Of a stretch of 64,000 nt of DNA, positions 1-64,000 are shown piece after piece (the first letter of the stretch is position 1; every line of letters starts with the position of its first letter). This stretch comes from Cinnamomum chago (taxonomy: Eukaryota > Streptophyta > Magnoliopsida > Laurales > Lauraceae). The stretch spans positions 87,566,501 to 87,630,500 of the forward strand of contig CP142454.1 in the NCBI GenBank assembly GCA_038049695.1. The letters run 5' to 3'. Made by a program: the position numbers and the translations under genes. Under the pieces are notes generated by a model that saw only the letters and a list, made by a program, of their open reading frames with translations, had not been told where the DNA came from and ran no database searches.

Positions 1-315
1 ATTTTAGCACTTTTATATTATTTATAGAATGACTCTCAAATCCCGAAAATAAAGATCACTCAACCCTCCATTCAGGCTCTCCATCATCGGACACCACGAC
101 AAGGTCGCCTGGACCCCACCCTTACTCATTAGCTAAAGGTGCCTCAAGGAACGACTCATCCTTCGAGGCAACGGGGTTGGCAATGATACCTAAGCATCAA
201 ATAATGGATCACATCCAAAATGACCTAGCAACACAGTATACCAATAATATTGTACGGATGCATTAAAAAGGGAATAGTGACAGTAACAAGAACTATAGAG
301 TAACAAAGGTAATAA

Positions 316-1572
316 TGTTGGGAATTTATACTAAAATCATACTTTTATGTATTTTTTTTTTACTGATTCACTTATTAGTATATTTTGTCTTCTCATCTAA
401 CTGAGATTTTGTATGGGCAAATGGTTTCATTGTTAATTATTATGCATGTGTGTGTCTTTTATTCTATAAAGTAGACAAGTTGGTGTATAGAGTTCTACTT
501 ATACACGAAAGACTTATTTGTCAGTTCTTATAGAATATAAGTTGTTGTTCACAATCTAGATGAATTTGGACACACCATCGGTACGATTGTAGCATGATGT
601 TTCAGCAAGCTTGTCTTGGCTACGGGAAACGGTATAGTTTGACTCATTATGCTAGTACGCTTTGTGTGTATTGAACAGGACCGTTTTGGGGGTTATTGTC
701 TTTATACTGACTATATAAGATGATTAACATCCAAATGGTTATTATGAGTGCTTGTACTCTTAATCTCGATATAAATAATAGACACATACATTTAGTGTTT
801 GGCATTTTAATTTACGAATGAGTGAGATCTTCTATGGGTCGATAATCTTAGTAAATTGGATGACTACACTACGTGTATGGTGCATATTAGTTTATTGACG
901 GAATTCACGTCCCGTAATAGGGATTGATGATATCCCCTTGATGAAGCTCTTAAGTTTTGATTATGTCAAACCCTGCAGGTGGACTTTATGTTTGACATAT
1001 CAAATAAGTTAAGTGCAAGGTCTCAAGGAATTATATATAAAGATATCGATTAAATATAGATGTCAGTAATTATTTAATCGATGGATATCTGAAAACTTAA
1101 CGTGCGGAGATTAATAAGCATTTAATAACAAGAAGCTTGAAATATTATTTTGAGAATAAGGACAGGAGTGCAATTATAATTCTTTAGTGGACTGAATTGT
1201 AATTTATGGAACCATGATTCTAATTTGGGTCGAATTAGGGTTTCATGTTTCCATAAGAAGCCTATCCTTATTTCCTTCTTAAGATCCCTATTGTAGCCTA
1301 TAAATATGTGTTATTGCTCTCTAGGTTAAAATAACAAGAGAAATCTCGTTTTGGAGAGTAAAGAGAATTCGCAGAAGAGGCCCACACCTTGGTGCGAGTT
1401 CAAGCATAGAGGAATACAATAGAAGATTTTGAGATTTTCGGGTTGCTGTAAGACCGAGATCAAATCAGAGAGATCTCGTAGGTATGACCTTTAATTATGT
1501 TCATCTATAGTTATTTCTGCAGTGTTCTATATGAAATATCTAGAGTTCCTAGCCGCTGCACTTTTTCTAATA
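316..1572 (+). mobile_element. Solo LTR, Copia-like, about 1.26 kb
   Basis: The sequence starts TGTTGGGAATTT and is bounded by AATAA at 311-315 and 1573-1577, a 5-bp duplication. A TATA box (TATAAATA, 1299-1306) lies about 270 bases before the end, as expected for an LTR promoter with a downstream R/U5. No gag-pol sequence follows, so this is a fossil left by recombination between two LTRs. The Copia assignment rests on terminus style and length only. Confidence 0.6.
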
Positions 1573-1658
1573 AATAATGCCAAGCAGATCATGCAATAAC
1601 ATAAGCAATTTGGATCAATGTAGACGAACATGCTAAACCATCCACCTTATCAATATTG

Positions 1659-2033
1659 TAGAGAAATAGCTCTCTTGGTCCGGATGGTTTTTCTGGAGTA
1701 TTCTTTACCAGCTGTTGGGATATTGTTGGTAAAGATGTTTCCTCTGCGGTCTTACACTTCTTCTCTACATGTAGACTTTTGAGATCCACAAATGCTTATT
1801 TCCTTACTCTCATCTCCAAAACAACCTCCCCTTTATCCTTTGCTAACTTTCATCCTATTAGCCTTCTAAACTTTTCTTACAAAGTTATTTCTAAAATTTT
1901 GGCTAAAAGGCTTGCGGTCATCCTTCCCCTCCTTATATCTAAGCACCAAGTAGCTTTTGTTAAAGGCAGATCTATTCATCACCATGTTACTTTAGCCCTT
2001 GAGCTCTTCCAAAAATTGAACTCCAAAGATAGA
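1659..2033 (+). mobile_element. 5'-truncated L1 LINE, part 1 (start of reverse transcriptase)
   Basis: Translation shows the N-terminal reverse transcriptase landmarks of plant L1 ORF2: GPDGFSG, then FHPISLLNFSYKVISKILA, then QVAFVKGRSIHHH. It stops abruptly at 2033 where a CACTA element is inserted, and the same reading resumes at 9268. The 5' edge falls exactly where the GPDGF motif begins, so endonuclease and ORF1 are missing, as is usual for truncated L1 copies. A diverged target duplication of about 19 bp (1640-1658 and 11301-11319, about 16 of 19 matching) brackets the whole L1. It is related to, but clearly different from, the L1 at 24820-30613. Confidence 0.85.
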
Positions 2034-2049
2034 CACTACTAGAAAAAAG

Positions 2050-2700
2050 GGTTTTTATATCGGTTGCAAAAACTGCCCTATATCGGTTTTTCATATAACC
2101 GATATAATATCTTCAGTCAAGGTTTTTTATATCGGTTAATATTTTTTTATATCGGTCAATTTTTTTTTATATCGGTTGCACAGGTTCCGACATAATAATC
2201 TCTATATATAATATCGGTTAGAAAAATATGTGATATTAATTTCAATATTTTATATCGGTTATTATAAAACCGATATTAAATATACATATTTTGTATCGGT
2301 TGTATACATATATTTTATATCGGTTATTATAAAACCGATATGATATACACATATTTTATATCGGTTGTATACACATATTTTATATCAGTTATTATGGAAC
2401 CGATATTATATATACATATTTTATATCGGTTATTATGAAACCGATATTATATACCCAATGATTTTACATCGGTCTTCAAATCCCTTAATCGCCCGCGCGG
2501 GCTCAGTGGTTCTTTCCCTCCTTTTTATTTTTCCTTCCCTCCCTTTTTCAGCACGTCCTGCGGCTAACCGCCAGTGCACCTGCGGCTAACCGCCAGTTAT
2601 ATATACATATTTTATATAGGTTATTATGAAACCGATATTATATACACATATTTTATATCGGTTGTATACATATATTTTATATCGGGTATTATAAAATCGA
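2050..2700. repeat. Left subterminal repeat array of the CACTA element (ATATCGGTT)
   Basis: The motif TATATCGGTT and its complement occur many times, often as pairs such as TATATCGGTTATTATAAAACCGATAT, interrupted at 2490-2600 by a GC-rich insert with two GCGGCTAACCGCCAG units. The role is inferred from CACTA biology: binding sites for the element-encoded transposase, normally also targets of methylation. Confidence 0.85.
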
Positions 2701-3835
2701 TATGATATACATCTCTTTTTTTATATCGGTTTCACCTTTCATTTCTTTCTCTCCCGCCAGCGAAATCCTTATTTCCCTCTCCTCACTCATCTCATTTCTT
2801 TCTCTCCCGCCAGTGAAATCCTTATTTCTCTCTCCTCACTCATCTCTTTCTCTCCCGCCTCCATCGCCCTCTCCCTCTTCTCACTCATTTCGTTCTCTCT
2901 CTTCACTCATTTCTTTCTCTCCCGCCTCCATCACCCTTTCCCTATCTCCTCTATCTCTCCCTCCCTCTCCAGACCTCTCCAAGTTCACCACACGACCCCT
3001 CCACTGCACGACGACCACAGTAGCACCGCCAAGCGCGCGCAGCAGCCCCCTCGCGCTTTCATCTTCCTCCTCGCGTCGCGGACCCCTCCCCTGCACCAGG
3101 TACACGCCTCCTCTTCCTGCACTCACGCACCATTCCCCCTCTCCTCTCTCTTTCTTCTCTGTTCTCTCTCTCATTCGTTCCCCATCAATCTGTTTCCTCT
3201 CTGTCTGCTCTTCTCCCTCCCTTCATCTCTTCTTCCTCCCCTGTCTCCCCTCGCCTGCGCTTGCTGCAGTGGCTACCTGCACACCACTCCCTCGCTCCCT
3301 CGGTTCTCTCTCTCTCTCTCCCTCCCTCTCTTCTCTTCTTCCTCCCATGTTCCTCTCCCTCTCCCCTGCTTCCTCCTCTGTTCCGCCCTACGCCCACCTG
3401 CACACCACTCCCTCTCTCCCTCAGTCCTCTCTCTTTCTTCGTCTCTTCTCTTCTTCCTCCCCTGTTCCTCTCCTCTCCTTTGCCCTGCGCAACCGCCCTT
3501 TCCTCCTCCTCCTCTTCTTTCTTTTTTCCTTATCCTTCTCCCTTATCTCCCTTTCCCCTCTCTCATTCCACGCTCCCAGCAGCCCCCTCTCATTTTTGTC
3601 TCCCTTCTCCACTCATTCATCTCATCTCCCATTTGATTTTCTATTCTCTCTTTCTTCCTTTCTTTATTTCCTCCTCATTCACTCTTCCCAGCAACGTCAC
3701 TGAGCACCCACCCATTTCACTCTCTCTCTCTCTGTTTCTTTCTCTCATTCTTTCTGATTTCTTTCCTCCCCCTCTGTGCCCAATGGACCACCGAGCACCA
3801 TCACCACCACTATTCCAGTGGGCCATCGATTAAGT
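2700..3835 (+). other. 1.1-kb polypyrimidine (C/T-rich) block inside the CACTA element
   Basis: The plus strand is almost entirely C and T, made of diverged tandem copies of pieces such as TTTCTTTCTCTCCCGCC. It gives spurious long open frames (Ser/Pro/Leu-rich on plus, Arg/Glu-rich on minus) that are not credible proteins. It resembles an expanded 5' leader of a plant gene and directly precedes the captured ABCG exon, so it may be co-captured leader sequence; that is inference. Confidence 0.6.
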
Positions 3836-4019
3836 GGGCCCCACGATCTTCATTATCCCTAATTTCAAGCTTCACTGTTTTGTAAGCTTCTTCCATTTGA
3901 TTAGGTTTTGTTAATTGGGGGTTTTCCATTAATTAGTGTTAGATGAGTTTTTTAGCATCTTAGATTGTGATCTGTAGAGTTATTTATGTGGGTTTGTTTC
4001 TAATTCATAGGTTTTGGGC

Positions 4020-4212
4020 ATTTTGAGCATTTTGGATTTCCTCACCCAAAGCATTTTGGAGCCTGACTACGCTTATGGGTCCATCCGGCTCAGGGAAGTA
4101 TAGGACTCTACGCTGCTTGATGCTCTCGCTGGTCGCCTGGCCACCAATGCATTTCTCTCAGGAACCGTTCTCCTTAATGGAAGGAAGGCAAAGCTGTCAT
4201 TTGGGACTGCGG
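4020..4212 (+). pseudogene. Captured exon fragment of an ABCG half-transporter (nucleotide-binding domain, Walker A)
   Basis: One frame reads MGPSGSGK, the Walker A motif of ABCG (WBC) transporters. After a short frame-breaking insertion another frame continues [20 protein letters not shown] and [14 protein letters not shown], the sequence that follows Walker A in the plant ABCG11/12/15 group (cuticular lipid exporters of the plasma membrane). The fragment ends at a consensus splice donor (GCG|GTGAGT, 4212/4213), so it was taken from genomic DNA rather than from a processed transcript. It cannot encode a working transporter. Confidence 0.85.
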
Positions 4213-4262
4213 TGAGTAGTTTGATCTTACATGAATATGTCTTCTTTTCTCTGTTTTCCACT

Positions 4263-4456
4263 TAGTAAAACAGAGGAAGTTTATTCTTATGGTTTCAACT
4301 GGTTCATGGTTCACCTTCATCCTGGATTTACGCATTACCTGTTCTTCGTGCTATGCCTGTATGCAAGTGTTATTGTGGTTGAAAGCTTGATGATGGCCAT
4401 AGCCAGTATTATTCCTAACTTCCTCATGGGAATTATCATTGGAGCAGGGATCCAGG
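4263..4456 (+). pseudogene. Captured exon fragment of the same ABCG transporter type (transmembrane domain)
   Basis: The frame reads FMVHLHPGFTHYLFFVLCLY, then ASVIVVESLMMAIASIIPNF and LMGIIIGAGIQ, which is the TM domain of ABCG11/12/15-like proteins. It is preceded by an acceptor-like TTCCACTTAG and followed by a donor-like CAG|GTTAGC. In a real ABCG gene this segment lies hundreds of residues after Walker A, so intervening exons were lost during or after capture. The frame is still open, suggesting capture was not very old. Confidence 0.85.
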
Positions 4457-6467
4457 TTAGCTCTACCCACTCCTGAAACTGCATTCAATATTCTGAATAA
4501 ATGTTATAATGAGAATAGAGCCCAACTTCAATGATGGAATCTATGTAGCTAGGAATTTGTTCTAAAAAAATAGAAAGTTCTTCATGTTGGTCCTGAATTA
4601 GTGGCTTATAAAATTATGGTTACAAATAAAAAAACAGAAATGCTATGGATCAAAGAAAAATTGGTGTGGCATGTACAGAGGAAAGAAATGCAGAGACTAT
4701 ACATTTGAAGCAACACAGAACCTTATTTGGATATATGGATCTCCTTATCTATATACATTTATCTATACCATCTGATTGCCCAAACTCAATTTCATGTATC
4801 ACATCTTTAGTGTTAACATGTGTACCCACATTTAACACATGGTTCCCAATGTTGTCACTTCATATCTACATAGAATACATGGTTACCATGTGATAGTTAT
4901 CTGGTGCTAATCCTAGTCTTGAGATAATGTGATTCCAAACTGTGTTCATGGTCCAGGTCAAATGTAAAAGTGTTCCACATCTGTGATCTCATGACAACTT
5001 CCACTATCTTCATAGTATTCACCACAGATTTGGTTATGGAATCACATTAACTCATTGCCAGCTGATGAATCCATGGCCAATAGATTTCATACAATGAAAA
5101 TCTAAAATAAATTAATTCATGATTCAGATCGGTTAATCATTTGGATTACACATCTCATTGATGAATCTCATTGATCAGTCAGTTGAAAATTAGAGTGAGA
5201 TGAGTTCTAAAATAATTTGTAATCAAACAATTCTCATATATCAAAAAAGGACCCACAGATTCCAAGTTTCCAAATCATCATGACCAATAGAAATTTTGGT
5301 TTTTCTAAATATCTGACGAGTTGGTGTTGATATAAGATATTTTGTGTACTTATAAAAACATGGCAAATGTGTACATTCATTTACACATAAGGGCCTCATA
5401 TTGTTGCTTTCAATGGAGCTTAATTTCCACTTGTTCAAAATAATATAATTGAGTGAGATTATTGATTGACAGCGATCATGCTCTTTTTTGTTACTCTTTT
5501 TGTACAATTCGCAGTATTATCTTGTTTCCTATAGCGAAAACTCTCTATACTACCGAGTGGTTTATACATTTTGTGGATGGTTTTGTTCTCTCTGATCTAC
5601 ACTCAACTTGGGATTAATATCTTCGGTAAGTTCCATCTTCATCTCTTCATGTAAAAAATCAGTCATTCATTTCATGTCCAAATATCAATTTTCCATTCTT
5701 CTCTATCATCTTTCAGTTGTTGGTTGGGGTGTGATGCCTACCTCTATTTAATGGGAATGAATACCTTGCCTTCATTATCTTAACAATAGATAATAGGCGG
5801 GACTGATCTGGTTTTACCTAGACAATTTGATGCACTCATCTCAAGTAGTGACAGCTGATGGACAACAAAAGCTCTATTGCTGATGAGCAGCAAAAGGTTG
5901 TTGGTAGCTAGCTACATCATTCCCATTTGTTGCTACATATCACTTGAATAACCATGTAGCACATATGACTTAGATGGTGATTTGAGTTGTAGGTAAATCA
6001 CCTGTTCTATTTTATTACACCACAGTTGGGTTTCAAACGCTCAACATTGTTGACTTGATGTAGGAATGTCAACTGAATATAGGGATGAAAACAAATGCTC
6101 AAAAGTCTCAAATCCATGTCAAGGCTCACTGTTGGGCAGCCTATTGAGAATAGAGTGCTCTGGCTTATGATCACACTCAAAGTCAAGATGAACAAAAGCA
6201 CGCTCAACTTTAGGAAGTTCCCCATCTTTATTTGCAAGGACTCTCCAGTGGCATGAGTTCTCAATTCCCTATATTTTAGGCATTGTCATTGGTGTGGTAT
6301 GCTTTGTGTAGTGTGATTCTTGTGCAAACAAATCTGAGTCATTATTTGACCAACTCTTAAATTTTGAACTTAATTGGCAAAGATTGATGATTCTTTCTTA
6401 ACTACTTAGATTCTCATGAACTTAGGGAGATTCTCATGTTGGGCTCGTCTTTGCTTGTCTTTCTTAA

Positions 6468-6592
6468 CTCCAGTACAGTTATTGCCCATGCTGGTGATGG
6501 AAACTTTCATACAGTGATACTGTTTGATCCAAACCGAGAAGAACAACGTCGGGAAGTTGCGAGACTTAACCAATTTATGGTCCTAGCTTGTG
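6468..6592 (+). pseudogene. Captured exon fragment of mitochondrial D-lactate dehydrogenase (FAD-linked oxidase C-terminal domain)
   Basis: The reading TVIAHAGDGNFHTVILFDPN followed by REEQRREVARLNQFMV matches the C-terminal FAD-oxidase domain of plant D-LDH (cytochrome), which oxidises D-lactate from the methylglyoxal pathway in mitochondria. The HAGDGNFH motif is the metal/substrate-binding signature of the family. An acceptor-like CTTAACTCCAG lies just upstream, consistent with genomic capture. Only about 40 codons are present. It is a second, unrelated donor gene in the same CACTA element. Confidence 0.85.
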
Positions 6593-6604
6593 TTGTCAAT
6601 GGAA

Positions 6605-6740
6605 GGTATTGGTTATTTGATCAGTTGGTTGATGTCTTTACTAAGGCACTAGAAAATTCCGTCCCCAAGGTATAATGAGCAAGTTGGGTGTGATTGACAT
6701 CTGTGCACCAGCTTGAGTGGGAGTGCAGAATATGAGCTTT
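6605..6740 (+). mobile_element. Small Copia retrotransposon fragment (end of the polyprotein), fossil
   Basis: The translation resembles the last residues of a Ty1/Copia RNase H region (DQLVDVFTKAL, then SKLGVIDICAP). It directly abuts the D-LDH fragment inside the CACTA element, so it was either captured with it or inserted next to it. Only a broken terminal piece remains. Confidence 0.55.
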
Positions 6741-7662
6741 ATGGAGTATAAATGTATTCATGGTGGTGTTGAATACCATAGAATTTATCATATCAAAAGA
6801 GTTATTATTGTGGTGGATTGGATTCGGTTCTATCTTCAAGGCATCATGATATAATTGTAATCTTAAGAGATATATTTACTTGTTTCCCCTTGATATTTAA
6901 TGTGAGTTACAACTATGTTGTCTTATGTCTGGTTTCTTAATTTCAAATCTTACTGTTCATGTGAAATGTTTATGCCATTTAATTTGTATTGAAGTAGTTG
7001 TTCAGTTTATCGTATCCCATCATTGTTTTTAGCTGACAAACCATTGTGTTCTAGATATATGCTTTCTGCTTCTGTATGTTGGCTGCCCACCACTTTAGAA
7101 ATCCTGTTGTGACTTTTCTCTTATCATGCAACAGTATTGTTGAGTTGTAAACTGCATCATGGCATGTGGGGGGGAATTTATTGTCATCCATTTTCCACTT
7201 GAAAAGAATGGGGGTTTTGCAAGAGATATCTCTTGTTCCATATGATTTAGCTGATCTTTCAGATGAGGGAAGCTTCTTGGTCTTACAGATATGCTACCTA
7301 GTATTACCTTAGTTTACTGCTTTCCTCTCTATCTACTGTTGTTTAGCAACACATCCCTATACTTCATAACATTCTTTCCATCTAATGCCTGATGGTGATC
7401 ACAATTCACATCCAACATCTCTCTCACATGCTTCTCTCCTGAATCCTGTGATCTGGTTATAATCTTACTGATGGAGATGGTGCACGTAAGTGAGTACGGA
7501 ATCATAAATTGGATTATTCAAGTCATGTCAGTTAAGCATGTTGTTATGCTTATATCTTCTTATCTAACATCTAAATCAAAAAGTGGTCAACATGACTTTT
7601 GTGCATCAGTGAGAGAGATTGATTTTTGGTTTTGGAATCAGGTCGATCTGACTTCAGGTTTT

Positions 7663-8268
7663 GAAGTTATGAATTTTCTACTAGAGACAACTCTGCTTCA
7701 CTCAGGTTGCTATTTTTCTGTGACCAGTCAGCTTCAAGCTGATTTTACATTAATTTCCATTCAATCTGGGTTAAATCTCAAAACATGAAAGTTGTATCCC
7801 TCTGATAAATCTTTCATTTGGATCAAGAATCATGTTGTTTCGAGTTCAGAAGAGGAAGTTATGAATTTTCTACTGGAGACAACTCTGCTTCACTCAGGTT
7901 GCTCTTTTTCTGTGACCAGTCAGCTTCAAGGTGATTTTACACTACTTTACATTCAATCTGGGTTAAATCTCAAAACATAAAAGTTGTATCCCTCTGATAA
8001 ATATTTTATTTTGATCAAGAATCATGTTGTTTTGAGTTCAGAAGAGGAAGTTATGAATTTTATACTGGAGACAACTCTGCTTCACTCAGGTTGCTGTTTT
8101 TCTGTGATCAGTCAGCTTCAAGGTGATTTTACACTACTTTCCATTCAATCTGGGTTAAATATCAAAACATGAAAGTTGTAGCCCTCTGATAAATATTTCA
8201 TTTGGATCAAGAATCATGTTGTTTCGAGTTCAGAAGAGGAAGTTATGAATTTTCTACTGGAGACAAAT
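7663..8268. repeat. Tandem array, 192-bp period, just over three copies
   Basis: The word GAAGTTATGAATTTTCTACT recurs with start positions 7663, 7855, 8047 and 8239, exactly 192 bases apart, and the units are over 90% alike by eye. Because 192 is divisible by three, the same frame recurs and gives repeated 62-residue open frames (FSVTSQLQGDFTLL...), each ending in a stop. They are a by-product of the repeat rather than a gene. The array lies between the captured gene fragments and the right subterminal region of the CACTA element. Confidence 0.9.
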
Positions 8269-8447
8269 TCTGCCATTGTAAGTAGACTACTGACAAATTC
8301 TGCCATTCTACTGAAGTTATGAATTTTCATTTGGAAGTTATGTTTTTATACTGAAATCCATTTCCATGTTGATGCCATTGTAGTAGTCTACATATATGTG
8401 GGATTGGAACCCATCATATTTGTGAGCTATAATTCAAAGAAAGACTA

Positions 8448-8785
8448 TATTGGCGGCTAGCCCTTTTAGACCAGCGGCTAGCCGCTTTCAAATAACGGTC
8501 AGAAAATTCAAATCAGGATGGCTCACGGCTAGCCGCAGGAAAAGTTGGGGGCTAGCCGTGAGGCAACCGCAGGGGTGACCGCAAGATGGTTCTGAAAAAA
8601 CTGGTCTCTAGAAATCAAACCGTAATCCCACGGTTAGCACTGCGGCTAACCGTAGGTGCACTGGCGGTTAGCCGCAGGAAGCACAGAAAATCATCCTGAA
8701 AAAAAAATGCTTACTGGAAAGCTGACCGTGGGTCTAACGGCTAGCCCCCTTGCAAAGGGCGGCTAGCCGCCAGGTGACCGTAAGG
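8448..8785. repeat. Palindrome-rich GGCTAGCC block of the CACTA element
   Basis: About ten copies of CGGCTAGCCG-like palindromes or CGGTTAGCCGC variants lie in 340 bases. Related units (GCGGCTAACCGCCAG) sit at 2560-2597 near the other end in opposite orientation. The arrangement is unusual next to the ordinary ATATCGGTT array and suggests a second class of subterminal binding site. Confidence 0.7.
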
Positions 8786-8839
8786 TCACCTGACCCTTTC
8801 TAGAAGGACTATTTATAAAAAAAAATGCATATATAATAT

Positions 8840-9245
8840 TAAATCGGTTGCAGAACAAACGATATAATACAATCCCAAAAAACCGATATAACAAAGCCCT
8901 TTATAACCGATATTATAAATATTTTTCTATCGGTTTCACTCTTTTTTATATCGGTTTTATAGTAATGTATGCTATAATTTTAGTTTCAAAACACATCAGT
9001 TCTCCGAAAACCGATATTATAAATATTTTTTATATCGGTTTCATTTTTTTTATATCGGTTTTATAGTAATATGTGTTATAATTTCAGGTTTAAAAGACAT
9101 CAGTTGTCCAAAAACCGATATAAAATAATACACATATTATATCGGTTATAGTTATTTATTATATCCGGGGTACTTATATCGGTTTGAAGTTTACTGAAAA
9201 ACCGATATAATAGGTCTTTTATATCGGTTTTTAGCCGATATAAAA
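8840..9245. repeat. Right subterminal repeat array of the CACTA element (AACCGATAT)
   Basis: The same 9-base motif as the left array occurs about 18 times in both orientations, including two duplicated blocks with ACCGATATTATAAATATTTT. It ends in the terminal inverted repeat at 9264. Confidence 0.85.
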
Positions 9246-9267
9246 ACCCTTTTTTCTAGTAGTGAGA

Positions 9268-11300
9268 GGAGGCTCGGTTTGCTTCAAATTGGACATCACT
9301 AAGGCTTTTGACAAGTTTCCATGCAATTTCCTTTTCAGGGCTCTTCAGTTCTTTAATTTCTCTTCTGAGTGGATTCATTTGATAAGAGAATTGGTTTGCA
9401 CTGGGAAAGGCTCCATTCTTATCAACAGAAGCCCTTGTGGTTTTTTGGTTTCCTCCTGTGGTTTGAGGCAAGGTTATCCTCTCTCTCCTTATCTCTTTAT
9501 CTTAGCAAAAGAGATTCTTAGTCTCAATATGGATATCCTTCGTCAAGAGGGAAGAATTGGTCTGATTTCTCCGGTTCCTTCGCCTCCATGTCACATGTTA
9601 TATGCTGATGACATTTTGGTTTTCTTAAAGGCCACGAAGAGAAGTTTCAGAAGTCTACAGGGTCTACTCACTCTTTATCAAGATTCCTCGGGGCAGTTTT
9701 TCAACTTGCAGAAGAGTCAGTTATTTGTTGGTAAGGTCTCTGCCAGGAGAGCTAATGTGTTTGCTGGTCTTCTGTCTATCCCTCAGGCTAATCCTCCCTC
9801 AGTTTACCTTGGAGTTCCTTTTTTTCTTTGGTAGTCCTAGGCATAGGTTTTTCAACAGGATTTTGGATTCTATCAGAGCGAGGTTGTCAAGCTGGAAGCT
9901 TAGATGCATCTCTTTTGCGGGCAGGCTTATTTTGGTTAAACATGTCCTCTCTTCCATTCCTTTGCATATCTCGCTGGCCGTCCCCATTCCTAGTAAGACT
10001 TGTCTTTTAATTGAAAGACTTATGAGGAATTTTCTATAGTCAGGCTCCACGAAAACCAGTAAGAGCAACCTTGTCAAATGGGGAACAGTATGTTTACCAA
10101 AACTCGAGAGAGGGCTTCGGCTTCGAAGGATTAAGGAGATCAATGAGGCCTCTTTGCTAAAATTGGGTTGGTCACCAACCACGGCGGACTCCTTGTGGGC
10201 AGTCTGGTTTCGTAGTAGATACTTCAAGGATTCTTCCATTTGGTTCTCTAGTAATCCCATTGGTGGATCTTGTATTTAGAGAAGATTGCGTTCCTTGTCT
10301 TCTTTTCTTCAGGAAGGTAGCAAGTGGCAAGTGCGCAATGGGCTTTCTATTAGCTTATGGTATGATCACTGGATTGATAAAGCCTCTATCTCCTCCAGAT
10401 TTCCTTCGATTCAATTCTCTCTAAGAGATAGGGTTATTGACATAATCCAAGAGAACTCCTGAAATATCCCTTCCAACCTACCGGGTGACCTAATGGATTT
10501 CTTGCACCTTTCCATTGGTGATATTTTGATTCTAGACTACCCTTCCACAGACACTCTCTTGGATGGAATCTTCTTCTGGAATTCTCTCCCTTAAGGATGC
10601 TCGGCACCTCCTGAGAACCCGTGCATCAGATCTCCCCTGGACAAGCCTAATATGGAATAAGCTTGTTAATCTTAGACTGGCTTGTCTTTCGTGGCGTTTG
10701 TTGCTTAGGAAAACTCCTACTAATATTGTGGCTAAAAAAAGAGGTTGCTACATGGCCTCTAGATGTTACATCTTCCACCTTTATGAGGAATCTGATCTTC
10801 ACCTTTTCTTTTCCTGTGAGTTTGTTATTGCTTTTGGTCTTGGCTTCTCAATCACGGTGCCTTTTTCCTCCATGCTCCTATCTCAGTTGTTGCTATTTGG
10901 GTCGCAGTTTCGGCAGGAGGAGATGTCTCCAGAAGAACATGTGCAGCTGCAATCTTCTTCCATGCCATCTCCACCCTTTGGTTTCTTTGCAACGACTCCA
11001 AGCAACATAACCGAAAAGCTACCTTAAGGCGTGCAAAGGTAATCCTTGAGGATAGCATCAAAGGTATGATCATTTCACAATCTACAGCTAAGAGTGCCAT
11101 CTATCGTCATCCTATCTTGGTCTCCTTTGGAATGACCTAGCCTCATGTATTTGCCTTGTTCAAACGTTTTTCTTCTCTATGTTGTTTTGGTTTTCTTATT
11201 TTGTAGTTTCTGTTGATGTAGCCTCTTTGGCATTGGGGTTTATTTTTCCCTTTTCGCTCTTCCCCTTTTCTTAATACAATTTACCGATTAGCAAAACAAA
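9268..11300 (+). mobile_element. 5'-truncated L1 LINE, part 2 (reverse transcriptase core to 3' end)
   Basis: The L1 reading resumes right after the CACTA element: FKLDITKAFDK, then GLRQGYPLSPYLFILA, then YADDILVFLK, the catalytic box of the reverse transcriptase. The thumb region follows (about 9830-10300), then the zf-RVT region near 10600-10850, then a 3' UTR (11140-11300). Several frame changes and stops are present: the frame shifts near 9830, and stops occur near 10036 and 10278. The 3' end lacks a long poly(A) but ends GCAAAACAAA before the target duplication. Confidence 0.85.
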
Positions 11301-13339
11301 ATCCACCTAAACAATATGGCACATCCACATAGGCTGGTACCGCAAGAAATTATGACGCTGCCATCTCATACTACATTCGAGTTGCGGTGGAAAAATGCAC
11401 GGGATATCATAGCCCGGCCGTATTTATATTACCAAGCTCTGCCTGCCATATATTGGTATCATGTACTGTCATGTGATACCCTAGTGGCGTATGTCCATCT
11501 AACCAACTCATCATGATGGCCTTACATATAAAATAGCTCTTACCAAGGGTTGTTCGTGCCAAAGCTAACTTTATATCAACCGAGTGGATGTTTTATGTGG
11601 ACTCTAAGGAACCACACAATCACATTTGTGTCTGCCTAGGCTACCCTTGCAAAAGCAAGGTTCACATATCCATCCAAGGTCCAGTATCATAGTCCAATCC
11701 ATGTCATAGCCCATACATGCCATACAGTAGATCATCATATCAGTATCCATATCCATAGTCCATCATCATATCCACCATATACAATCAATATATAGTACGT
11801 TCATGTCAGGTACCTAATCATATACACAATCCATCTACTCCATGGTTATCACATCCATCTATCCATTAAGCCACAGGATAGCCTACCTAGCCGCAGACAT
11901 TGCTAAACTGTCCTCCGTACACATTCATGATTGCCTCTAGGTCAACCTAGATCAAGATTTCTATTAATCAAGTTTAAGAACAATATGGATACATTAACAG
12001 CAAGGGAAGAGCATATAGTCATATGATGTTAACCATCAATCAAAGAAAAGAAGTATACAATAGTCCAGCCTAGGTCAATGCCACACCATCAGGTGTAAGG
12101 TCCCACTTTGCCCAAGTCAGTGCCTAAGAAAGCCTCAGATGCTAAAAGATGTGCATTTGGTGCTCTAAAGTTAATTAGCATCTTAGTCCACCGATAAACA
12201 CCAACTTGGGTTCCATTTTACAACCACAAACCCTACTTTAGGTGGCCACATGGGTTAAGGTTAAGTGCAGCCTTTAACTCATGCCTGGTCCACTCATCTC
12301 AATCCAAATGGAAGGTCAACGGAGCCTACATAATATCAAACCATAAACTAGCAGAATTTAGAATGCACGGTTCTCAGTGTATGCAGTTAAACATGTGAAG
12401 GACCGGTTGACCGGATGCACTAGGGAGTTAGATCTAGCTGTCAAGTATGTTCTTTGTCATACAGTGTACTCGGTCGACCATTTGAATACCTTAGTCGAGC
12501 TTGTACATAGGAGATCGATGGCATACACCCCATAGTCATGCCTCAATTTTGGAATTATGTAGAGTGGCTGATTGACCTGGTAACAAGGTCGGTCGACTAC
12601 CTACACTAATTAGCTGCCTGGGAACTAGCCTGTCAGGTGGTCTCGGCTATGCAGTGTACTCGGTCGACTAGGTACATGGCTAGTCGACCAACTACACTGT
12701 GGTCGCATGACAAAGCTGACAAACTAACTCTCAGTTATTTTGGAGTCTGTAGTGTCACCGGTCCTTTTGGTGAAGGGCTGGTCAATTGGGTACACAAAAA
12801 TCCCTGAATTTTTAGATTTCTAGGATTCATCCAATTCCCATCCATAATTCATCAATTCCGTCCCAAACCCTTACAAATCCATCTCCATAGACAAAAACTC
12901 CATCAAACACTATCATCTCATAATCAATGGGCCATTGATCTTCCAAATTGGGATTCACATCCATCAATGGCCAAAAATCATAAAATACAGCTTAGAGGAA
13001 GTGAAACCTACAAATCTATCATCAAATTCATCATCCATAGCAGAACTCAAAGAAATGAGGCATGCTTTCTATGCTAGATGTATATTGTACTTGCTTTTGG
13101 TCTCCAACAAGGTTCTCCTAACTCCTTGATCTATAAGATCCAAGACAAATGCTCCTAGATCCAAGCTCTAAGGTCTCCAATCAACTCAACAACCCCTCTA
13201 GTCACAGATCTCTAGAGATCTAAGCCTCCTACACCCTAAGCATATGGAGAAAAGCATAAGGAAGGAGAATTCTATGAAAGGAAGTTAGATCGAAGGAGAA
13301 CTAAGGGTAGGAGATGAGACTTACCTTGGAGATTAGAGA

Positions 13340-13620
13340 AGAAGAAGATTTTGGAGAAGAGAGAGAGAGTGAGAGAGAGAGAGAGAGATCCTTGGTTGTA
13401 GAGGGCTGGAACTAGATGAATTCCTTGTTCTTTGATGGAGAAAACGATAGATCTAGAAGTTCTTAATGGAGGTAGAGAGAATTCTTCGAGGGAATATGAA
13501 GTGGAGAAGAGAGCGAAAGGGAGGAATAAGGGGAGTGAGAGAATTCTTCGAGGGAATATGAAATGGAGAAGAGAGCAAATGCAAAAATGATCGAGAGGGG
13601 AGTGAGAGAGAGAGATGATC
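13340..13620. repeat. GA-rich simple repeat and short duplication
   Basis: A (GA)n tract at 13360-13390, and the phrase GAGAATTCTTCGAGGGAATATG at two places about 64 bases apart (13478 and 13542). It lies in the old LTR-like sequence and has no gene content. Confidence 0.6.
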
Positions 13621-14009
13621 TCCTTGGATGTGGTAGGTTAGTGATATTGGCTTTAGTTAATGGGAAATGACTAAAAAGCCCACCCTCAGTTGCTTGGTTT
13701 GTGAAGGCACTAAAGGGTACTTTGCAAAATTGGGGTTTTTTTTCAAAAATCTCCAAGAGAACACCCTCCTAATCTTAGAAATTATACCTAGGGGCTTCTA
13801 ATGAACTAATTAGCTCTAAAGAGTTCATCTAACCCCTTAACAATCCTATAAATCTAAAAAGGAACTCTAATCCTATAAACTAGGCCTAATTCATAGGAAA
13901 AGACTAAACTACTCTTACTAACCCCTATTAAAAAGGATAGATAACTATAATAAAATATAATTAGTATATAATCAGGCTAGTAAAGAGGCAGGGCCTCACA
14001 AGAATAAAT

Positions 14010-16121
14010 GTAAAACCAAACATATTTCAAGACCTCAAGGGGAAGGGGAAGGGGTCAGAGGCACAGACCCAAATATCTACTATTCGTAGTAGTAGTTTGG
14101 GACTTTTTTTTTATAATGTTATTAATACTAAACAATTACTTGTTAAAATGAATGTACTAACTAAATCACCAATTTTTTTATTTTTTATTTTTTTATTTTG
14201 CTGAAAATGAGTTTTTTTGAAGAATTTGTACAAAATGCCATATGCCCACAATTTCAAAAGATTTCTAAAAATACTATTCGAAATGATGCTATTAGGCTTT
14301 GGCAAAGTGAGAAGGAAAATATAAAAAAATAACTTTATACACAGTCCTGGTAGAATAGCTATAACTACAAATTTATAAAAATCTAGAAGTGATGATAGCT
14401 TTTTTTTGTATTACTGCCCATAACATAGATGCAAAATGGGTTATTAATAAACGAATCATAACTTTTTCTAAACTTGAATGGCCACACACTGGCCATAGAA
14501 TAAGGTTCCTTACTTTGAAAAAGCTCCAAGAATATAATATTTAAGATAAAGTTAAATATGTAGCTTTAGATAATGTAAAAAATAATCTAGCCGCTATTGA
14601 TCTAATGAAGTAGTAGATGTCACTTGCAAATTGGATAGAGGGTTCTATTTTTCAAAATAGATGTGTATGTCACATCTTAAATCTCATTGCCAAAATTGGT
14701 TTGAAACATATTTCAATGGTAACAGAAAACATTAAAAGTAGTGCTAAATCTATTCTCTCCTCCACATATAGAGGATAATTATATTTCGCAAGATGTGTGA
14801 GGCATAATGTATCACCCATAAAAATAAATTCAGATGTTGAAAAGAAATGAAATTCTATGTATAATTTGTTAAATAATTCTATTTCAATAAAATAAGTTTT
14901 GAATGAATATTGTGCTTTTAATGCAAAAGAATACTTGATGATTGAGGCACATTGGGAGTTGTGTGGCCAAATAAGAGATTCATTACAAGTTTTTTTTTTT
15001 TTATAATGCAACATTATTTTTCTCTGGGGTGTATTATCCCACCTGTAATGGAGCTCTAAATTTTTTTTTAATTAGTTTAAAATTTAAAAAATTCAGAGAT
15101 CATGTTTTACTTAATGATATTTGTAAAAAAAAGGGAAGAAAATTAAATAAATATTAGAAAGATGCTCTAGTGACATTTTGTTTGGCAGTTCCATTAGATC
15201 CTAGCTTAAAATTAACGGATGTACAACTTTTTCTTAAAGAAATAAATAATAATATGGAAAACACAAATTTAATTACTTTTTCAAATTTAAGTTCAAGATT
15301 ACGAACACTTTTTCAATTTTATTGTGACCAAATGGGTACATCAGGGGCTAGTATGGCCCCTCAACAAGTCCAACAATCAAGTGGAGTCTCTTGAAATTTC
15401 TTTCATAGCAAAATGGGCAAAGCCTCCAGGTAAAGCCAAGTTGTGACGGAGTTATCCTCATATCTTGACTTGGGTGCCTTAGAGATGCTAGATGCATCAA
15501 GTTTTAACATTTTAGCCTGGTGGAAAGCATACGAAAGTAGATTTTTTGTGTTATCCGCCATGGCTTGTGCTCTACAAATTATTCCAATGTCTTCTCTATC
15601 ATCAGAACAAGCTTTTAGTGTATGTAGACGTGTAGTGGATGACGGGAGGACGAATTTAGCTGAAAAAAATAGTGGAGTACTATGTTTCCTTACGAGACTA
15701 GTATTTTGCTAAAAAGAGAAAGTAGGAGTTGGCAGAAATTAAAGACTATGATCCAGCTGAATACATTAGCGGATTACAAGTCAATTTTTTTTCCTTTTCT
15801 TCATGGTAAATATAAAAAATATAGTCTTTCATTTTTTTTTATTCTCCAAAAAGATTGTAAAGGTTTTAAAAAGATTAAAATGACTCTCTTCTCAGTGGAG
15901 TATGTCGAGTTTGACTAAACCACTTAAATATGTGCTATACTCATCTTTCGCGTATATATATATATATATATATTTTCAATGTAATACATTTGTTTTTTAA
16001 GCCCAAAAGGTACCCAAAATAGACGGACCAGCACGACACGAAAGGCACAGAGGCACGACATATCCCAATATGACTCAGGCACGGATAGGCCAGGACCGGC
16101 ACAGTACGACTGATATCTCTA
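14010..16121 (+). mobile_element. Decayed hAT transposon with transposase remains
   Basis: Scattered frames give hAT transposase. Around 15170-15394 is the linker after the RNase-H-like core (LAVPLDPSLKL...). At 15440-15712 is the C-terminal dimerisation domain, with ELSSYLDLG, FNILAWWKAYESRFFVLSAM, IPMSSLSSEQAFSVCRRVVD and DGRTNLAE. Upstream (14150-15010) many stops and frame changes interrupt it. The right terminus looks like GATATCTCTA (16112-16121), preceded by GGCACG-type subterminal repeats; no matching left terminus was found, so it appears 5'-truncated. The element is inactive and old. Confidence 0.8.
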
Positions 16122-16556
16122 ATTGTATACATGATTGAGAAAACGTGATGGGAGTGTTGAGGTCGCATTCTGCTCACACGGTGTTAATTAAGTTTTCATC
16201 ATCTGTTTAACCGGACGGTGGGAGTGTGGGACCCATTTCTATTAAAGTAAAATTTGAGAATATATCACGCAGGGCGCACAGGTGACATTCATCTTAAATA
16301 TTCCAGATTATCATTACTTAGGCCCCACAGTAGACTTAATAGTTATAAAGATGTGTGTAATAGCTGCTGGACTCGATCAAAATTCAGAACTTAATAGAGA
16401 TGCCAATTGAAGTTCCTCGTATAACTGACTCTCTACCCGTATCCACAAACGAGCTGAGCTTTCCATTCTCTCTTATTCTTCGCAGAAACGAGCGACGTGT
16501 GAGGAAGAGAAATTCGTATAAGAGAGGGACTCCTGTCACTACTGACTACTAAAGCG

Positions 16557-16563
16557 TATAAAA
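16557..16563 (+). promoter_or_regulatory. TATA box of the I29-domain gene
   Basis: TATAAAA lies 84 bases before the first ATG (16647), and a pyrimidine-rich leader with TCTCTCTCT follows. The spacing fits a transcription start near 16590. A weaker TATA-like GTATAAG lies at 16517. Confidence 0.6.
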
Positions 16564-16646
16564 GGAGTCGTGTAGCGTTAGAAGAAGCAAGGCACTTGCT
16601 TTCTTCGGCCGCGATCTCTCTCTCTATTTTTTTCTCCCTAGAGAGC

Positions 16647-16945
16647 ATGAGCATGGCAGCAGCACAGGAGGAGGAAGGGACCTCAGAGGTGATGGCTCTT
16701 CTTGTTTCCTCTCTAGAGAGCATGGGCATGGCAGCAGCACAAGAGGAGGAGGAAGGGACCTCGGAGGAGATCGCAGCACAGGAGGAGGAGGAAGGGACCT
16801 CAGAGGAGATCGCAGCAAGGAGGAACGGACCTCAGAGGAGATCGCAGCACAGAAAGAGGAAGGGAACTCAGAGGAGATAGCAGCACAGGAGGAGGAGGAG
16901 GAGGAAGGGACCTCAGAGGAGGTCGAACCTGACTACAAGAGATCT
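16647..16945 (+). CDS. Exon 1 of I29-domain gene (minisatellite, out of frame with exon 2)
   Basis: From ATG at 16647 the frame reads MSMAAAQEEEGTSEVMALL and then repeats AAQEEEEGTSEEI. The region is a minisatellite of roughly 36-base units (GCAGCACAGGAGGAGGAAG...). One unit near 16810 is four bases short, which moves the frame: the ATG frame ends at a stop at about 16878. The frame that stays open into the donor (AGATCT|GTAACA, 16945/16946) and encodes EEVEPDYKRS is a different one. Either this copy is broken, or translation starts elsewhere. The donor is in phase 0 with exon 2 in the second frame. No upstream ATG in that frame was found. Confidence 0.5.
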
Positions 16946-17402
16946 GTAACATCTCTTTCTTTCTCTGTTTCTTTTCAATGCCCATGTTTTCAATGGCAAA
17001 GACAACCTCTTTCTTCTTCTTTTTCCTCATCAATTACCAAAAGCTCACAAATTTAGGAAATTAGATTTGTTTCCAGTTTCTATTTATTAGAATTAGGCTG
17101 AGAACTGATTACAATTGAAACCAACTGACATGATTTATAGAAATCTGGGAACAGTTGGGATCTCATGATTTGTGGGATTCTTGACAATCACAGGCTACAA
17201 AATTCAGTTTTAATAGAATTCGGTTGTAAGTTTGAGTTGTCCTGATTCGTTGGGCCTCTCTTATCTACTTGAAACCACCCAAAAAGAAAAGTCCCTCACT
17301 ATATCTCTCACTTAAATATTTCTCATATATATTTATATATATATATATATTCAAACTTGCTTCCATAAATAACATTAACATGATGTTCTCACATTATTTC
17401 AG

Positions 17403-17624
17403 GACTTGCCAATGTGGGAGAGGCATGAGAAATGGATGGCTAGCTTTGGACGTGTATATAAGGATGAAGCAGAGAAGGCACGCCGTTTGAAGATATTCAC
17501 CGAAACAGTTGAATATATAGAGTCATACAATAAACAAAAGGACGGGTCACATTATCTTGGCATCAATGAATTTACGGATCTGACACGTTCTGAGTTTTTG
17601 AGAACCTATACAATGGCTCACGGG
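17403..17624 (+). CDS. Exon 2: cathepsin propeptide inhibitor domain (I29)
   Basis: This exon has 74 codons, 222 bases, phase 0 at both ends. It reads DLPMWERHEKWMASFGRVYK, then DEAEKARRLKIF, then YLGINEFTDLTRSEFLRTYT. These are the ERFNIN-like helix and the GxNxFxD motif (GINEFTD) of the inhibitory propeptide of papain-type cysteine proteases. In proteases the propeptide occupies the substrate cleft until activation. No catalytic domain (QGxCGSCW, histidine or asparagine motifs) occurs anywhere downstream, so this would be a stand-alone propeptide-like inhibitor, a type known in plants. The acceptor is TTATTTCAG|GAC and the donor GGG|GTATGG. Confidence 0.75.
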
Positions 17625-17886
17625 GTATGGTGGCCCTTCTTTACAAACTTATTACTTTCACACTTTATTTTTCTAAATTCAGCTCGTTCCTGTGTTCGAT
17701 GCTAGGTAAAGTTTTAGGAAGTCTAACCGTTCGTTTTGATTTAATTTAATGGTTATCATCAATTCATCATCTAATCAATTTGAAGTTCAGGTCATATGTG
17801 ATCAGCATATATCATTTCCACGTTGCGATCAGCTCTGAATATAGACTGCTGTCCTATGCTAGTATGACATCTTAGTGGGTCAACTG

Positions 17887-18318
17887 TCCGGAGAGAAGAA
17901 CGGCCTCTTACCCTAGTGGTAAGAGGCGCCCAGGTCTTATCTACTTGTCCCGGGTGGCGGGCACCTTTTCTCACTCGATGCTCTAATATCTCACCAGAAG
18001 TCTACTTCCCTCACCAGAGCGTTCCCCACCTCACCCGAGGTTTACTCCCGTTACCCGAGGGTCCCTTTTCCAGAGGCCTGGGGGGGCCCAATAACCCCTA
18101 AGCTGGAATACCAAAAAACTGTCGGGGTAGAAGAACGGCCACGTACCTTAGTGGTAAGAGGTGCCCAGTTCTGACTTATCTGTCCCGGGTCTAAACACAA
18201 GCAGGCACCTTTCCTCACCACCGGCCCCCACCTCAGCTAAGGTTTACTCCCGTCACCCGAGGGCCTCCTATCCAACGGGCTAGGGGCCCCACCCCCCTAA
18301 CCTAGGATAACAAAACCC
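17887..18318. repeat. Tandem dimer of a tRNA-like SINE-type unit in intron 2
   Basis: Two diverged copies of about 210-230 bases (17887-18117 and 18119-18318) each start CTGTCNGG...AGAAGAACGGCC and end near AAAACNCTGTCGGG. Each contains TACCNTAGTGGTAAGAGG, which resembles an RNA polymerase III A box, and later a GTCCCGGGT that might be a poor B box. The internal phrase GGTTTACTCCCG is shared. The SINE assignment is tentative; no poly(A) tail is seen. Confidence 0.45.
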
Positions 18319-18383
18319 TGTCGGGTGAGATCACTTTCACAAACTCAAATGGCTCAAAATTATGGTCTTCCAAGTTATAGAGC

Positions 18384-19405
18384 TAGCAAAAACCAACTCA
18401 ACCCGCCAATCCGACCCGCATAATATAAGGGTCGGTTGCGGGTCAAGCTTTCCTAACCCGTATTTAAACGGGTCAGGTTAGGGTTAGCTCGTTTAACCTG
18501 CACAACCCGTTTGTTTTTTATTGCAGTTAAAACTTATACTCATATTTAAAACTTATTCTCATATTTAATTCTATGAAGTTTATCATTTTATTTTGATATG
18601 ATATTTTTTACTTTTTGAAAACTTTATTTTATTTCTATAGATTTTGTTATTCTATTTCAATAGTCATTATTTAAAAAATAAATATATACTATACTCATTG
18701 TATAAATAATTCCTTCTTATTTTTTTTTCTCAAGTAGACCATTTGTCAACTTACTTAAAAAATATTTTTGCATGCACTTCTCTCTTAGGAAGATTATGAA
18801 TATAAAGAAAATACAATGGATATTATATAAAAAAATCAAGTAATATCCAAGTTCATGCTAAGTTTCCACGCTATTTTCTCCTTATGCTAGCACAAGCTAG
18901 AGAGAAATGGTGAACTATGGATCATAAGCCAGGCCTAGGCCTAAATTTTCATCCCAACATTAGTTGAGCATAAGTCTGATTTAAAAATCCTATATGAAAA
19001 AAAATTAACAATAGACATATCATAACCAAAATAGAGCTTGTACAAGGTCTTAAATTGCGTTAATAAGACTTAGAAATTAATGGATTGTTCTTATAGATCA
19101 TATCTCATTTTTATAAATCAACTTATCGGTTTGAATCTAATTTAAACTTTGGGTATGGTTAATGCCTTGAAGGATTGTTAATAAATTTAGGTTTGGGTGC
19201 GAGTTATGCGGGTAAACCCGACCCGCAGTAACCCACAAGGGTTATGCGGGATAATATGGGTCAGATCGGGTTAACCCACTACGGGTGCGGGTTAGGGTTT
19301 TCTACCCATTAAGAAACGGTTCGGATACAGGTTAGGAGCATCTAACCCGTTTAATAAACTGGTCTGACCCATTTAACCCAACCCAACCCAACCCATTTGC
19401 CACCT
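18384..19405. repeat. hAT-like non-autonomous repeat rich in AACCCG/GGGTTA motifs
   Basis: Clusters of AACCCG, GACCCGC and GGGTTA flank a very AT-rich middle (18530-19180). The right edge reads AACCCAACCCATTTGCCACCTA, whose complement TAGGTGGCAAATGGGTTGGG is typical of plant hAT ends. The left edge does not give a clear inverted match, and no target duplication was confirmed. Confidence 0.35.
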
Positions 19406-19611
19406 AAATAAATCCAAATGTTTGATGCTAGGTAAAGTTTGTAATTAGAATTAAAGCTGGGTCCACCTTCAGATCAAGCACAAGCCTTACTTTAGTCAGG
19501 GCGATTATAGAAGCAGAGTAGAGATAGGTTTGGACAAATCGCTAATTGTTGTTGTAACTTAGATCTTCATTTTTGTGAGGCTGTGATCCTCTCTGTTCTA
19601 AATGTTTGGAA

Positions 19612-19790
19612 AAGAATTTTGGGTTTTGGGGTTTTTGGGGTTTGGGGTTTGAGGTTTGGGGCTGGTTTTTGGGTTTTGGCTTTTGGGTTTCGGGTGGTGG
19701 TTTTCGGGGTTTGGGGTTTGGGGTTTGAATTGGGTTTCGGGTTTGTGGTTTCGGGTTTTAGGGTGTCGGGGAAAAAAAACCCTAAACTTG
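19612..19790 (+). repeat. Degenerate telomere-like G/T tract
   Basis: About 170 bases consist almost only of GGGTTT, GGGGTTT and GGGTTTTGG units, a degenerate form of the plant telomere repeat TTTAGGG, followed by AACCCTAAAC in the reverse sense (19780s). It has potential to form G-quadruplexes. It lies inside the second intron of the I29 gene. An open frame on either strand here is an artefact of the repeat. Confidence 0.65.
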
Positions 19791-20116
19791 AGACCCAACC
19801 TGAGTTGGGGCCGAGTCCGGGTTTCAAACCCTAACTCAAACCAAAAGGAAAAGGATTATAGGGTAACATAAACTGTAGCAAGACTATGGTTAGACTGTAG
19901 TCTACTTCTCAGTTCTATGAATTCATGGACAAAATACAACAGAACATCAATTACATCAATTGTGTGAGTTTTAATCATGTAACATTTATTTAGCCAACAG
20001 TATTACCTGATCTGAATATGGCTTGAAACCATCTTTACTTTGTGATGGTTCCTATTGACTTTGACTAAAGTTTGTTACTGAGTGGGTCGTGTAAATTGAA
20101 TACATCTACATCTTAC

Positions 20117-20216
20117 TTTTTTTTTTTTTTTTTGCTGTCGGAGGGTTCCCAACCCTTTGGGCTGGACTAATCCCTCCGGGCCCAGAGGGAAGCCGGGTAA
20201 ATCCCCTGTAGCCCTA
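20117..20216 (-). mobile_element. SINE, 5'-truncated copy, minus strand
   Basis: A run of 17 T (the poly(A) tail of a minus-strand insert) is followed by a 3' SINE body with GGGAACCCTCCG, GGGCCCGGAGGGATTAG and ACCCGGCTTCCCTCTGGGC when read on the minus strand. It matches the 3' half of the fuller copy at 38402-38625. Confidence 0.75.
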
Positions 20217-20346
20217 GTTACTAGAGAAGCAAATGTAAACATGTTTTGAAAACTGATCAGGATTTAGGTGTTCGCCATTTGGTATAAATGCCAGATCCAA
20301 TTGTCTGTATTCCTATATTCATTGTGATTTGCCCAATGTTGTGCAG

Positions 20347-20412
20347 GTAAGGCGTGGGAAGGATGGGAAGGAGGAACTATATGAGTTAAATTACTTTTCT
20401 GATGATGATTAG
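20347..20412 (+). CDS. Predicted exon 3: acidic C-terminal tail of the I29-domain gene
   Basis: After a good acceptor (TTGTGCAG, 20341-20346) the phase-0 frame gives VRRGKDGKEELYELNYFSDD and D, then a TAG. Phase agreement with exon 2, a charged tail and a stop soon after the acceptor support it as the last exon. No homologue is recalled, so it remains a prediction. Intron 2 would be 2722 bases and filled with repeats. Confidence 0.5.
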   Translation, partial: VRRGKDGKEELYELNYFSDDD

Positions 20413-20966
20413 GAAAAAGATTCCGAAAATCTCAAGGCCTTGAGTAAATCCTCCATTGAGGAATAGGAATATGTGTAATGAAGATGACAATATTTTTTTA
20501 GCTTGTGGTGTTCGTCCTACTCTTTTCTTATATTTATTCCGACATTGATTTGAATGGAGATATGGTTTCTATCTTTTTATGACATTGATTTGAATGGAAT
20601 GTGGTTTGAGTTGCACTTGTCATGCTTCATATCGAATTTGTCTGTCTCTGTTTGTATACAAGCCCATTTCCGCCACCTCTGTGTTGGGTAGTATTCTCCC
20701 CCTAGTATGAATCATGTTTGACCTTACCTTAGGATTCTCAACTGCTGTTTTAACTAGAACTGGTATTGTGGGGGTATTTGATTTCCAGCTTGCCCTGTTT
20801 GTTTGTATTATAATACATAAAAATTGAATACATAAGGTGGTTAAAAATAAATATCAAAGGTGAATTTATTTAAAAAAAAAAAAAAACAACATCAAATAGT
20901 ATCTTCTTTTGATTTTATTTTCCAAGATGAAAACCTTAATTGATGTTCATTTCTAGAAACTCATCT
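20413..20966. other. Downstream flank of the I29 gene
   Basis: AT-rich, probably containing the 3' UTR. A direct repeat of TATGACATTGATTTGAATGGA occurs near 20549 and 20579, and an A-run at 20870-20886. Nothing else was recognised. Confidence 0.4.
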
Positions 20967-21034
20967 TTAGGGGACGTTTGGTAAACATCCTCACCGCGGA
21001 TTTCTCTCATTTTTTTGCGATCCTATGGAAAACC

Positions 21035-21151
21035 CACGTTTGGATCCGCATGGAAAAGCCCTTGGAGGATGCAAGGAATCGCCGTTTGCAAATATGTGGA
21101 AAACCCACAATTGAATCCGCGCGGAAAAGCCCTTGGAGGATGCAAGGAACA
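21035..21151. repeat. Two tandem units of about 78 bases within the Tourist-like element
   Basis: Both units contain GGAAAACCCAC, then a RATCCGC variant, then GGAAAAGCCCTTGGAGGATG and CAAGGAA. The second unit runs straight into the poly-C tract. Confidence 0.75.
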
Positions 21152-21152
21152 A

Positions 21153-21175
21153 CCCCCCCCCCCCCCCCCCCCCCC
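21153..21175. repeat. Poly-C tract, 23 C
   Basis: An uninterrupted homopolymer C23 (G23 on the other strand). Long A/T runs are common in this window, but a C run of this length is rare in plant DNA. Length may be unstable or affected by sequencing. Confidence 0.95.
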
Positions 21176-21889
21176 AAGATCAACTGAATCAACGCGCACG
21201 CGGAATTGAAGAGCTACAGTGTTCAAGGCGTTAATATAGGGAGACCAGTTTTTGTGTTTCTATGGGCCCCACAATCAAGATCTGAACCAGTAATAGTGTT
21301 AACAAGGTCCAAAACGGCTACCATACCAAAAATCAACCATTGATTCCATCTATAATTTGAGATATTTGCAAAACTATTGTGACCATTGATATGCCCCACA
21401 GTATTAAAAAAAAAAAAAAAGGGATTGTCCTGCAGTACGTTTTTTCCATTTTTATGATTTTTGTGGGCCTCGAAATCATCATCTGAACCGTGAATAATTT
21501 AGAGGAGATCAATTACAACTAGGGTCCCAACTTTCAACCGTAGATCTATCATCTATTTCGAGATATTTAAACGTCCATGCTCTAAAATATTAATTTTTTA
21601 ATTTATGTGGCCCCCTTTGCATGATCTGAACCGTTCAAAATATCTGAAGAGCCAAACTGGTAATGGGGTGAAAGATCAGCCCTTGATATTTCATGGATTA
21701 TGAGAAATTGATTAAAAACTTATGATTGTTGGATCACACAATTCATAGACACCATGATTCCTCTCTTCGGCCAAACTTAGAACTATTTTTAGGAAATCCT
21801 CTTGGAGGATGTGGCTTGATTCCAACATCAAAAAAAAAAAAAAACCCTCTATCCAGGGGATTCCTGTCAATTTGCCAAATGTGCCCTTA

Positions 21890-23096
21890 ATCTTCATTTT
21901 TAACCACCAGTGTTTTCAATTCTTATGTATTCTAATACAAACAACCAGGTTAAGGAATCCATTTTGACATAAACACATCTCTTAGTACTCCTTGGAATTC
22001 AATTGCACACAAACATCTGGATGTACACTTATGGGGCCCACCGAATCCAGGTAGGTCTACCTAATAAACGGTCCAGGTTACAGACCATCTTCTCTTTTAT
22101 CTCGGAGATTGCTCTGGACAGATGCTTGATGCTTGTCACCCTCTTTAAAAAAAACATGGTTTTGACAGTGTAAACATGAACTTTAATTTTGCTTGTAACT
22201 CATCTATTTGTAGGGTTTTATTGCGAAAATTATACCCGCTCATTAGCATTTATCAGACCAATAAATCATGTGTGGATAAAATAATAGCCATGCATTCTCT
22301 TTGAACTATCAGGTTGGGGCAACCAATCCATTTCAAAAATCTGCCAAATATGGGTTCGACTTTAATCTACAGACAAATTTGAACCTACTCAACCTGTTGT
22401 GAGCCAATGAACTGAACTGTTTGATCGAATGTTGAATCTTTTTCTTTTCTTTTTTTATAATATGAAGTCATTAAACTTGTGGGCCGCAAATGAAAGGATT
22501 AGGGGCATGAGGTTGGGGTCAAACTTGATACTTGTAGTGGTCTCATGTAGATCTTTGCATCCCCCTAGTCCCATCCCCAAATGGGACCCACAGTTGAGCC
22601 CCACTGAAATTCTCATATAGTTCTCACCTGAATAAATCCGATATGTAATTATTTATTTATGTTAGTGGTATTTCTTATTTGTCACTGGAGTTAGCAAAAT
22701 TGATTTTTTTTTTCTCCTCACTATTTCTTTCATCCTTTCTGAACCGAAATGAAATAAGGCAAGGCAACACATAAACAAGAAGTGTAATTTGGTTGAAAGG
22801 GATCTACCTGTGTATTTTGGTTTTCCTCTTTTTATCTGTTGCCCACATTAGACTTGGCTACAGTGGGGTTGTTGCCACTCTGATCGATTTTCTTGTTATT
22901 TCACAAAACCCTGTGAGCCAATGTTGTTCCTATCTATATAAGAGTTGACACTTGTAGTAGTAGTAGAAAGATTAATGATCATGTGTTGTTTCTAAACATG
23001 CCCTGAGAAAATAAACACAAGCAGCTACTAAAAAAAGTTCAGATAATGAAAGAATGCACTCGTTAATTTCATCCAAAGAATAACCGGTCACACACA
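21890..23096. other. Intergenic DNA, no gene seen
   Basis: AT-rich with phrases such as GGGGCCCACCGAATCC that are typical of plant intergenic DNA. No coding sequence, RNA gene or clear element borders were seen. A short (GTA)n tract lies at 22954-22965. Confidence 0.5.
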
Positions 23097-23120
23097 CCTC
23101 CAAACAGGTGTGTAGTCACC

Positions 23121-23270
23121 ATATGGGGCGGCCGCCCCAGGTGAAATTTAGAAACTCTGAAAAATATGAAATGGGCCTGGGCCCAGGGATGGACCCACAT
23201 TGTTATCATATGGGCAGTCGCCCCAGGTGAAATTTAGAAATTCTCAAAAACATGTAATGGGCCCTGGCCC
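23121..23270. repeat. Two tandem units of about 74 bases near the left end of the hAT-type element
   Basis: The phrase CATATGGGNNGNCGCCCCAG followed by GTGAAATTTAGAAA and ATGGGCCYKGGCCCA occurs twice. Each unit contains the short palindromes GGGCGGCCGCCC (first copy only) and GGGCCTGGGCCC or a variant. Confidence 0.75.
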
Positions 23271-23280
23271 ATGCCCTACT

Positions 23281-24368
23281 CACTATGCCAAAAATGCAAA
23301 TTTCCGACGTGAAATGATAAGGAAGAAACGACTGCAGTGGCTGTCGTTTAGATTTTGATGGTTCTTAGCCGTTGATCATCTGTCGTTTAGATTTTGAAGG
23401 TTCTCAGCCGTTGATCATTTATCCTTAAGTGGGTCTCCCTAGTGATGGTGTAGCCGATGTTACCACGGGCCGTCGTTTACAACCCTATTTCATTTGAATA
23501 TGAAACACACAAGCCTCTCCAGCAAACAACGCCTCTTCATCTCTCTCTAAATCCCCAAAGAAAAACCCAGATCCGATCTCTCCATTCCCTTTTTATCTCA
23601 CTTTGAAGTCGGCCTATCTTTCACTCCCCAAGTGCGGTGGTTTTTCTCTCTCTAAACCCACTTATCTTCAACTGTACGATGAAGAGCGGTTTTTGAAGCA
23701 GTTTGCAAGTATGGATGGCGGTTAACGATACTAGGGTTTTGATTGGCAGTGAGCTTTTAGATCTCTCTCTCTCTCTCTCATTCTGCATCTTCTTTCGTAT
23801 TTTGGGGCTTTTTGGTTTGTCGATCTACGAAAACATCAAAATAGATCGATTCGTCTTTGCCGGAAGAGTTCTCTTGGCCTCCATTTTCATCCTCACTACG
23901 TAGCAAGAGTAAGAAACATCATCATCTCACTCTCTCAATCTCTTTAATAAAATCTTTTATTCTTTAATAAAATCTTTTCTACTACTTTCTTTTTCTTCTT
24001 TTTTTTTTTTTTTTGTCAAGTGCCTAATTTGTAGCATTTGGGCCCTTATTTTTAATCTTGCAAAACCGACAAATGCTACAGGATAAAAACAATTAGATAG
24101 GCCATAAAAGTGAAAAAAAAAACGTCCCAAAAAAGGGGAAAAAAAAGAAATATTTATAGAAACGATGGCTCATGAGCAGTCGTTTTCTATAAACTACATT
24201 CATCTAGCCGTTGGAGGTTTGAAAAGGACGACGGACATTTTTAAATTCCCCGTTGGCCGGAGCCATCGCAAAGAAATGACTGTGTTTTTTTCCGACGGCC
24301 GTAAGCCATCGTATTTGTGGATAAACCACTACTGCTAGCAGTCGTTTAAAGTCAATTTTGACATAGTG
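23281..24368. mobile_element. CACTA-type non-autonomous element, 1088 bp
   Basis: The ends are CACTATGCCAAAA and the complement of TTTTGACATAGTG (12 of 13 matching), flanked by ACT on both sides (23278-23280, 24369-24371). Subterminal copies of GTCGTTT and AGCCGTTGATCAT occur near the left, and AAACGAC-type motifs near the right. The middle (23510-23900) looks like a plant gene leader (CTCTTCATCTCTCTC, TCTCCATTCC) followed by a short open frame of 66 codons with no recognised family. Confidence 0.85.
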
Positions 24369-24371
24369 ACT

Positions 24372-24819
24372 TATCTCAAACGTACCGCCCCTCGCCCAAA
24401 AACACTCTTTCTGCCTATGATCCTTATTGGCCAAATTCATCCATTGTGTTTGGACTGCTACCATTTTCTTATAACCATCCAGTAGTTGGCCAAATATTTA
24501 GTAATTAGTGCATTTTTCTGGATATTCTCATCTGAAATGGTCCTTATTCCTCATACCTAAAGCCAAGCCCATTGGTGTTGGAAGTGGAACACCAAGACAT
24601 CGACCAATCATTGTCATCGTTCATCATCTTCACCATAGAGGGCCACACGTATACAGTAATGTTTCCATTTGACCACATCCCTTCGCATTTCTTAATTGTG
24701 TGATCGTAGAATGCCTCCATGGAATCGGTAATCCTACTCCAATAAATTACAAGAGTTTATTTTCTTCTTGTAAACAAAAGTAGATAGCAACAAAATTAGA
24801 AGATTGAGCTAAACTACTT
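24372..24819 (-). other. Unidentified segment of the hAT-type element, with short open frames on the minus strand
   Basis: The segment lies between the CACTA-type element and the L1. On the minus strand two stretches look composition-like coding: one around 24720-24590 (beginning MEAFYDHTIKKCEGMWSNGN) and another at 24204-24464 that crosses the CACTA border and is therefore artefactual at one end. No family is recognised. It may be a captured or ancestral fragment. Confidence 0.25.
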
Positions 24820-25014
24820 TTTTTTTTTGCTGTAAGGGTAAAGTATATATTAAAAAGAAGGAGGGAAGAAGAAAAAAGAATACAAAGGTCAAAGAGATTG
24901 ACCCCCAAAAGAACCAAGACAAGAAAATAAAAAAGAGGAAGATGGCAACAAGGCCAGAGCTCCATGGCCAAAGCTCCACAGGCAAAAGAACTAGAGCTTC
25001 AGAGACACAGCGAA

Positions 25015-28000
25015 TTACACGATAGTGACTATACTCATGGAGACAAAGAGAGCACTGAGATGGTAAATGACAAAAGGAGAAGATATCTGCTTCAAGGAGA
25101 AAGAGATAGCTTCTGTGAGGAGAGCTTGGATGGAGTGGAGAGAGGGCCTATGATTGTCAAAGATTGCCTCATTTCGAGCCTTCCAAAGGTGATAGAGAAC
25201 GGTAATGAAGATGGCTGCCATGAATTTGGAACCTTTGGCGTCACTGTCCTTGGAGAGGGTCTTCCAAATAGAAGAGGCAGAGAAGATAAACAGAGGAGGA
25301 GCCCCTGCAGCTTGAAGGAGCCAAGACCATGTGGCTATTGCTAGATCACAGGAGAAGAAGAGATGACCCACTGAGTCTTCTGCAGCACTGCAAAAGATGC
25401 ATCTAGATGCAAGGGAGAAACCCAAACGCTTCAGCCAAGATTCAGTGGGGATTTTGTTGTGCATCAAACGCCATCCAAAGCAGTTAACTATGTGGGGAGA
25501 GATGTTGTTCCATATCAGCTTGGGCCAGGGGAGAGGCTGAGCTCTGTGCCTGATTGTTTGCCACGCTGAACTCATGGAGAGCTTACCATCTGGGGAGCCT
25601 CTCCAGCTGAGGGTATCACTGATGGCCAGGCTGGGAGTGAGATCCTTAAGGAGATGGAGAAGGTGCTGATGAACCATTGTTGGCAGGAACTCCGGAGTGA
25701 CCCAGGTACCAGCTTGGAAGAGGGTCGTTAGTCCCTCGGAAATTGAAACCCAGGGAAACAAGTAGATATAGGATCTCCTGCAGTCCATAAGTCGTGCCAA
25801 ACATTGATACCCTGACCATTGCCAAAAATCCCTAACCATTGCCAAAAATCCAGGAGCTACCTTGGTGGATGAAAGACGCCAAACGACGAATTTTCTTCCA
25901 AATGCACGAGCCATAGATGGAATTGTCCGAGCTCCAAATGGGACGAAATTTAAAGTAACGGTTCTTAAACCAGATGGACCAAAGAGACTTTGAAGTTGCA
26001 GCTTGCCAACCAAGCTTAATAAAAGAAGTTGTGTTCACTTCTGCTATTTTTCTTATACCCAGGCCACCTTCGGCCTTAGGAAGAGTAACTATTGCCCAGC
26101 TGACAAAGTTAAGCTTGTGTTTGAGAGCATTACCTGACCAGAGGAATTGCCTCATGAGTCCCTCAATCTCCTTGCAAATAGAAGCAGGCAGGGGGAGAGT
26201 GGCTGCAAGGTGAATTGGGAGGCTAGAAATGACATGTTTGATGAGAGTAAAACGGCCTGCAAAAGACAAAGTTTTGGCCTTCCAAGCAGAGAGCTTGGCC
26301 TGAACGGCATCCAGCAAAGGGAGAAAGTGGTTCCTTTTAGGGGACCCAAAGCAAATCGGGGAACCCAGGTATTTGAGGTGAGATGTTACTTCTTGGATGC
26401 CTAGAATGGAGCTGATTCTTCTCTTCCTTCTCGAGCTGCATTTGCCAAGGAACAGTTGACTCTTCTGGAGGTTGAAGAATTGGCCTGATGTAGACTGATA
26501 GATCTCCAGGAGGTCTTGAAGAATAAGAACACTAGAGGCTGCCCCTTTCATGAATAAGAGGATGTCATCAGCATATAATAAGTGGCAGGGGGTGGCAGAG
26601 ACCTTAGACAGAGGGAAGAGAAGGCCTTGATTTTGGAGGTTAGTCAAATGAAGACTCAAGATTTCTTCTGCTAGAATGAAAAGATAAGGGGACAGGGGGT
26701 CACCCTGTCTGAGGCCATAGGAGGAACTAAAAAAACCATGGGTCATTCTGTTAAGAAGCACAGAGCCTTTAGAAGTGCAAATGCACTCTTTTATCAGGGA
26801 GATCCACGCATCAGAGAAATTAAAGAACTGAAGAGCTGTAAAAAGAAATGACCAGTTCAACTTATCAAAGGCTTTTGAGATGTCAAACTTTAGGCAGAAG
26901 GAGCCCCTGTTAAACTTGGAATTCAGTTTCTGGTAGAGTTCAAAAGCCAAGGCCGAGTGGTGCTGTATGTTTCTGCCTTTGATGAAAGCAGCTTGGTGGG
27001 GAGAAATCAGCTTAGGAATAATAGACGAGAGCCTGGTGGAGAGAATTTTGGAGAGGATTTTGTAAGAGAAATTCAACAAGCTTATTGGTCTGAAGTCTGT
27101 TAAGGATTTGGGAGATTTAGACTTAGGAATTAAGGCTAGGAAGAAGGTGTTGGAAGCTCTGTGTATCCTTCTGGATAGGAAGAAGTGCTACACAGCAGAA
27201 GAAACAGTTTGGCCTATGATACTCCAAGATGCAGTGAAGAAGGCTCCATTAAAACCATCCGGGCCAGGGGAGCTGTTCTTATTGAGGGAGAAGACAGCAA
27301 CTTTTATCTCTTCTGAAGAGGGGACAGAAGTGAGGAAAGAGTTCTCTGAGGCTGAAACCTTTGGGCTGTTAATTTGGAAAAAGGAGGGGATGGCTTGGCT
27401 TGCTTGGGACTTGAAGAGATTGGAGAAGTAGTCGACTGCATGGGTTTGGATGATATCTTGATCCTCTGTAATAGAGCCATTAATGGAAATTTGGTGAATG
27501 GAGTTGAAAGAGCTCCTGGCCTTAGCTGATAAGTGAAAGAACTTGGTATTCTGGTCGCCCTCTTTCAGCCAATTAATTCTGGATCTTTGTTTCCAGTGAA
27601 TTTCTTGGGCAGAGAGGGCTTCATGAAGCTCTGTTTTGGCTGACTAGAGGGCTGCTCTGGAGAGGTCCGAGGGGGCTGAGTCATGGAGCAGTTGGCGATC
27701 AAGGACTTTGTCCTCTGCAGCTTTGATATTCTGGGTGAGGTGGCCATAAGTAGACTTACTCCAAAGTCTTAGGGACTGTTTGAGGGCTTTGAGTTTTTTG
27801 GCTAGAGTGAATTGAGGATCACCTACTATAGGTAAGTCCCAGCTGGATTTGACTGTATCAAGGAAGGAAGGGTGGAGCAGCCATTTCTTTTCAAATTTGA
27901 AAGGAGTGTTAGAGAGGGGAGCCTGGGTGTGGTGGGTAAGGAGGATCGGGTTGTGGTCAGAAGAAATTCTGGGGAGGTGGTTGATTATAGGGTCACGGAA

Positions 28001-29109
28001 ATGGCTAAGCCAGGTAGAATTGACAAGCGCTCTGTCAAGCCTAGTAGCCACATAGGAGGAGCCTTGTCTATTGTTAGACCAGGTGAACCTATTTCCAACG
28101 AATTTGGTATCGTGGAGGCCTGCTTGCAGTACATCAGATTGGAAAGCTTTAAGGGAAGAGGCAGTAGGGTGACAGATGCTGAGCTTGTCAGCATGGTTGG
28201 GGGTTGCATTGAAGTCTCCAATAAAGCACCAGGGCAGAGTGGAAGAGGAGGAATCAATGAGGACTGCCCAGAGGTCCTTTCTAAGAGAGGGGTTAGTGGA
28301 ACCGTAAACACCAGTGATGACAGTAGGGAAACCTGAGGAGCTACTGTGGAGGAACATGGAAAGATGCTGAGAAGAGAAATCTTTCACTGAGATGGAGAGG
28401 TGGTGTGTGGATTTTGAAAGGCACCAGAGATTTGAAGATGTGGGGGAAGCTGAGGGACCATTAGAGTGGAGGGTGTCAAAACCAAACCTGTTCCAGCTAA
28501 GGCCATTGGTTCAGAAATGAAAATGATGTCGGGAGAGTGTTCGCGAATCATATTAGCCAAAGCACGTTGTGTGGGACGGTTAGCAATGCCCCTACAATTC
28601 CAATAGAAGACTTTTAACATGGGGAAGAATTTGGGGGGGGTGTTCTTGCCTCTAGATCTCCTTGTGATCGGGCCAGAAGAGGTAACAGGGACAGAAGAAG
28701 GTTTCTCTTTTCTGTGTTTACCTCTGGTATTAGTGGTGGGAGGAGGGTAGGCTACTGTGGAATCCAAGGGGGGGTTATGGGAGATAGTATGAAAGCTGGG
28801 AGGATCAAGAGCATCTGAGCTAGAGCAGAGGGAACTTGGATCATCTAGGGGTTGAGCTGGGGGGAAGGTTGGAACTGAAGGTTCAGGGGGGGACTCAAAG
28901 CTTGGGGGCAGTTCTGTGGAGGAGTTGCCTTCAGAGAAAGCTTGGAGGTTGCGGCCATATATTGAGGGGTTATCTACTGGGTCTAGGAAGGAGCAGTGGT
29001 CTATGATAGAAAAAGGATTAGAGAGATCAGTGGATGGTGTTGGTATTTTCTGGAGAATGGCTGTTACAACATCATAGGGGAGGTCATTAATGGAGGGGGG
29101 GTTGGCCAT
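25015..29109 (-). CDS. L1 ORF2 (endonuclease, reverse transcriptase, zf-RVT), interrupted
   Basis: From ATG 29109 comes an N-terminal extension, then the AP-type endonuclease (VFYWNCRGIANRPTQ, later GDFNATPNHADKL and SDHNPIL). Next is the reverse transcriptase (SSPGPDGFNGAFF, FRPISLLNFSYKILSKIL, GLRQGDPLSPYLFILAEE, YADDILLFMK), and finally the zf-RVT region (about 25330-25560, WKLIWNN-like and FFSCDLAIATW). Frame changes lie near 28385 and between 25830 and 26010, with stops near 27645 and 27200, so about four lesions. A 19-base tandem duplication (CCATTGCCAAAAATCC repeated at about 25817 and 25837) coincides with the second frame change. The enzyme would nick target DNA and copy the RNA in place. 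Confidence 0.85.
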
Positions 29110-29183
29110 CTGAATGGTATCCTTTTGGCTCAGAACAGAGGATGGGTTGGGGGGTGGAAGACTCTGGCTAATGGTGGATTTGG

Positions 29184-30590
29184 CTAGGGGACAAGGGGGG
29201 CGGAGGAAAGACTAGGGGCAGGGGAGGGAGGGAAGGAGAGTGAGACCACAGGAGGAGGAGGGCCAGCGAGAATTGCACTAGGGACAGGGGCTACTGTCTG
29301 GCAATCTGTGTTAGAGATTAAATCTCTAGAGGAGTCCAGGGGGACTAAATGAGGGGTTGGGGGACAAAAGGAAAAGGTAGAAGGACTGAGATTAAGAGAA
29401 GAGGGGGCAAGGAGCTGTGAACTGGTTTTGGAGGAAACTATATCTGAGGAGGAAGGGATTCTAGCAGAGGTTTTCCTGGAGAGGGGACAAGTAGCCTGGC
29501 TGTGGCCTGGGGAGAGGCATAAGGAACAAGGGCAATGTTCATAGTCCACTGTAATTTCCTGTTCCCCTTCCCCTTGGAAGTTAACCAAGATGGAGGGGGG
29601 CTTAGGTTTAGAGAGATCTATGTTAACTAGAACTCTGGCAAATGAGAGAATACGCTGAGCCATTGTATAGTTGTCAAGCTTAATAGGCTGCCCTATGGAG
29701 TTGGCTAGGGAGAGGATGATGTTTTGACTCCAGCAGTGGTAAGGCAACCCAGACAGTCTAATCTAGACTGGGGCTATGGAAGGCCAGACTGTTTCATCTT
29801 GCCCAGGAGACCAAGGTAAGAAGAAGACTTTTTTCTTATCTATTGAAAGGGGAGAGAGGCTGAGGATGGTGGCTTTGTCAGCTGGGGAGTTGAACCGAAA
29901 GATAAAGTAGCCTTTGTTGGTGAGGGAGACCATACAGGGTCTGGATAGAGACCAGAGCTTGGCTTTTTCTTCCATCCATTCAAGAGAGGGGCGTCTACCA
30001 ACAAATCTACCAATAACAGCAAAAGAGAAAGACTCTTTGCTAGAGTTAAGCATAGAAAGAGGAATGGTTAGAGATGGCTTACCATTGTTCCACGTTGGAA
30101 CAGGGAGAGACGCAGGGGGGCAGGGAAGAAAGGGGATTTGAGGCGCAGAGAAAAGATTTGCAAACGATTGTTGGAGAGGAGGGTGGGGAGCGATGACTGG
30201 AGCGCAAATCTGGGACACGAGCCTAGCAGAGTTGGCTACTGGGGCTGAAGAAACTGGCTTTGTAGAAGGGAAGGCAGAAGGAGTCAGAGGGGAGATTTGG
30301 GTAGGGAGAGGAGGAAAATTGTGAGGCTGAAAGGAGAGCGATTGAAAACAAGTAGGCTGAGGCTGAACAGAGGAGGGGGAGGGGAGGAGGGGATGGAGGG
30401 CTGGCAGAGCCAGAGGGGCAGAAGGCTGAGGCTGAACAATGGAGGGGGAGGGGAGGAGGGGATGGAGAGCTGGCAGAACCAGAGGCTGGGCAGGGATGGC
30501 AGTCGGAGGTGGAAGGAAGGGCAGTGGTTGGCCTGTGGAGTTGGTCGGGGAAAGTTGGTGGGTTTGGGCGGGAAGGGGAGACAAGGACAT
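29184..30590 (-). CDS. L1 ORF1 (DUF4283 plus CCHC zinc knuckle)
   Basis: Starting at ATG 30590 (MSLSPLPAQ), the N-terminal third is Pro/Ser/Gln-rich. A DUF4283-type domain follows (around FAVIGRFVGRRPSLEWMEEK, GYFIFRFNSPADKATIL and LPWSPGQ), then a CCHC knuckle CSLCLSPGHSQATC and a Pro/Ser-rich tail. In plant L1s this protein coats the element RNA. About 469 codons. One in-frame TAG at 29763-29765 stands where family members normally have tryptophan before RLSGLPYHCW, so the copy cannot make full-length ORF1p without suppression. Two near-identical LPALHPLLPSPS units mark a duplication in the proline-rich part. Confidence 0.85.
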
Positions 30591-31044
30591 ATTTTTCAAA
30601 AAAGAGTTTGGATGATTGAGCTAAACTACTTATTTCTTCTTCTTTTGAAAAAATTTTCTTGGACTATAATATATATGATGTTTATGATTATGGTGACAAT
30701 ATTCATTTAAAAGTAAAAGTGCTCTCATTTGGATTGATATGATAGAAAAACCATGAGGAGGTTAAGGAAAAGATAAATAGGTACTAATTTTCATATGATA
30801 ATAATTATTACTTCTCTAGAGTTCTTTTAGAGTTTCTTTATTAATGTTGTAGAACGGTTGCTAATTGATGTGCTAATTTGTTAAGGAGTTGGGATTTGGG
30901 TGTTTGGTTTAGAAGCTTATTTATGAATTAGGTGTTAGTAGTAGGATTCCTTACAAAAAGAAAAAAAAAAATGTTGAAAATCATGTCCTCTAACCTATGT
31001 TGCACCACCTAAACAAAAATTTTGGGTCCGCCACTGCCTCCAAA

Positions 31045-31571
31045 TACAAGAATTACATAATCAACATCAAGTGAATGCACTATCTCATGAGTCATATGCC
31101 TCATCTTTATAAGATGACCTTACAGGCCAAACATTATCAAAGTGTAGTATTCCAAGTGTCATCATCTACAATCACAGTTGTGTTTCCCAAGGCAGTGATT
31201 TTGTAGCCATAATCCCCCCAAGACATAACCTTTGCATCAGGAGTACTCTGGGAAGCCAAAAAAATGCTTCACAATATATAATCATCAGAGATGATCCCAG
31301 CCACCATGGGCACCACTTGCAGGCAAGACAATGGAGGGAGAAGAATATGCTTCAGACGTGACTCAGGTGCAATGTGTAGCATATCCACTTAGCAAACAAA
31401 CGGCGCCCGTGCTCTTCTACCTGGTTGGTTCCCTTTGTCTTTTGGAGCTTTTTAGTGCTCTTTTATATTCATGTGGGTATTTTGTTTTTGAGGTTCTTCT
31501 AATAAAATTAGATGGTATTGACCATATAAAAAGAAATGCCCCAAAAAAAAAAAAAGCGCTACATTGATCAA
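31045..31571. other. Intergenic DNA, no gene seen
   Basis: AT-rich. Short open frames have no recognised family, and no element borders were found apart from the neighbouring ones. Confidence 0.4.
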
Positions 31572-31723
31572 TGTAGGATCTTACACCCCATTGATCTACC
31601 ATTTATCCCAAAATCAATTAGTGAAAGAAAACGGCACAACAATAGTTTTATAGTGAGGGCGAGGGCGAGGGCTCGACCAAAATTATGAACGCTCAAAAGC
31701 GGGGGTGAATGTTGACCTCAACA
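31572..31723 (-). mobile_element. Solo LTR copy of the TRIM family found at 45733-46083
   Basis: It runs from TGTAGGATCTTACACC to GTTGACCTCAACA (plus strand) and matches the TRIM terminal repeat along its length. This is a fossil; no internal region adjoins it. Confidence 0.75.
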
Positions 31724-33690
31724 ATTGAGAATGAGCATTGCTCATTACTGTTAAACTCCTAGGATTAATATATGCCAAACACGAGCAATGTCAAAGATTG
31801 AATGCTTGTTCCATAATACTGACTTAACTAAGCTCATTTTGTGTGGTATCCAAACATATAATTTGTTGCGGGATTCAATTCAATTGAATTCCATGAATTG
31901 GTAAATTCAGCGTGCAAATAATCGGAGCCTTTTCACCAAGCAGTTGTAAATCACCCTAGTTCACTGTTCCTACTGTTGTGATCCGAAGAAGTCCATTAAC
32001 AGTTAGAAGCAAACAACTATTGGTGAAAGGATGAGCGGAATAGAGAAGAATTGAGAAATATATGATTTTAGCATATTTACTCGTGAGCACATGATTATAG
32101 TCACAAATAAAACATAAAGAAGCAAAACAAATCATTTTTTTTATGTTATAAAATGGGGATTAGTGCAAAAAAATTTGAAATGGTAATGTTGATGGTACTT
32201 TTGGGGCATGTAATTACTATAGAAAACCCTTTATTTATAGCCACATGAAAGTATATTTAGTCAATAGTTTAAATGGTGTCAATGCATATAGTAGTGGGCT
32301 CATTGTGAATTTGGAATGCACCATGTTTTGGACTTTTGAATACTTGTCATTCGCTGTTTACTTGAATTCCCCAAATTGTGTTGCCATAACGAAACCTCAG
32401 GGCTGGAAGATGTAAAATGGCTAAAATAAATTATGAGATGCTTCAAAGTTTGGAATTTTGTAAGTCTTATTAGAGTATTTGGATGATTTTTTTTTTCAAG
32501 ATTTCCACATTTTGGCATTCATTATAGGAAGCTCTGCTCTCTTTTCGAATTATTAGAACTTTATGCCTGATTAGTGGAATTCTAAAAATTAAACAATTGG
32601 AATAACATTTTTAATCTTCCAGATTCTCTAAATTATAGGTTTAGATTTTAGAGGGAATCTTCAACACCAAGGGGTATCCACAAAGGGCCACAGTTAAAAA
32701 CAGAACTGCTGTTTTGGCTATACTATTCCACAATTTGTTTGTAGTTTTTTTTTTTTTTTTTTTTTTCTTTTAAGCAGGATACATTGGCTCTGCTTGTTAA
32801 GACTAATTAATGCAGGCCCTAAGGTTAGGGCTTGTGTAGATGCCGAAGCACGTCTCCCCAGAGATTTCTAACACGAGGGACAACCTCTCCAAGGGAAAAC
32901 CTCAATTTTATTCAACTCTAAATCAGTGATTATCATCTCTACAATGTAATATAAATAGGCAAAGTAAACTTAGGGCCTAAGAAAACCTAATCTAACAATA
33001 GAAACTATCATAATCAAACTAGGAAACTAAATAAATTAGACTGTTAATCCTAATTACAATAAAATTAGTAAGCTACTAAAAAAATAAATATTCTAAAATT
33101 ATGTTGGGTGGAACCTAGTAGAATTATAGTAGCCCGTTCTACATCACTAATGGTTTGGATTTAATATCATCTTGGGCTCGGAGACCACACTACCAACCTT
33201 GAGTCGAGTCCAATCAAAGTGAGTCTCTTAGTAACAACTGAATGCAATGCATGCACCCATCACTACTTTCACCAGAACCCTGCGAGCCGATATTGTTACT
33301 ATAAGTCCTGACATCAGGCTATAGTATCTTGCAGTAAAATGATTACGTGATGGAGCTTTACAAACTACAATCGATCCTATCTATTAAAAATTCAAGCTAC
33401 TCTGGATAAACTCCCTCCCCGTATAGAGGCTATCCACACGAGTCAGGGAGGGGGGTTTGGTTTTTTTTCCACTCACTTCAGCTCTGGAAGTACTGACATG
33501 TGAAAACTGTGATTTAAATCAGCGTGGGAGTGTGATATGTATGTGCGGCGGGTTGGTCATGAAAAGGTGGCCTCGTTTGTCTAAAATGAAATCACGAGCA
33601 TACAGGCTACAGCTCCCATGAGATCACCAGCAGAATTCATGCTATAATAAAATGCAGTAGACTTATGCAGCTTTCCCAAGAAACCAGTTT
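31724..33690. other. Intergenic DNA with an LTR-like fragment near 32810-33140
   Basis: It holds mostly AT-rich sequence without genes and a 21-base T-run at 32746-32766. The part from about 32815 to 33140 (GGGCTTGTGTAGATGCCG... ACAATGTAATATAAATAGGC...) resembles the style of a reverse-oriented short plant LTR with a TATA-like motif, but borders were not found. Confidence 0.35.
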
Positions 33691-33694
33691 CTTG

Positions 33695-33960
33695 TTTAGG
33701 GCAAGGCTTCGGTGCAGGGGCGTTGTAGGTTAATAACATGCATCTTCTCCCTCCCCGTATTAAGTCATGCCACCTAGCAATCTGGATGTTGCAAATTCAC
33801 ATGGATTTCCAGCCTATTGAAGGCTTCCTACCAAAATAACTTTTTCCGAAATTACTGTTCATATTTGTATGGCTTGTCCGGAAGAAGGGAGTTCAGTTGA
33901 ACATGGCAAATGGAAATGGGACCCATTTTTCTCATGAACTAGCTTATTAAAAATGGCAAG
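33695..33960. repeat. Left arm of a distant inverted repeat
   Basis: GGCAAGGCTTCGGTGCAG, GCATCTTCTCCCTC, GGAAGAAGGGAGTTCAGT and CATTTTTCTCATGAACTAGC in this order reappear inverted at 36487-36668. The left arm contains about 75 extra bases in the middle (33800-33880). Confidence 0.85.
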
Positions 33961-35050
33961 AATTTCCACAAAAAAAAAGTAAGATATTACATTTCTAATT
34001 TATGAGATATCAAGATTTATTATAAATATATAAGAATATATTCATGCATATTTATATAAAAATAGTCAACACATCTTCAATCATAAATACAAATGTTATT
34101 TTCACATAGGCTTCATTTGAATCCCTCCGTACAAATTTATTCTCTATCCCTTTGAAGTAGCACCAATACCATTTTAGAATCAATCAAACCATTGTTTAGC
34201 TCTAGATTTAAAAAAAAATGTATAAACATCTTAATTTTAAAAGTCATAAATTATGAAACTTTAAAACCACAGGCTAGTATTATTTGATCTTAATAATAAT
34301 TGGCCCACATTGGATCAATGTATATATCTCTTAATTATGAGTTCATGTGGGACCACGAAAGTGTAATTATGGTGGGGCAAACCTAGAGTCATTTGTCTAT
34401 ATAATTAGAAATGATGCCGATAAGATTCAATAAAAAAACTCCAACCTCAAAACATTTTTATCAGAAGCCCATCCATGAGGTGGTTTACCAAAAGGTCAGG
34501 TCTGATTTTCATTCATTTGTGACAATCTCTTAATAGAGTAAAGCTCTATTTGGAGACTAAAAGAAAATGATATTTTTAATGAAAAGTTTATCAGTGTGAA
34601 TTGTTGAAAGGTGGGCCCCAAATATTAAAATAAAAGGATAAAAAATTTTAGAGGATGGAAGATAGATGGTGTTGAGAGAAAGAATAACCTATAATCAATA
34701 TTGACCCAGAAAACTAATATTTATGCATAATCCATGAGTGGGTCCCACTGCAAAAATAAGTTAATTGTGCAGAGCCCGCTAATTGATTTGCATTTATTAA
34801 GAAACCAGACAACGGCCAATAGGCTTGACTCCCTCCATTAGTGGAGCACACTCTTAAAAAAGGGGTTAAGAGAAGGCCATTGGGATTTCATCCAATACTG
34901 GAGTCCAATCTTGAAAGATATTTAATACGAATGGATCCATTCATTTAGGAAAAAAAAAACTGAAAGGAGAGTAAATGAGCAATAGTTTGGATTTCAATCA
35001 TCGGTAGGGCCCACAAAACATATTTAACATGGGACCCATTGATGATTAAA
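33961..35050. other. AT-rich intergenic DNA between inverted arms, no gene seen
   Basis: Long A/T stretches and weather-worn repeats only. No recognised coding sequence or element border. Confidence 0.4.
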
Positions 35051-35089
35051 GATCTAAAGAAAAGAAAACAAACTGTTGGCGATTGAAGA

Positions 35090-35406
35090 TCTAAAGAAAA
35101 GCAAACAAACTGACTATAAAGATTTGCTTATAATTTGGATAATGGCAAGAAATATGATTCAAATTCAAATATTCATAAAAATCTCTTATAAGAGGTTTTT
35201 GGAGAGAAAGAGTAGCCCTTTTTTAAAAGAGAGACACGTTCATAAAAATCTCTTATGAGAGAGGTTTTAGGAGAGAAAGAGTAATCCTCTTTGAAAAGAG
35301 AGATTTTGTAGGGATGATGTAGCACTCCTCACAGCGCAGAGAGACTTTTTAGGGATGAGGTGGCACCCCTCATAACCCACCTCTCCCTTTGCTTTAATAT
35401 ATATAA
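35090..35406. repeat. Fragment of the dispersed repeat whose full units lie at 48615-53170
   Basis: The block shows internal duplication (AGGTTTTNGGAGAGAAAGAGTA twice). It ends with GGTGGCACCCCTCATAACCCACCTCTCC followed by TTTGCTTTAATATATATA, the same 3' edge as the duplicated units at 50085 and 53165. The family is unclassified. Confidence 0.6.
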
Positions 35407-35423
35407 TTTGAAAAGTATGCAAC

Positions 35424-35583
35424 AACCTCGGTTGGCCTAGGACAGTGGTTTGCTCATGAAGGTTGAGTGTTCAGAATTGTGCTACCACACTGGGGCCACA
35501 TGGGATTTATCCGGCTCCCCCTGAGCCCGAAGGGATTAGTTTGGCCCGAAAGGCTAGGGTACACTCTTTGATGCCAAAAAAAA
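35424..35583 (+). mobile_element. SINE copy, plus strand
   Basis: It begins TTGGCCTAGGACAGTGG (A-box-like), carries GCTACCACACTGGGGCCACA and ATTTATCCGGCTCCC in its body and ends in an A-run (35575-35582). It is related to the copies at 20117, 38402 and 57096. Confidence 0.65.
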
Positions 35584-36208
35584 GACCCTTAAAGTTGCGA
35601 TTTTGAATATTTTCAATGTGCCATGGGTTCTTGTCTCCCTAAAAAATTAAATAATAACAAGACAAAAATGTGGCCATGAAAATTAGAAGGTCAAGAAAAT
35701 CTTCAATTATGTTCAAATTTGGACAATTGTTTTGGTCAAAGGGAGACAAACAACTTTCTTTTCTAGTGCATCATAGAGGAGCTAGAAGTTGATTATCTAA
35801 TTTTGTTTGCATATGGAATTGATGATCACAATCATTGAACAAGAGTAGCAAATGAACTGATGATATAATCATTGATTAATGATCAAGAGTAGCAAAATGA
35901 AAAGCTTAATCAAATGATCTACCCATTTAATTTGGAGATCCCTCATCGAATTAAACCGTTATAATCATTAAAATAATTTATGTTTCGATTAGTGGCCACT
36001 GATTATAACCACAAAAATGAGACCCACTACTATAAGAGACTATTAAAAAAATGAACTAGTGGGCCATTGTTTTCTAAAAGCATAAAAAACTATTCATGCC
36101 GTTATCCCAAGCTATATATCCATTCATCCACATCATATAGACTTAGTTCAGTAGGCCTCAATTGAAATAGAACAGCCCAAACTTTATATATATATATATA
36201 TATATATA

Positions 36209-36450
36209 GAGCAGGGCTCTCTTAAGCCGCAGCTTAGTTTATCCTAAGCTAGAATAGTGTTAGTCCCACAAATCAAAGTTAATTATATCTGTTTTTTGCA
36301 TGATGGAACTGAAAAATCCAGTTCTGATTGAATTTATCTTGATTTTGGAGACCATCCTCATGCAAAAAACAACATAATCGACTTTGATTTGTGGAATCAG
36401 TCATATTTCAGCTTAAGATAAGATAAGCTGCAGTTTAGGAGAGCTGACCT
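36209..36450. mobile_element. Hairpin MITE inserted in a (TA)n microsatellite
   Basis: The two halves are inverted copies: GGGCTCTCTTAAGCCGCAGCTTA...AAATCAAAGTTAATTAT against ATAATCGACTTTGATTT...TAAGCTGCAGTTTAGGAGAGCT. The element sits exactly between two (TA)n tracts (36187-36208 and 36455-36485). Targeting of TA microsatellites is known for some plant MITEs. Confidence 0.8.
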
Positions 36451-36486
<36 letters not shown>

Positions 36487-36489
<3 letters not shown>

Positions 36490-36668
36490 CTAGTTCATGA
36501 GAAAAATGGGTCCCATTTCCTGTTGCCATCTTCCACTGAACTCCCTTCTTCCGGAATCCGGATTTGCAACATCGAGACAGGTAGGTGGCATGAGTTAATA
36601 GGGCGAGGGAGAAGATGCATGGTATTAACCTACGCCGCCGCTGCACCGAAGCCTTGCCCTCTTGTTTA
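36487..36668. repeat. Right arm of the distant inverted repeat
   Basis: Inverse of 33695-33960, at about 85% identity by eye, separated from it by 2.5 kb. The open frame of 101 codons across it on the minus strand has no recognised family and probably reflects the repeat. Confidence 0.85.
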
Positions 36669-37019
36669 TTCTCTTTACCCTTGATCCTTACCAATTTTAG
36701 AGCTGTTCGATGTTCCACTCAATCAATTTACATGACCCAACCCAAACTTTCTCAAACTGCTGTTTTATAATTTTCATATTCCTTCCAAGATGGGGACCAG
36801 CTTCACATGTTGGTGCAGGGATGTGATGTGGCCCATTCTATAAACAAACTTTAATGGTCACAATTAAATGGGTTGAATGGCTGGGAAAGTGGTATACATG
36901 TCCCTTCCCCGATCTACAAATTACCAAAAATAAAATGGTATAAAATTTATTAACAATATTTTTATTTCTTTTTTATTAACACATAAGTAGAAATAAAACA
37001 TAAACTAAAAATGACAAAC

Positions 37020-38045
37020 ATATAGGGAACTATTTTTATCGTATGTACCAAATATATTGATAATATTTTCTTTTTTTTCAATACAAAGTAGGAATCAAAC
37101 GTAAACTAAAAATGGCAAATAAATAGAGAACTATTTTTTTAATTAATCCAGCACTGTGATCGGATAGAAAGCAAGGGAGCAATCCCGCAAAAGTCCTTCT
37201 GACCTGTCGCTCTTCATTAGCATGAAACGACATTCACCCACTCACTAGCCTGGTACAGCTGGCCATTATAAAAGTCATGTATCTGCATTGATAGGGGGTT
37301 ACACTTACATGGCAACCACTCAATTGCATTTAATGGCAGCTGGAGTAAGGCAAATTATTTTTGCTTATATTGCAATAGATAAAAATTATATTCGTCGAGC
37401 TTTTTTTTATGCCACGTAACTTTAACACCTATCAATAGATCCACGTGGGGGCGGAGAAAAGAAAAAGTCAGTTTCTCTTTCTCCGCCCCTCTTCTGTCCC
37501 CCATGTGGAGATCCCTGTTTGGTCCAAATAGGGATCGGGGATCCTCTTCCAGATATACATGACTTTCACAACGCTTTACCAGTATAGGCGTAGTAAGTGG
37601 GTGAAAGTGGCTTCATGCAGATGAAGAGGTACATAGGTGAGAATGACCTCTGTGGCATTGCCTTACTTGCTTCCTATCGGATCCCAGTGCAAGATTAATT
37701 AAAAAAAAATAGTTCCCTATTTGTTCGTCTTTTCTAGTTTATGTTTTATTCCTACTTTTTGTGTGAGAAAAATGAAAATATTATCAATAAATCTTGGTAC
37801 TTACCAAAAAGAATCACTACACCAAAAATCGGAAATTGGAACGGAAAAGCGTTCCTAATCCTCCCGTTCCTAATCCGTTAAACCGTTCCAATTTCCGTTC
37901 CAATTTGGATTAGGAACGGTTGGTACCAAATTGGAACGGAAATTGGAACGGTTTAACGAATTAGGAACGGGAGGATTAGGAACGCTTTTCCGTTCCAATT
38001 TTCGATTTTTGGTGTAGTGAATAGTTCCCTATTTGTGGCATAAAT
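37020..38045. mobile_element. Foldback element with arms of about 250-300 bp
   Basis: Left arm (37020-37260) and right arm (37590-38045) are inverted copies. Matches include ATAGGGAACTATTTTT, TTGATAATATTTTC, GTAGGAATNAAAC, GATCNGATAGNAAGCAAG and TTCACCCAC. The right arm was lengthened by a later hairpin CACTA MITE (37815-38019). A further direct copy of part of the left arm lies at 36960-37030. A Mutator-like foldback is possible, but the termini were not resolved. Confidence 0.7.
37815..38019. mobile_element. 205-bp CACTA-type hairpin MITE
   Basis: It starts CACTACACCAAAAATCG and ends with the inverse, GATTTTTGGTGTAGTG, flanked by AAT on both sides (37812-37814, 38020-38022). The two halves are complementary almost throughout, built from GGAACGG/CCGTTCC units, so a transcript would fold into a near-perfect 95-bp stem. 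Confidence 0.95.
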
Positions 38046-38401
38046 TATGCACACATATTTAAGGAAGCATAGCAATTATTTAGCACACATACTGCTGTAT
38101 GCAAATAAAGAAACCCATATATTTAGCACACATATAAGGAAGCATAGCAATTAACACACACCTCAACCAGATATTTAACTTGTTTTCTGCCAATCTAAAC
38201 CAGATGATATGCAACTATAAGAATTTGAAAGTAATAGAAGCACACACCTCAACTAGATATGAATCTCTGAGAAATTAATGTCTCCAAGGCTACTTACCAA
38301 GCCACCTTGGGAAGGAAAAGGACAAAGGGAAATAGCACACCTGAAAAACATGTGATCGAGAGTCATTTAAAAAAAAAAAAAAAACCCCACGAAGATAACT
38401 T

Positions 38402-38625
38402 TTTTTTTTTTTTGGCTAACGGAGGGTTCCCAATCCTTTAGACTGGACTATTCTCTCCAGGCCCAGAGAGAAGCCGGGTAAAACCCCTGTGACCCCTAGG
38501 TGGTAGCACAAGTGGACTCAACATTCGGTTCCTGAAGATGGGGGACCGGGAGTCGATACCAGGACTTCTAGTTCCGGAAGAGAGAGGAACCATGGTCCTA
38601 ACCACTCGGCCAACCCCTTGGGGTT
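38402..38625 (-). mobile_element. tRNA-derived SINE, near full length, minus strand
   Basis: Read on the minus strand it begins GGGGTTGGCCGAGTGGTTAG (A box) and has GGTATCGACTCCC (B box) about 45 bases later. Then comes the family tail with ACCCGGCTTCTCTCTGGGCC and GGGAACCCTCCG, and a poly(A) (T-run 38402-38414). A 13-bp imperfect duplication (ACGAAGATAACTT, 38389-38401; ACAAAGACAACTT, 38626-38638) flanks it. The promoter resembles a leucine or serine tRNA head. It is not a functional tRNA gene. Confidence 0.9.
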
Positions 38626-38797
38626 ACAAAGACAACTTCAACATCGATAAAAGAAATATAGAAAAGAAAAGTGAAAGGATGCATTTTACAGAAAAAGCCC
38701 ACAAATTGAAAAGCAAAATTTTCAACTTGAAATGAGTCTTTTTTGGACTTGAGAATTGTGAAGAAGGATATGAAATACATCAATGCCCTACTCAGGT

Positions 38798-38940
38798 CCA
38801 ATGTTTACAGAAATGCATCCTCCAATATTTATAGAAATACACCCTCCAATGTTTGCAGAATCATCATACACATGAAATACACCCTCCAATGTTTGCAGAA
38901 TCATCATACACATGGACACCCTCCAATATTTACAGCTGAA
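38798..38940. repeat. Minisatellite of about 25-42 base units
   Basis: The phrase ACACCCTCCAATGTTTGCAG with ATCATCATACACATG is repeated, with shorter variants (CCTCCAATATTTATAG) on the left. The frame stays open through it (92 codons) but no family is recognised. Confidence 0.7.
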
Positions 38941-38944
38941 GTGG

Positions 38945-41900
38945 AGTTCGTGGTTTTGATTGATTTGGAATTAAGAAGGTGCACTCCACTCTCAACAACC
39001 ATAGAAAAGGAAAGAAAATAAAAAATTAAAAGAAAAAGAAAGATAAAACCATAGAGAGTTCTTGGGTGCCCACAACAGAAAACCCGGCTTGATGTAATCT
39101 GGCTTATCGAATCAATAGGCTCCACTTTTGTTCTCCCTCCAAAAGCCAATTCCAATCCAATGAGATGATCACCATTGGTTCTTTTAAATCAGAACCATTA
39201 TCAGATGTGGCCTCGTCATACCAAAAGATAGCGAATGAATGGTCAAAGAAATTGTTGGCCTCTTTCCTCGACCATACATTTTCTTGCCCTGTTAAGTACT
39301 CTCATTGGATTGTAACTTGTTGGGATGGTTCTCAACTAGCTCTTGAGCTGTGGCCCATCTGAGCTTCAGCTTTCCTCAGACTATTGGGATATTATATTTA
39401 CTAAGAATTTTTTTTTAAAAATGTATAAGTTTTAAAAAATTCAAGAAAGTATGACACCATGAATCCAAAAATGAGAATCACTCCAGTTCAACAGAGATTT
39501 GGTTCATGCCCAAAACAAAGATTGTAAATGTGTTTGAGCAGTTTGGATTTAGAAAGACAAGGTTTCTTGATTTAGAGGATTAGCCAGGAGTTGAGCCCTT
39601 CAAATGAAGTCATGTTTCCATGGCACATAAAGGAGAGAGAGAGAGATGATTTTTTTTCCTCTTTAAGTAACGAATGTTCAACAACACCACACCAAGACAG
39701 AAGAATCACAAATAAAACACAGAAAACAAAAAAACAGACAAGACCCAACATAAAAACAAAAGTCCCAAAGCTTTAACTGGAAGAAGTTGAACTCTCTTAC
39801 ATGACTTCTTCAGAGGCCTGAGATTGATCTCCCAACTGTAGACTATAGACTTTCTATGCCCTGCAGCCATCACGTTTCATTGCATGTTACAAGCTTTTCA
39901 TTACCTGTGAGAATCACCAAATCAGTAAAAAAAAAGAAGCACATAATGTAATACCAAAAAAAAAAAAATTTTGAAGCATTCGAAGGGGTGAAAAATCAAG
40001 TAGAGACTGTAAAACCAAATGCAGTAAAATTTCCATCTCTAATGGACTGATTCATTTGAAACAAGGACAGGAAAAATGCACATTGCTCCATTCAATAGAA
40101 TTAAGTATTGAGAATTGACTGCAGGGATTAGGCCTTTGGGGTGTGGATTTGTGCTTAGGGTGCTTGCAGGGCTTTGGGTCCAGAGATTTAGGATTTCAGG
40201 TTGATTGTGGGTTGGGTTAGTTTCAAATGAGGGAGAGAGTGAGGAAGAGAGACACAGCAAGGGAAAGAGAGAGATTAGAATAAAAAAGAAAATAATAAGG
40301 AAATAGAACAAAAGTGTGTGAGGGGTTAGGTGGATCATAAGTTATTACTTCAGAAGTGGTAAGTGTGTAGGATTAGGTGGATCATAGGTTTTGCCATCTA
40401 ACCTCGATAAAACCTGACTAAAAGGAGTGGAAATTCGATTAAAAATAAAAGAGTGGAAATACTTAAGTGGGGCCCACATGCTAAAATTCGGATAATTCAC
40501 AATAAACAACCTCTAGGTATGGGGTATTCTCAAATTTGACATCACTTAGAGATTTTTTTTATACCATTAGATTGATTGTTTCATGCATATCTATTGTCAC
40601 TTTTTTTTAATAGACGATCAATCCAACGGTGGTACAAATTTCAATTGATGCGAAATTTGAGGATACCATATAATTGAAGAAAATTTATTTTTTTAGTTTG
40701 GATTTCAATAGGTGAGCCCCACTTTCTCTAAGTAAAGCCTTATATGGATACATTGCATTGCAGTATCTTTAAGTTTTAATTAATTTGGAGGACACCCACC
40801 AAATTTGGTACGGATGTTTCTGAATTAAAATCTACTATGATTACTCATTCATTTTCTTTTCTTCTTTCCCAGTGAGGGAACATTTTTATAACTGCCCAGA
40901 TGCTAGTCTGTGCAGATCCATGGGATTCTTAAGAAAGAGAGAATATCACAAGGACTGAAGTGATTTTCATTTTTCTGTCCATGAAAAACATTGTTGAAGA
41001 CTAAAAAAAATTGTGCCTCCACTGTCTCTTCTTGTACATTCAGCACTGTCTAGTGTACATTGTATGTTGCCTGCCTAGCATGATGATTAATGATTAAGAT
41101 ATACCTTATTCCACTCAAGTTGGAGGTTTGGTATTCCAACCACTGATCCACACTTGGTGACAGGCTACTAAGTTCAGGGTTAGAACTGGGGCAGGTGCAA
41201 TCTGACCTGGGTTGCATGAGCATAAAGATGACTAGTGAAGAAACATGAACATGCTCCACCAGAGTCAGACCTGAATTGCAAACTCTTCCTGCGTGCAAAA
41301 GGATTTGAATTGGTCACTAAAATATTTGAGTTGGTACACTACACTACAATGAATATGTTTTTTTTTTTTTTTCTGTAGTAAGAACCTCTGCGCTTGTTTG
41401 CATAAAATTCATAGGAATTCTTCACGGGCTCCGCCCAACTGATTATTAAAGAAGTGATGGGTGAAGGATATGATGTGAGGAGTGAAATGAGCTTAAGCCC
41501 AAAAGATTATTAAAGAAGTCAGACATGACATAACGGATATAAGGAAGAGATGTGGAGGGGCTTTGACTTTCTTAGGTATTGAATTACTAGGGTGATGACT
41601 AGGTATTCATTTCCTATCATCCCTTGATTAAGAGGGAGGTTATTTGGTGGTCGTTTTTTTATTTTCTTCTTTTGGTTCTTCGTTTTTATTCACTCCATAA
41701 AAATACAATCCTAAATATTCAATTACATGAAACAAACAACATAATGGATCCATTGAACAAACAAGCAACATATATATATATATATCTATGTGAATGTAGA
41801 GAGAGAGAGAGGTGGAAATATTTACACTCATCTATGCCTCATCATATTACGATGAGGGGCAACATAATAGGGCTAACTTTATGATCCATCCGAACCAATC

Positions 41901-43731
41901 TACACACACAGGACCCCCTAAATCCATTGACTTTTCTCTGATCGAAATCGATTGGACCATTTGATAAACATACATGCATACATTGTTTACATGTAAGTCT
42001 TGTGCTCAACTCAAACTCTTGAGCCCTAAATCATTATCATCATCATCAAAACCTAGTTGGGATCGGCTATATGAATCATATTTCTCCATTTTGATCTATC
42101 ATGAGCCAAGTCAGAGTCTAAGTTATATTTCTTTTGATCTATTGTTACTTCTCTCATTCACATACTCATATCGTTATCTTAGAATTCACGTTTGGGTTGT
42201 GATAGAATCTTACAGCGGCTGTAAACCTAGCTAACTGATCACCCCCTCCTAATTTATTTGAGCTTGTAACCGATAGCAAAATTTGGCAAAGTTGCTCTTG
42301 TGCCCCCAAATAAAAACCCAACTCTGACTTAAAATTCCATGTGGATTCCAAAACTTGAACCTGAACTCATCCCCAACCTTCTTTTTATTAGGTCAGCCAT
42401 GCTGTCCTGAGCTTGGTCCAGTCCAGGTTTCATCCCTACCTAAATCCATGTGCCATCCAGCCTAGCTGCCTATTTTAAAAAATATTGATTAGTACTTATG
42501 TCTACTGGATGTGATTGTGCAGGATTGGTATGGTGAGATATTACTCAAGATTGAGATAATCTGAACAATGGTCCATATCTCCCAACATTCCTGCATCCAC
42601 TACATGATAACAATAGCAGAGTCAATTGGCTGCTGAACTGCCAGAAACTAACAAACACCCAGGTGTGAACAGCAAAGTACCGAGGGACTACAATTACTTG
42701 TACTCCTTACTCTTACCGAGAGAGCCTTCGTTTGCTGAATCACAAAATTAGATTCCTCGGGATGGGGGGACCCCACTCTTTTTCTATTGCAACGGTAAAT
42801 TTTTCAAGTCGGTGGTCAAACAGGTCTTCCTGATTTCCTTATTTTATGTAGGGCGAATTCTCCAAAGTACCCTTTCTGATGGACCACAGTAGGGCCCACT
42901 TATTTCAAATCAAGCATCCCCGGACTAAACTCCGCTTCGGTATCCCAAAATTCACTCCAATCTGAATTTGTTACAGGACTGTGGTAAGTCATATAGTAGA
43001 ATATGTTATGATCGAAAACACATGCACGATCTACGGGACAATCACACAATCAATCCACAAGACACAGATTTACATGGTTCGGCAAGATTACCTACGTTCA
43101 AAGGGAATTCACGTCGTTCACTATTATTGGAGATTCCCACAAGAGTGCAAGCACTCACTATCTTTCTTGTTATCTCTCAATTTCACCATTTTTAGTACTA
43201 TGCTCTCACCACCCAGTATAAATATATGAAGCCCTAAACCTCTAGACACCTACAACCGTCAGATCTGACCTTATAACAGATGGTCCAAATTAAACTGATA
43301 TATTACAATAAGCTCTTGTAATTAAGTAAAGTCTAGATCAGGCTTCACCGACCCATCAGAATAAACTTCCAATGGGGTAAAATTTACTTTGTTTAGACAC
43401 CCCCATATACTATTTTGAGTGGCTTAGATATTCAATAGATGAGTTTCACTGTGGATTTTACTCCTTCATCCCTGATTTCTCGATTTCTCATTAGTCAAAG
43501 CCTTGTAGGATTGGGGCTGTTGTAGGAGTGAGTTGCTAGACAAATGAGATTGATATATCCACAGGCCACAACACATGTAGAGGTGGTGTTAGACAGCTGA
43601 GGGTTTGAACATGCACTGATTTGCTTGTGAGAAGTTGTTGGGAAGGGCACCTGGTGAAAGGCTTGTGCTGTTAACTGTTATTCCAATTGTAATTATGCTA
43701 TTGATATACACAGAGAGATGTCAAAGGGTTG
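38945..43731. other. 4.8 kb intergenic DNA, no gene recognised
   Basis: AT-rich with many A/T homopolymers, a (TA)n tract followed by (GA)n at 41768-41811, and typical plant intergenic phrases. At 42968-43250 the phrase ACAGATTTACATGGTTCGGC and nearby TATAAATATATGAAGCCC resemble a reverse-oriented LTR; borders were not found. Short open frames (39165, 41624, 41974, 42968) match no family I know. Confidence 0.4.
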
Positions 43732-43739
43732 AACATGTC

Positions 43740-43926
43740 CAGTGGCGGACCCAGGATTTTCGTTTGAGGGGTGCGAACCTGAATAGGTAGTTTGGTTTTA
43801 GGGGCAAACTGAGGATTTTCATGTGGATTTTGAGGGTTGGCCCATAATTTTAATGAATTTTTTGAAACGCACCGTGGTTTAACGGGTGCGGCCGCACCCG
43901 CATGGTTGTGCCTAGGTCCGCCCCTG
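43740..43926. mobile_element. hAT MITE, 187 bp, with intact target duplication
   Basis: The termini are CAGTGGCGGACCCAGG and the complement of CCTAGGTCCGCCCCTG (15 of 16). The 8-bp duplication AACATGTC is exact (43732-43739, 43927-43934). A palindromic GGTGCGGCCGCACC sits near the right end. It has the same end type as the larger element ending at 31036. Confidence 0.95.
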
Positions 43927-43934
43927 AACATGTC

Positions 43935-45732
43935 AAACAGAGTTGAAAATACAATTAGTTCGGATAGAGAAGGACGATATACGTAAAAGGTTGAAGATAC
44001 CTTGGTTGAGATGTACGCTTTGACAAGAGATAAGAGATGCCAGTTTTTACTTGCTTGTACTTTAATAAGCACATTCCTTTATCCAAGAGCCGTGCTACCT
44101 CACCATACGTCTATTCTCTCACAAGAGGACTTCGGTCCCATCCCCCAAGCTACGTCCAAAAAAATAACCATTTTCATGATTGGAAAGGCCCAAAACTTTT
44201 TTCTTTTCCCGCTACATAAGGTCCCTAATCATCAGCACCAAAGATCAAACCCTAGTCATTTCTTCCTGAAAATTGAGCTAACAATGAATTGACATTGAGG
44301 GGCTGAAACTTCATCTGCCCTAGCTGTGACTTTTGGAGGATTCACGGGGAGGTGTCGACCAGATTCTTGTTGTCCTTCAATTGGACAGTCTAGGACTCTA
44401 GATTGGCATGATTTGCGATGGTTTTGACAGATCACAAGTAGGTCGCTCTTTAGTTGTAATGAAAGGCTTGGATCATTTGTCCCCTTAGCTTTAATTACTG
44501 CACTATGGTCCATTTAATTGGTATTGGATTTTTAAAATTTTAAACGAATATCTTAATACAAAATTTTGTGTGAAAAGGTTATTGGAGAATGATTAAAGTT
44601 TAAAATTCTTGGAAGTGTCCTCGAACGATCTCTACTCTAGTACCCACACAATCTGAAATCGCTATTCTGCATAATCGAAAAAGTTTTAGTTCATATCTCA
44701 CCTTTTTCTCGTGAAAATGTTATTCCATCCAACGTGGATTTACCATTAAAAAGCATTTTTACTTTCCACGCTTTTTTCCACCGAAGAGTCAGTTCAAAAC
44801 CATACTTGGAGAGAATCTTTAAATCAAAAAATAAATTTGGAGGAATTTTGAATTCAAGTCTGGGTCCCTTATTATCTTCTGACATACTTCTTTGTGAGGA
44901 ACTGAGGATGCATGGACTTCAGACATGGCCCTTATTTATTCATAATCAAAATGAATATCATCCTCTTCGGTGATATATCTTCAATTTTTACTTCAATATA
45001 TAGGAGTTGATCAATAGAAGTTGGTACTGATCACATGACTGATAATGTGGTTGGGCGCCATCTTTTGCATTGTTATTACGTGTATTAGTCAAGCTATCAT
45101 TCACATTCTCAATCCCAAGGGGTCTACTCCTTTGTATAGAATTCAAAAAAACGAAAAAAAAAAAAAAAAAGAAAGAAAAATTCATTGGTATATATAGAAG
45201 TAAAATTTGAGAATATGCCACAAAAGAGATAACATTCGATATGCATGGTGGTCTAGACCATCAAGAAGTTGTTCTATTCAAAGCAGAACCGTTTTGGCAA
45301 CTTGAGCTTCTCTGTAGCAGAAGTGGCTCCGAAGCCCATGTGCTTCTTGCACAAGGCAAACAGCAGCATCTCATGACAGCTGAACCACCACTCTATAATG
45401 CAGGCAAATCATGAGTACCAGCGTGGAAGAATTTAACTGAAAATGACATGGATCAACATTGAAGAGTTGTAAGCCTTCCTTTTGACAGAGTCTAACTGTC
45501 TAATTATTGAGAAAATGCAACTGATAGTTGACAACAAAATGAGCATAATTTTATGGTTAGCACTATCTTTTCAGTTTCGTTTAAGGATTTTCAAAAATCT
45601 CAAAATACAGGGATTTCATCGCGTTCTTCCATTTTTCGATGATCCATCCACGATGATTGTTGAACTAAAACTTAGAGCCACATAGATAAATAATTACAAG
45701 TGGTATCAGATCCTAGTAGGTCGGGTGTTCCG
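43935..45732. other. Intergenic DNA, one small unrecognised open frame
   Basis: No known gene. A 58-codon open frame at 45241-45414 on the plus strand (beginning MHGGLDHQEVVLFKAEPFWQ) has protein-like composition but no recognised family. A T/A-rich stretch with an A-run of 18 lies near 45153-45170. The phrase GTGGTATCAGATCCTAGTAG at 45701-45720 belongs to the TRIM-like internal region described next. Confidence 0.35.
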
Positions 45733-46083
45733 TGTAGGATCTTACACCCTATTGAGCTACCACTTATTCCAAAACCAATTGGTGATAGGAAACGGCACAA
45801 CTATAGTTTTATGGTGAGGGAGCGTTGACCTCAATAATCCCTCCCTCAACGGCACACCTGCCGCGACTCCTGCTGCGAACTCGCAAAACGCATGTCCCGT
45901 GACTCGAACACCCGACCTATCTGGCTCTGATACCACTTGTAGGATCTTACACCGTATTGAGCTACCACTTATTCCAAAACCAATGGGTGATAGGAAACGG
46001 CACAACAATAGTTTTATGGTGAGGGCGAGGGCTCGACCACAATTATGACCGCTCAGGAGCGAAGGTGGACGTTGACCTCAACA
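45733..46083 (-). mobile_element. TRIM (terminal-repeat retrotransposon in miniature), minus strand
   Basis: Two direct repeats, 45733-45836 and 45938-46083, both run TGTAGGATCTTACACC to TTGACCTCAA(C/T)A on the plus strand. On the minus strand the repeat at 45938-46083 comes first and is followed directly by AGTGGTATCAGAGCC, a primer-binding site complementary to initiator methionine tRNA. Before the other repeat is a purine tract (GAGGGAGGGAT). The internal region is only about 100 bases with no coding, so it depends on other elements. The repeats are unequal in length. No target duplication was found. It is a fossil, moderately old. Confidence 0.85.
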
Positions 46084-48610
46084 GTACCATTTCAAATATT
46101 GCGAACTGTTCAAATCTTTAGAATGCATCATAAGAGCAAGTTTGTTTTTAAAAAAAAATACATTAAAACTGATACTATATGATTTCAAAGTCAAATGAGC
46201 TCCCCTATTTCAAAGCATTACTCAGGGTGTTGGGAGTGAGATAGAAGGATATGAGATCAGGAGAGTAGGATGTTAAAGTGCAAGCATCTATAGAAGTCAT
46301 CGTTTTTTCAAGTAAAGTGATGATGTAGGTGCCAACAAACTCAGGGGTTGGCCTTGGAATAGCAGAAGGAAGGGAGAACAGAGAAAAAAAAAATCTCTTC
46401 CTTCCATTTAGATCTAAAGTGCCATCATCATATCCCTTAGATCTTGTAAACGATCACAAATCTCCGCAACTAATGCCTGATCCAATTCGACGACGCAATC
46501 CTTAACGAGTTTGTAGGGGGCAACTAATTCATGATGCTGCCATTGACTGAATGGCTGAGATTAATGAAGACAACAGTTATTCATAGAAGTCACTAGCCTG
46601 TCCTTTTCCCTCCATGTGCAAGGTAGCTGGATAGTGAGGTAATTTGCCTGGGACCCACTATAGCTGGGCCAGTAGCTTAAAATTCACATCCATTGCTATC
46701 AGAGGCTCAAGCCTGAAGCCACTTATGGTCCGTGCATTCAATGGGCAAAGCTCGGAGACATTTTTGGGCTAATAGATGACAAAGGATACTCACACTCAAT
46801 GGGCCAATGACTGGATGCACGGTTGTCCAAAATTCACATTTACTGTCATCACCATATTATTATATATACCATGGCAAAAGCATTTCAATTCAATTTTGAC
46901 TCTCATCTGATGTTACATGGACTGGTTTTATATATATGTAAAGGAAGAGTACTTTCGATTTAGTTTTGACCACTACCTTTCAATTTTGACTGTCACTAGA
47001 CCTAATGCCAAACCCATTGTTTTATACTACAGTGAAAGGTTTCCAATTGAATTTCGACATCAACCTCTCAATTTTGACTCTTACTGGTTATCAGTCCCTC
47101 GCATCAATCTATCATTATAGATCATCATCATCATCATCATCATTATTCAATTTGCTCACGTTCAGATATTGGGGCCCCAATATCCAACATCAATCTTGGT
47201 TTCCAACATCCAACTTCTATACCTATGGTCTTGAGGTTGTATGCAATGTTATGTTTGACTCGCTATAATATCATTCCATTGAATTTTTACATATAATATG
47301 ACGTTGAAAGGCTCATGAAGTTTATAATACATTGATTTCAAGATTCATGAGACAACAATGGGTTGAAAGACAATTGTCCTTTATTTTCAGCTCTTGGCCT
47401 TCTCCAACAATATCTACTCATCCGCTGGTTGGGCTCTTTATTGTTAGTGATTTTGAAAAAGAATTTTCTTCAAAAGCCTTGAAATGATATATTTAATTTC
47501 GAATTATGTTTCTTAATGACTTTTTTTTTTCATTGCTGAATCTAATGGTTTAAATCACTCAATTTAGGTGAAATTTGAACAGCTATTTATTTAATAGGGA
47601 ACATGTGATATTAAAAACTTGGATTAACCAAAAGTGAGGCCATGTAAGTTAAATGAAAGATGTCCGCATGGAAACACCCATGGAGATGCAAGCACGGGAT
47701 ACGTTTTCTTCTGCTTGACATAGTCATTGAAAATTAAGAGATAGGATCATTATCTCTAACCATAAGTTTAAACTAGTGAGAGTGGCTCATGTCCAACAAG
47801 GGCCAAAAAAAAAAAAAACCAATATAAAAGAAATATCTAAGAATATCAAAGAAACCCAATTGAAAGAGAGATGCATACCTCTATAAAATTTGTGAGGTCT
47901 ACTGGAGGAACGTCTATAAATGAAAACACAAATAGAATCAGAACAGCACACGCTTGCCCACTATGATATTTGTATAAATAAATATGAAATATTATACTTA
48001 AAATTTATTTAAAATTAAACAACCATTTGTAAAAGAATTCAAAAATAACATAATTAAACTATGTAAGTAAAGCTTGAAATCACTTGCTCGAAAGTAAGTA
48101 CACAGTCAAGTTTCTTGATATATATATGGGTGGGGACCAAGTGCTTGAGTTTAGAAAATACATGCTAAGCAAGATAATTTCAAGGGAACAGTACTCCATT
48201 GTAGCACATGTATCCCATTGATGATTGGAGAAGTTAACCCCACACCCAGCTAATGTTGATGTGACCAATGGAATTGATCTGAACTTTTTTTACTTGAAAA
48301 GATTTTGGATGAATGGGCTAAATGACTATCCATCTAATTTAAGACAAAAATTATGTGGACCATCAATCATATGATTAGAAACGATATGTGTGATAATGAT
48401 AGAAAAACACTATTTAAGAGAAATTTTAGGAGATATAATAAGGATGAAGTTGAAGTATGATATGATTAGAAACAATATGTGTTATAAGGATACAAAGAGA
48501 TTATTGAAGAGAAATTATAGGAGATGTGATAAGGAAAAGATGGATGTGCCACATTGAAACCCCAAAAGAAATTGCCATGTGTCACTTTGTCACGAATAGG
48601 GCTGCTGCTT
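46084..48610. other. 2.5 kb intergenic DNA, no gene seen
   Basis: Includes (ATC)n at 47121-47145, several copies of TCAATTTTGACT-type phrases between 46885 and 47085, and AT-rich DNA. The small open frames have no recognised family. Confidence 0.4.
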
Positions 48611-48614
48611 TAGT

Positions 48615-50070
48615 ATATATAATAACTAATAAAACAGAAACGGCCTGTGCTAAGCCCGGGCCTAAAAAATAAAAATATTTTTTAATTTCATATTTTCTTT
48701 AAAATATTATTGATAAATAAAATAAATATATAAATATATTATTTCAAAAAATGGCTTGGGTTGTCCCAACAGTACCGATTTAGGAAAAGAAGCAATGGAG
48801 AAATGCATAGAGGAAATCTTTTCTTAATAACCCAAAATAATGTGTAACATGAACCGAAATAATAATAAATAACATATATTATCCATTCACGTGCGCATTT
48901 CATGAGGTTGAATCACTAAAAATCAATAAATGAACCTCAAGAAAACACAATGGCAAATGCATCAAGCAAATTCGATATATCGAGTTTTAGATATATTATT
49001 CATCTATGAAAAATTCTTTCAAAGGAGAAAAAGCTTTTCTCAATCTTCTTATTCGTGGAAGAAAAAAGAATAAAAAAAAAACATAATTGATGAAGTTTTT
49101 GCCACTAAACATTAATGGTTATCGATGACATTTGGAATTTAATATATATAACTCCAACTCCTAACGATACCTCAAAGAAAAAATTAGCATGATCAATAAT
49201 ATGCATTCGCAAATGCATATTATTTTCTTTATGGGCCTATTTGTTTCCCCATTGATCATCCAACTCCTTTGGTCCTCCTTGAATTAAGGTTAATTTCTAT
49301 GGATCAATGACATGTGGTGGGCCACTTCAAGTATACTTCAGTAAAGTAAAATCTCTCATGTGGGGTTTAAGGATTTATTATAAGATTTTCATCGGTACAA
49401 ATCTCAAAGCTTCATGCATATTATTGGGTTATGAGTTTTTTATGTGATTAATTACATATGGTGGGCCACTTCAATTAGGCTTCATGCCTTTGTGAAATAG
49501 TAATCTCACATGTGGGGCCTGTAGTGCAAGCCGTGTAGCCAATTAGAAATCAAAAGGCGTGGAAACTAACAACAATTGCATACTAATAATTATGTGAGGC
49601 CCACCTTGTGAATCTCAATCACATGTATGGTCCATATGCTCCTAGTGATTGCAATTGTGCATCAGTGTGGGCCTAGCATAGCAGTATGTAATATGCATGA
49701 GAATCCATCACGTGGGTAAATCCAACAGTTTACAAAGTTAATACTAAAATCATAATGATAAAAGGATTGGTTAGACAGATTTAAAGATGGATGAAGATTA
49801 AGAGAGTGATTTGAGAATTAAGATAAGAAGATAAAATAGAAAAGTTAGGAAAAGAGAGATTTTAGGGGAAGTTAGAAGGATTTTAGAAATGTAGGTTTAT
49901 GAAACCATAGTCTTAATTTAAATGGAGACATTTAGGGAGGAGAGTTGGGAAGAGTAATGGCCCACATTAAACTCAAAGTTCTGTGCGTTTTTATAAGTAT
50001 TTTTCTTAAAGGAGGACTCACCTAGTGATGATGTGGCTCCCTCCACAACCCACCTCCCCATTTACTTTAA
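48615..50070. repeat. Unit A of a tandemly duplicated 1.4-kb repeat (empty copy)
   Basis: It begins near ATATATAATAACTAATAAAAC with AAGCCCGGGCCT and ends with CCACCTCCCCATTTACTTTA followed by a TA-rich stretch. It aligns to unit B along its whole length at high identity. It contains the intact sequence GATATATTATTCATCTATG at 48990-49007, the uninterrupted version of the site where unit B has a solo LTR. Confidence 0.85.
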
Positions 50071-53000
50071 TATATATAACTAGTAACACAGGCCCGGGCT
50101 TAGAAAAAAATAAAAATATTTTTTAATCTAATATTTTCTTTAGAATATTATTGATAAATAAAATAAATATATAAATATATTATTTCAAAAAATGGCTTGG
50201 GTCGTCCCAACAGTACCGATTTAGGAAAAGAAACAATAGAGAAATGAATGGAGAAAATCTTTTCTTAATAACCCAAAATAATGTGTAACATGAATCGATA
50301 AGAAAAATAAAAATAATAATAAATAGCATAAGGTTGAATCACTAAAAATCAATAAATGAACCTCAAGAAAACACAATGGCAAATGCATTAACCAAAATCA
50401 ATATATTGAGTTTTAGATATATTATTCTGTTAGTTTTGATGGTCTCAATACCAAGTATATGATGTAATAAATTGATTAATTTATTTATTTATCAATATAA
50501 TTCATGCTTTTCCTTTCATAAGATGAATGGTGTTTTATATACTTGCACATAACCAATACAAAAGACATAATGGCTCATGAGATGAACCGGAGTCCATGAG
50601 TATACTAGATGTAATACATGTGTATGGATGAGATCCACATACAGGAGACATGTATTGCAAATCTTATACTCAAATATCTTCACAACCAGTGATGAGATTA
50701 GACATCTCATCTGACAAGGTTGCAGCGCCTTGATCACTATGAGATAGTGTGATTTGTCTCAATCATCGGAATGTAAGATTCCGGATCATGGTGTTGGTAC
50801 ATTGGATGTATTGAAGGACCATGAAAAGCACCTTATATACACTGTCTTTATTTCAAGGTCCGCTCTCATAATTCCCTAGCAATAGGCTCATAATCCCGAG
50901 ACATTAATGAACTCAAGTTTCTATCTATTCATTTGCTGTGAGTCATCAATGAGTGAGGCCAATTGTAGGTCAACACCTCGGTGATTTGGGTACGTGGTAG
51001 TAGAGCTGTGGGAACATTCAATGGTCAAGATGGAATCTATCTTTAATATCCCCTTGTGCCAATTAATGGATTTATCATTGGTAAGTGCGCACCCATTCCA
51101 GTTAAGAGTTAATTTGATCGGTACCAAATGATCATTATAATTAATTGGGGCTCAAGGATAATAAGATATGGATCTAGTTTGGTGGACATGTCCAATTAAT
51201 CCATGGATATAGATGGAGGGGCCTACTTGTGGTACTGTGGAAGTTTAGGGTCTTCATTGTAATATATTTCTAAGACTGGAGTGCAATTGCATTTATATAG
51301 TGGAGTTATTTGCAATTAACTGTGGGCCCGGATTGTACATGAGATGTGGGGTCGCGTGTCCCAGTTGGAGCCAGCTTTCTAAGGAATCCCTAGTGGTCCC
51401 CACGCTAGCCCAAGATATTAGAAAGATACTAATTATAGTAGAACTCTAAAAGGAAATAGAAAGTTACTATTTCTATTTGAAGTGAGACTTCTAATAGTGG
51501 TAGTACGTTACTAATTATTAATGGAAGTGAGATTTCTATTTTAATTAGAAAAGGAGAAAGCAAGTAATTGTTGTGGAAGTAAGACTTCTATTTCAATTAG
51601 AGGAGGTTGCTTAAGTGCTATAAAAGAGGAAAAGGGGCTTGGACGTCCAACACTTAATTCTAATAGTGATTCACGCCCATTCCACTCAAGAGTGCAAAAG
51701 TTGCACTTCTCTCTTCCTCTCTCTCTTCTAGTTTCTCTTCTAGTTTCCTTTAGGGTTTTTCTCTTGAAGATTCCACCATCTTCTTGAGAAAGAGAATCTG
51801 ATACGGGTCATAGCGTGGAAGATCAAAGGGTGTAGGAGATTCTGATTTGATTAATTGAAAGCGTTCATCATCAAAGAAAGAATTCAAATCCTCCATTAGA
51901 GCACAACAAAGCTCCAAAGGTATATCTACATCCTTGTATGTTGTGGATTTCGTGGTTGCATGTTTATGTGCTATTTTCTATCTTCTAAATAGTATTTGTT
52001 GCTGTATATGGCTATGAGATTGAGGGATTGCATCATGGATTGGGTTTGTTGCCTTCTAGATAGTTGATCCCTGCATCAAGTGGGTCAAAAGTTTTGAAAC
52101 CTATCTGAATGACCCACCTATTTTCCAACATATTCATCTATGAAAAATTCTTTCAAAGAAGAAAAAAAAATTCAATCTTCTTATTCGTGGAAAAAAAAGA
52201 AAAAAAAAACATAACTGATGAAGTTTTTGCTACTAAACATTAATGATAATCGATAACATTTGGAATTTAATATATATATAACTCCAACTCTTAGCAATGC
52301 CTCAAAGAAGAAATTAGCATGATCAATAATATACATTCGCAAATGCATATTATTTTCTCTTTGGGTCTATTTGTTTCCCCATTGATCATCCAACTCCCTT
52401 GGTCCTCCTTGAATCAAGGTTAATTTCTATTGATCAATGGCATGTGTGGCATGTGGTGGGCCACTTCAAATATACTTCAAGTCTTTGCGAAGTAAAATCT
52501 CTCATATGGGACTTAGGGATTTATTATAAGATTTCCATCGGTGAAAATCTCAGAGAGCTTCATGCATATCATTGGGCTATGAGTTTTTTATGTGATTAAT
52601 GGCATATGGTGGGCCACTTCAATTAGACTTCTTGCCTTTGTGAAGTAGCAATCTCACATGTGAGGCCTGTAGTACAAGTCGTGTAGCCAATTAGAAACCA
52701 AAAGGCATGGAAACTAACAACAATTGCATACCAATAATTATGTGGTCCCCACCTTGTGGATTTCAATCACATTTATGGTCCACATACTCCTAGTGAATGC
52801 AGACGTGCATCAGGGTGGGCCCTGACCTGTGGTCATTTTGTCAAGTAATAAATAGCACAACAGTAAGTAATATGCATGAGAATCCATCACGTGGGTGAAT
52901 CCAACCGTTTACAAAGTTAATATTAAAATCATAATGATAAGAGGATTGGTTCAACATATTTTAGGATAGATGAAGTTTAGAAAGTGATTTGAGGATTAAG

Positions 53001-53175
53001 ATAAGAAGATAAAATTGAAAAGTTAAGAAAAGAGAGATTTTAGGGGAAAGTGGCCCACATTAAACCCAAAACTTTGTGTGATTTTATAATTATTTTTCTT
53101 AAAGGAGAACTCACCTATTGATGACGTGGCACTCCTTACGACCCTCCTCCCCGTTTGTTTTAATATATATATATA
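50071..53175. repeat. Unit B of the tandem duplication, interrupted by a solo LTR
   Basis: The same repeat as unit A, starting AATATATATAACTAGTAACA with GGCCCGGGCTTAG and ending CCTCCTCCCCGTTTGTTTTA followed by (TA)n. Without the LTR insert it is about 1.39 kb. Unit class is unknown; a similar 3' edge at 35406 shows that the family is dispersed. Confidence 0.85.
50428..52130 (+). mobile_element. Solo LTR, 1703 bp, with empty-site control in the neighbouring unit
   Basis: It starts TGTTAGTTTTGATGG and ends TTTTCCAACA, flanked by TATTC on both sides (50423-50427, 52131-52135). The matching point in unit A (48997-49001) has a single TATTC. A TATA box (TATAAAA, 51619-51625) lies about 500 bases before the end. 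No internal retrotransposon sequence remains. Copia-like by its termini. It inserted after the tandem duplication, or the duplicate was lost from unit A only, which is less likely. Confidence 0.95.
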
Positions 53176-53179
53176 TATA

Positions 53180-54020
53180 TATATAATTGATGCAATATAT
53201 ATTAATTGACTAAGAATAGTTTTTTTAGAATCTTTTTAAAAAAAATGATAGCGTAGCATCCGTTTTATATCGACATTTTTTTTTAGGTTCCAACTAGGAG
53301 CGATACTACCAACATAAAGACCCATCCATCACTCCCCAATCATGTTTTTGATATCGAGGAGCCAACACCGCTCAATCACAGGTCCATTACAATGCGCATC
53401 AACACTTGAACTTGTGGATTGGGCTCAAATTTGGCACAACCCTAAACAACATCCAGATCTATGACTTACCTTTTTTGTTGCTATACGGTCTGCTGACCGT
53501 CCCATCATAAAAGCCTTATCCAAACTATTTTTTGCTATGTAAATTTATTTCTCCATTTCAATTTCTCTCGGAGCTAGCCACATGTAAGCTGCACTCGTGT
53601 GGATCTATTCTTACTACTTTTCTCCGCCCACACCTTTTTCTTGATGGGTGCATCAACCTCCATTAAAAAAACATCCTCACCCACTATAATTGATGAAAAA
53701 AAATGAATAAAATAAGGGTAGCCTACCTGATGAGCTAGATCTGGTCAGTAAATTTTCAGCCTACCAAATACAGATGGGAGACAATTCCCTAATTAAATTA
53801 AAGATTAAAGGACACAACAGACCCACCTATCCACACACACCTCCTTAACCCCTTTTTAAACCCCATTCCTCACTCCTCCACACTTTACTGTAGTCCTCAC
53901 CTGTCTCAGCCTCCCTCACACCCTGACCCAAATCAGAAAAAACACCCAACATCCATCTCATTCCAGTTTCCATCCACTTATTTCTTTCTACTGCTGCTGC
54001 TTCTTCTTCTTTCATGAGGT
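53180..54020. promoter_or_regulatory. Upstream region and leader of the RLP51-like gene
   Basis: The first 600 bases are AT-rich without recognised elements. From about 53820 the plus strand becomes strongly C/T-rich (CCTCCTTAACCCC, CACTCCTCCACACTTTACTG), as in many plant leaders. No convincing TATA box is present; the best candidate is TTTTTAAACC at 53852. (CTG)n/(CTT)n stretches lie just before the start. An out-of-frame ATG at 54014 opens a 73-codon frame overlapping the main start. Confidence 0.4.
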
Positions 54021-55325
54021 ATGGAAGAATTCAAATCAAAACCCACACTACTGCTTATCTTGCTCCCACTCCTCTTATCATCCACCCTCCACCCCATCTC
54101 CTCCCTCTCTCCCTCTCCTTCTCCTGCATCAGAGCCTTCTCTCCCATCTCCTTCTTCTTCTCCGTCGCCGTCATCGACCCTCGACCCCAAGCAGCTGACG
54201 GCGCTGAAATCCATCAACTTCCCCACCGGCCGTGACCCCTGCCTCCAGCCCTCCCCCCACAACGCCACCCTCTGCGACTCTTCCAAGCCCTTCCGCCACC
54301 TCATCTCCCTCCGCCTCTCCAACTGCTCCGCCGACGTCCTCCTCTCCTCCACTGCTCTCAACTCCCTCTCCACCCTCCAATCCCTCTCCTTCCTCAACTG
54401 CCCCATCCCCCCTTTCCGCCTCCCCACAGATCTCTCCTCCAACCTCCGCTCCTTCTCCTGCGTCTCCAGCCTCCGCCGCCTCACCGGCGTCTGGCTCAGC
54501 CACCTCTATAACCTCACTGTGCTCACAGTCTCCGACGTCCCCATCTCCGCCAGCGGCCCCTCCATCATCCTCTCCAACATGAACAAGATCACCTCCTTAA
54601 CCATCTCCGGCGCCAATCTCACAGGTTCTCTCCCAAGAAAATGGCATCCCAAACTCACCCACATTGATTTCTCCCACAACAAGCTCAAAGGGAGAGTACC
54701 CATTTCAGTCACCGAACTCCCCAATCTGAAATTCTTGAATCTCAGCTCAAATCAGCTTCTGGGTCAGATTCCAGACACTTTTGGGGACCTCATTTCTCTT
54801 CAAAACTTGTCTTTATCATCCAATTTGATGTCAGGTCCTATACCTGATTCAATGGCCTCAATCCCCTCTTTGGCTCACCTTGATCTGAGCTCGAATCAGT
54901 TCAATGGATCAGTTCCCAACTTCCTATCTGAGATGAAGGATTTGAAGTATCTAAATCTGGAGAACAACAATTTTCAGGGAGTGATCCCTTTCAATGGGAG
55001 TACTATAAAAAGATTTGCTGTTTTTAAGGTAGGGGGTAACAGCAATCTCTGCTACAACCATTCTACAGTTTCTTCCATGCTCAAACTTGGCATTGCACCC
55101 TGCGATAAGGATGGTTTTCCGGTGCAGCCGCCGCGGGGCAAATCATCGTCATCAGGTTCATCGGAGGATGCCAATAGTGATTCCGGCGACGACTCCAGCG
55201 ACGAAAAGCCGAAGGAGAATCACCGGCATGGCCCAAACAAGGTGGTTTTGGGACTGGCAATTGGGCTTTCTTCCATTGTCTTTCTCATTATCTTTCTTGT
55301 CCTTCTTGCAAAGTGGTGTGGATAA
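54021..55325 (+). CDS. RLP51: LRR receptor-like protein, RLP51/SNC2 type, intact and intronless
   Basis: This protein of 434 residues is close to the 431 of Arabidopsis RLP51 (SNC2), a plasma-membrane receptor-like protein in basal immunity. Residues 1-29 form a signal peptide; 30-52 are Ser/Pro-rich. Residues 53-95 form the N-terminal cap ([28 protein letters not shown]). About ten leucine-rich repeats run from 90 to 325 (for example [48 protein letters not shown]), with several N-glycosylation sequons. A C-terminal cap follows ([16 protein letters not shown]), then an acidic Ser-rich linker (372-405). The single membrane helix, about 408-430 ([20 protein letters not shown]), has a GxxxG motif, and the tail is KWCG. 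The GxxxG motif is the site altered in the auto-immune snc2-1D allele. No kinase is present, so it must signal through partners. The start at 54021 has G at -3 and +4. The 5' half is very C-rich. Confidence 0.93.
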
Positions 55326-55700
55326 AGTTGAAGAAAGGTTATTTGGATTGATTTTTGAGAGGAAATTGGAGTTGGATTGATTCTCTTTGGAATTTTGTCT
55401 GAAACTGAAAGTCATCAAAGATATTGCCTGAGACAACATAAAAGAAGGGAAGAATTCTACTTGTTTGGGCATTACATTATTACTCTTTTGGATCTTGGAG
55501 CTGAGGTCTGATTTCTATTGTTCTTTAAATTCTTTTTCAAGAAAGCATTTGATGAATACTGATGAAGTGTGGACTAATGAGATTGAAAATTCTTTTTCAA
55601 GAAAGCATTTGATGTTGGGGTGCATTTGATGAATACTAACTGGAGTGTGGAGGAATGAGATTGATTGAAGCTGTTTATCGGATGGACTTGTTCCATGTGA
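55326..55700 (+). other. Probable 3' UTR of the RLP51-like gene with a 60-bp tandem duplication
   Basis: After the TAA the sequence continues without another frame. AAATTCTTTTTCAAGAAAGC with ATTTGATG recurs at 55527 and 55587, exactly 60 bases apart, and a further partial copy (GCATTTGATGAATACT) follows. Possible poly(A) signals are weak. Confidence 0.5.
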
Positions 55701-57090
55701 AATGTCTTGTGTTCTCTGTTCTGTCCATGTGCATTTGTTTTGTTCTTTTACCTCTACCTAATGTGTTGAGGTGGTCCAACTAGTAGGATATCTGTTCTTC
55801 CTCTTATTTTTACTTCTAGTTTATCATTCTATTTGTGTTTTTTTAAGTAGTGTAGGTTTGTGTAAAATTAATCTTGTAATGAGAATGGTACAACATGAAA
55901 TTATTGATAGTTGGGGAGTTATTTCACTATTCAAGAATTTGTTATGCAAGGAATGATCCAAGATGGAAGGATATTAATTCCCTCGCCTAATCATTTGGTT
56001 TTCATCAAAGTGATATTTGGGACTCCATTCACTGGTAGAAAGTACCATTTAATGGTTTAAGCTAATCTGTGTTTATTTTCTATTGTCTTGCATGATCAGT
56101 CTATATCACTCACTGAAGTAAATTTTACACGGATCAAGTAAATCAATTGTCCCCGATTCTTCAATTACCTGAAGGTTTCGACCGATTAAAAATCAGGTCT
56201 AGGTCTTTATTTAGACCACCATAAGTAAATGGGTCTAGGTTCGGTTTTGGTTTCACCTTGGTTCGGACCCGTGGACCTGAGACCCAACATATTACCTTAA
56301 TTTTTAAAAATCTCTCCTAAAAATCATATTTTTTTAATATCATTTTCTATTTAGACCCAGACCCGGATCTAGACTATACCATATATGGTTTTAGTTTCGG
56401 TTTTGGAGCCAAGAAACCGCTTTCGAAACGGTTCCAAGTCCGGATCCACCTCCTCGTTAATGGTTCTGGTTCTGGGTCCACCATGGAGCCGGATTGAAAC
56501 CGACCCATTTACAACCCTATTTGTCATGTAAGGTTCCGGCCTTTGGATAGGGTTTGGATGCACACTTCCACGAGAGCGTAGCGTGCACAAGAAAAAAATT
56601 TCGCAGGAAGTAGTCTCTTTTTCATTCTTACATTAAAGAAATAAGGATTTTTACCAAAACATTTACAGGAATTTGATCAAGTGAGAGAACTTTTTTGTGG
56701 GGTTGTCTGGGGCTCCCATTTTGGGATAAAATTGATGGGGGTTGAAAGATCTATATGGGACCATTATAAATATCAAGTTTGGTCATAATCTCATGCTTCT
56801 AACCCCTTCATCCATGGTCAACAAGCACAATCCATTTGTATGGGTATGTAGTCGATCCAACAATCCAATTCATTCTCATTGGTGCCAAACCCTATGGCAT
56901 GGGACTATCAAGGGGTCTCTGTCCATTGCAAGGCTTGGATTGGGTGATAAGTGGGCCCCTCATGATTTGAGCCGTGAGAACAATTCTCGCCAGATTATTT
57001 CCCAAATTCATAAGCAGTCCTTTGTGAGCTGTGCAAATATGTGCTCAAATTAGACATTCACTCTCATAGAAATATGGGGAACCTTTATAT
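55701..57090. other. Intergenic DNA, no gene seen
   Basis: Includes at 56215-56515 a GC-richer part with repeated GGTTCGGNTTT and GAACCGGA-like phrases (GGTTCCGGTTTTGG style) that look like an old non-autonomous transposon, with no resolved termini. The rest is AT-rich. Short open frames are unrecognised. Confidence 0.35.
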
Positions 57091-57095
57091 TAGTC

Positions 57096-57305
57096 GTGTG
57101 TCAATCAATTCATATAAGCTCAGTTGATTTAGAACCACGGTTTGCACCCAAAGGTTATAGGTCTGAAATTGAACTGCCACACTGGACTTACAGGGGAGTT
57201 TATCCAGCTTCTCTTTGGGCCGGACCTCTGAATCCCTCCTTTGGAAGCACTTCTCTAAGGTTTGAGATATTAGGCCAGAAGGAAAGAACTTGGATAAAGT
57301 GCAAC
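57096..57305 (+). mobile_element. Diverged SINE relic, plus strand
   Basis: It shares AATTGAACTGCCACACTGG and GGGAGTTTATCCAGCTTC with the SINE copy at 35424-35583, and GGGCCGGA with the minus-strand copies. The tail is not preserved. Confidence 0.55.
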
Positions 57306-57309
57306 ACTA

Positions 57310-58340
57310 GTATATAAATATCAAACCAAATAGCTATATATAAACTTCATTAGAGCTGTATTCACATGTCGAAACGGGTTGTTTCTCTATGAAAAAACAG
57401 TAAATAATAAGCGTAAAGGTGCTTTTTACACGACAAAAGAAGCCATCCTAGTTTACCGACATCTAACCAATATTTATAAGCAACAAGCAAAACAAACTTT
57501 GAGAACAGTGTGACCACACTAAACTCACCCGTGCTAGGGATGAGTTCACGGGTGAGTTTAAGAGAACATAGATAGCTCACCTTCTTCAATCTTCACCCTC
57601 TTCTTTCTTCAGAGCGAGGTACCTGAAACCTCAAATTCTAGAACTTGAGAGGCCAAAAGGTGATGCATCACACCAAATGTTAACCCCATATGAGATTTCA
57701 CGTGGTATCCTCATTCGTGGTATCCTCATTCGTCACACAAAATGTGAATGCACCATGAGATAAGCATGATATGCAGGCTCATTTAGGCACCTTTTGATCC
57801 ACATTCCCTAAAACATATTTACACGGAAAAACCATGGAAGGATGAAGGCTATCACCAGACAAGCCAGCAAGAAATTGCCAAATGGCTGGCACCGCGGGTA
57901 TCTACCCCTCTCCGAGAGACTGCTGCTGCCAATTCCAGCGATCATCCTGTTATTCCACATCTCCATGAATCTGCTGTCGCCCACACCAGTAATATTTTTT
58001 GCAGATTCACCACAAATCTCACACCACCTGTGTAACCATCAAAAGAAGAAAATATCGATAATTCATATAAGTGAACAGTTCATGGTTTCTCATGTCATTA
58101 AAACTAATGTAGTAAAATATATATCGCGAAGTGAATTCATATATATCATCGTCTTTGATTGAAACAACCATCTGAGCTATTTAAATACCAAAGTGGAAAC
58201 CAATAAATAAATAATCAATAGCAGAAAGAGAGTATCACAAGTGTATGTGATTTCCCAATTATAAATACATCCTAGTACAATCTCTTTCTAATTGTGATGC
58301 CCATCCTTAAATTTGAATAAAAAAGGTGATAATTGTATCC
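57310..58340. other. Intergenic DNA, no gene recognised
   Basis: Two unrecognised open frames lie here, minus 57362-57589 and plus 57842-58162. Neither has a motif I know. A short direct repeat GTGGTATCCTCATTCG occurs at 57703 and 57718. Confidence 0.35.
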
Positions 58341-58343
58341 AAA

Positions 58344-58673
58344 GACCAAAATAGCGGTGCAGTGGGCGTAGCAGTTGGTAGCCAAAACGCTATGTAGCAG
58401 TTGCAGCAATACGCAGCGGCATAGCAGTATGATTATTTTTAGTGGTAAATTTATTTTTTTTAATCATGTGTAGCCACCAATCTTATGTTTTTTTTACTGA
58501 TTTTGAACCATATAAAGGTAGAGACAACTTTAGGAAAGGCTATTAAGGAGAAGAAATAGGAAAAACAATGTTTTAAATAAAAATTGATTAGCTCTACTAG
58601 GTTTTAGACCATAGCGCCAATTGGCCTTAACCGCTATGGCCGATAATGTGTAGCGGCCGCTATTTTGAACCAT
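58344..58673. mobile_element. MITE, about 330 bp, TAGCGG-type ends
   Basis: ACCAAAATAGCGGTGCAG at the left and the inverse of GCGGCCGCTATTTTGAACC at the right form imperfect terminal inverted repeats. Short TAGCGG/CGCTAT motifs recur inside. The target duplication is unclear (possibly 8-9 bases, as in Mutator-like elements). Confidence 0.6.
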
Positions 58674-58718
58674 GCTTGTAACTCACATCCATGACTGTAA
58701 TTGATCTCCCATGTTTGG

Positions 58719-59123
58719 TGATGGCGTAGCCCGGAGGCTACGGTGAAGATCTACACATCCAACGGCAAGATCGAACCCTAAGAATCAAAACCCTAAGATC
58801 ACTTAGGGGAAAATACCCAAAGGTAGCTCACGAGAACACTTCTCAACTTTGATTATCAATATAGCATGAACATGTCAATAAGGAGCTTCTCTATATATAG
58901 AGTAGCATTGTTCCTAAATAAGCAATAAAGGAAATAGCTAATCCTAATCAACATATAAATTAGAAAGGAAATCTTCCTAAACAATTAAGCAACCTACTAT
59001 TCTAGAAATAAGTAAATAAAGTAACACTACTAATCTAGAAAACATGTGGAATATGTGGACCCCATCAGACGGGTCCGTCAAGGCTTGCGGGTGTTGTTCT
59101 TGGACTGTGAACGGGCTGTATCA
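58719..59123 (-). mobile_element. Possible short solo LTR, minus orientation
   Basis: The block runs from TGATGGCGTAGCCC to CGGGCTGTATCA, so both strands have TG...CA ends. It contains CTCTATATATAGAGTAG (a TATA-bearing palindrome) and clusters of AATCCTAATCAACATATAAAT typical of U3/R regions. No target duplication was found. A fossil if correct. Confidence 0.35.
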
Positions 59124-62100
59124 ACTCTCCCCGGCTTGGAAAAACTTGACTCCGGCTTGCGGGTCTTGTTCTCGTTTAAGGTTGTTTTTTTTTTTTTTTT
59201 TTCAATAACTGTGGGTCTTGCCCTTTTGGTTGATTGCAAATTCTTCATCATGTTCCAAAAGAAGTAACAAATCAACAAATAATTGTTACAGAGAGTTGTG
59301 GATCAACCAATTTCTATTTTTTTATTGATATCAGTAACAGAAGAAAAGAAAATGCTAAGAAACCTGGACATGGGAGTGTAAGGAGTGTTTGAACATGCAG
59401 GTTCCTGAATACTGCATTGTTCCTTGGATTCTTATATCAGGATTAATATAACTGCCTTGTACATTTGATGCTTAGTCAAACACGAATTCTAATACCTCCT
59501 CGCCTTGCTATCTCCTGGGCACTACGGGGTTAGTGACACAATATTGAATTAGTAATTAACCCTTACCCATCCAAAAAAAAAAAAAAAAAAATCAATTAAC
59601 AATCAAAACAAGCAAGGAACAACAGGATTTCTTCTCCATGATCAAGCATCAGTCCCCCACCAATCTAAGCATTTTGAAGTGTCAACAATGCTTGATTTAT
59701 ATACAATTCTTTCTACATCACAATCGTGAGATTGCCCTAGGAGGTATTTCCTCATAGAGAGATGTGGGATCGGGCATTGACTATGATGACGATGGCTAAA
59801 AGGGTGTCTGTCGGTTGTTGGGTTTTAGTCTTAATCTCCTTCAGTTACACTGGTGGAAAAAATAGTTCATGGGTGCTTCCGTGCTTGCAGTCAAGCAATC
59901 AATCAAGATTCATGATAGGCACCAAAGAGTTAATATGGAAAAGGCATTCTTTGCTATTCTGAAATCTCTATCATAAGAAAGCACCCTTTCATTAAAATCT
60001 CACACATTGGTATTGAATACCATCTTGAAGTGGTCTCCACCAAATCTTCCCTCCTAAAGCAGAAAATGAAAAAGAGTGTGGAATACGGACCACACAAAGG
60101 GACAGGCCCTGAAGCGAAGGGCGGAAACTAATGTAATCAAAGTTTTCTAATTCATGGTCACCTCCCAATCATCCAAGTACCATTGACCAAAACGTCACCA
60201 TCCGAAAGATCTGTCTATGGAACTGACAACACTTCCTCAAGGATCAACTCTATCCCCAAAAAAAAATGCATCTCACTTATAAGAGATGCTATAATTATCC
60301 ATGAAGACACTCAAAAGTAGATAGATAATCTACCCACTGGGTGGACTCTCTAGCTGCAAGTACGAAAGTTGTGGGTACTAGGGGTTTCAGCAGGGAATCC
60401 AAAGGTCGCTTAAGGACAGCCAGCCAATTTTACCAACTAAATAATTGAAAGTTTAGATATACACAATCCAGACTAAAATGCAGTTCACTATTTAATGTTC
60501 ATTTCGAATATTTGGAAGATAATATTTTCAAAAGAAGGCATGTTAATAAGTAACACTTTTTTTAAGTCATTAACTGATGCATGAAAATGTTTTCAAATGA
60601 AGATAGAAGAAACAGTAGTAAAACAGAGATCTTCTCCCACTAAAGTAAAGAAGCTTGCACAAAGAAAAGAATAATATCATGACCTCATTAAATGATGTGC
60701 AATGACTCTTCATATGCAAAGAACAAGTTAGGAAGGTCAAAACTAATCATAATCATGGCCACTGTCTTCAAGATGCACCTTTCTGATAGACTTCAGATGC
60801 ATGATTAGCTTGGAGAAGATTCTCATGGAGGAATATGGAAAACATCAAGACTATAATATATAAACAGAGATCAATAATAAAAATCTCAATCAAATTAATG
60901 TATAAAAGAATAAAATTTAATTTGAGGGCAATATAGGTAAACATGCACTTCAGAGAGAATTTATAAAACGAGACCTAAAACCTCCAACGCATAAAAGCAT
61001 TGATAGTAGGTTGGCTGAAGATATGGTAGTCATTAGTCAATAGTTTAACGTCTTCAAAATTCAAACACCCTCCCACACAAAAAGGTATGAAAACCTTAAA
61101 CTTGATTCCATGAGTCTCTAATCCAGTTAACTCAAAATAACTTTTTCTAAGCAATTTCAAAAAGGCCTGAAAATAAACCAAAATAAATTTATCGAAAGTA
61201 ACTAAAGAAAAATTAGCACAGTGGAACAAAAATGTCAATTGCAGAGGTTACTAACAGGGTAAACAAAGAACCATGGGTTGGTCACACAGGTTTAACATAT
61301 CTCAATTCACAATTCACCAGGAAATCCACTTGGGTTACCCCATTGATAATAACATTGCAGAGGGCAAAATTCTTACTCCATTTCAAAAAGGAAGAAAACA
61401 AGTCCTTTTACAGGTTTATACTTCCAGCCTCAAGTAGAATACTAAGCATCATTGGAATTAGTAAACAGACAAAGCTCGTGATGGTTGTTTTGGTTTATTA
61501 AGATAGATGAGGAGTTATTCAAATAAGTTTCCCTTAGTGATTGATTTCTTATATATGAAGATGTGAGAGGAAAGTTTCAACTAATGCAATAATAAAGAGA
61601 TGTTTATTCATAGGTGCTTTTAAGAATATATTGCTTTACTCGAGTTCATACACTGGCATGCTAAATGAGAAAGCGCTGTTGGTTATCTCAAGTACACGCA
61701 CACAATGTAATCTTCAAGGATTGAAAGTTTAGATAATGAACGATTGTACTCAATACACACATCAGGAGCATGGTCTTTCATGTTTTTTTTTTTTTTTCCT
61801 CATGAGTTTGCTTTTTGTTTTTATCTTGGTGTAATGTTTTTTTTTTTTTACCTTGGTGTAATGCGTGTGAGCATATCATAGTGCTCAACGCAATTTGGGT
61901 GTCGTCCATTTATGATCTAGGAATATGTATGGTTCTTAGAAGAATATTATTGTAATGTAGAATGGCTTTTTAATGTAGGACGCGCCTCTGATACCTGATC
62001 TGATGCAAAAAGATCAGTCTTAAGTCGTAACCCAGACTCTAGACTCAAATCAATCAGGCTTGATTTGGTTCAATCAGATCCAGTTTGCGGATCTTGTTGA

Positions 62101-62950
62101 AGAAATCTAGTCACACCAAGATTGAATACCATGCTACATAAAAGAAAGAAAGTAAAAGAAAAAGAAAAAAAAAGTGTAACTGGATAGTTTTGCAAAGAAA
62201 GTCATATGTTTCACACCCTGATAATTTACTCCAAAATGTAAGTTCTCATGCTTAATCAAGGAAAACCAATAGCTTTAACTCCAATCATGTGATGCACTCA
62301 GTATCCAAGCACCTAACCCACCGTCCAACATTATTGATGACCAGCTCTATGAGAAAGTGAAGGCAGCTATAGCTATGAATAATTCTAGTTTATGAAACAA
62401 TTCCAGTGTAGCACCACTGGTTGCAATATACTGACAGGTGTTGCACTGAAAAGGAGATACTGACAAGTGGTGCACTAAAAAAGGAACCTTTTAATGACAT
62501 AAACTAATAGCACATCAATCACCAAAAAGCTACAGGGGGAATCACGCTTATTTAAGCTCCAATCGGGTGTTCAAACTTGAAGCAACAGCTTAGAGGTCAT
62601 TCAAGAGTACAACCACCATACCAGTTTCAGCCCCTAACATTGGATGCCCAATGAATTAAAAAAAAAAAGGCATTGTTTTATCCACAATCAAGAGCCTGAA
62701 AAGAATAGGAAACCAGTTTCTTGTTGAGTCCAAGCTTCAAAATCCACCTGCTGATGAATCGATGAGCTGGGGTGCAAACTGACCCAAAAGAGAGTTGCAA
62801 TAACGAGAGGAAACTAGAGATTAGCCCTGCACAAAGGCCTGTTTTGGAACAAATGAAAGGGTTTATTGCAGAAACCAAATAATATTGCAATAACTTCTAA
62901 AACTAACAATTATCGAACCCATTGCACATTATTTGTACGAGAAACCTCCA
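59124..62950. other. 3.8 kb intergenic DNA, no gene recognised
   Basis: AT-rich, with T-runs at 59186-59202 and A-runs at 59573-59591. Open frames at 59762-59962, 60975-61238 (minus) and 61232-61501 show no known motif. No element borders resolved. Confidence 0.35.
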
Positions 62951-62959
62951 CAGAACACC

Positions 62960-63236
62960 AGTGCTAACGATAAGGTGAGCACACCGTGTGCCTAAAAACC
63001 TAGTGGAGCCCACCTTATGATCCATTCAAGTGAACCATAAAACAAGACACCCCTAACCGTCACTGATCCTGGGTCTGCACCCATCTGAATGGACTAGACT
63101 AATGGATCGACTACGTACTTGTTTTGGACGGTAAAAACTTATCGTCCATTGATCAAGTCGTTAGGATGATGACTTGAGCCTCCGGCACCATACACAGGGG
63201 AACAAAGTGCGCTCACCTTATTCACATCGGTGCTAA
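62960..63236. mobile_element. MITE, about 277 bp, with GATAAGGTGAGC-type ends
   Basis: CAGTGCTAACGATAAGGTGA with GCACAC at the left is matched by the inverse of GTGCGCTCACCTTATTCACA with TCGGTGCT at the right. The shared core ATAAGGTGAGCNCAC is 15 bases with one mismatch. The middle contains partly complementary segments (GGTGCCGGAGG, GACGGT). Target duplication not resolved. Confidence 0.65.
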
Positions 63237-63249
63237 GCAGAGAAAGAGG

Positions 63250-63283
63250 GAGGAGTGGGGGTGGGGGTGGGGGGGCGGGGGGG
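63250..63283 (+). other. G-quadruplex-forming tract
   Basis: The tract reads GTGGGGGTGGGGGTGGGG with three more G, then CGGGGGGG: at least four runs of five or more G with one-base loops, a textbook intramolecular G-quadruplex pattern. It directly follows the MITE at 62960-63236. Confidence 0.9.
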
Positions 63284-63289
63284 CTTATT

Positions 63290-64000
63290 TATATGTTACG
63301 ATAGATATAAAACCCAAAGTAAAATGCTAATCCATTGGCATAATCATAATATAATCTTAGCCATGAAATATAAGAAGCTTACTAAGATTAGAACCTAATC
63401 TACTTTAAACAAGAGAACAGAGAATGATTTAATGGAAAAGGGAAATCATCCCTTGCTTGGGGATGTGTAGATGAGTGAAGAGGTCAAGCATTGATAAGTC
63501 TACAAAATTGTAGCTTTCATTCATCATTTTATATGCATTTGTGTACTTAATTACGTTAGTTGCATAGAATTATACTTAATTTCATGATTTCATGCATTTG
63601 AGCATCAAAGTTGGAATCTTCGTCAAATTTGGTCAAAATTCATTACATTGCATGACTTTTGTGAAATTAGGGATTTTCATCTCACTCATCACCCAAAAAT
63701 TAGTTTTTTTTAGCTTCACTAATGCATACCTGCTAATTCTGACACCATGTGTTATTTTTGGAAAGTTGGGTATTTTTGGTGCATTAAATAGGCATGTAGG
63801 GTCCCCTGCATAGTCCATCTAGATTCCTCACACTTGATTATTATTGACATTATTTAATTTTATTTATGTAAGAGAAATCAAGAGTGGGATCTGGTGAAAC
63901 TTGAGAGAGATCAAAGGTGAGACATCCTTCATGGTGGGCCCACATATCTTGAGATCTTGGTGGAGTTGGAAAGATTGGAAATTCTCAAAGAGGAAAGAAG
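63290..64000. other. Right edge of the window, no gene seen; possible LTR start at about 63494
   Basis: AT-rich. From TGATAAGTCTACAAAATTG at 63494 onward the style (TTTTATATGCATTTG, ATTTCATGCATTTGAG) recalls the start of some plant gypsy-type LTRs, but the sequence runs off the window, so this cannot be tested here. Confidence 0.25.

Follow-up and report, generated by a model that had tools for sequence, protein, structure and literature searches.

A CACTA transposon inserted in a LINE of Cinnamomum chago probably carries genomic exon-plus-intron pieces of ABCG and D-lactate dehydrogenase genes

Analysis of a 64-kb stretch of Cinnamomum chago DNA, referred to as the window throughout, revealed that positions 2034-9264 are a genuine CACTA-superfamily transposon of 7.2 kb, bounded by inverted arms that start with CACTA. 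Judged from its sequence, we consider it most probable, at roughly 0.85, that this is a non-autonomous Pack-CACTA (transduplicating) element which would carry genomic exon-plus-intron pieces of ABCG and D-lactate dehydrogenase (D-LDH) genes between its ends. The features of the element are collected in Table 1.

Table 1. Features of the CACTA element and its immediate flanks, with positions counted from the first nucleotide of the window
Feature	Positions	Strand	Remarks
Target site duplication, left copy AGA, 3 bp	2031..2033	none	
Left terminal inverted repeat	2034..2070	+	begins CACTACTAGAAAAAAGGG; arms 37 nt, 92% complementary
Left subterminal region	2034..2740	+	exact copies: ATATCGGTT n = 11, AACCGATAT n = 6
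Pyrimidine-rich leader-like stretch	2740..3783	+	78-89% C+T per 250-nt block from 2784
ABCG nucleotide-binding (Walker A) exon fragment	4063..4211	+	ABC_tran; frame broken; no acceptor at 5' homology edge
Putative splice donor GTGAGT	4212..4217	+	closes nucleotide-binding piece; 1.2% of window GTs score as high
ABCG transmembrane exon fragment	4288..4455	+	ABC2_membrane positions 115-169 of 211
Putative splice donor GTTAGC	4456..4461	+	closes transmembrane piece; 0.3% of window GTs score as high; best + strand donor of interior
Exon-like stretch, 111 nt	5515..5625	+	picked by eye; good acceptor, then second-best + strand donor of interior
D-LDH exon fragment	6474..6605	+	FAD-oxidase_C positions 158-198 of 248; acceptor AG 6472-6473; candidate donor 6606
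Presumed Copia-type polyprotein end (DQLVDVFTKAL...)	6619..6720, right limit approximate	+	13 nt past D-LDH piece
192-bp tandem repeat	7663..8266	+	3.1 copies, 94% matches
Right subterminal region	8836..9264	+	exact copies: ATATCGGTT n = 6, AACCGATAT n = 5
Right terminal inverted repeat	9228..9264	-	arms 37 nt, 92% complementary
Target site duplication, right copy AGA	9265..9267	none	

The element combines the features of the CACTA (EnSpm) superfamily, namely inverted ends starting with CACTA, a 3-bp target duplication and dense direct and inverted subterminal repeats. Exact occurrences of the subterminal 9-mers ATATCGGTT (n = 17) and AACCGATAT (n = 11) in the 64-kb window fell without exception (28 of 28) into the element ends, where they are present in both orientations, and none was found in 2741-8440 or outside the element; with one mismatch allowed, the 9-mers were seen at one place in the interior and at 18 places outside. 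A search of the whole window with the 14-nt end, tolerating up to two mismatches, returned three places (both ends and 55839) at a chance expectation of 0.89, and no second copy of the element was found in the 64 kb. The element also holds a second, GC-rich repeat set (CGGCTAGCCG, CGGCTAACCG and CGGTTAGCCG) at 8454-8769 and 2561-2592, of which no exact copy exists elsewhere in the window, as well as a 49-nt inverted pair (2545-2593 with 8642-8690, 86%).

The element splits the reverse transcriptase of a LINE, for which Pfam RVT_1 was matched on both sides (left E = 1.1e-6, just under the cut-off; right E = 5.1e-17). Removal in silico of the element together with one AGA yielded a single open frame of 312 codons across the junction, and this empty site aligned without gaps to another LINE within the window (25835-27187, minus strand), with 162 of 277 residues identical. 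Because the empty site reads through and aligns ungapped to a second LINE, the ends of the element are fixed. The limits proposed in a preliminary description of this DNA, which had already called 2034-9264 a CACTA element, were hence borne out by the inverted arms, the AGA on either side and the precise insertion into the LINE. The other LINE occupies 25835-29762 on the minus strand and comprises reverse transcriptase, endonuclease-like and DUF4283 parts.

Within these ends, homology searches recovered the two ABCG segments, from the Walker A and the transmembrane regions, that had been claimed beforehand, both with Pfam scores below the curated cut-offs. The nucleotide-binding piece matched ABC_tran at E = 1.1e-3 and 20 bits (curated cut-off 25) when two frames were bridged by X, the frame changing within the Walker A stretch. 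In the PDB, the piece matched ABCG16 at E = 1.8e-5 and was outscored by two designed repeat proteins; the designed repeat proteins leading the PDB lists were treated as chance, and the short second half of the piece, searched by itself against the PDB, retrieved nothing but designed repeat proteins and one defensin. Extending the query upstream left the 5' edge at 4063 in Pfam and shifted it by no more than one residue in the PDB alignments, while the upstream stretch gave no Pfam match in the second frame. The transmembrane piece matched Pfam ABC2_membrane at E = 4.9e-5 and 23.4 bits when trimmed, the curated cut-off of 26.9 not being reached, and at E = 8.4e-5 when the open frame was used; it had no match in the PDB up to E = 10, and it is presumably close to plant ABCG11. 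In viral contigs, 36 pattern matches to the transmembrane piece were obtained, none of them confirmed as a relative. Among 214 pattern matches in bacterial and archaeal genomes, the one relative was rejected as spurious, since its match falls in a different frame and spans the end of a cyanobacterial CHASE2/CHAT reading frame.

The D-LDH segment of the preliminary description was likewise found, with a FAD-oxidase_C match (E = 8.9e-7, 29.3 bits) over the curated cut-off of 21.2 and a PDB match to D-lactate dehydrogenase at E = 5.6e-5. Reading the piece by eye against plant D-LDH, we assume a frame slip near its end. The adjacent Copia remnant can be upheld in part: a FTKAL motif, the sole such motif found in the window, is read from 6619, but the remnant has no Pfam support and its presumed family assignment follows the C-termini typical of Copia. 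The exon-like stretch at 5515-5625 had no Pfam match in three frames and is possibly a third captured gene. All pieces of the cargo are oriented on the + strand, the identified ones lie within 2.7 kb, and the frames of the gene pieces are broken; the broken frames, the exon-like stretch and the acceptor at the D-LDH edge had not been part of the earlier account.

To describe the borders of these pieces, donors and acceptors were scored with matrices derived from generic plant frequencies, candidate sites having been chosen by eye before scoring, and the edges of the transmembrane and D-LDH homologies were taken from Pfam independently of any splice site. The 308 GTs on the + strand of the interior were headed by donors 4456, 5626 and 4212, with the D-LDH candidate 6606 in ninth place; donor 5626 has no associated homology. 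The ABC2_membrane match ended at nt 4452, one residue or 3 nt short of the exon end at 4455, an edge unable to overrun far because the frame extends only six residues beyond donor 4456. At the D-LDH piece, the FAD-oxidase_C match started at nt 6472, 2 nt before the exon start at 6474, and the PDB match at 6469; the acceptor there (AG 6472-6473) is fair, with 4.6% of window AGs scoring as high. In the interior, 1.2% of positions have a donor with a score of at least 6.9 no more than 3 nt away. Transmembrane donor 4456 and D-LDH acceptor 6473 were thereby confirmed as predicted splice sites at homology edges. Since comparable donors were present in all nine further blocks of 5.7 kb that were tested (9265-60565), and the second and third donors of the interior minus strand even surpassed those of the + strand (8.23 and 8.12 versus 7.77 and 7.73), the donor scores alone are not special.

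The remaining ABCG borders are less sharply defined. Donors and acceptors had both been claimed at the ABCG edges, of which the donor-like GTs at 4212 and 4456 were retrieved but the acceptors were not: an acceptor-like site at 4010 is strong (0.5% of window AGs score as high) but is separated by 52 nt from the first ABCG match, which begins downstream at 4063, with no homology detected in between, and the transmembrane piece offers only ordinary candidates, with an exon start at 4266 or 4274, that 12-14% of window AGs equal. The 3' edge of the nucleotide-binding piece was left unfixed by the alignments, which relative to donor 4212 stopped six residues short for ABC_tran and two short for ABCG2, and ran eight past it for ABCG1 and 14 past it for ABCG16, so that donor 4212 is to be regarded as a likely site. 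The two overrunning alignments could speak for spliced ABCG and D-LDH cDNA having been inserted into the element, and the Copia fragment only 13 nt from the D-LDH piece makes a source of reverse transcriptase imaginable. However, just 2 of the 14 residues aligned beyond this first donor are identical to ABCG16, the transmembrane match stops 3 nt short of where a strong donor puts the exon end, and 2 nt separate the start of the D-LDH match from the exon start given by an acceptor, which renders a retrocopy origin highly improbable. Because splice sites meet two homology edges that were fixed independently of splicing, the evidence appears to favour genomic DNA rather than cDNA as the source of capture. 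The proposed genomic capture of exons from two unrelated genes is therefore backed by these two edges, but not by acceptors at the edges of the ABCG pieces.

No transposase family was detected up to E = 5 when all six frames of the element were searched against Pfam with stops read as X, the families listed being VWA_CoxE (E = 2), FAD-oxidase_C (E = 2.8e-4) and no others. This search is insensitive because both ABCG pieces escaped it, and a decayed transposase remnant could have escaped it as well. The lack of a transposase match fits a presumably non-autonomous CACTA member, and the finding of coding-gene fragments inside CACTA ends, with no transposase detected by this insensitive search, corresponds to what characterizes Pack-CACTA elements.

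For the origin of the element by genomic capture, we infer the capture route, the number of events, mobilisation in trans, and transcription and splicing along the following lines. An ancestral CACTA element may have acquired genomic DNA of the plant inside its ends, consisting of parts of an ABCG half-transporter gene and a D-LDH gene, exons and introns included, and of a Copia fragment, and a transposase supplied in trans could have moved the whole 7.2 kb into the LINE by cut-and-paste, giving rise to the 3-bp duplication. If the locus were transcribed, the retained splice sites could make the pieces cassette exons, in analogy to soybean Tgm-Express1. The repeated capture events put forward earlier would be one way to assemble this cargo, and the two donor genes and the Copia fragment could also stem from one mosaic locus. 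A different order of events, in which one pre-made mosaic pseudogene locus was captured at once or separate insertions followed later, is compatible with genomic capture; the placement of the identified pieces on one strand within 2.7 kb and the mere 13 nt between the end of the D-LDH piece (6605) and the Copia motif (6619) speak for it, and we regard it as possible, if somewhat unlikely. Were it true, the number of events would change, and the nature of the element would not. As a route of capture, the fusion of two neighbouring elements has been proposed (PMC8903248, PMC13317346). Inside the element, no end remnant was found over 14 nt with up to two mismatches, and there is consequently no clear trace of this fusion route; in raw counts, 9-nt ends with up to two mismatches occur several times inside the element.

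Regulation through small RNAs is a general proposal for captured gene fragments and had also been suggested in the preliminary description; here the chimera would make small RNAs silencing the ABCG and D-LDH parent genes. Against such a regulatory module, no long inverted repeat was found in the interior, as the only inverted repeat of at least 20 nt (arms up to 1500 nt apart) has 22-nt arms that are 82% complementary and lies outside the captured exons, and the window contains no Rfam family at gathering score, so that we consider this function very unlikely. A related idea, in which the pyrimidine-rich leader would act as promoter region and the ABCG, 5515-5625 and D-LDH pieces would be spliced into a chimeric, transposon-built regulatory RNA, strikes us as quite doubtful.

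Further features were noted elsewhere in the window. A 205-bp near-perfect foldback at 37815-38019 (-171.7 kcal/mol, z = -24.8), whose ends read CACTACACCAAAAA and which is flanked by AAT on either side, resembles a palindromic MITE of the CACTA type and could be a source of hairpin RNA. At 54018-55322, a 435-codon open frame encoding leucine-rich repeats is likely a host gene, and several paired direct repeats at 48664-53171, spaced by about 1.4 kb and about 3.1 kb and 83-94% alike, suggest a local duplication.

Comparable elements have been described in other plants. Soybean Tgm-Express1, a CACTA element found in the F3H allele wp, holds both exon and intron sequence from several unrelated host genes, in that case five, and retains usable splice sites (PMC1947982), to which the candidate borders at 4456 and 6473 would correspond here. 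In contrast to the present element, which sits in a LINE, carries ABCG and D-LDH cargo and is known from sequence only, Tgm-Express1 occupies an intron within an expressed gene, and splicing of its pieces has been demonstrated (PMC1947982). The element likewise resembles the Pack-CACTA or Pack-TYPE elements of Arabidopsis, rice and maize, which combine CACTA ends and a target duplication with coding-gene pieces in place of transposase and, in maize, often draw their cargo from several loci (PMC8903248); its ends start with CACTACTAG, whereas those of Arabidopsis Pack-CACTA are given there as CACTACAA. Captured host gene fragments are also described for CACTA elements of grapevine (PMC2528002) and Chenopodium (PMC8978399), and the internal satellite arrays of the latter are comparable to the 192-bp array found here (PMC8978399), although several of the elements described there are longer and transposase-bearing, unlike this one (PMC2528002, PMC8978399). 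Viral contigs scanned for the 18-nt element end gave no match, and its first 13 nt are not printed in any of the papers searched. Literature searches for CACTA elements with ABCG or D-LDH cargo, and for CACTA capture or transduplication of an ABC transporter, gave no such case among the matches listed, judged by titles and the starts of abstracts.

Overall, the element is a clean but ordinary new instance of what has already been reported from other plants, and it opens no new mechanism. It provides a well-bounded case of a CACTA transposon shuffling exons, in which the insertion site, the target duplication and some of the splice borders can be read in one window, and it supports the view that what such elements move are genomic pieces, splice signals included, and not cDNA.
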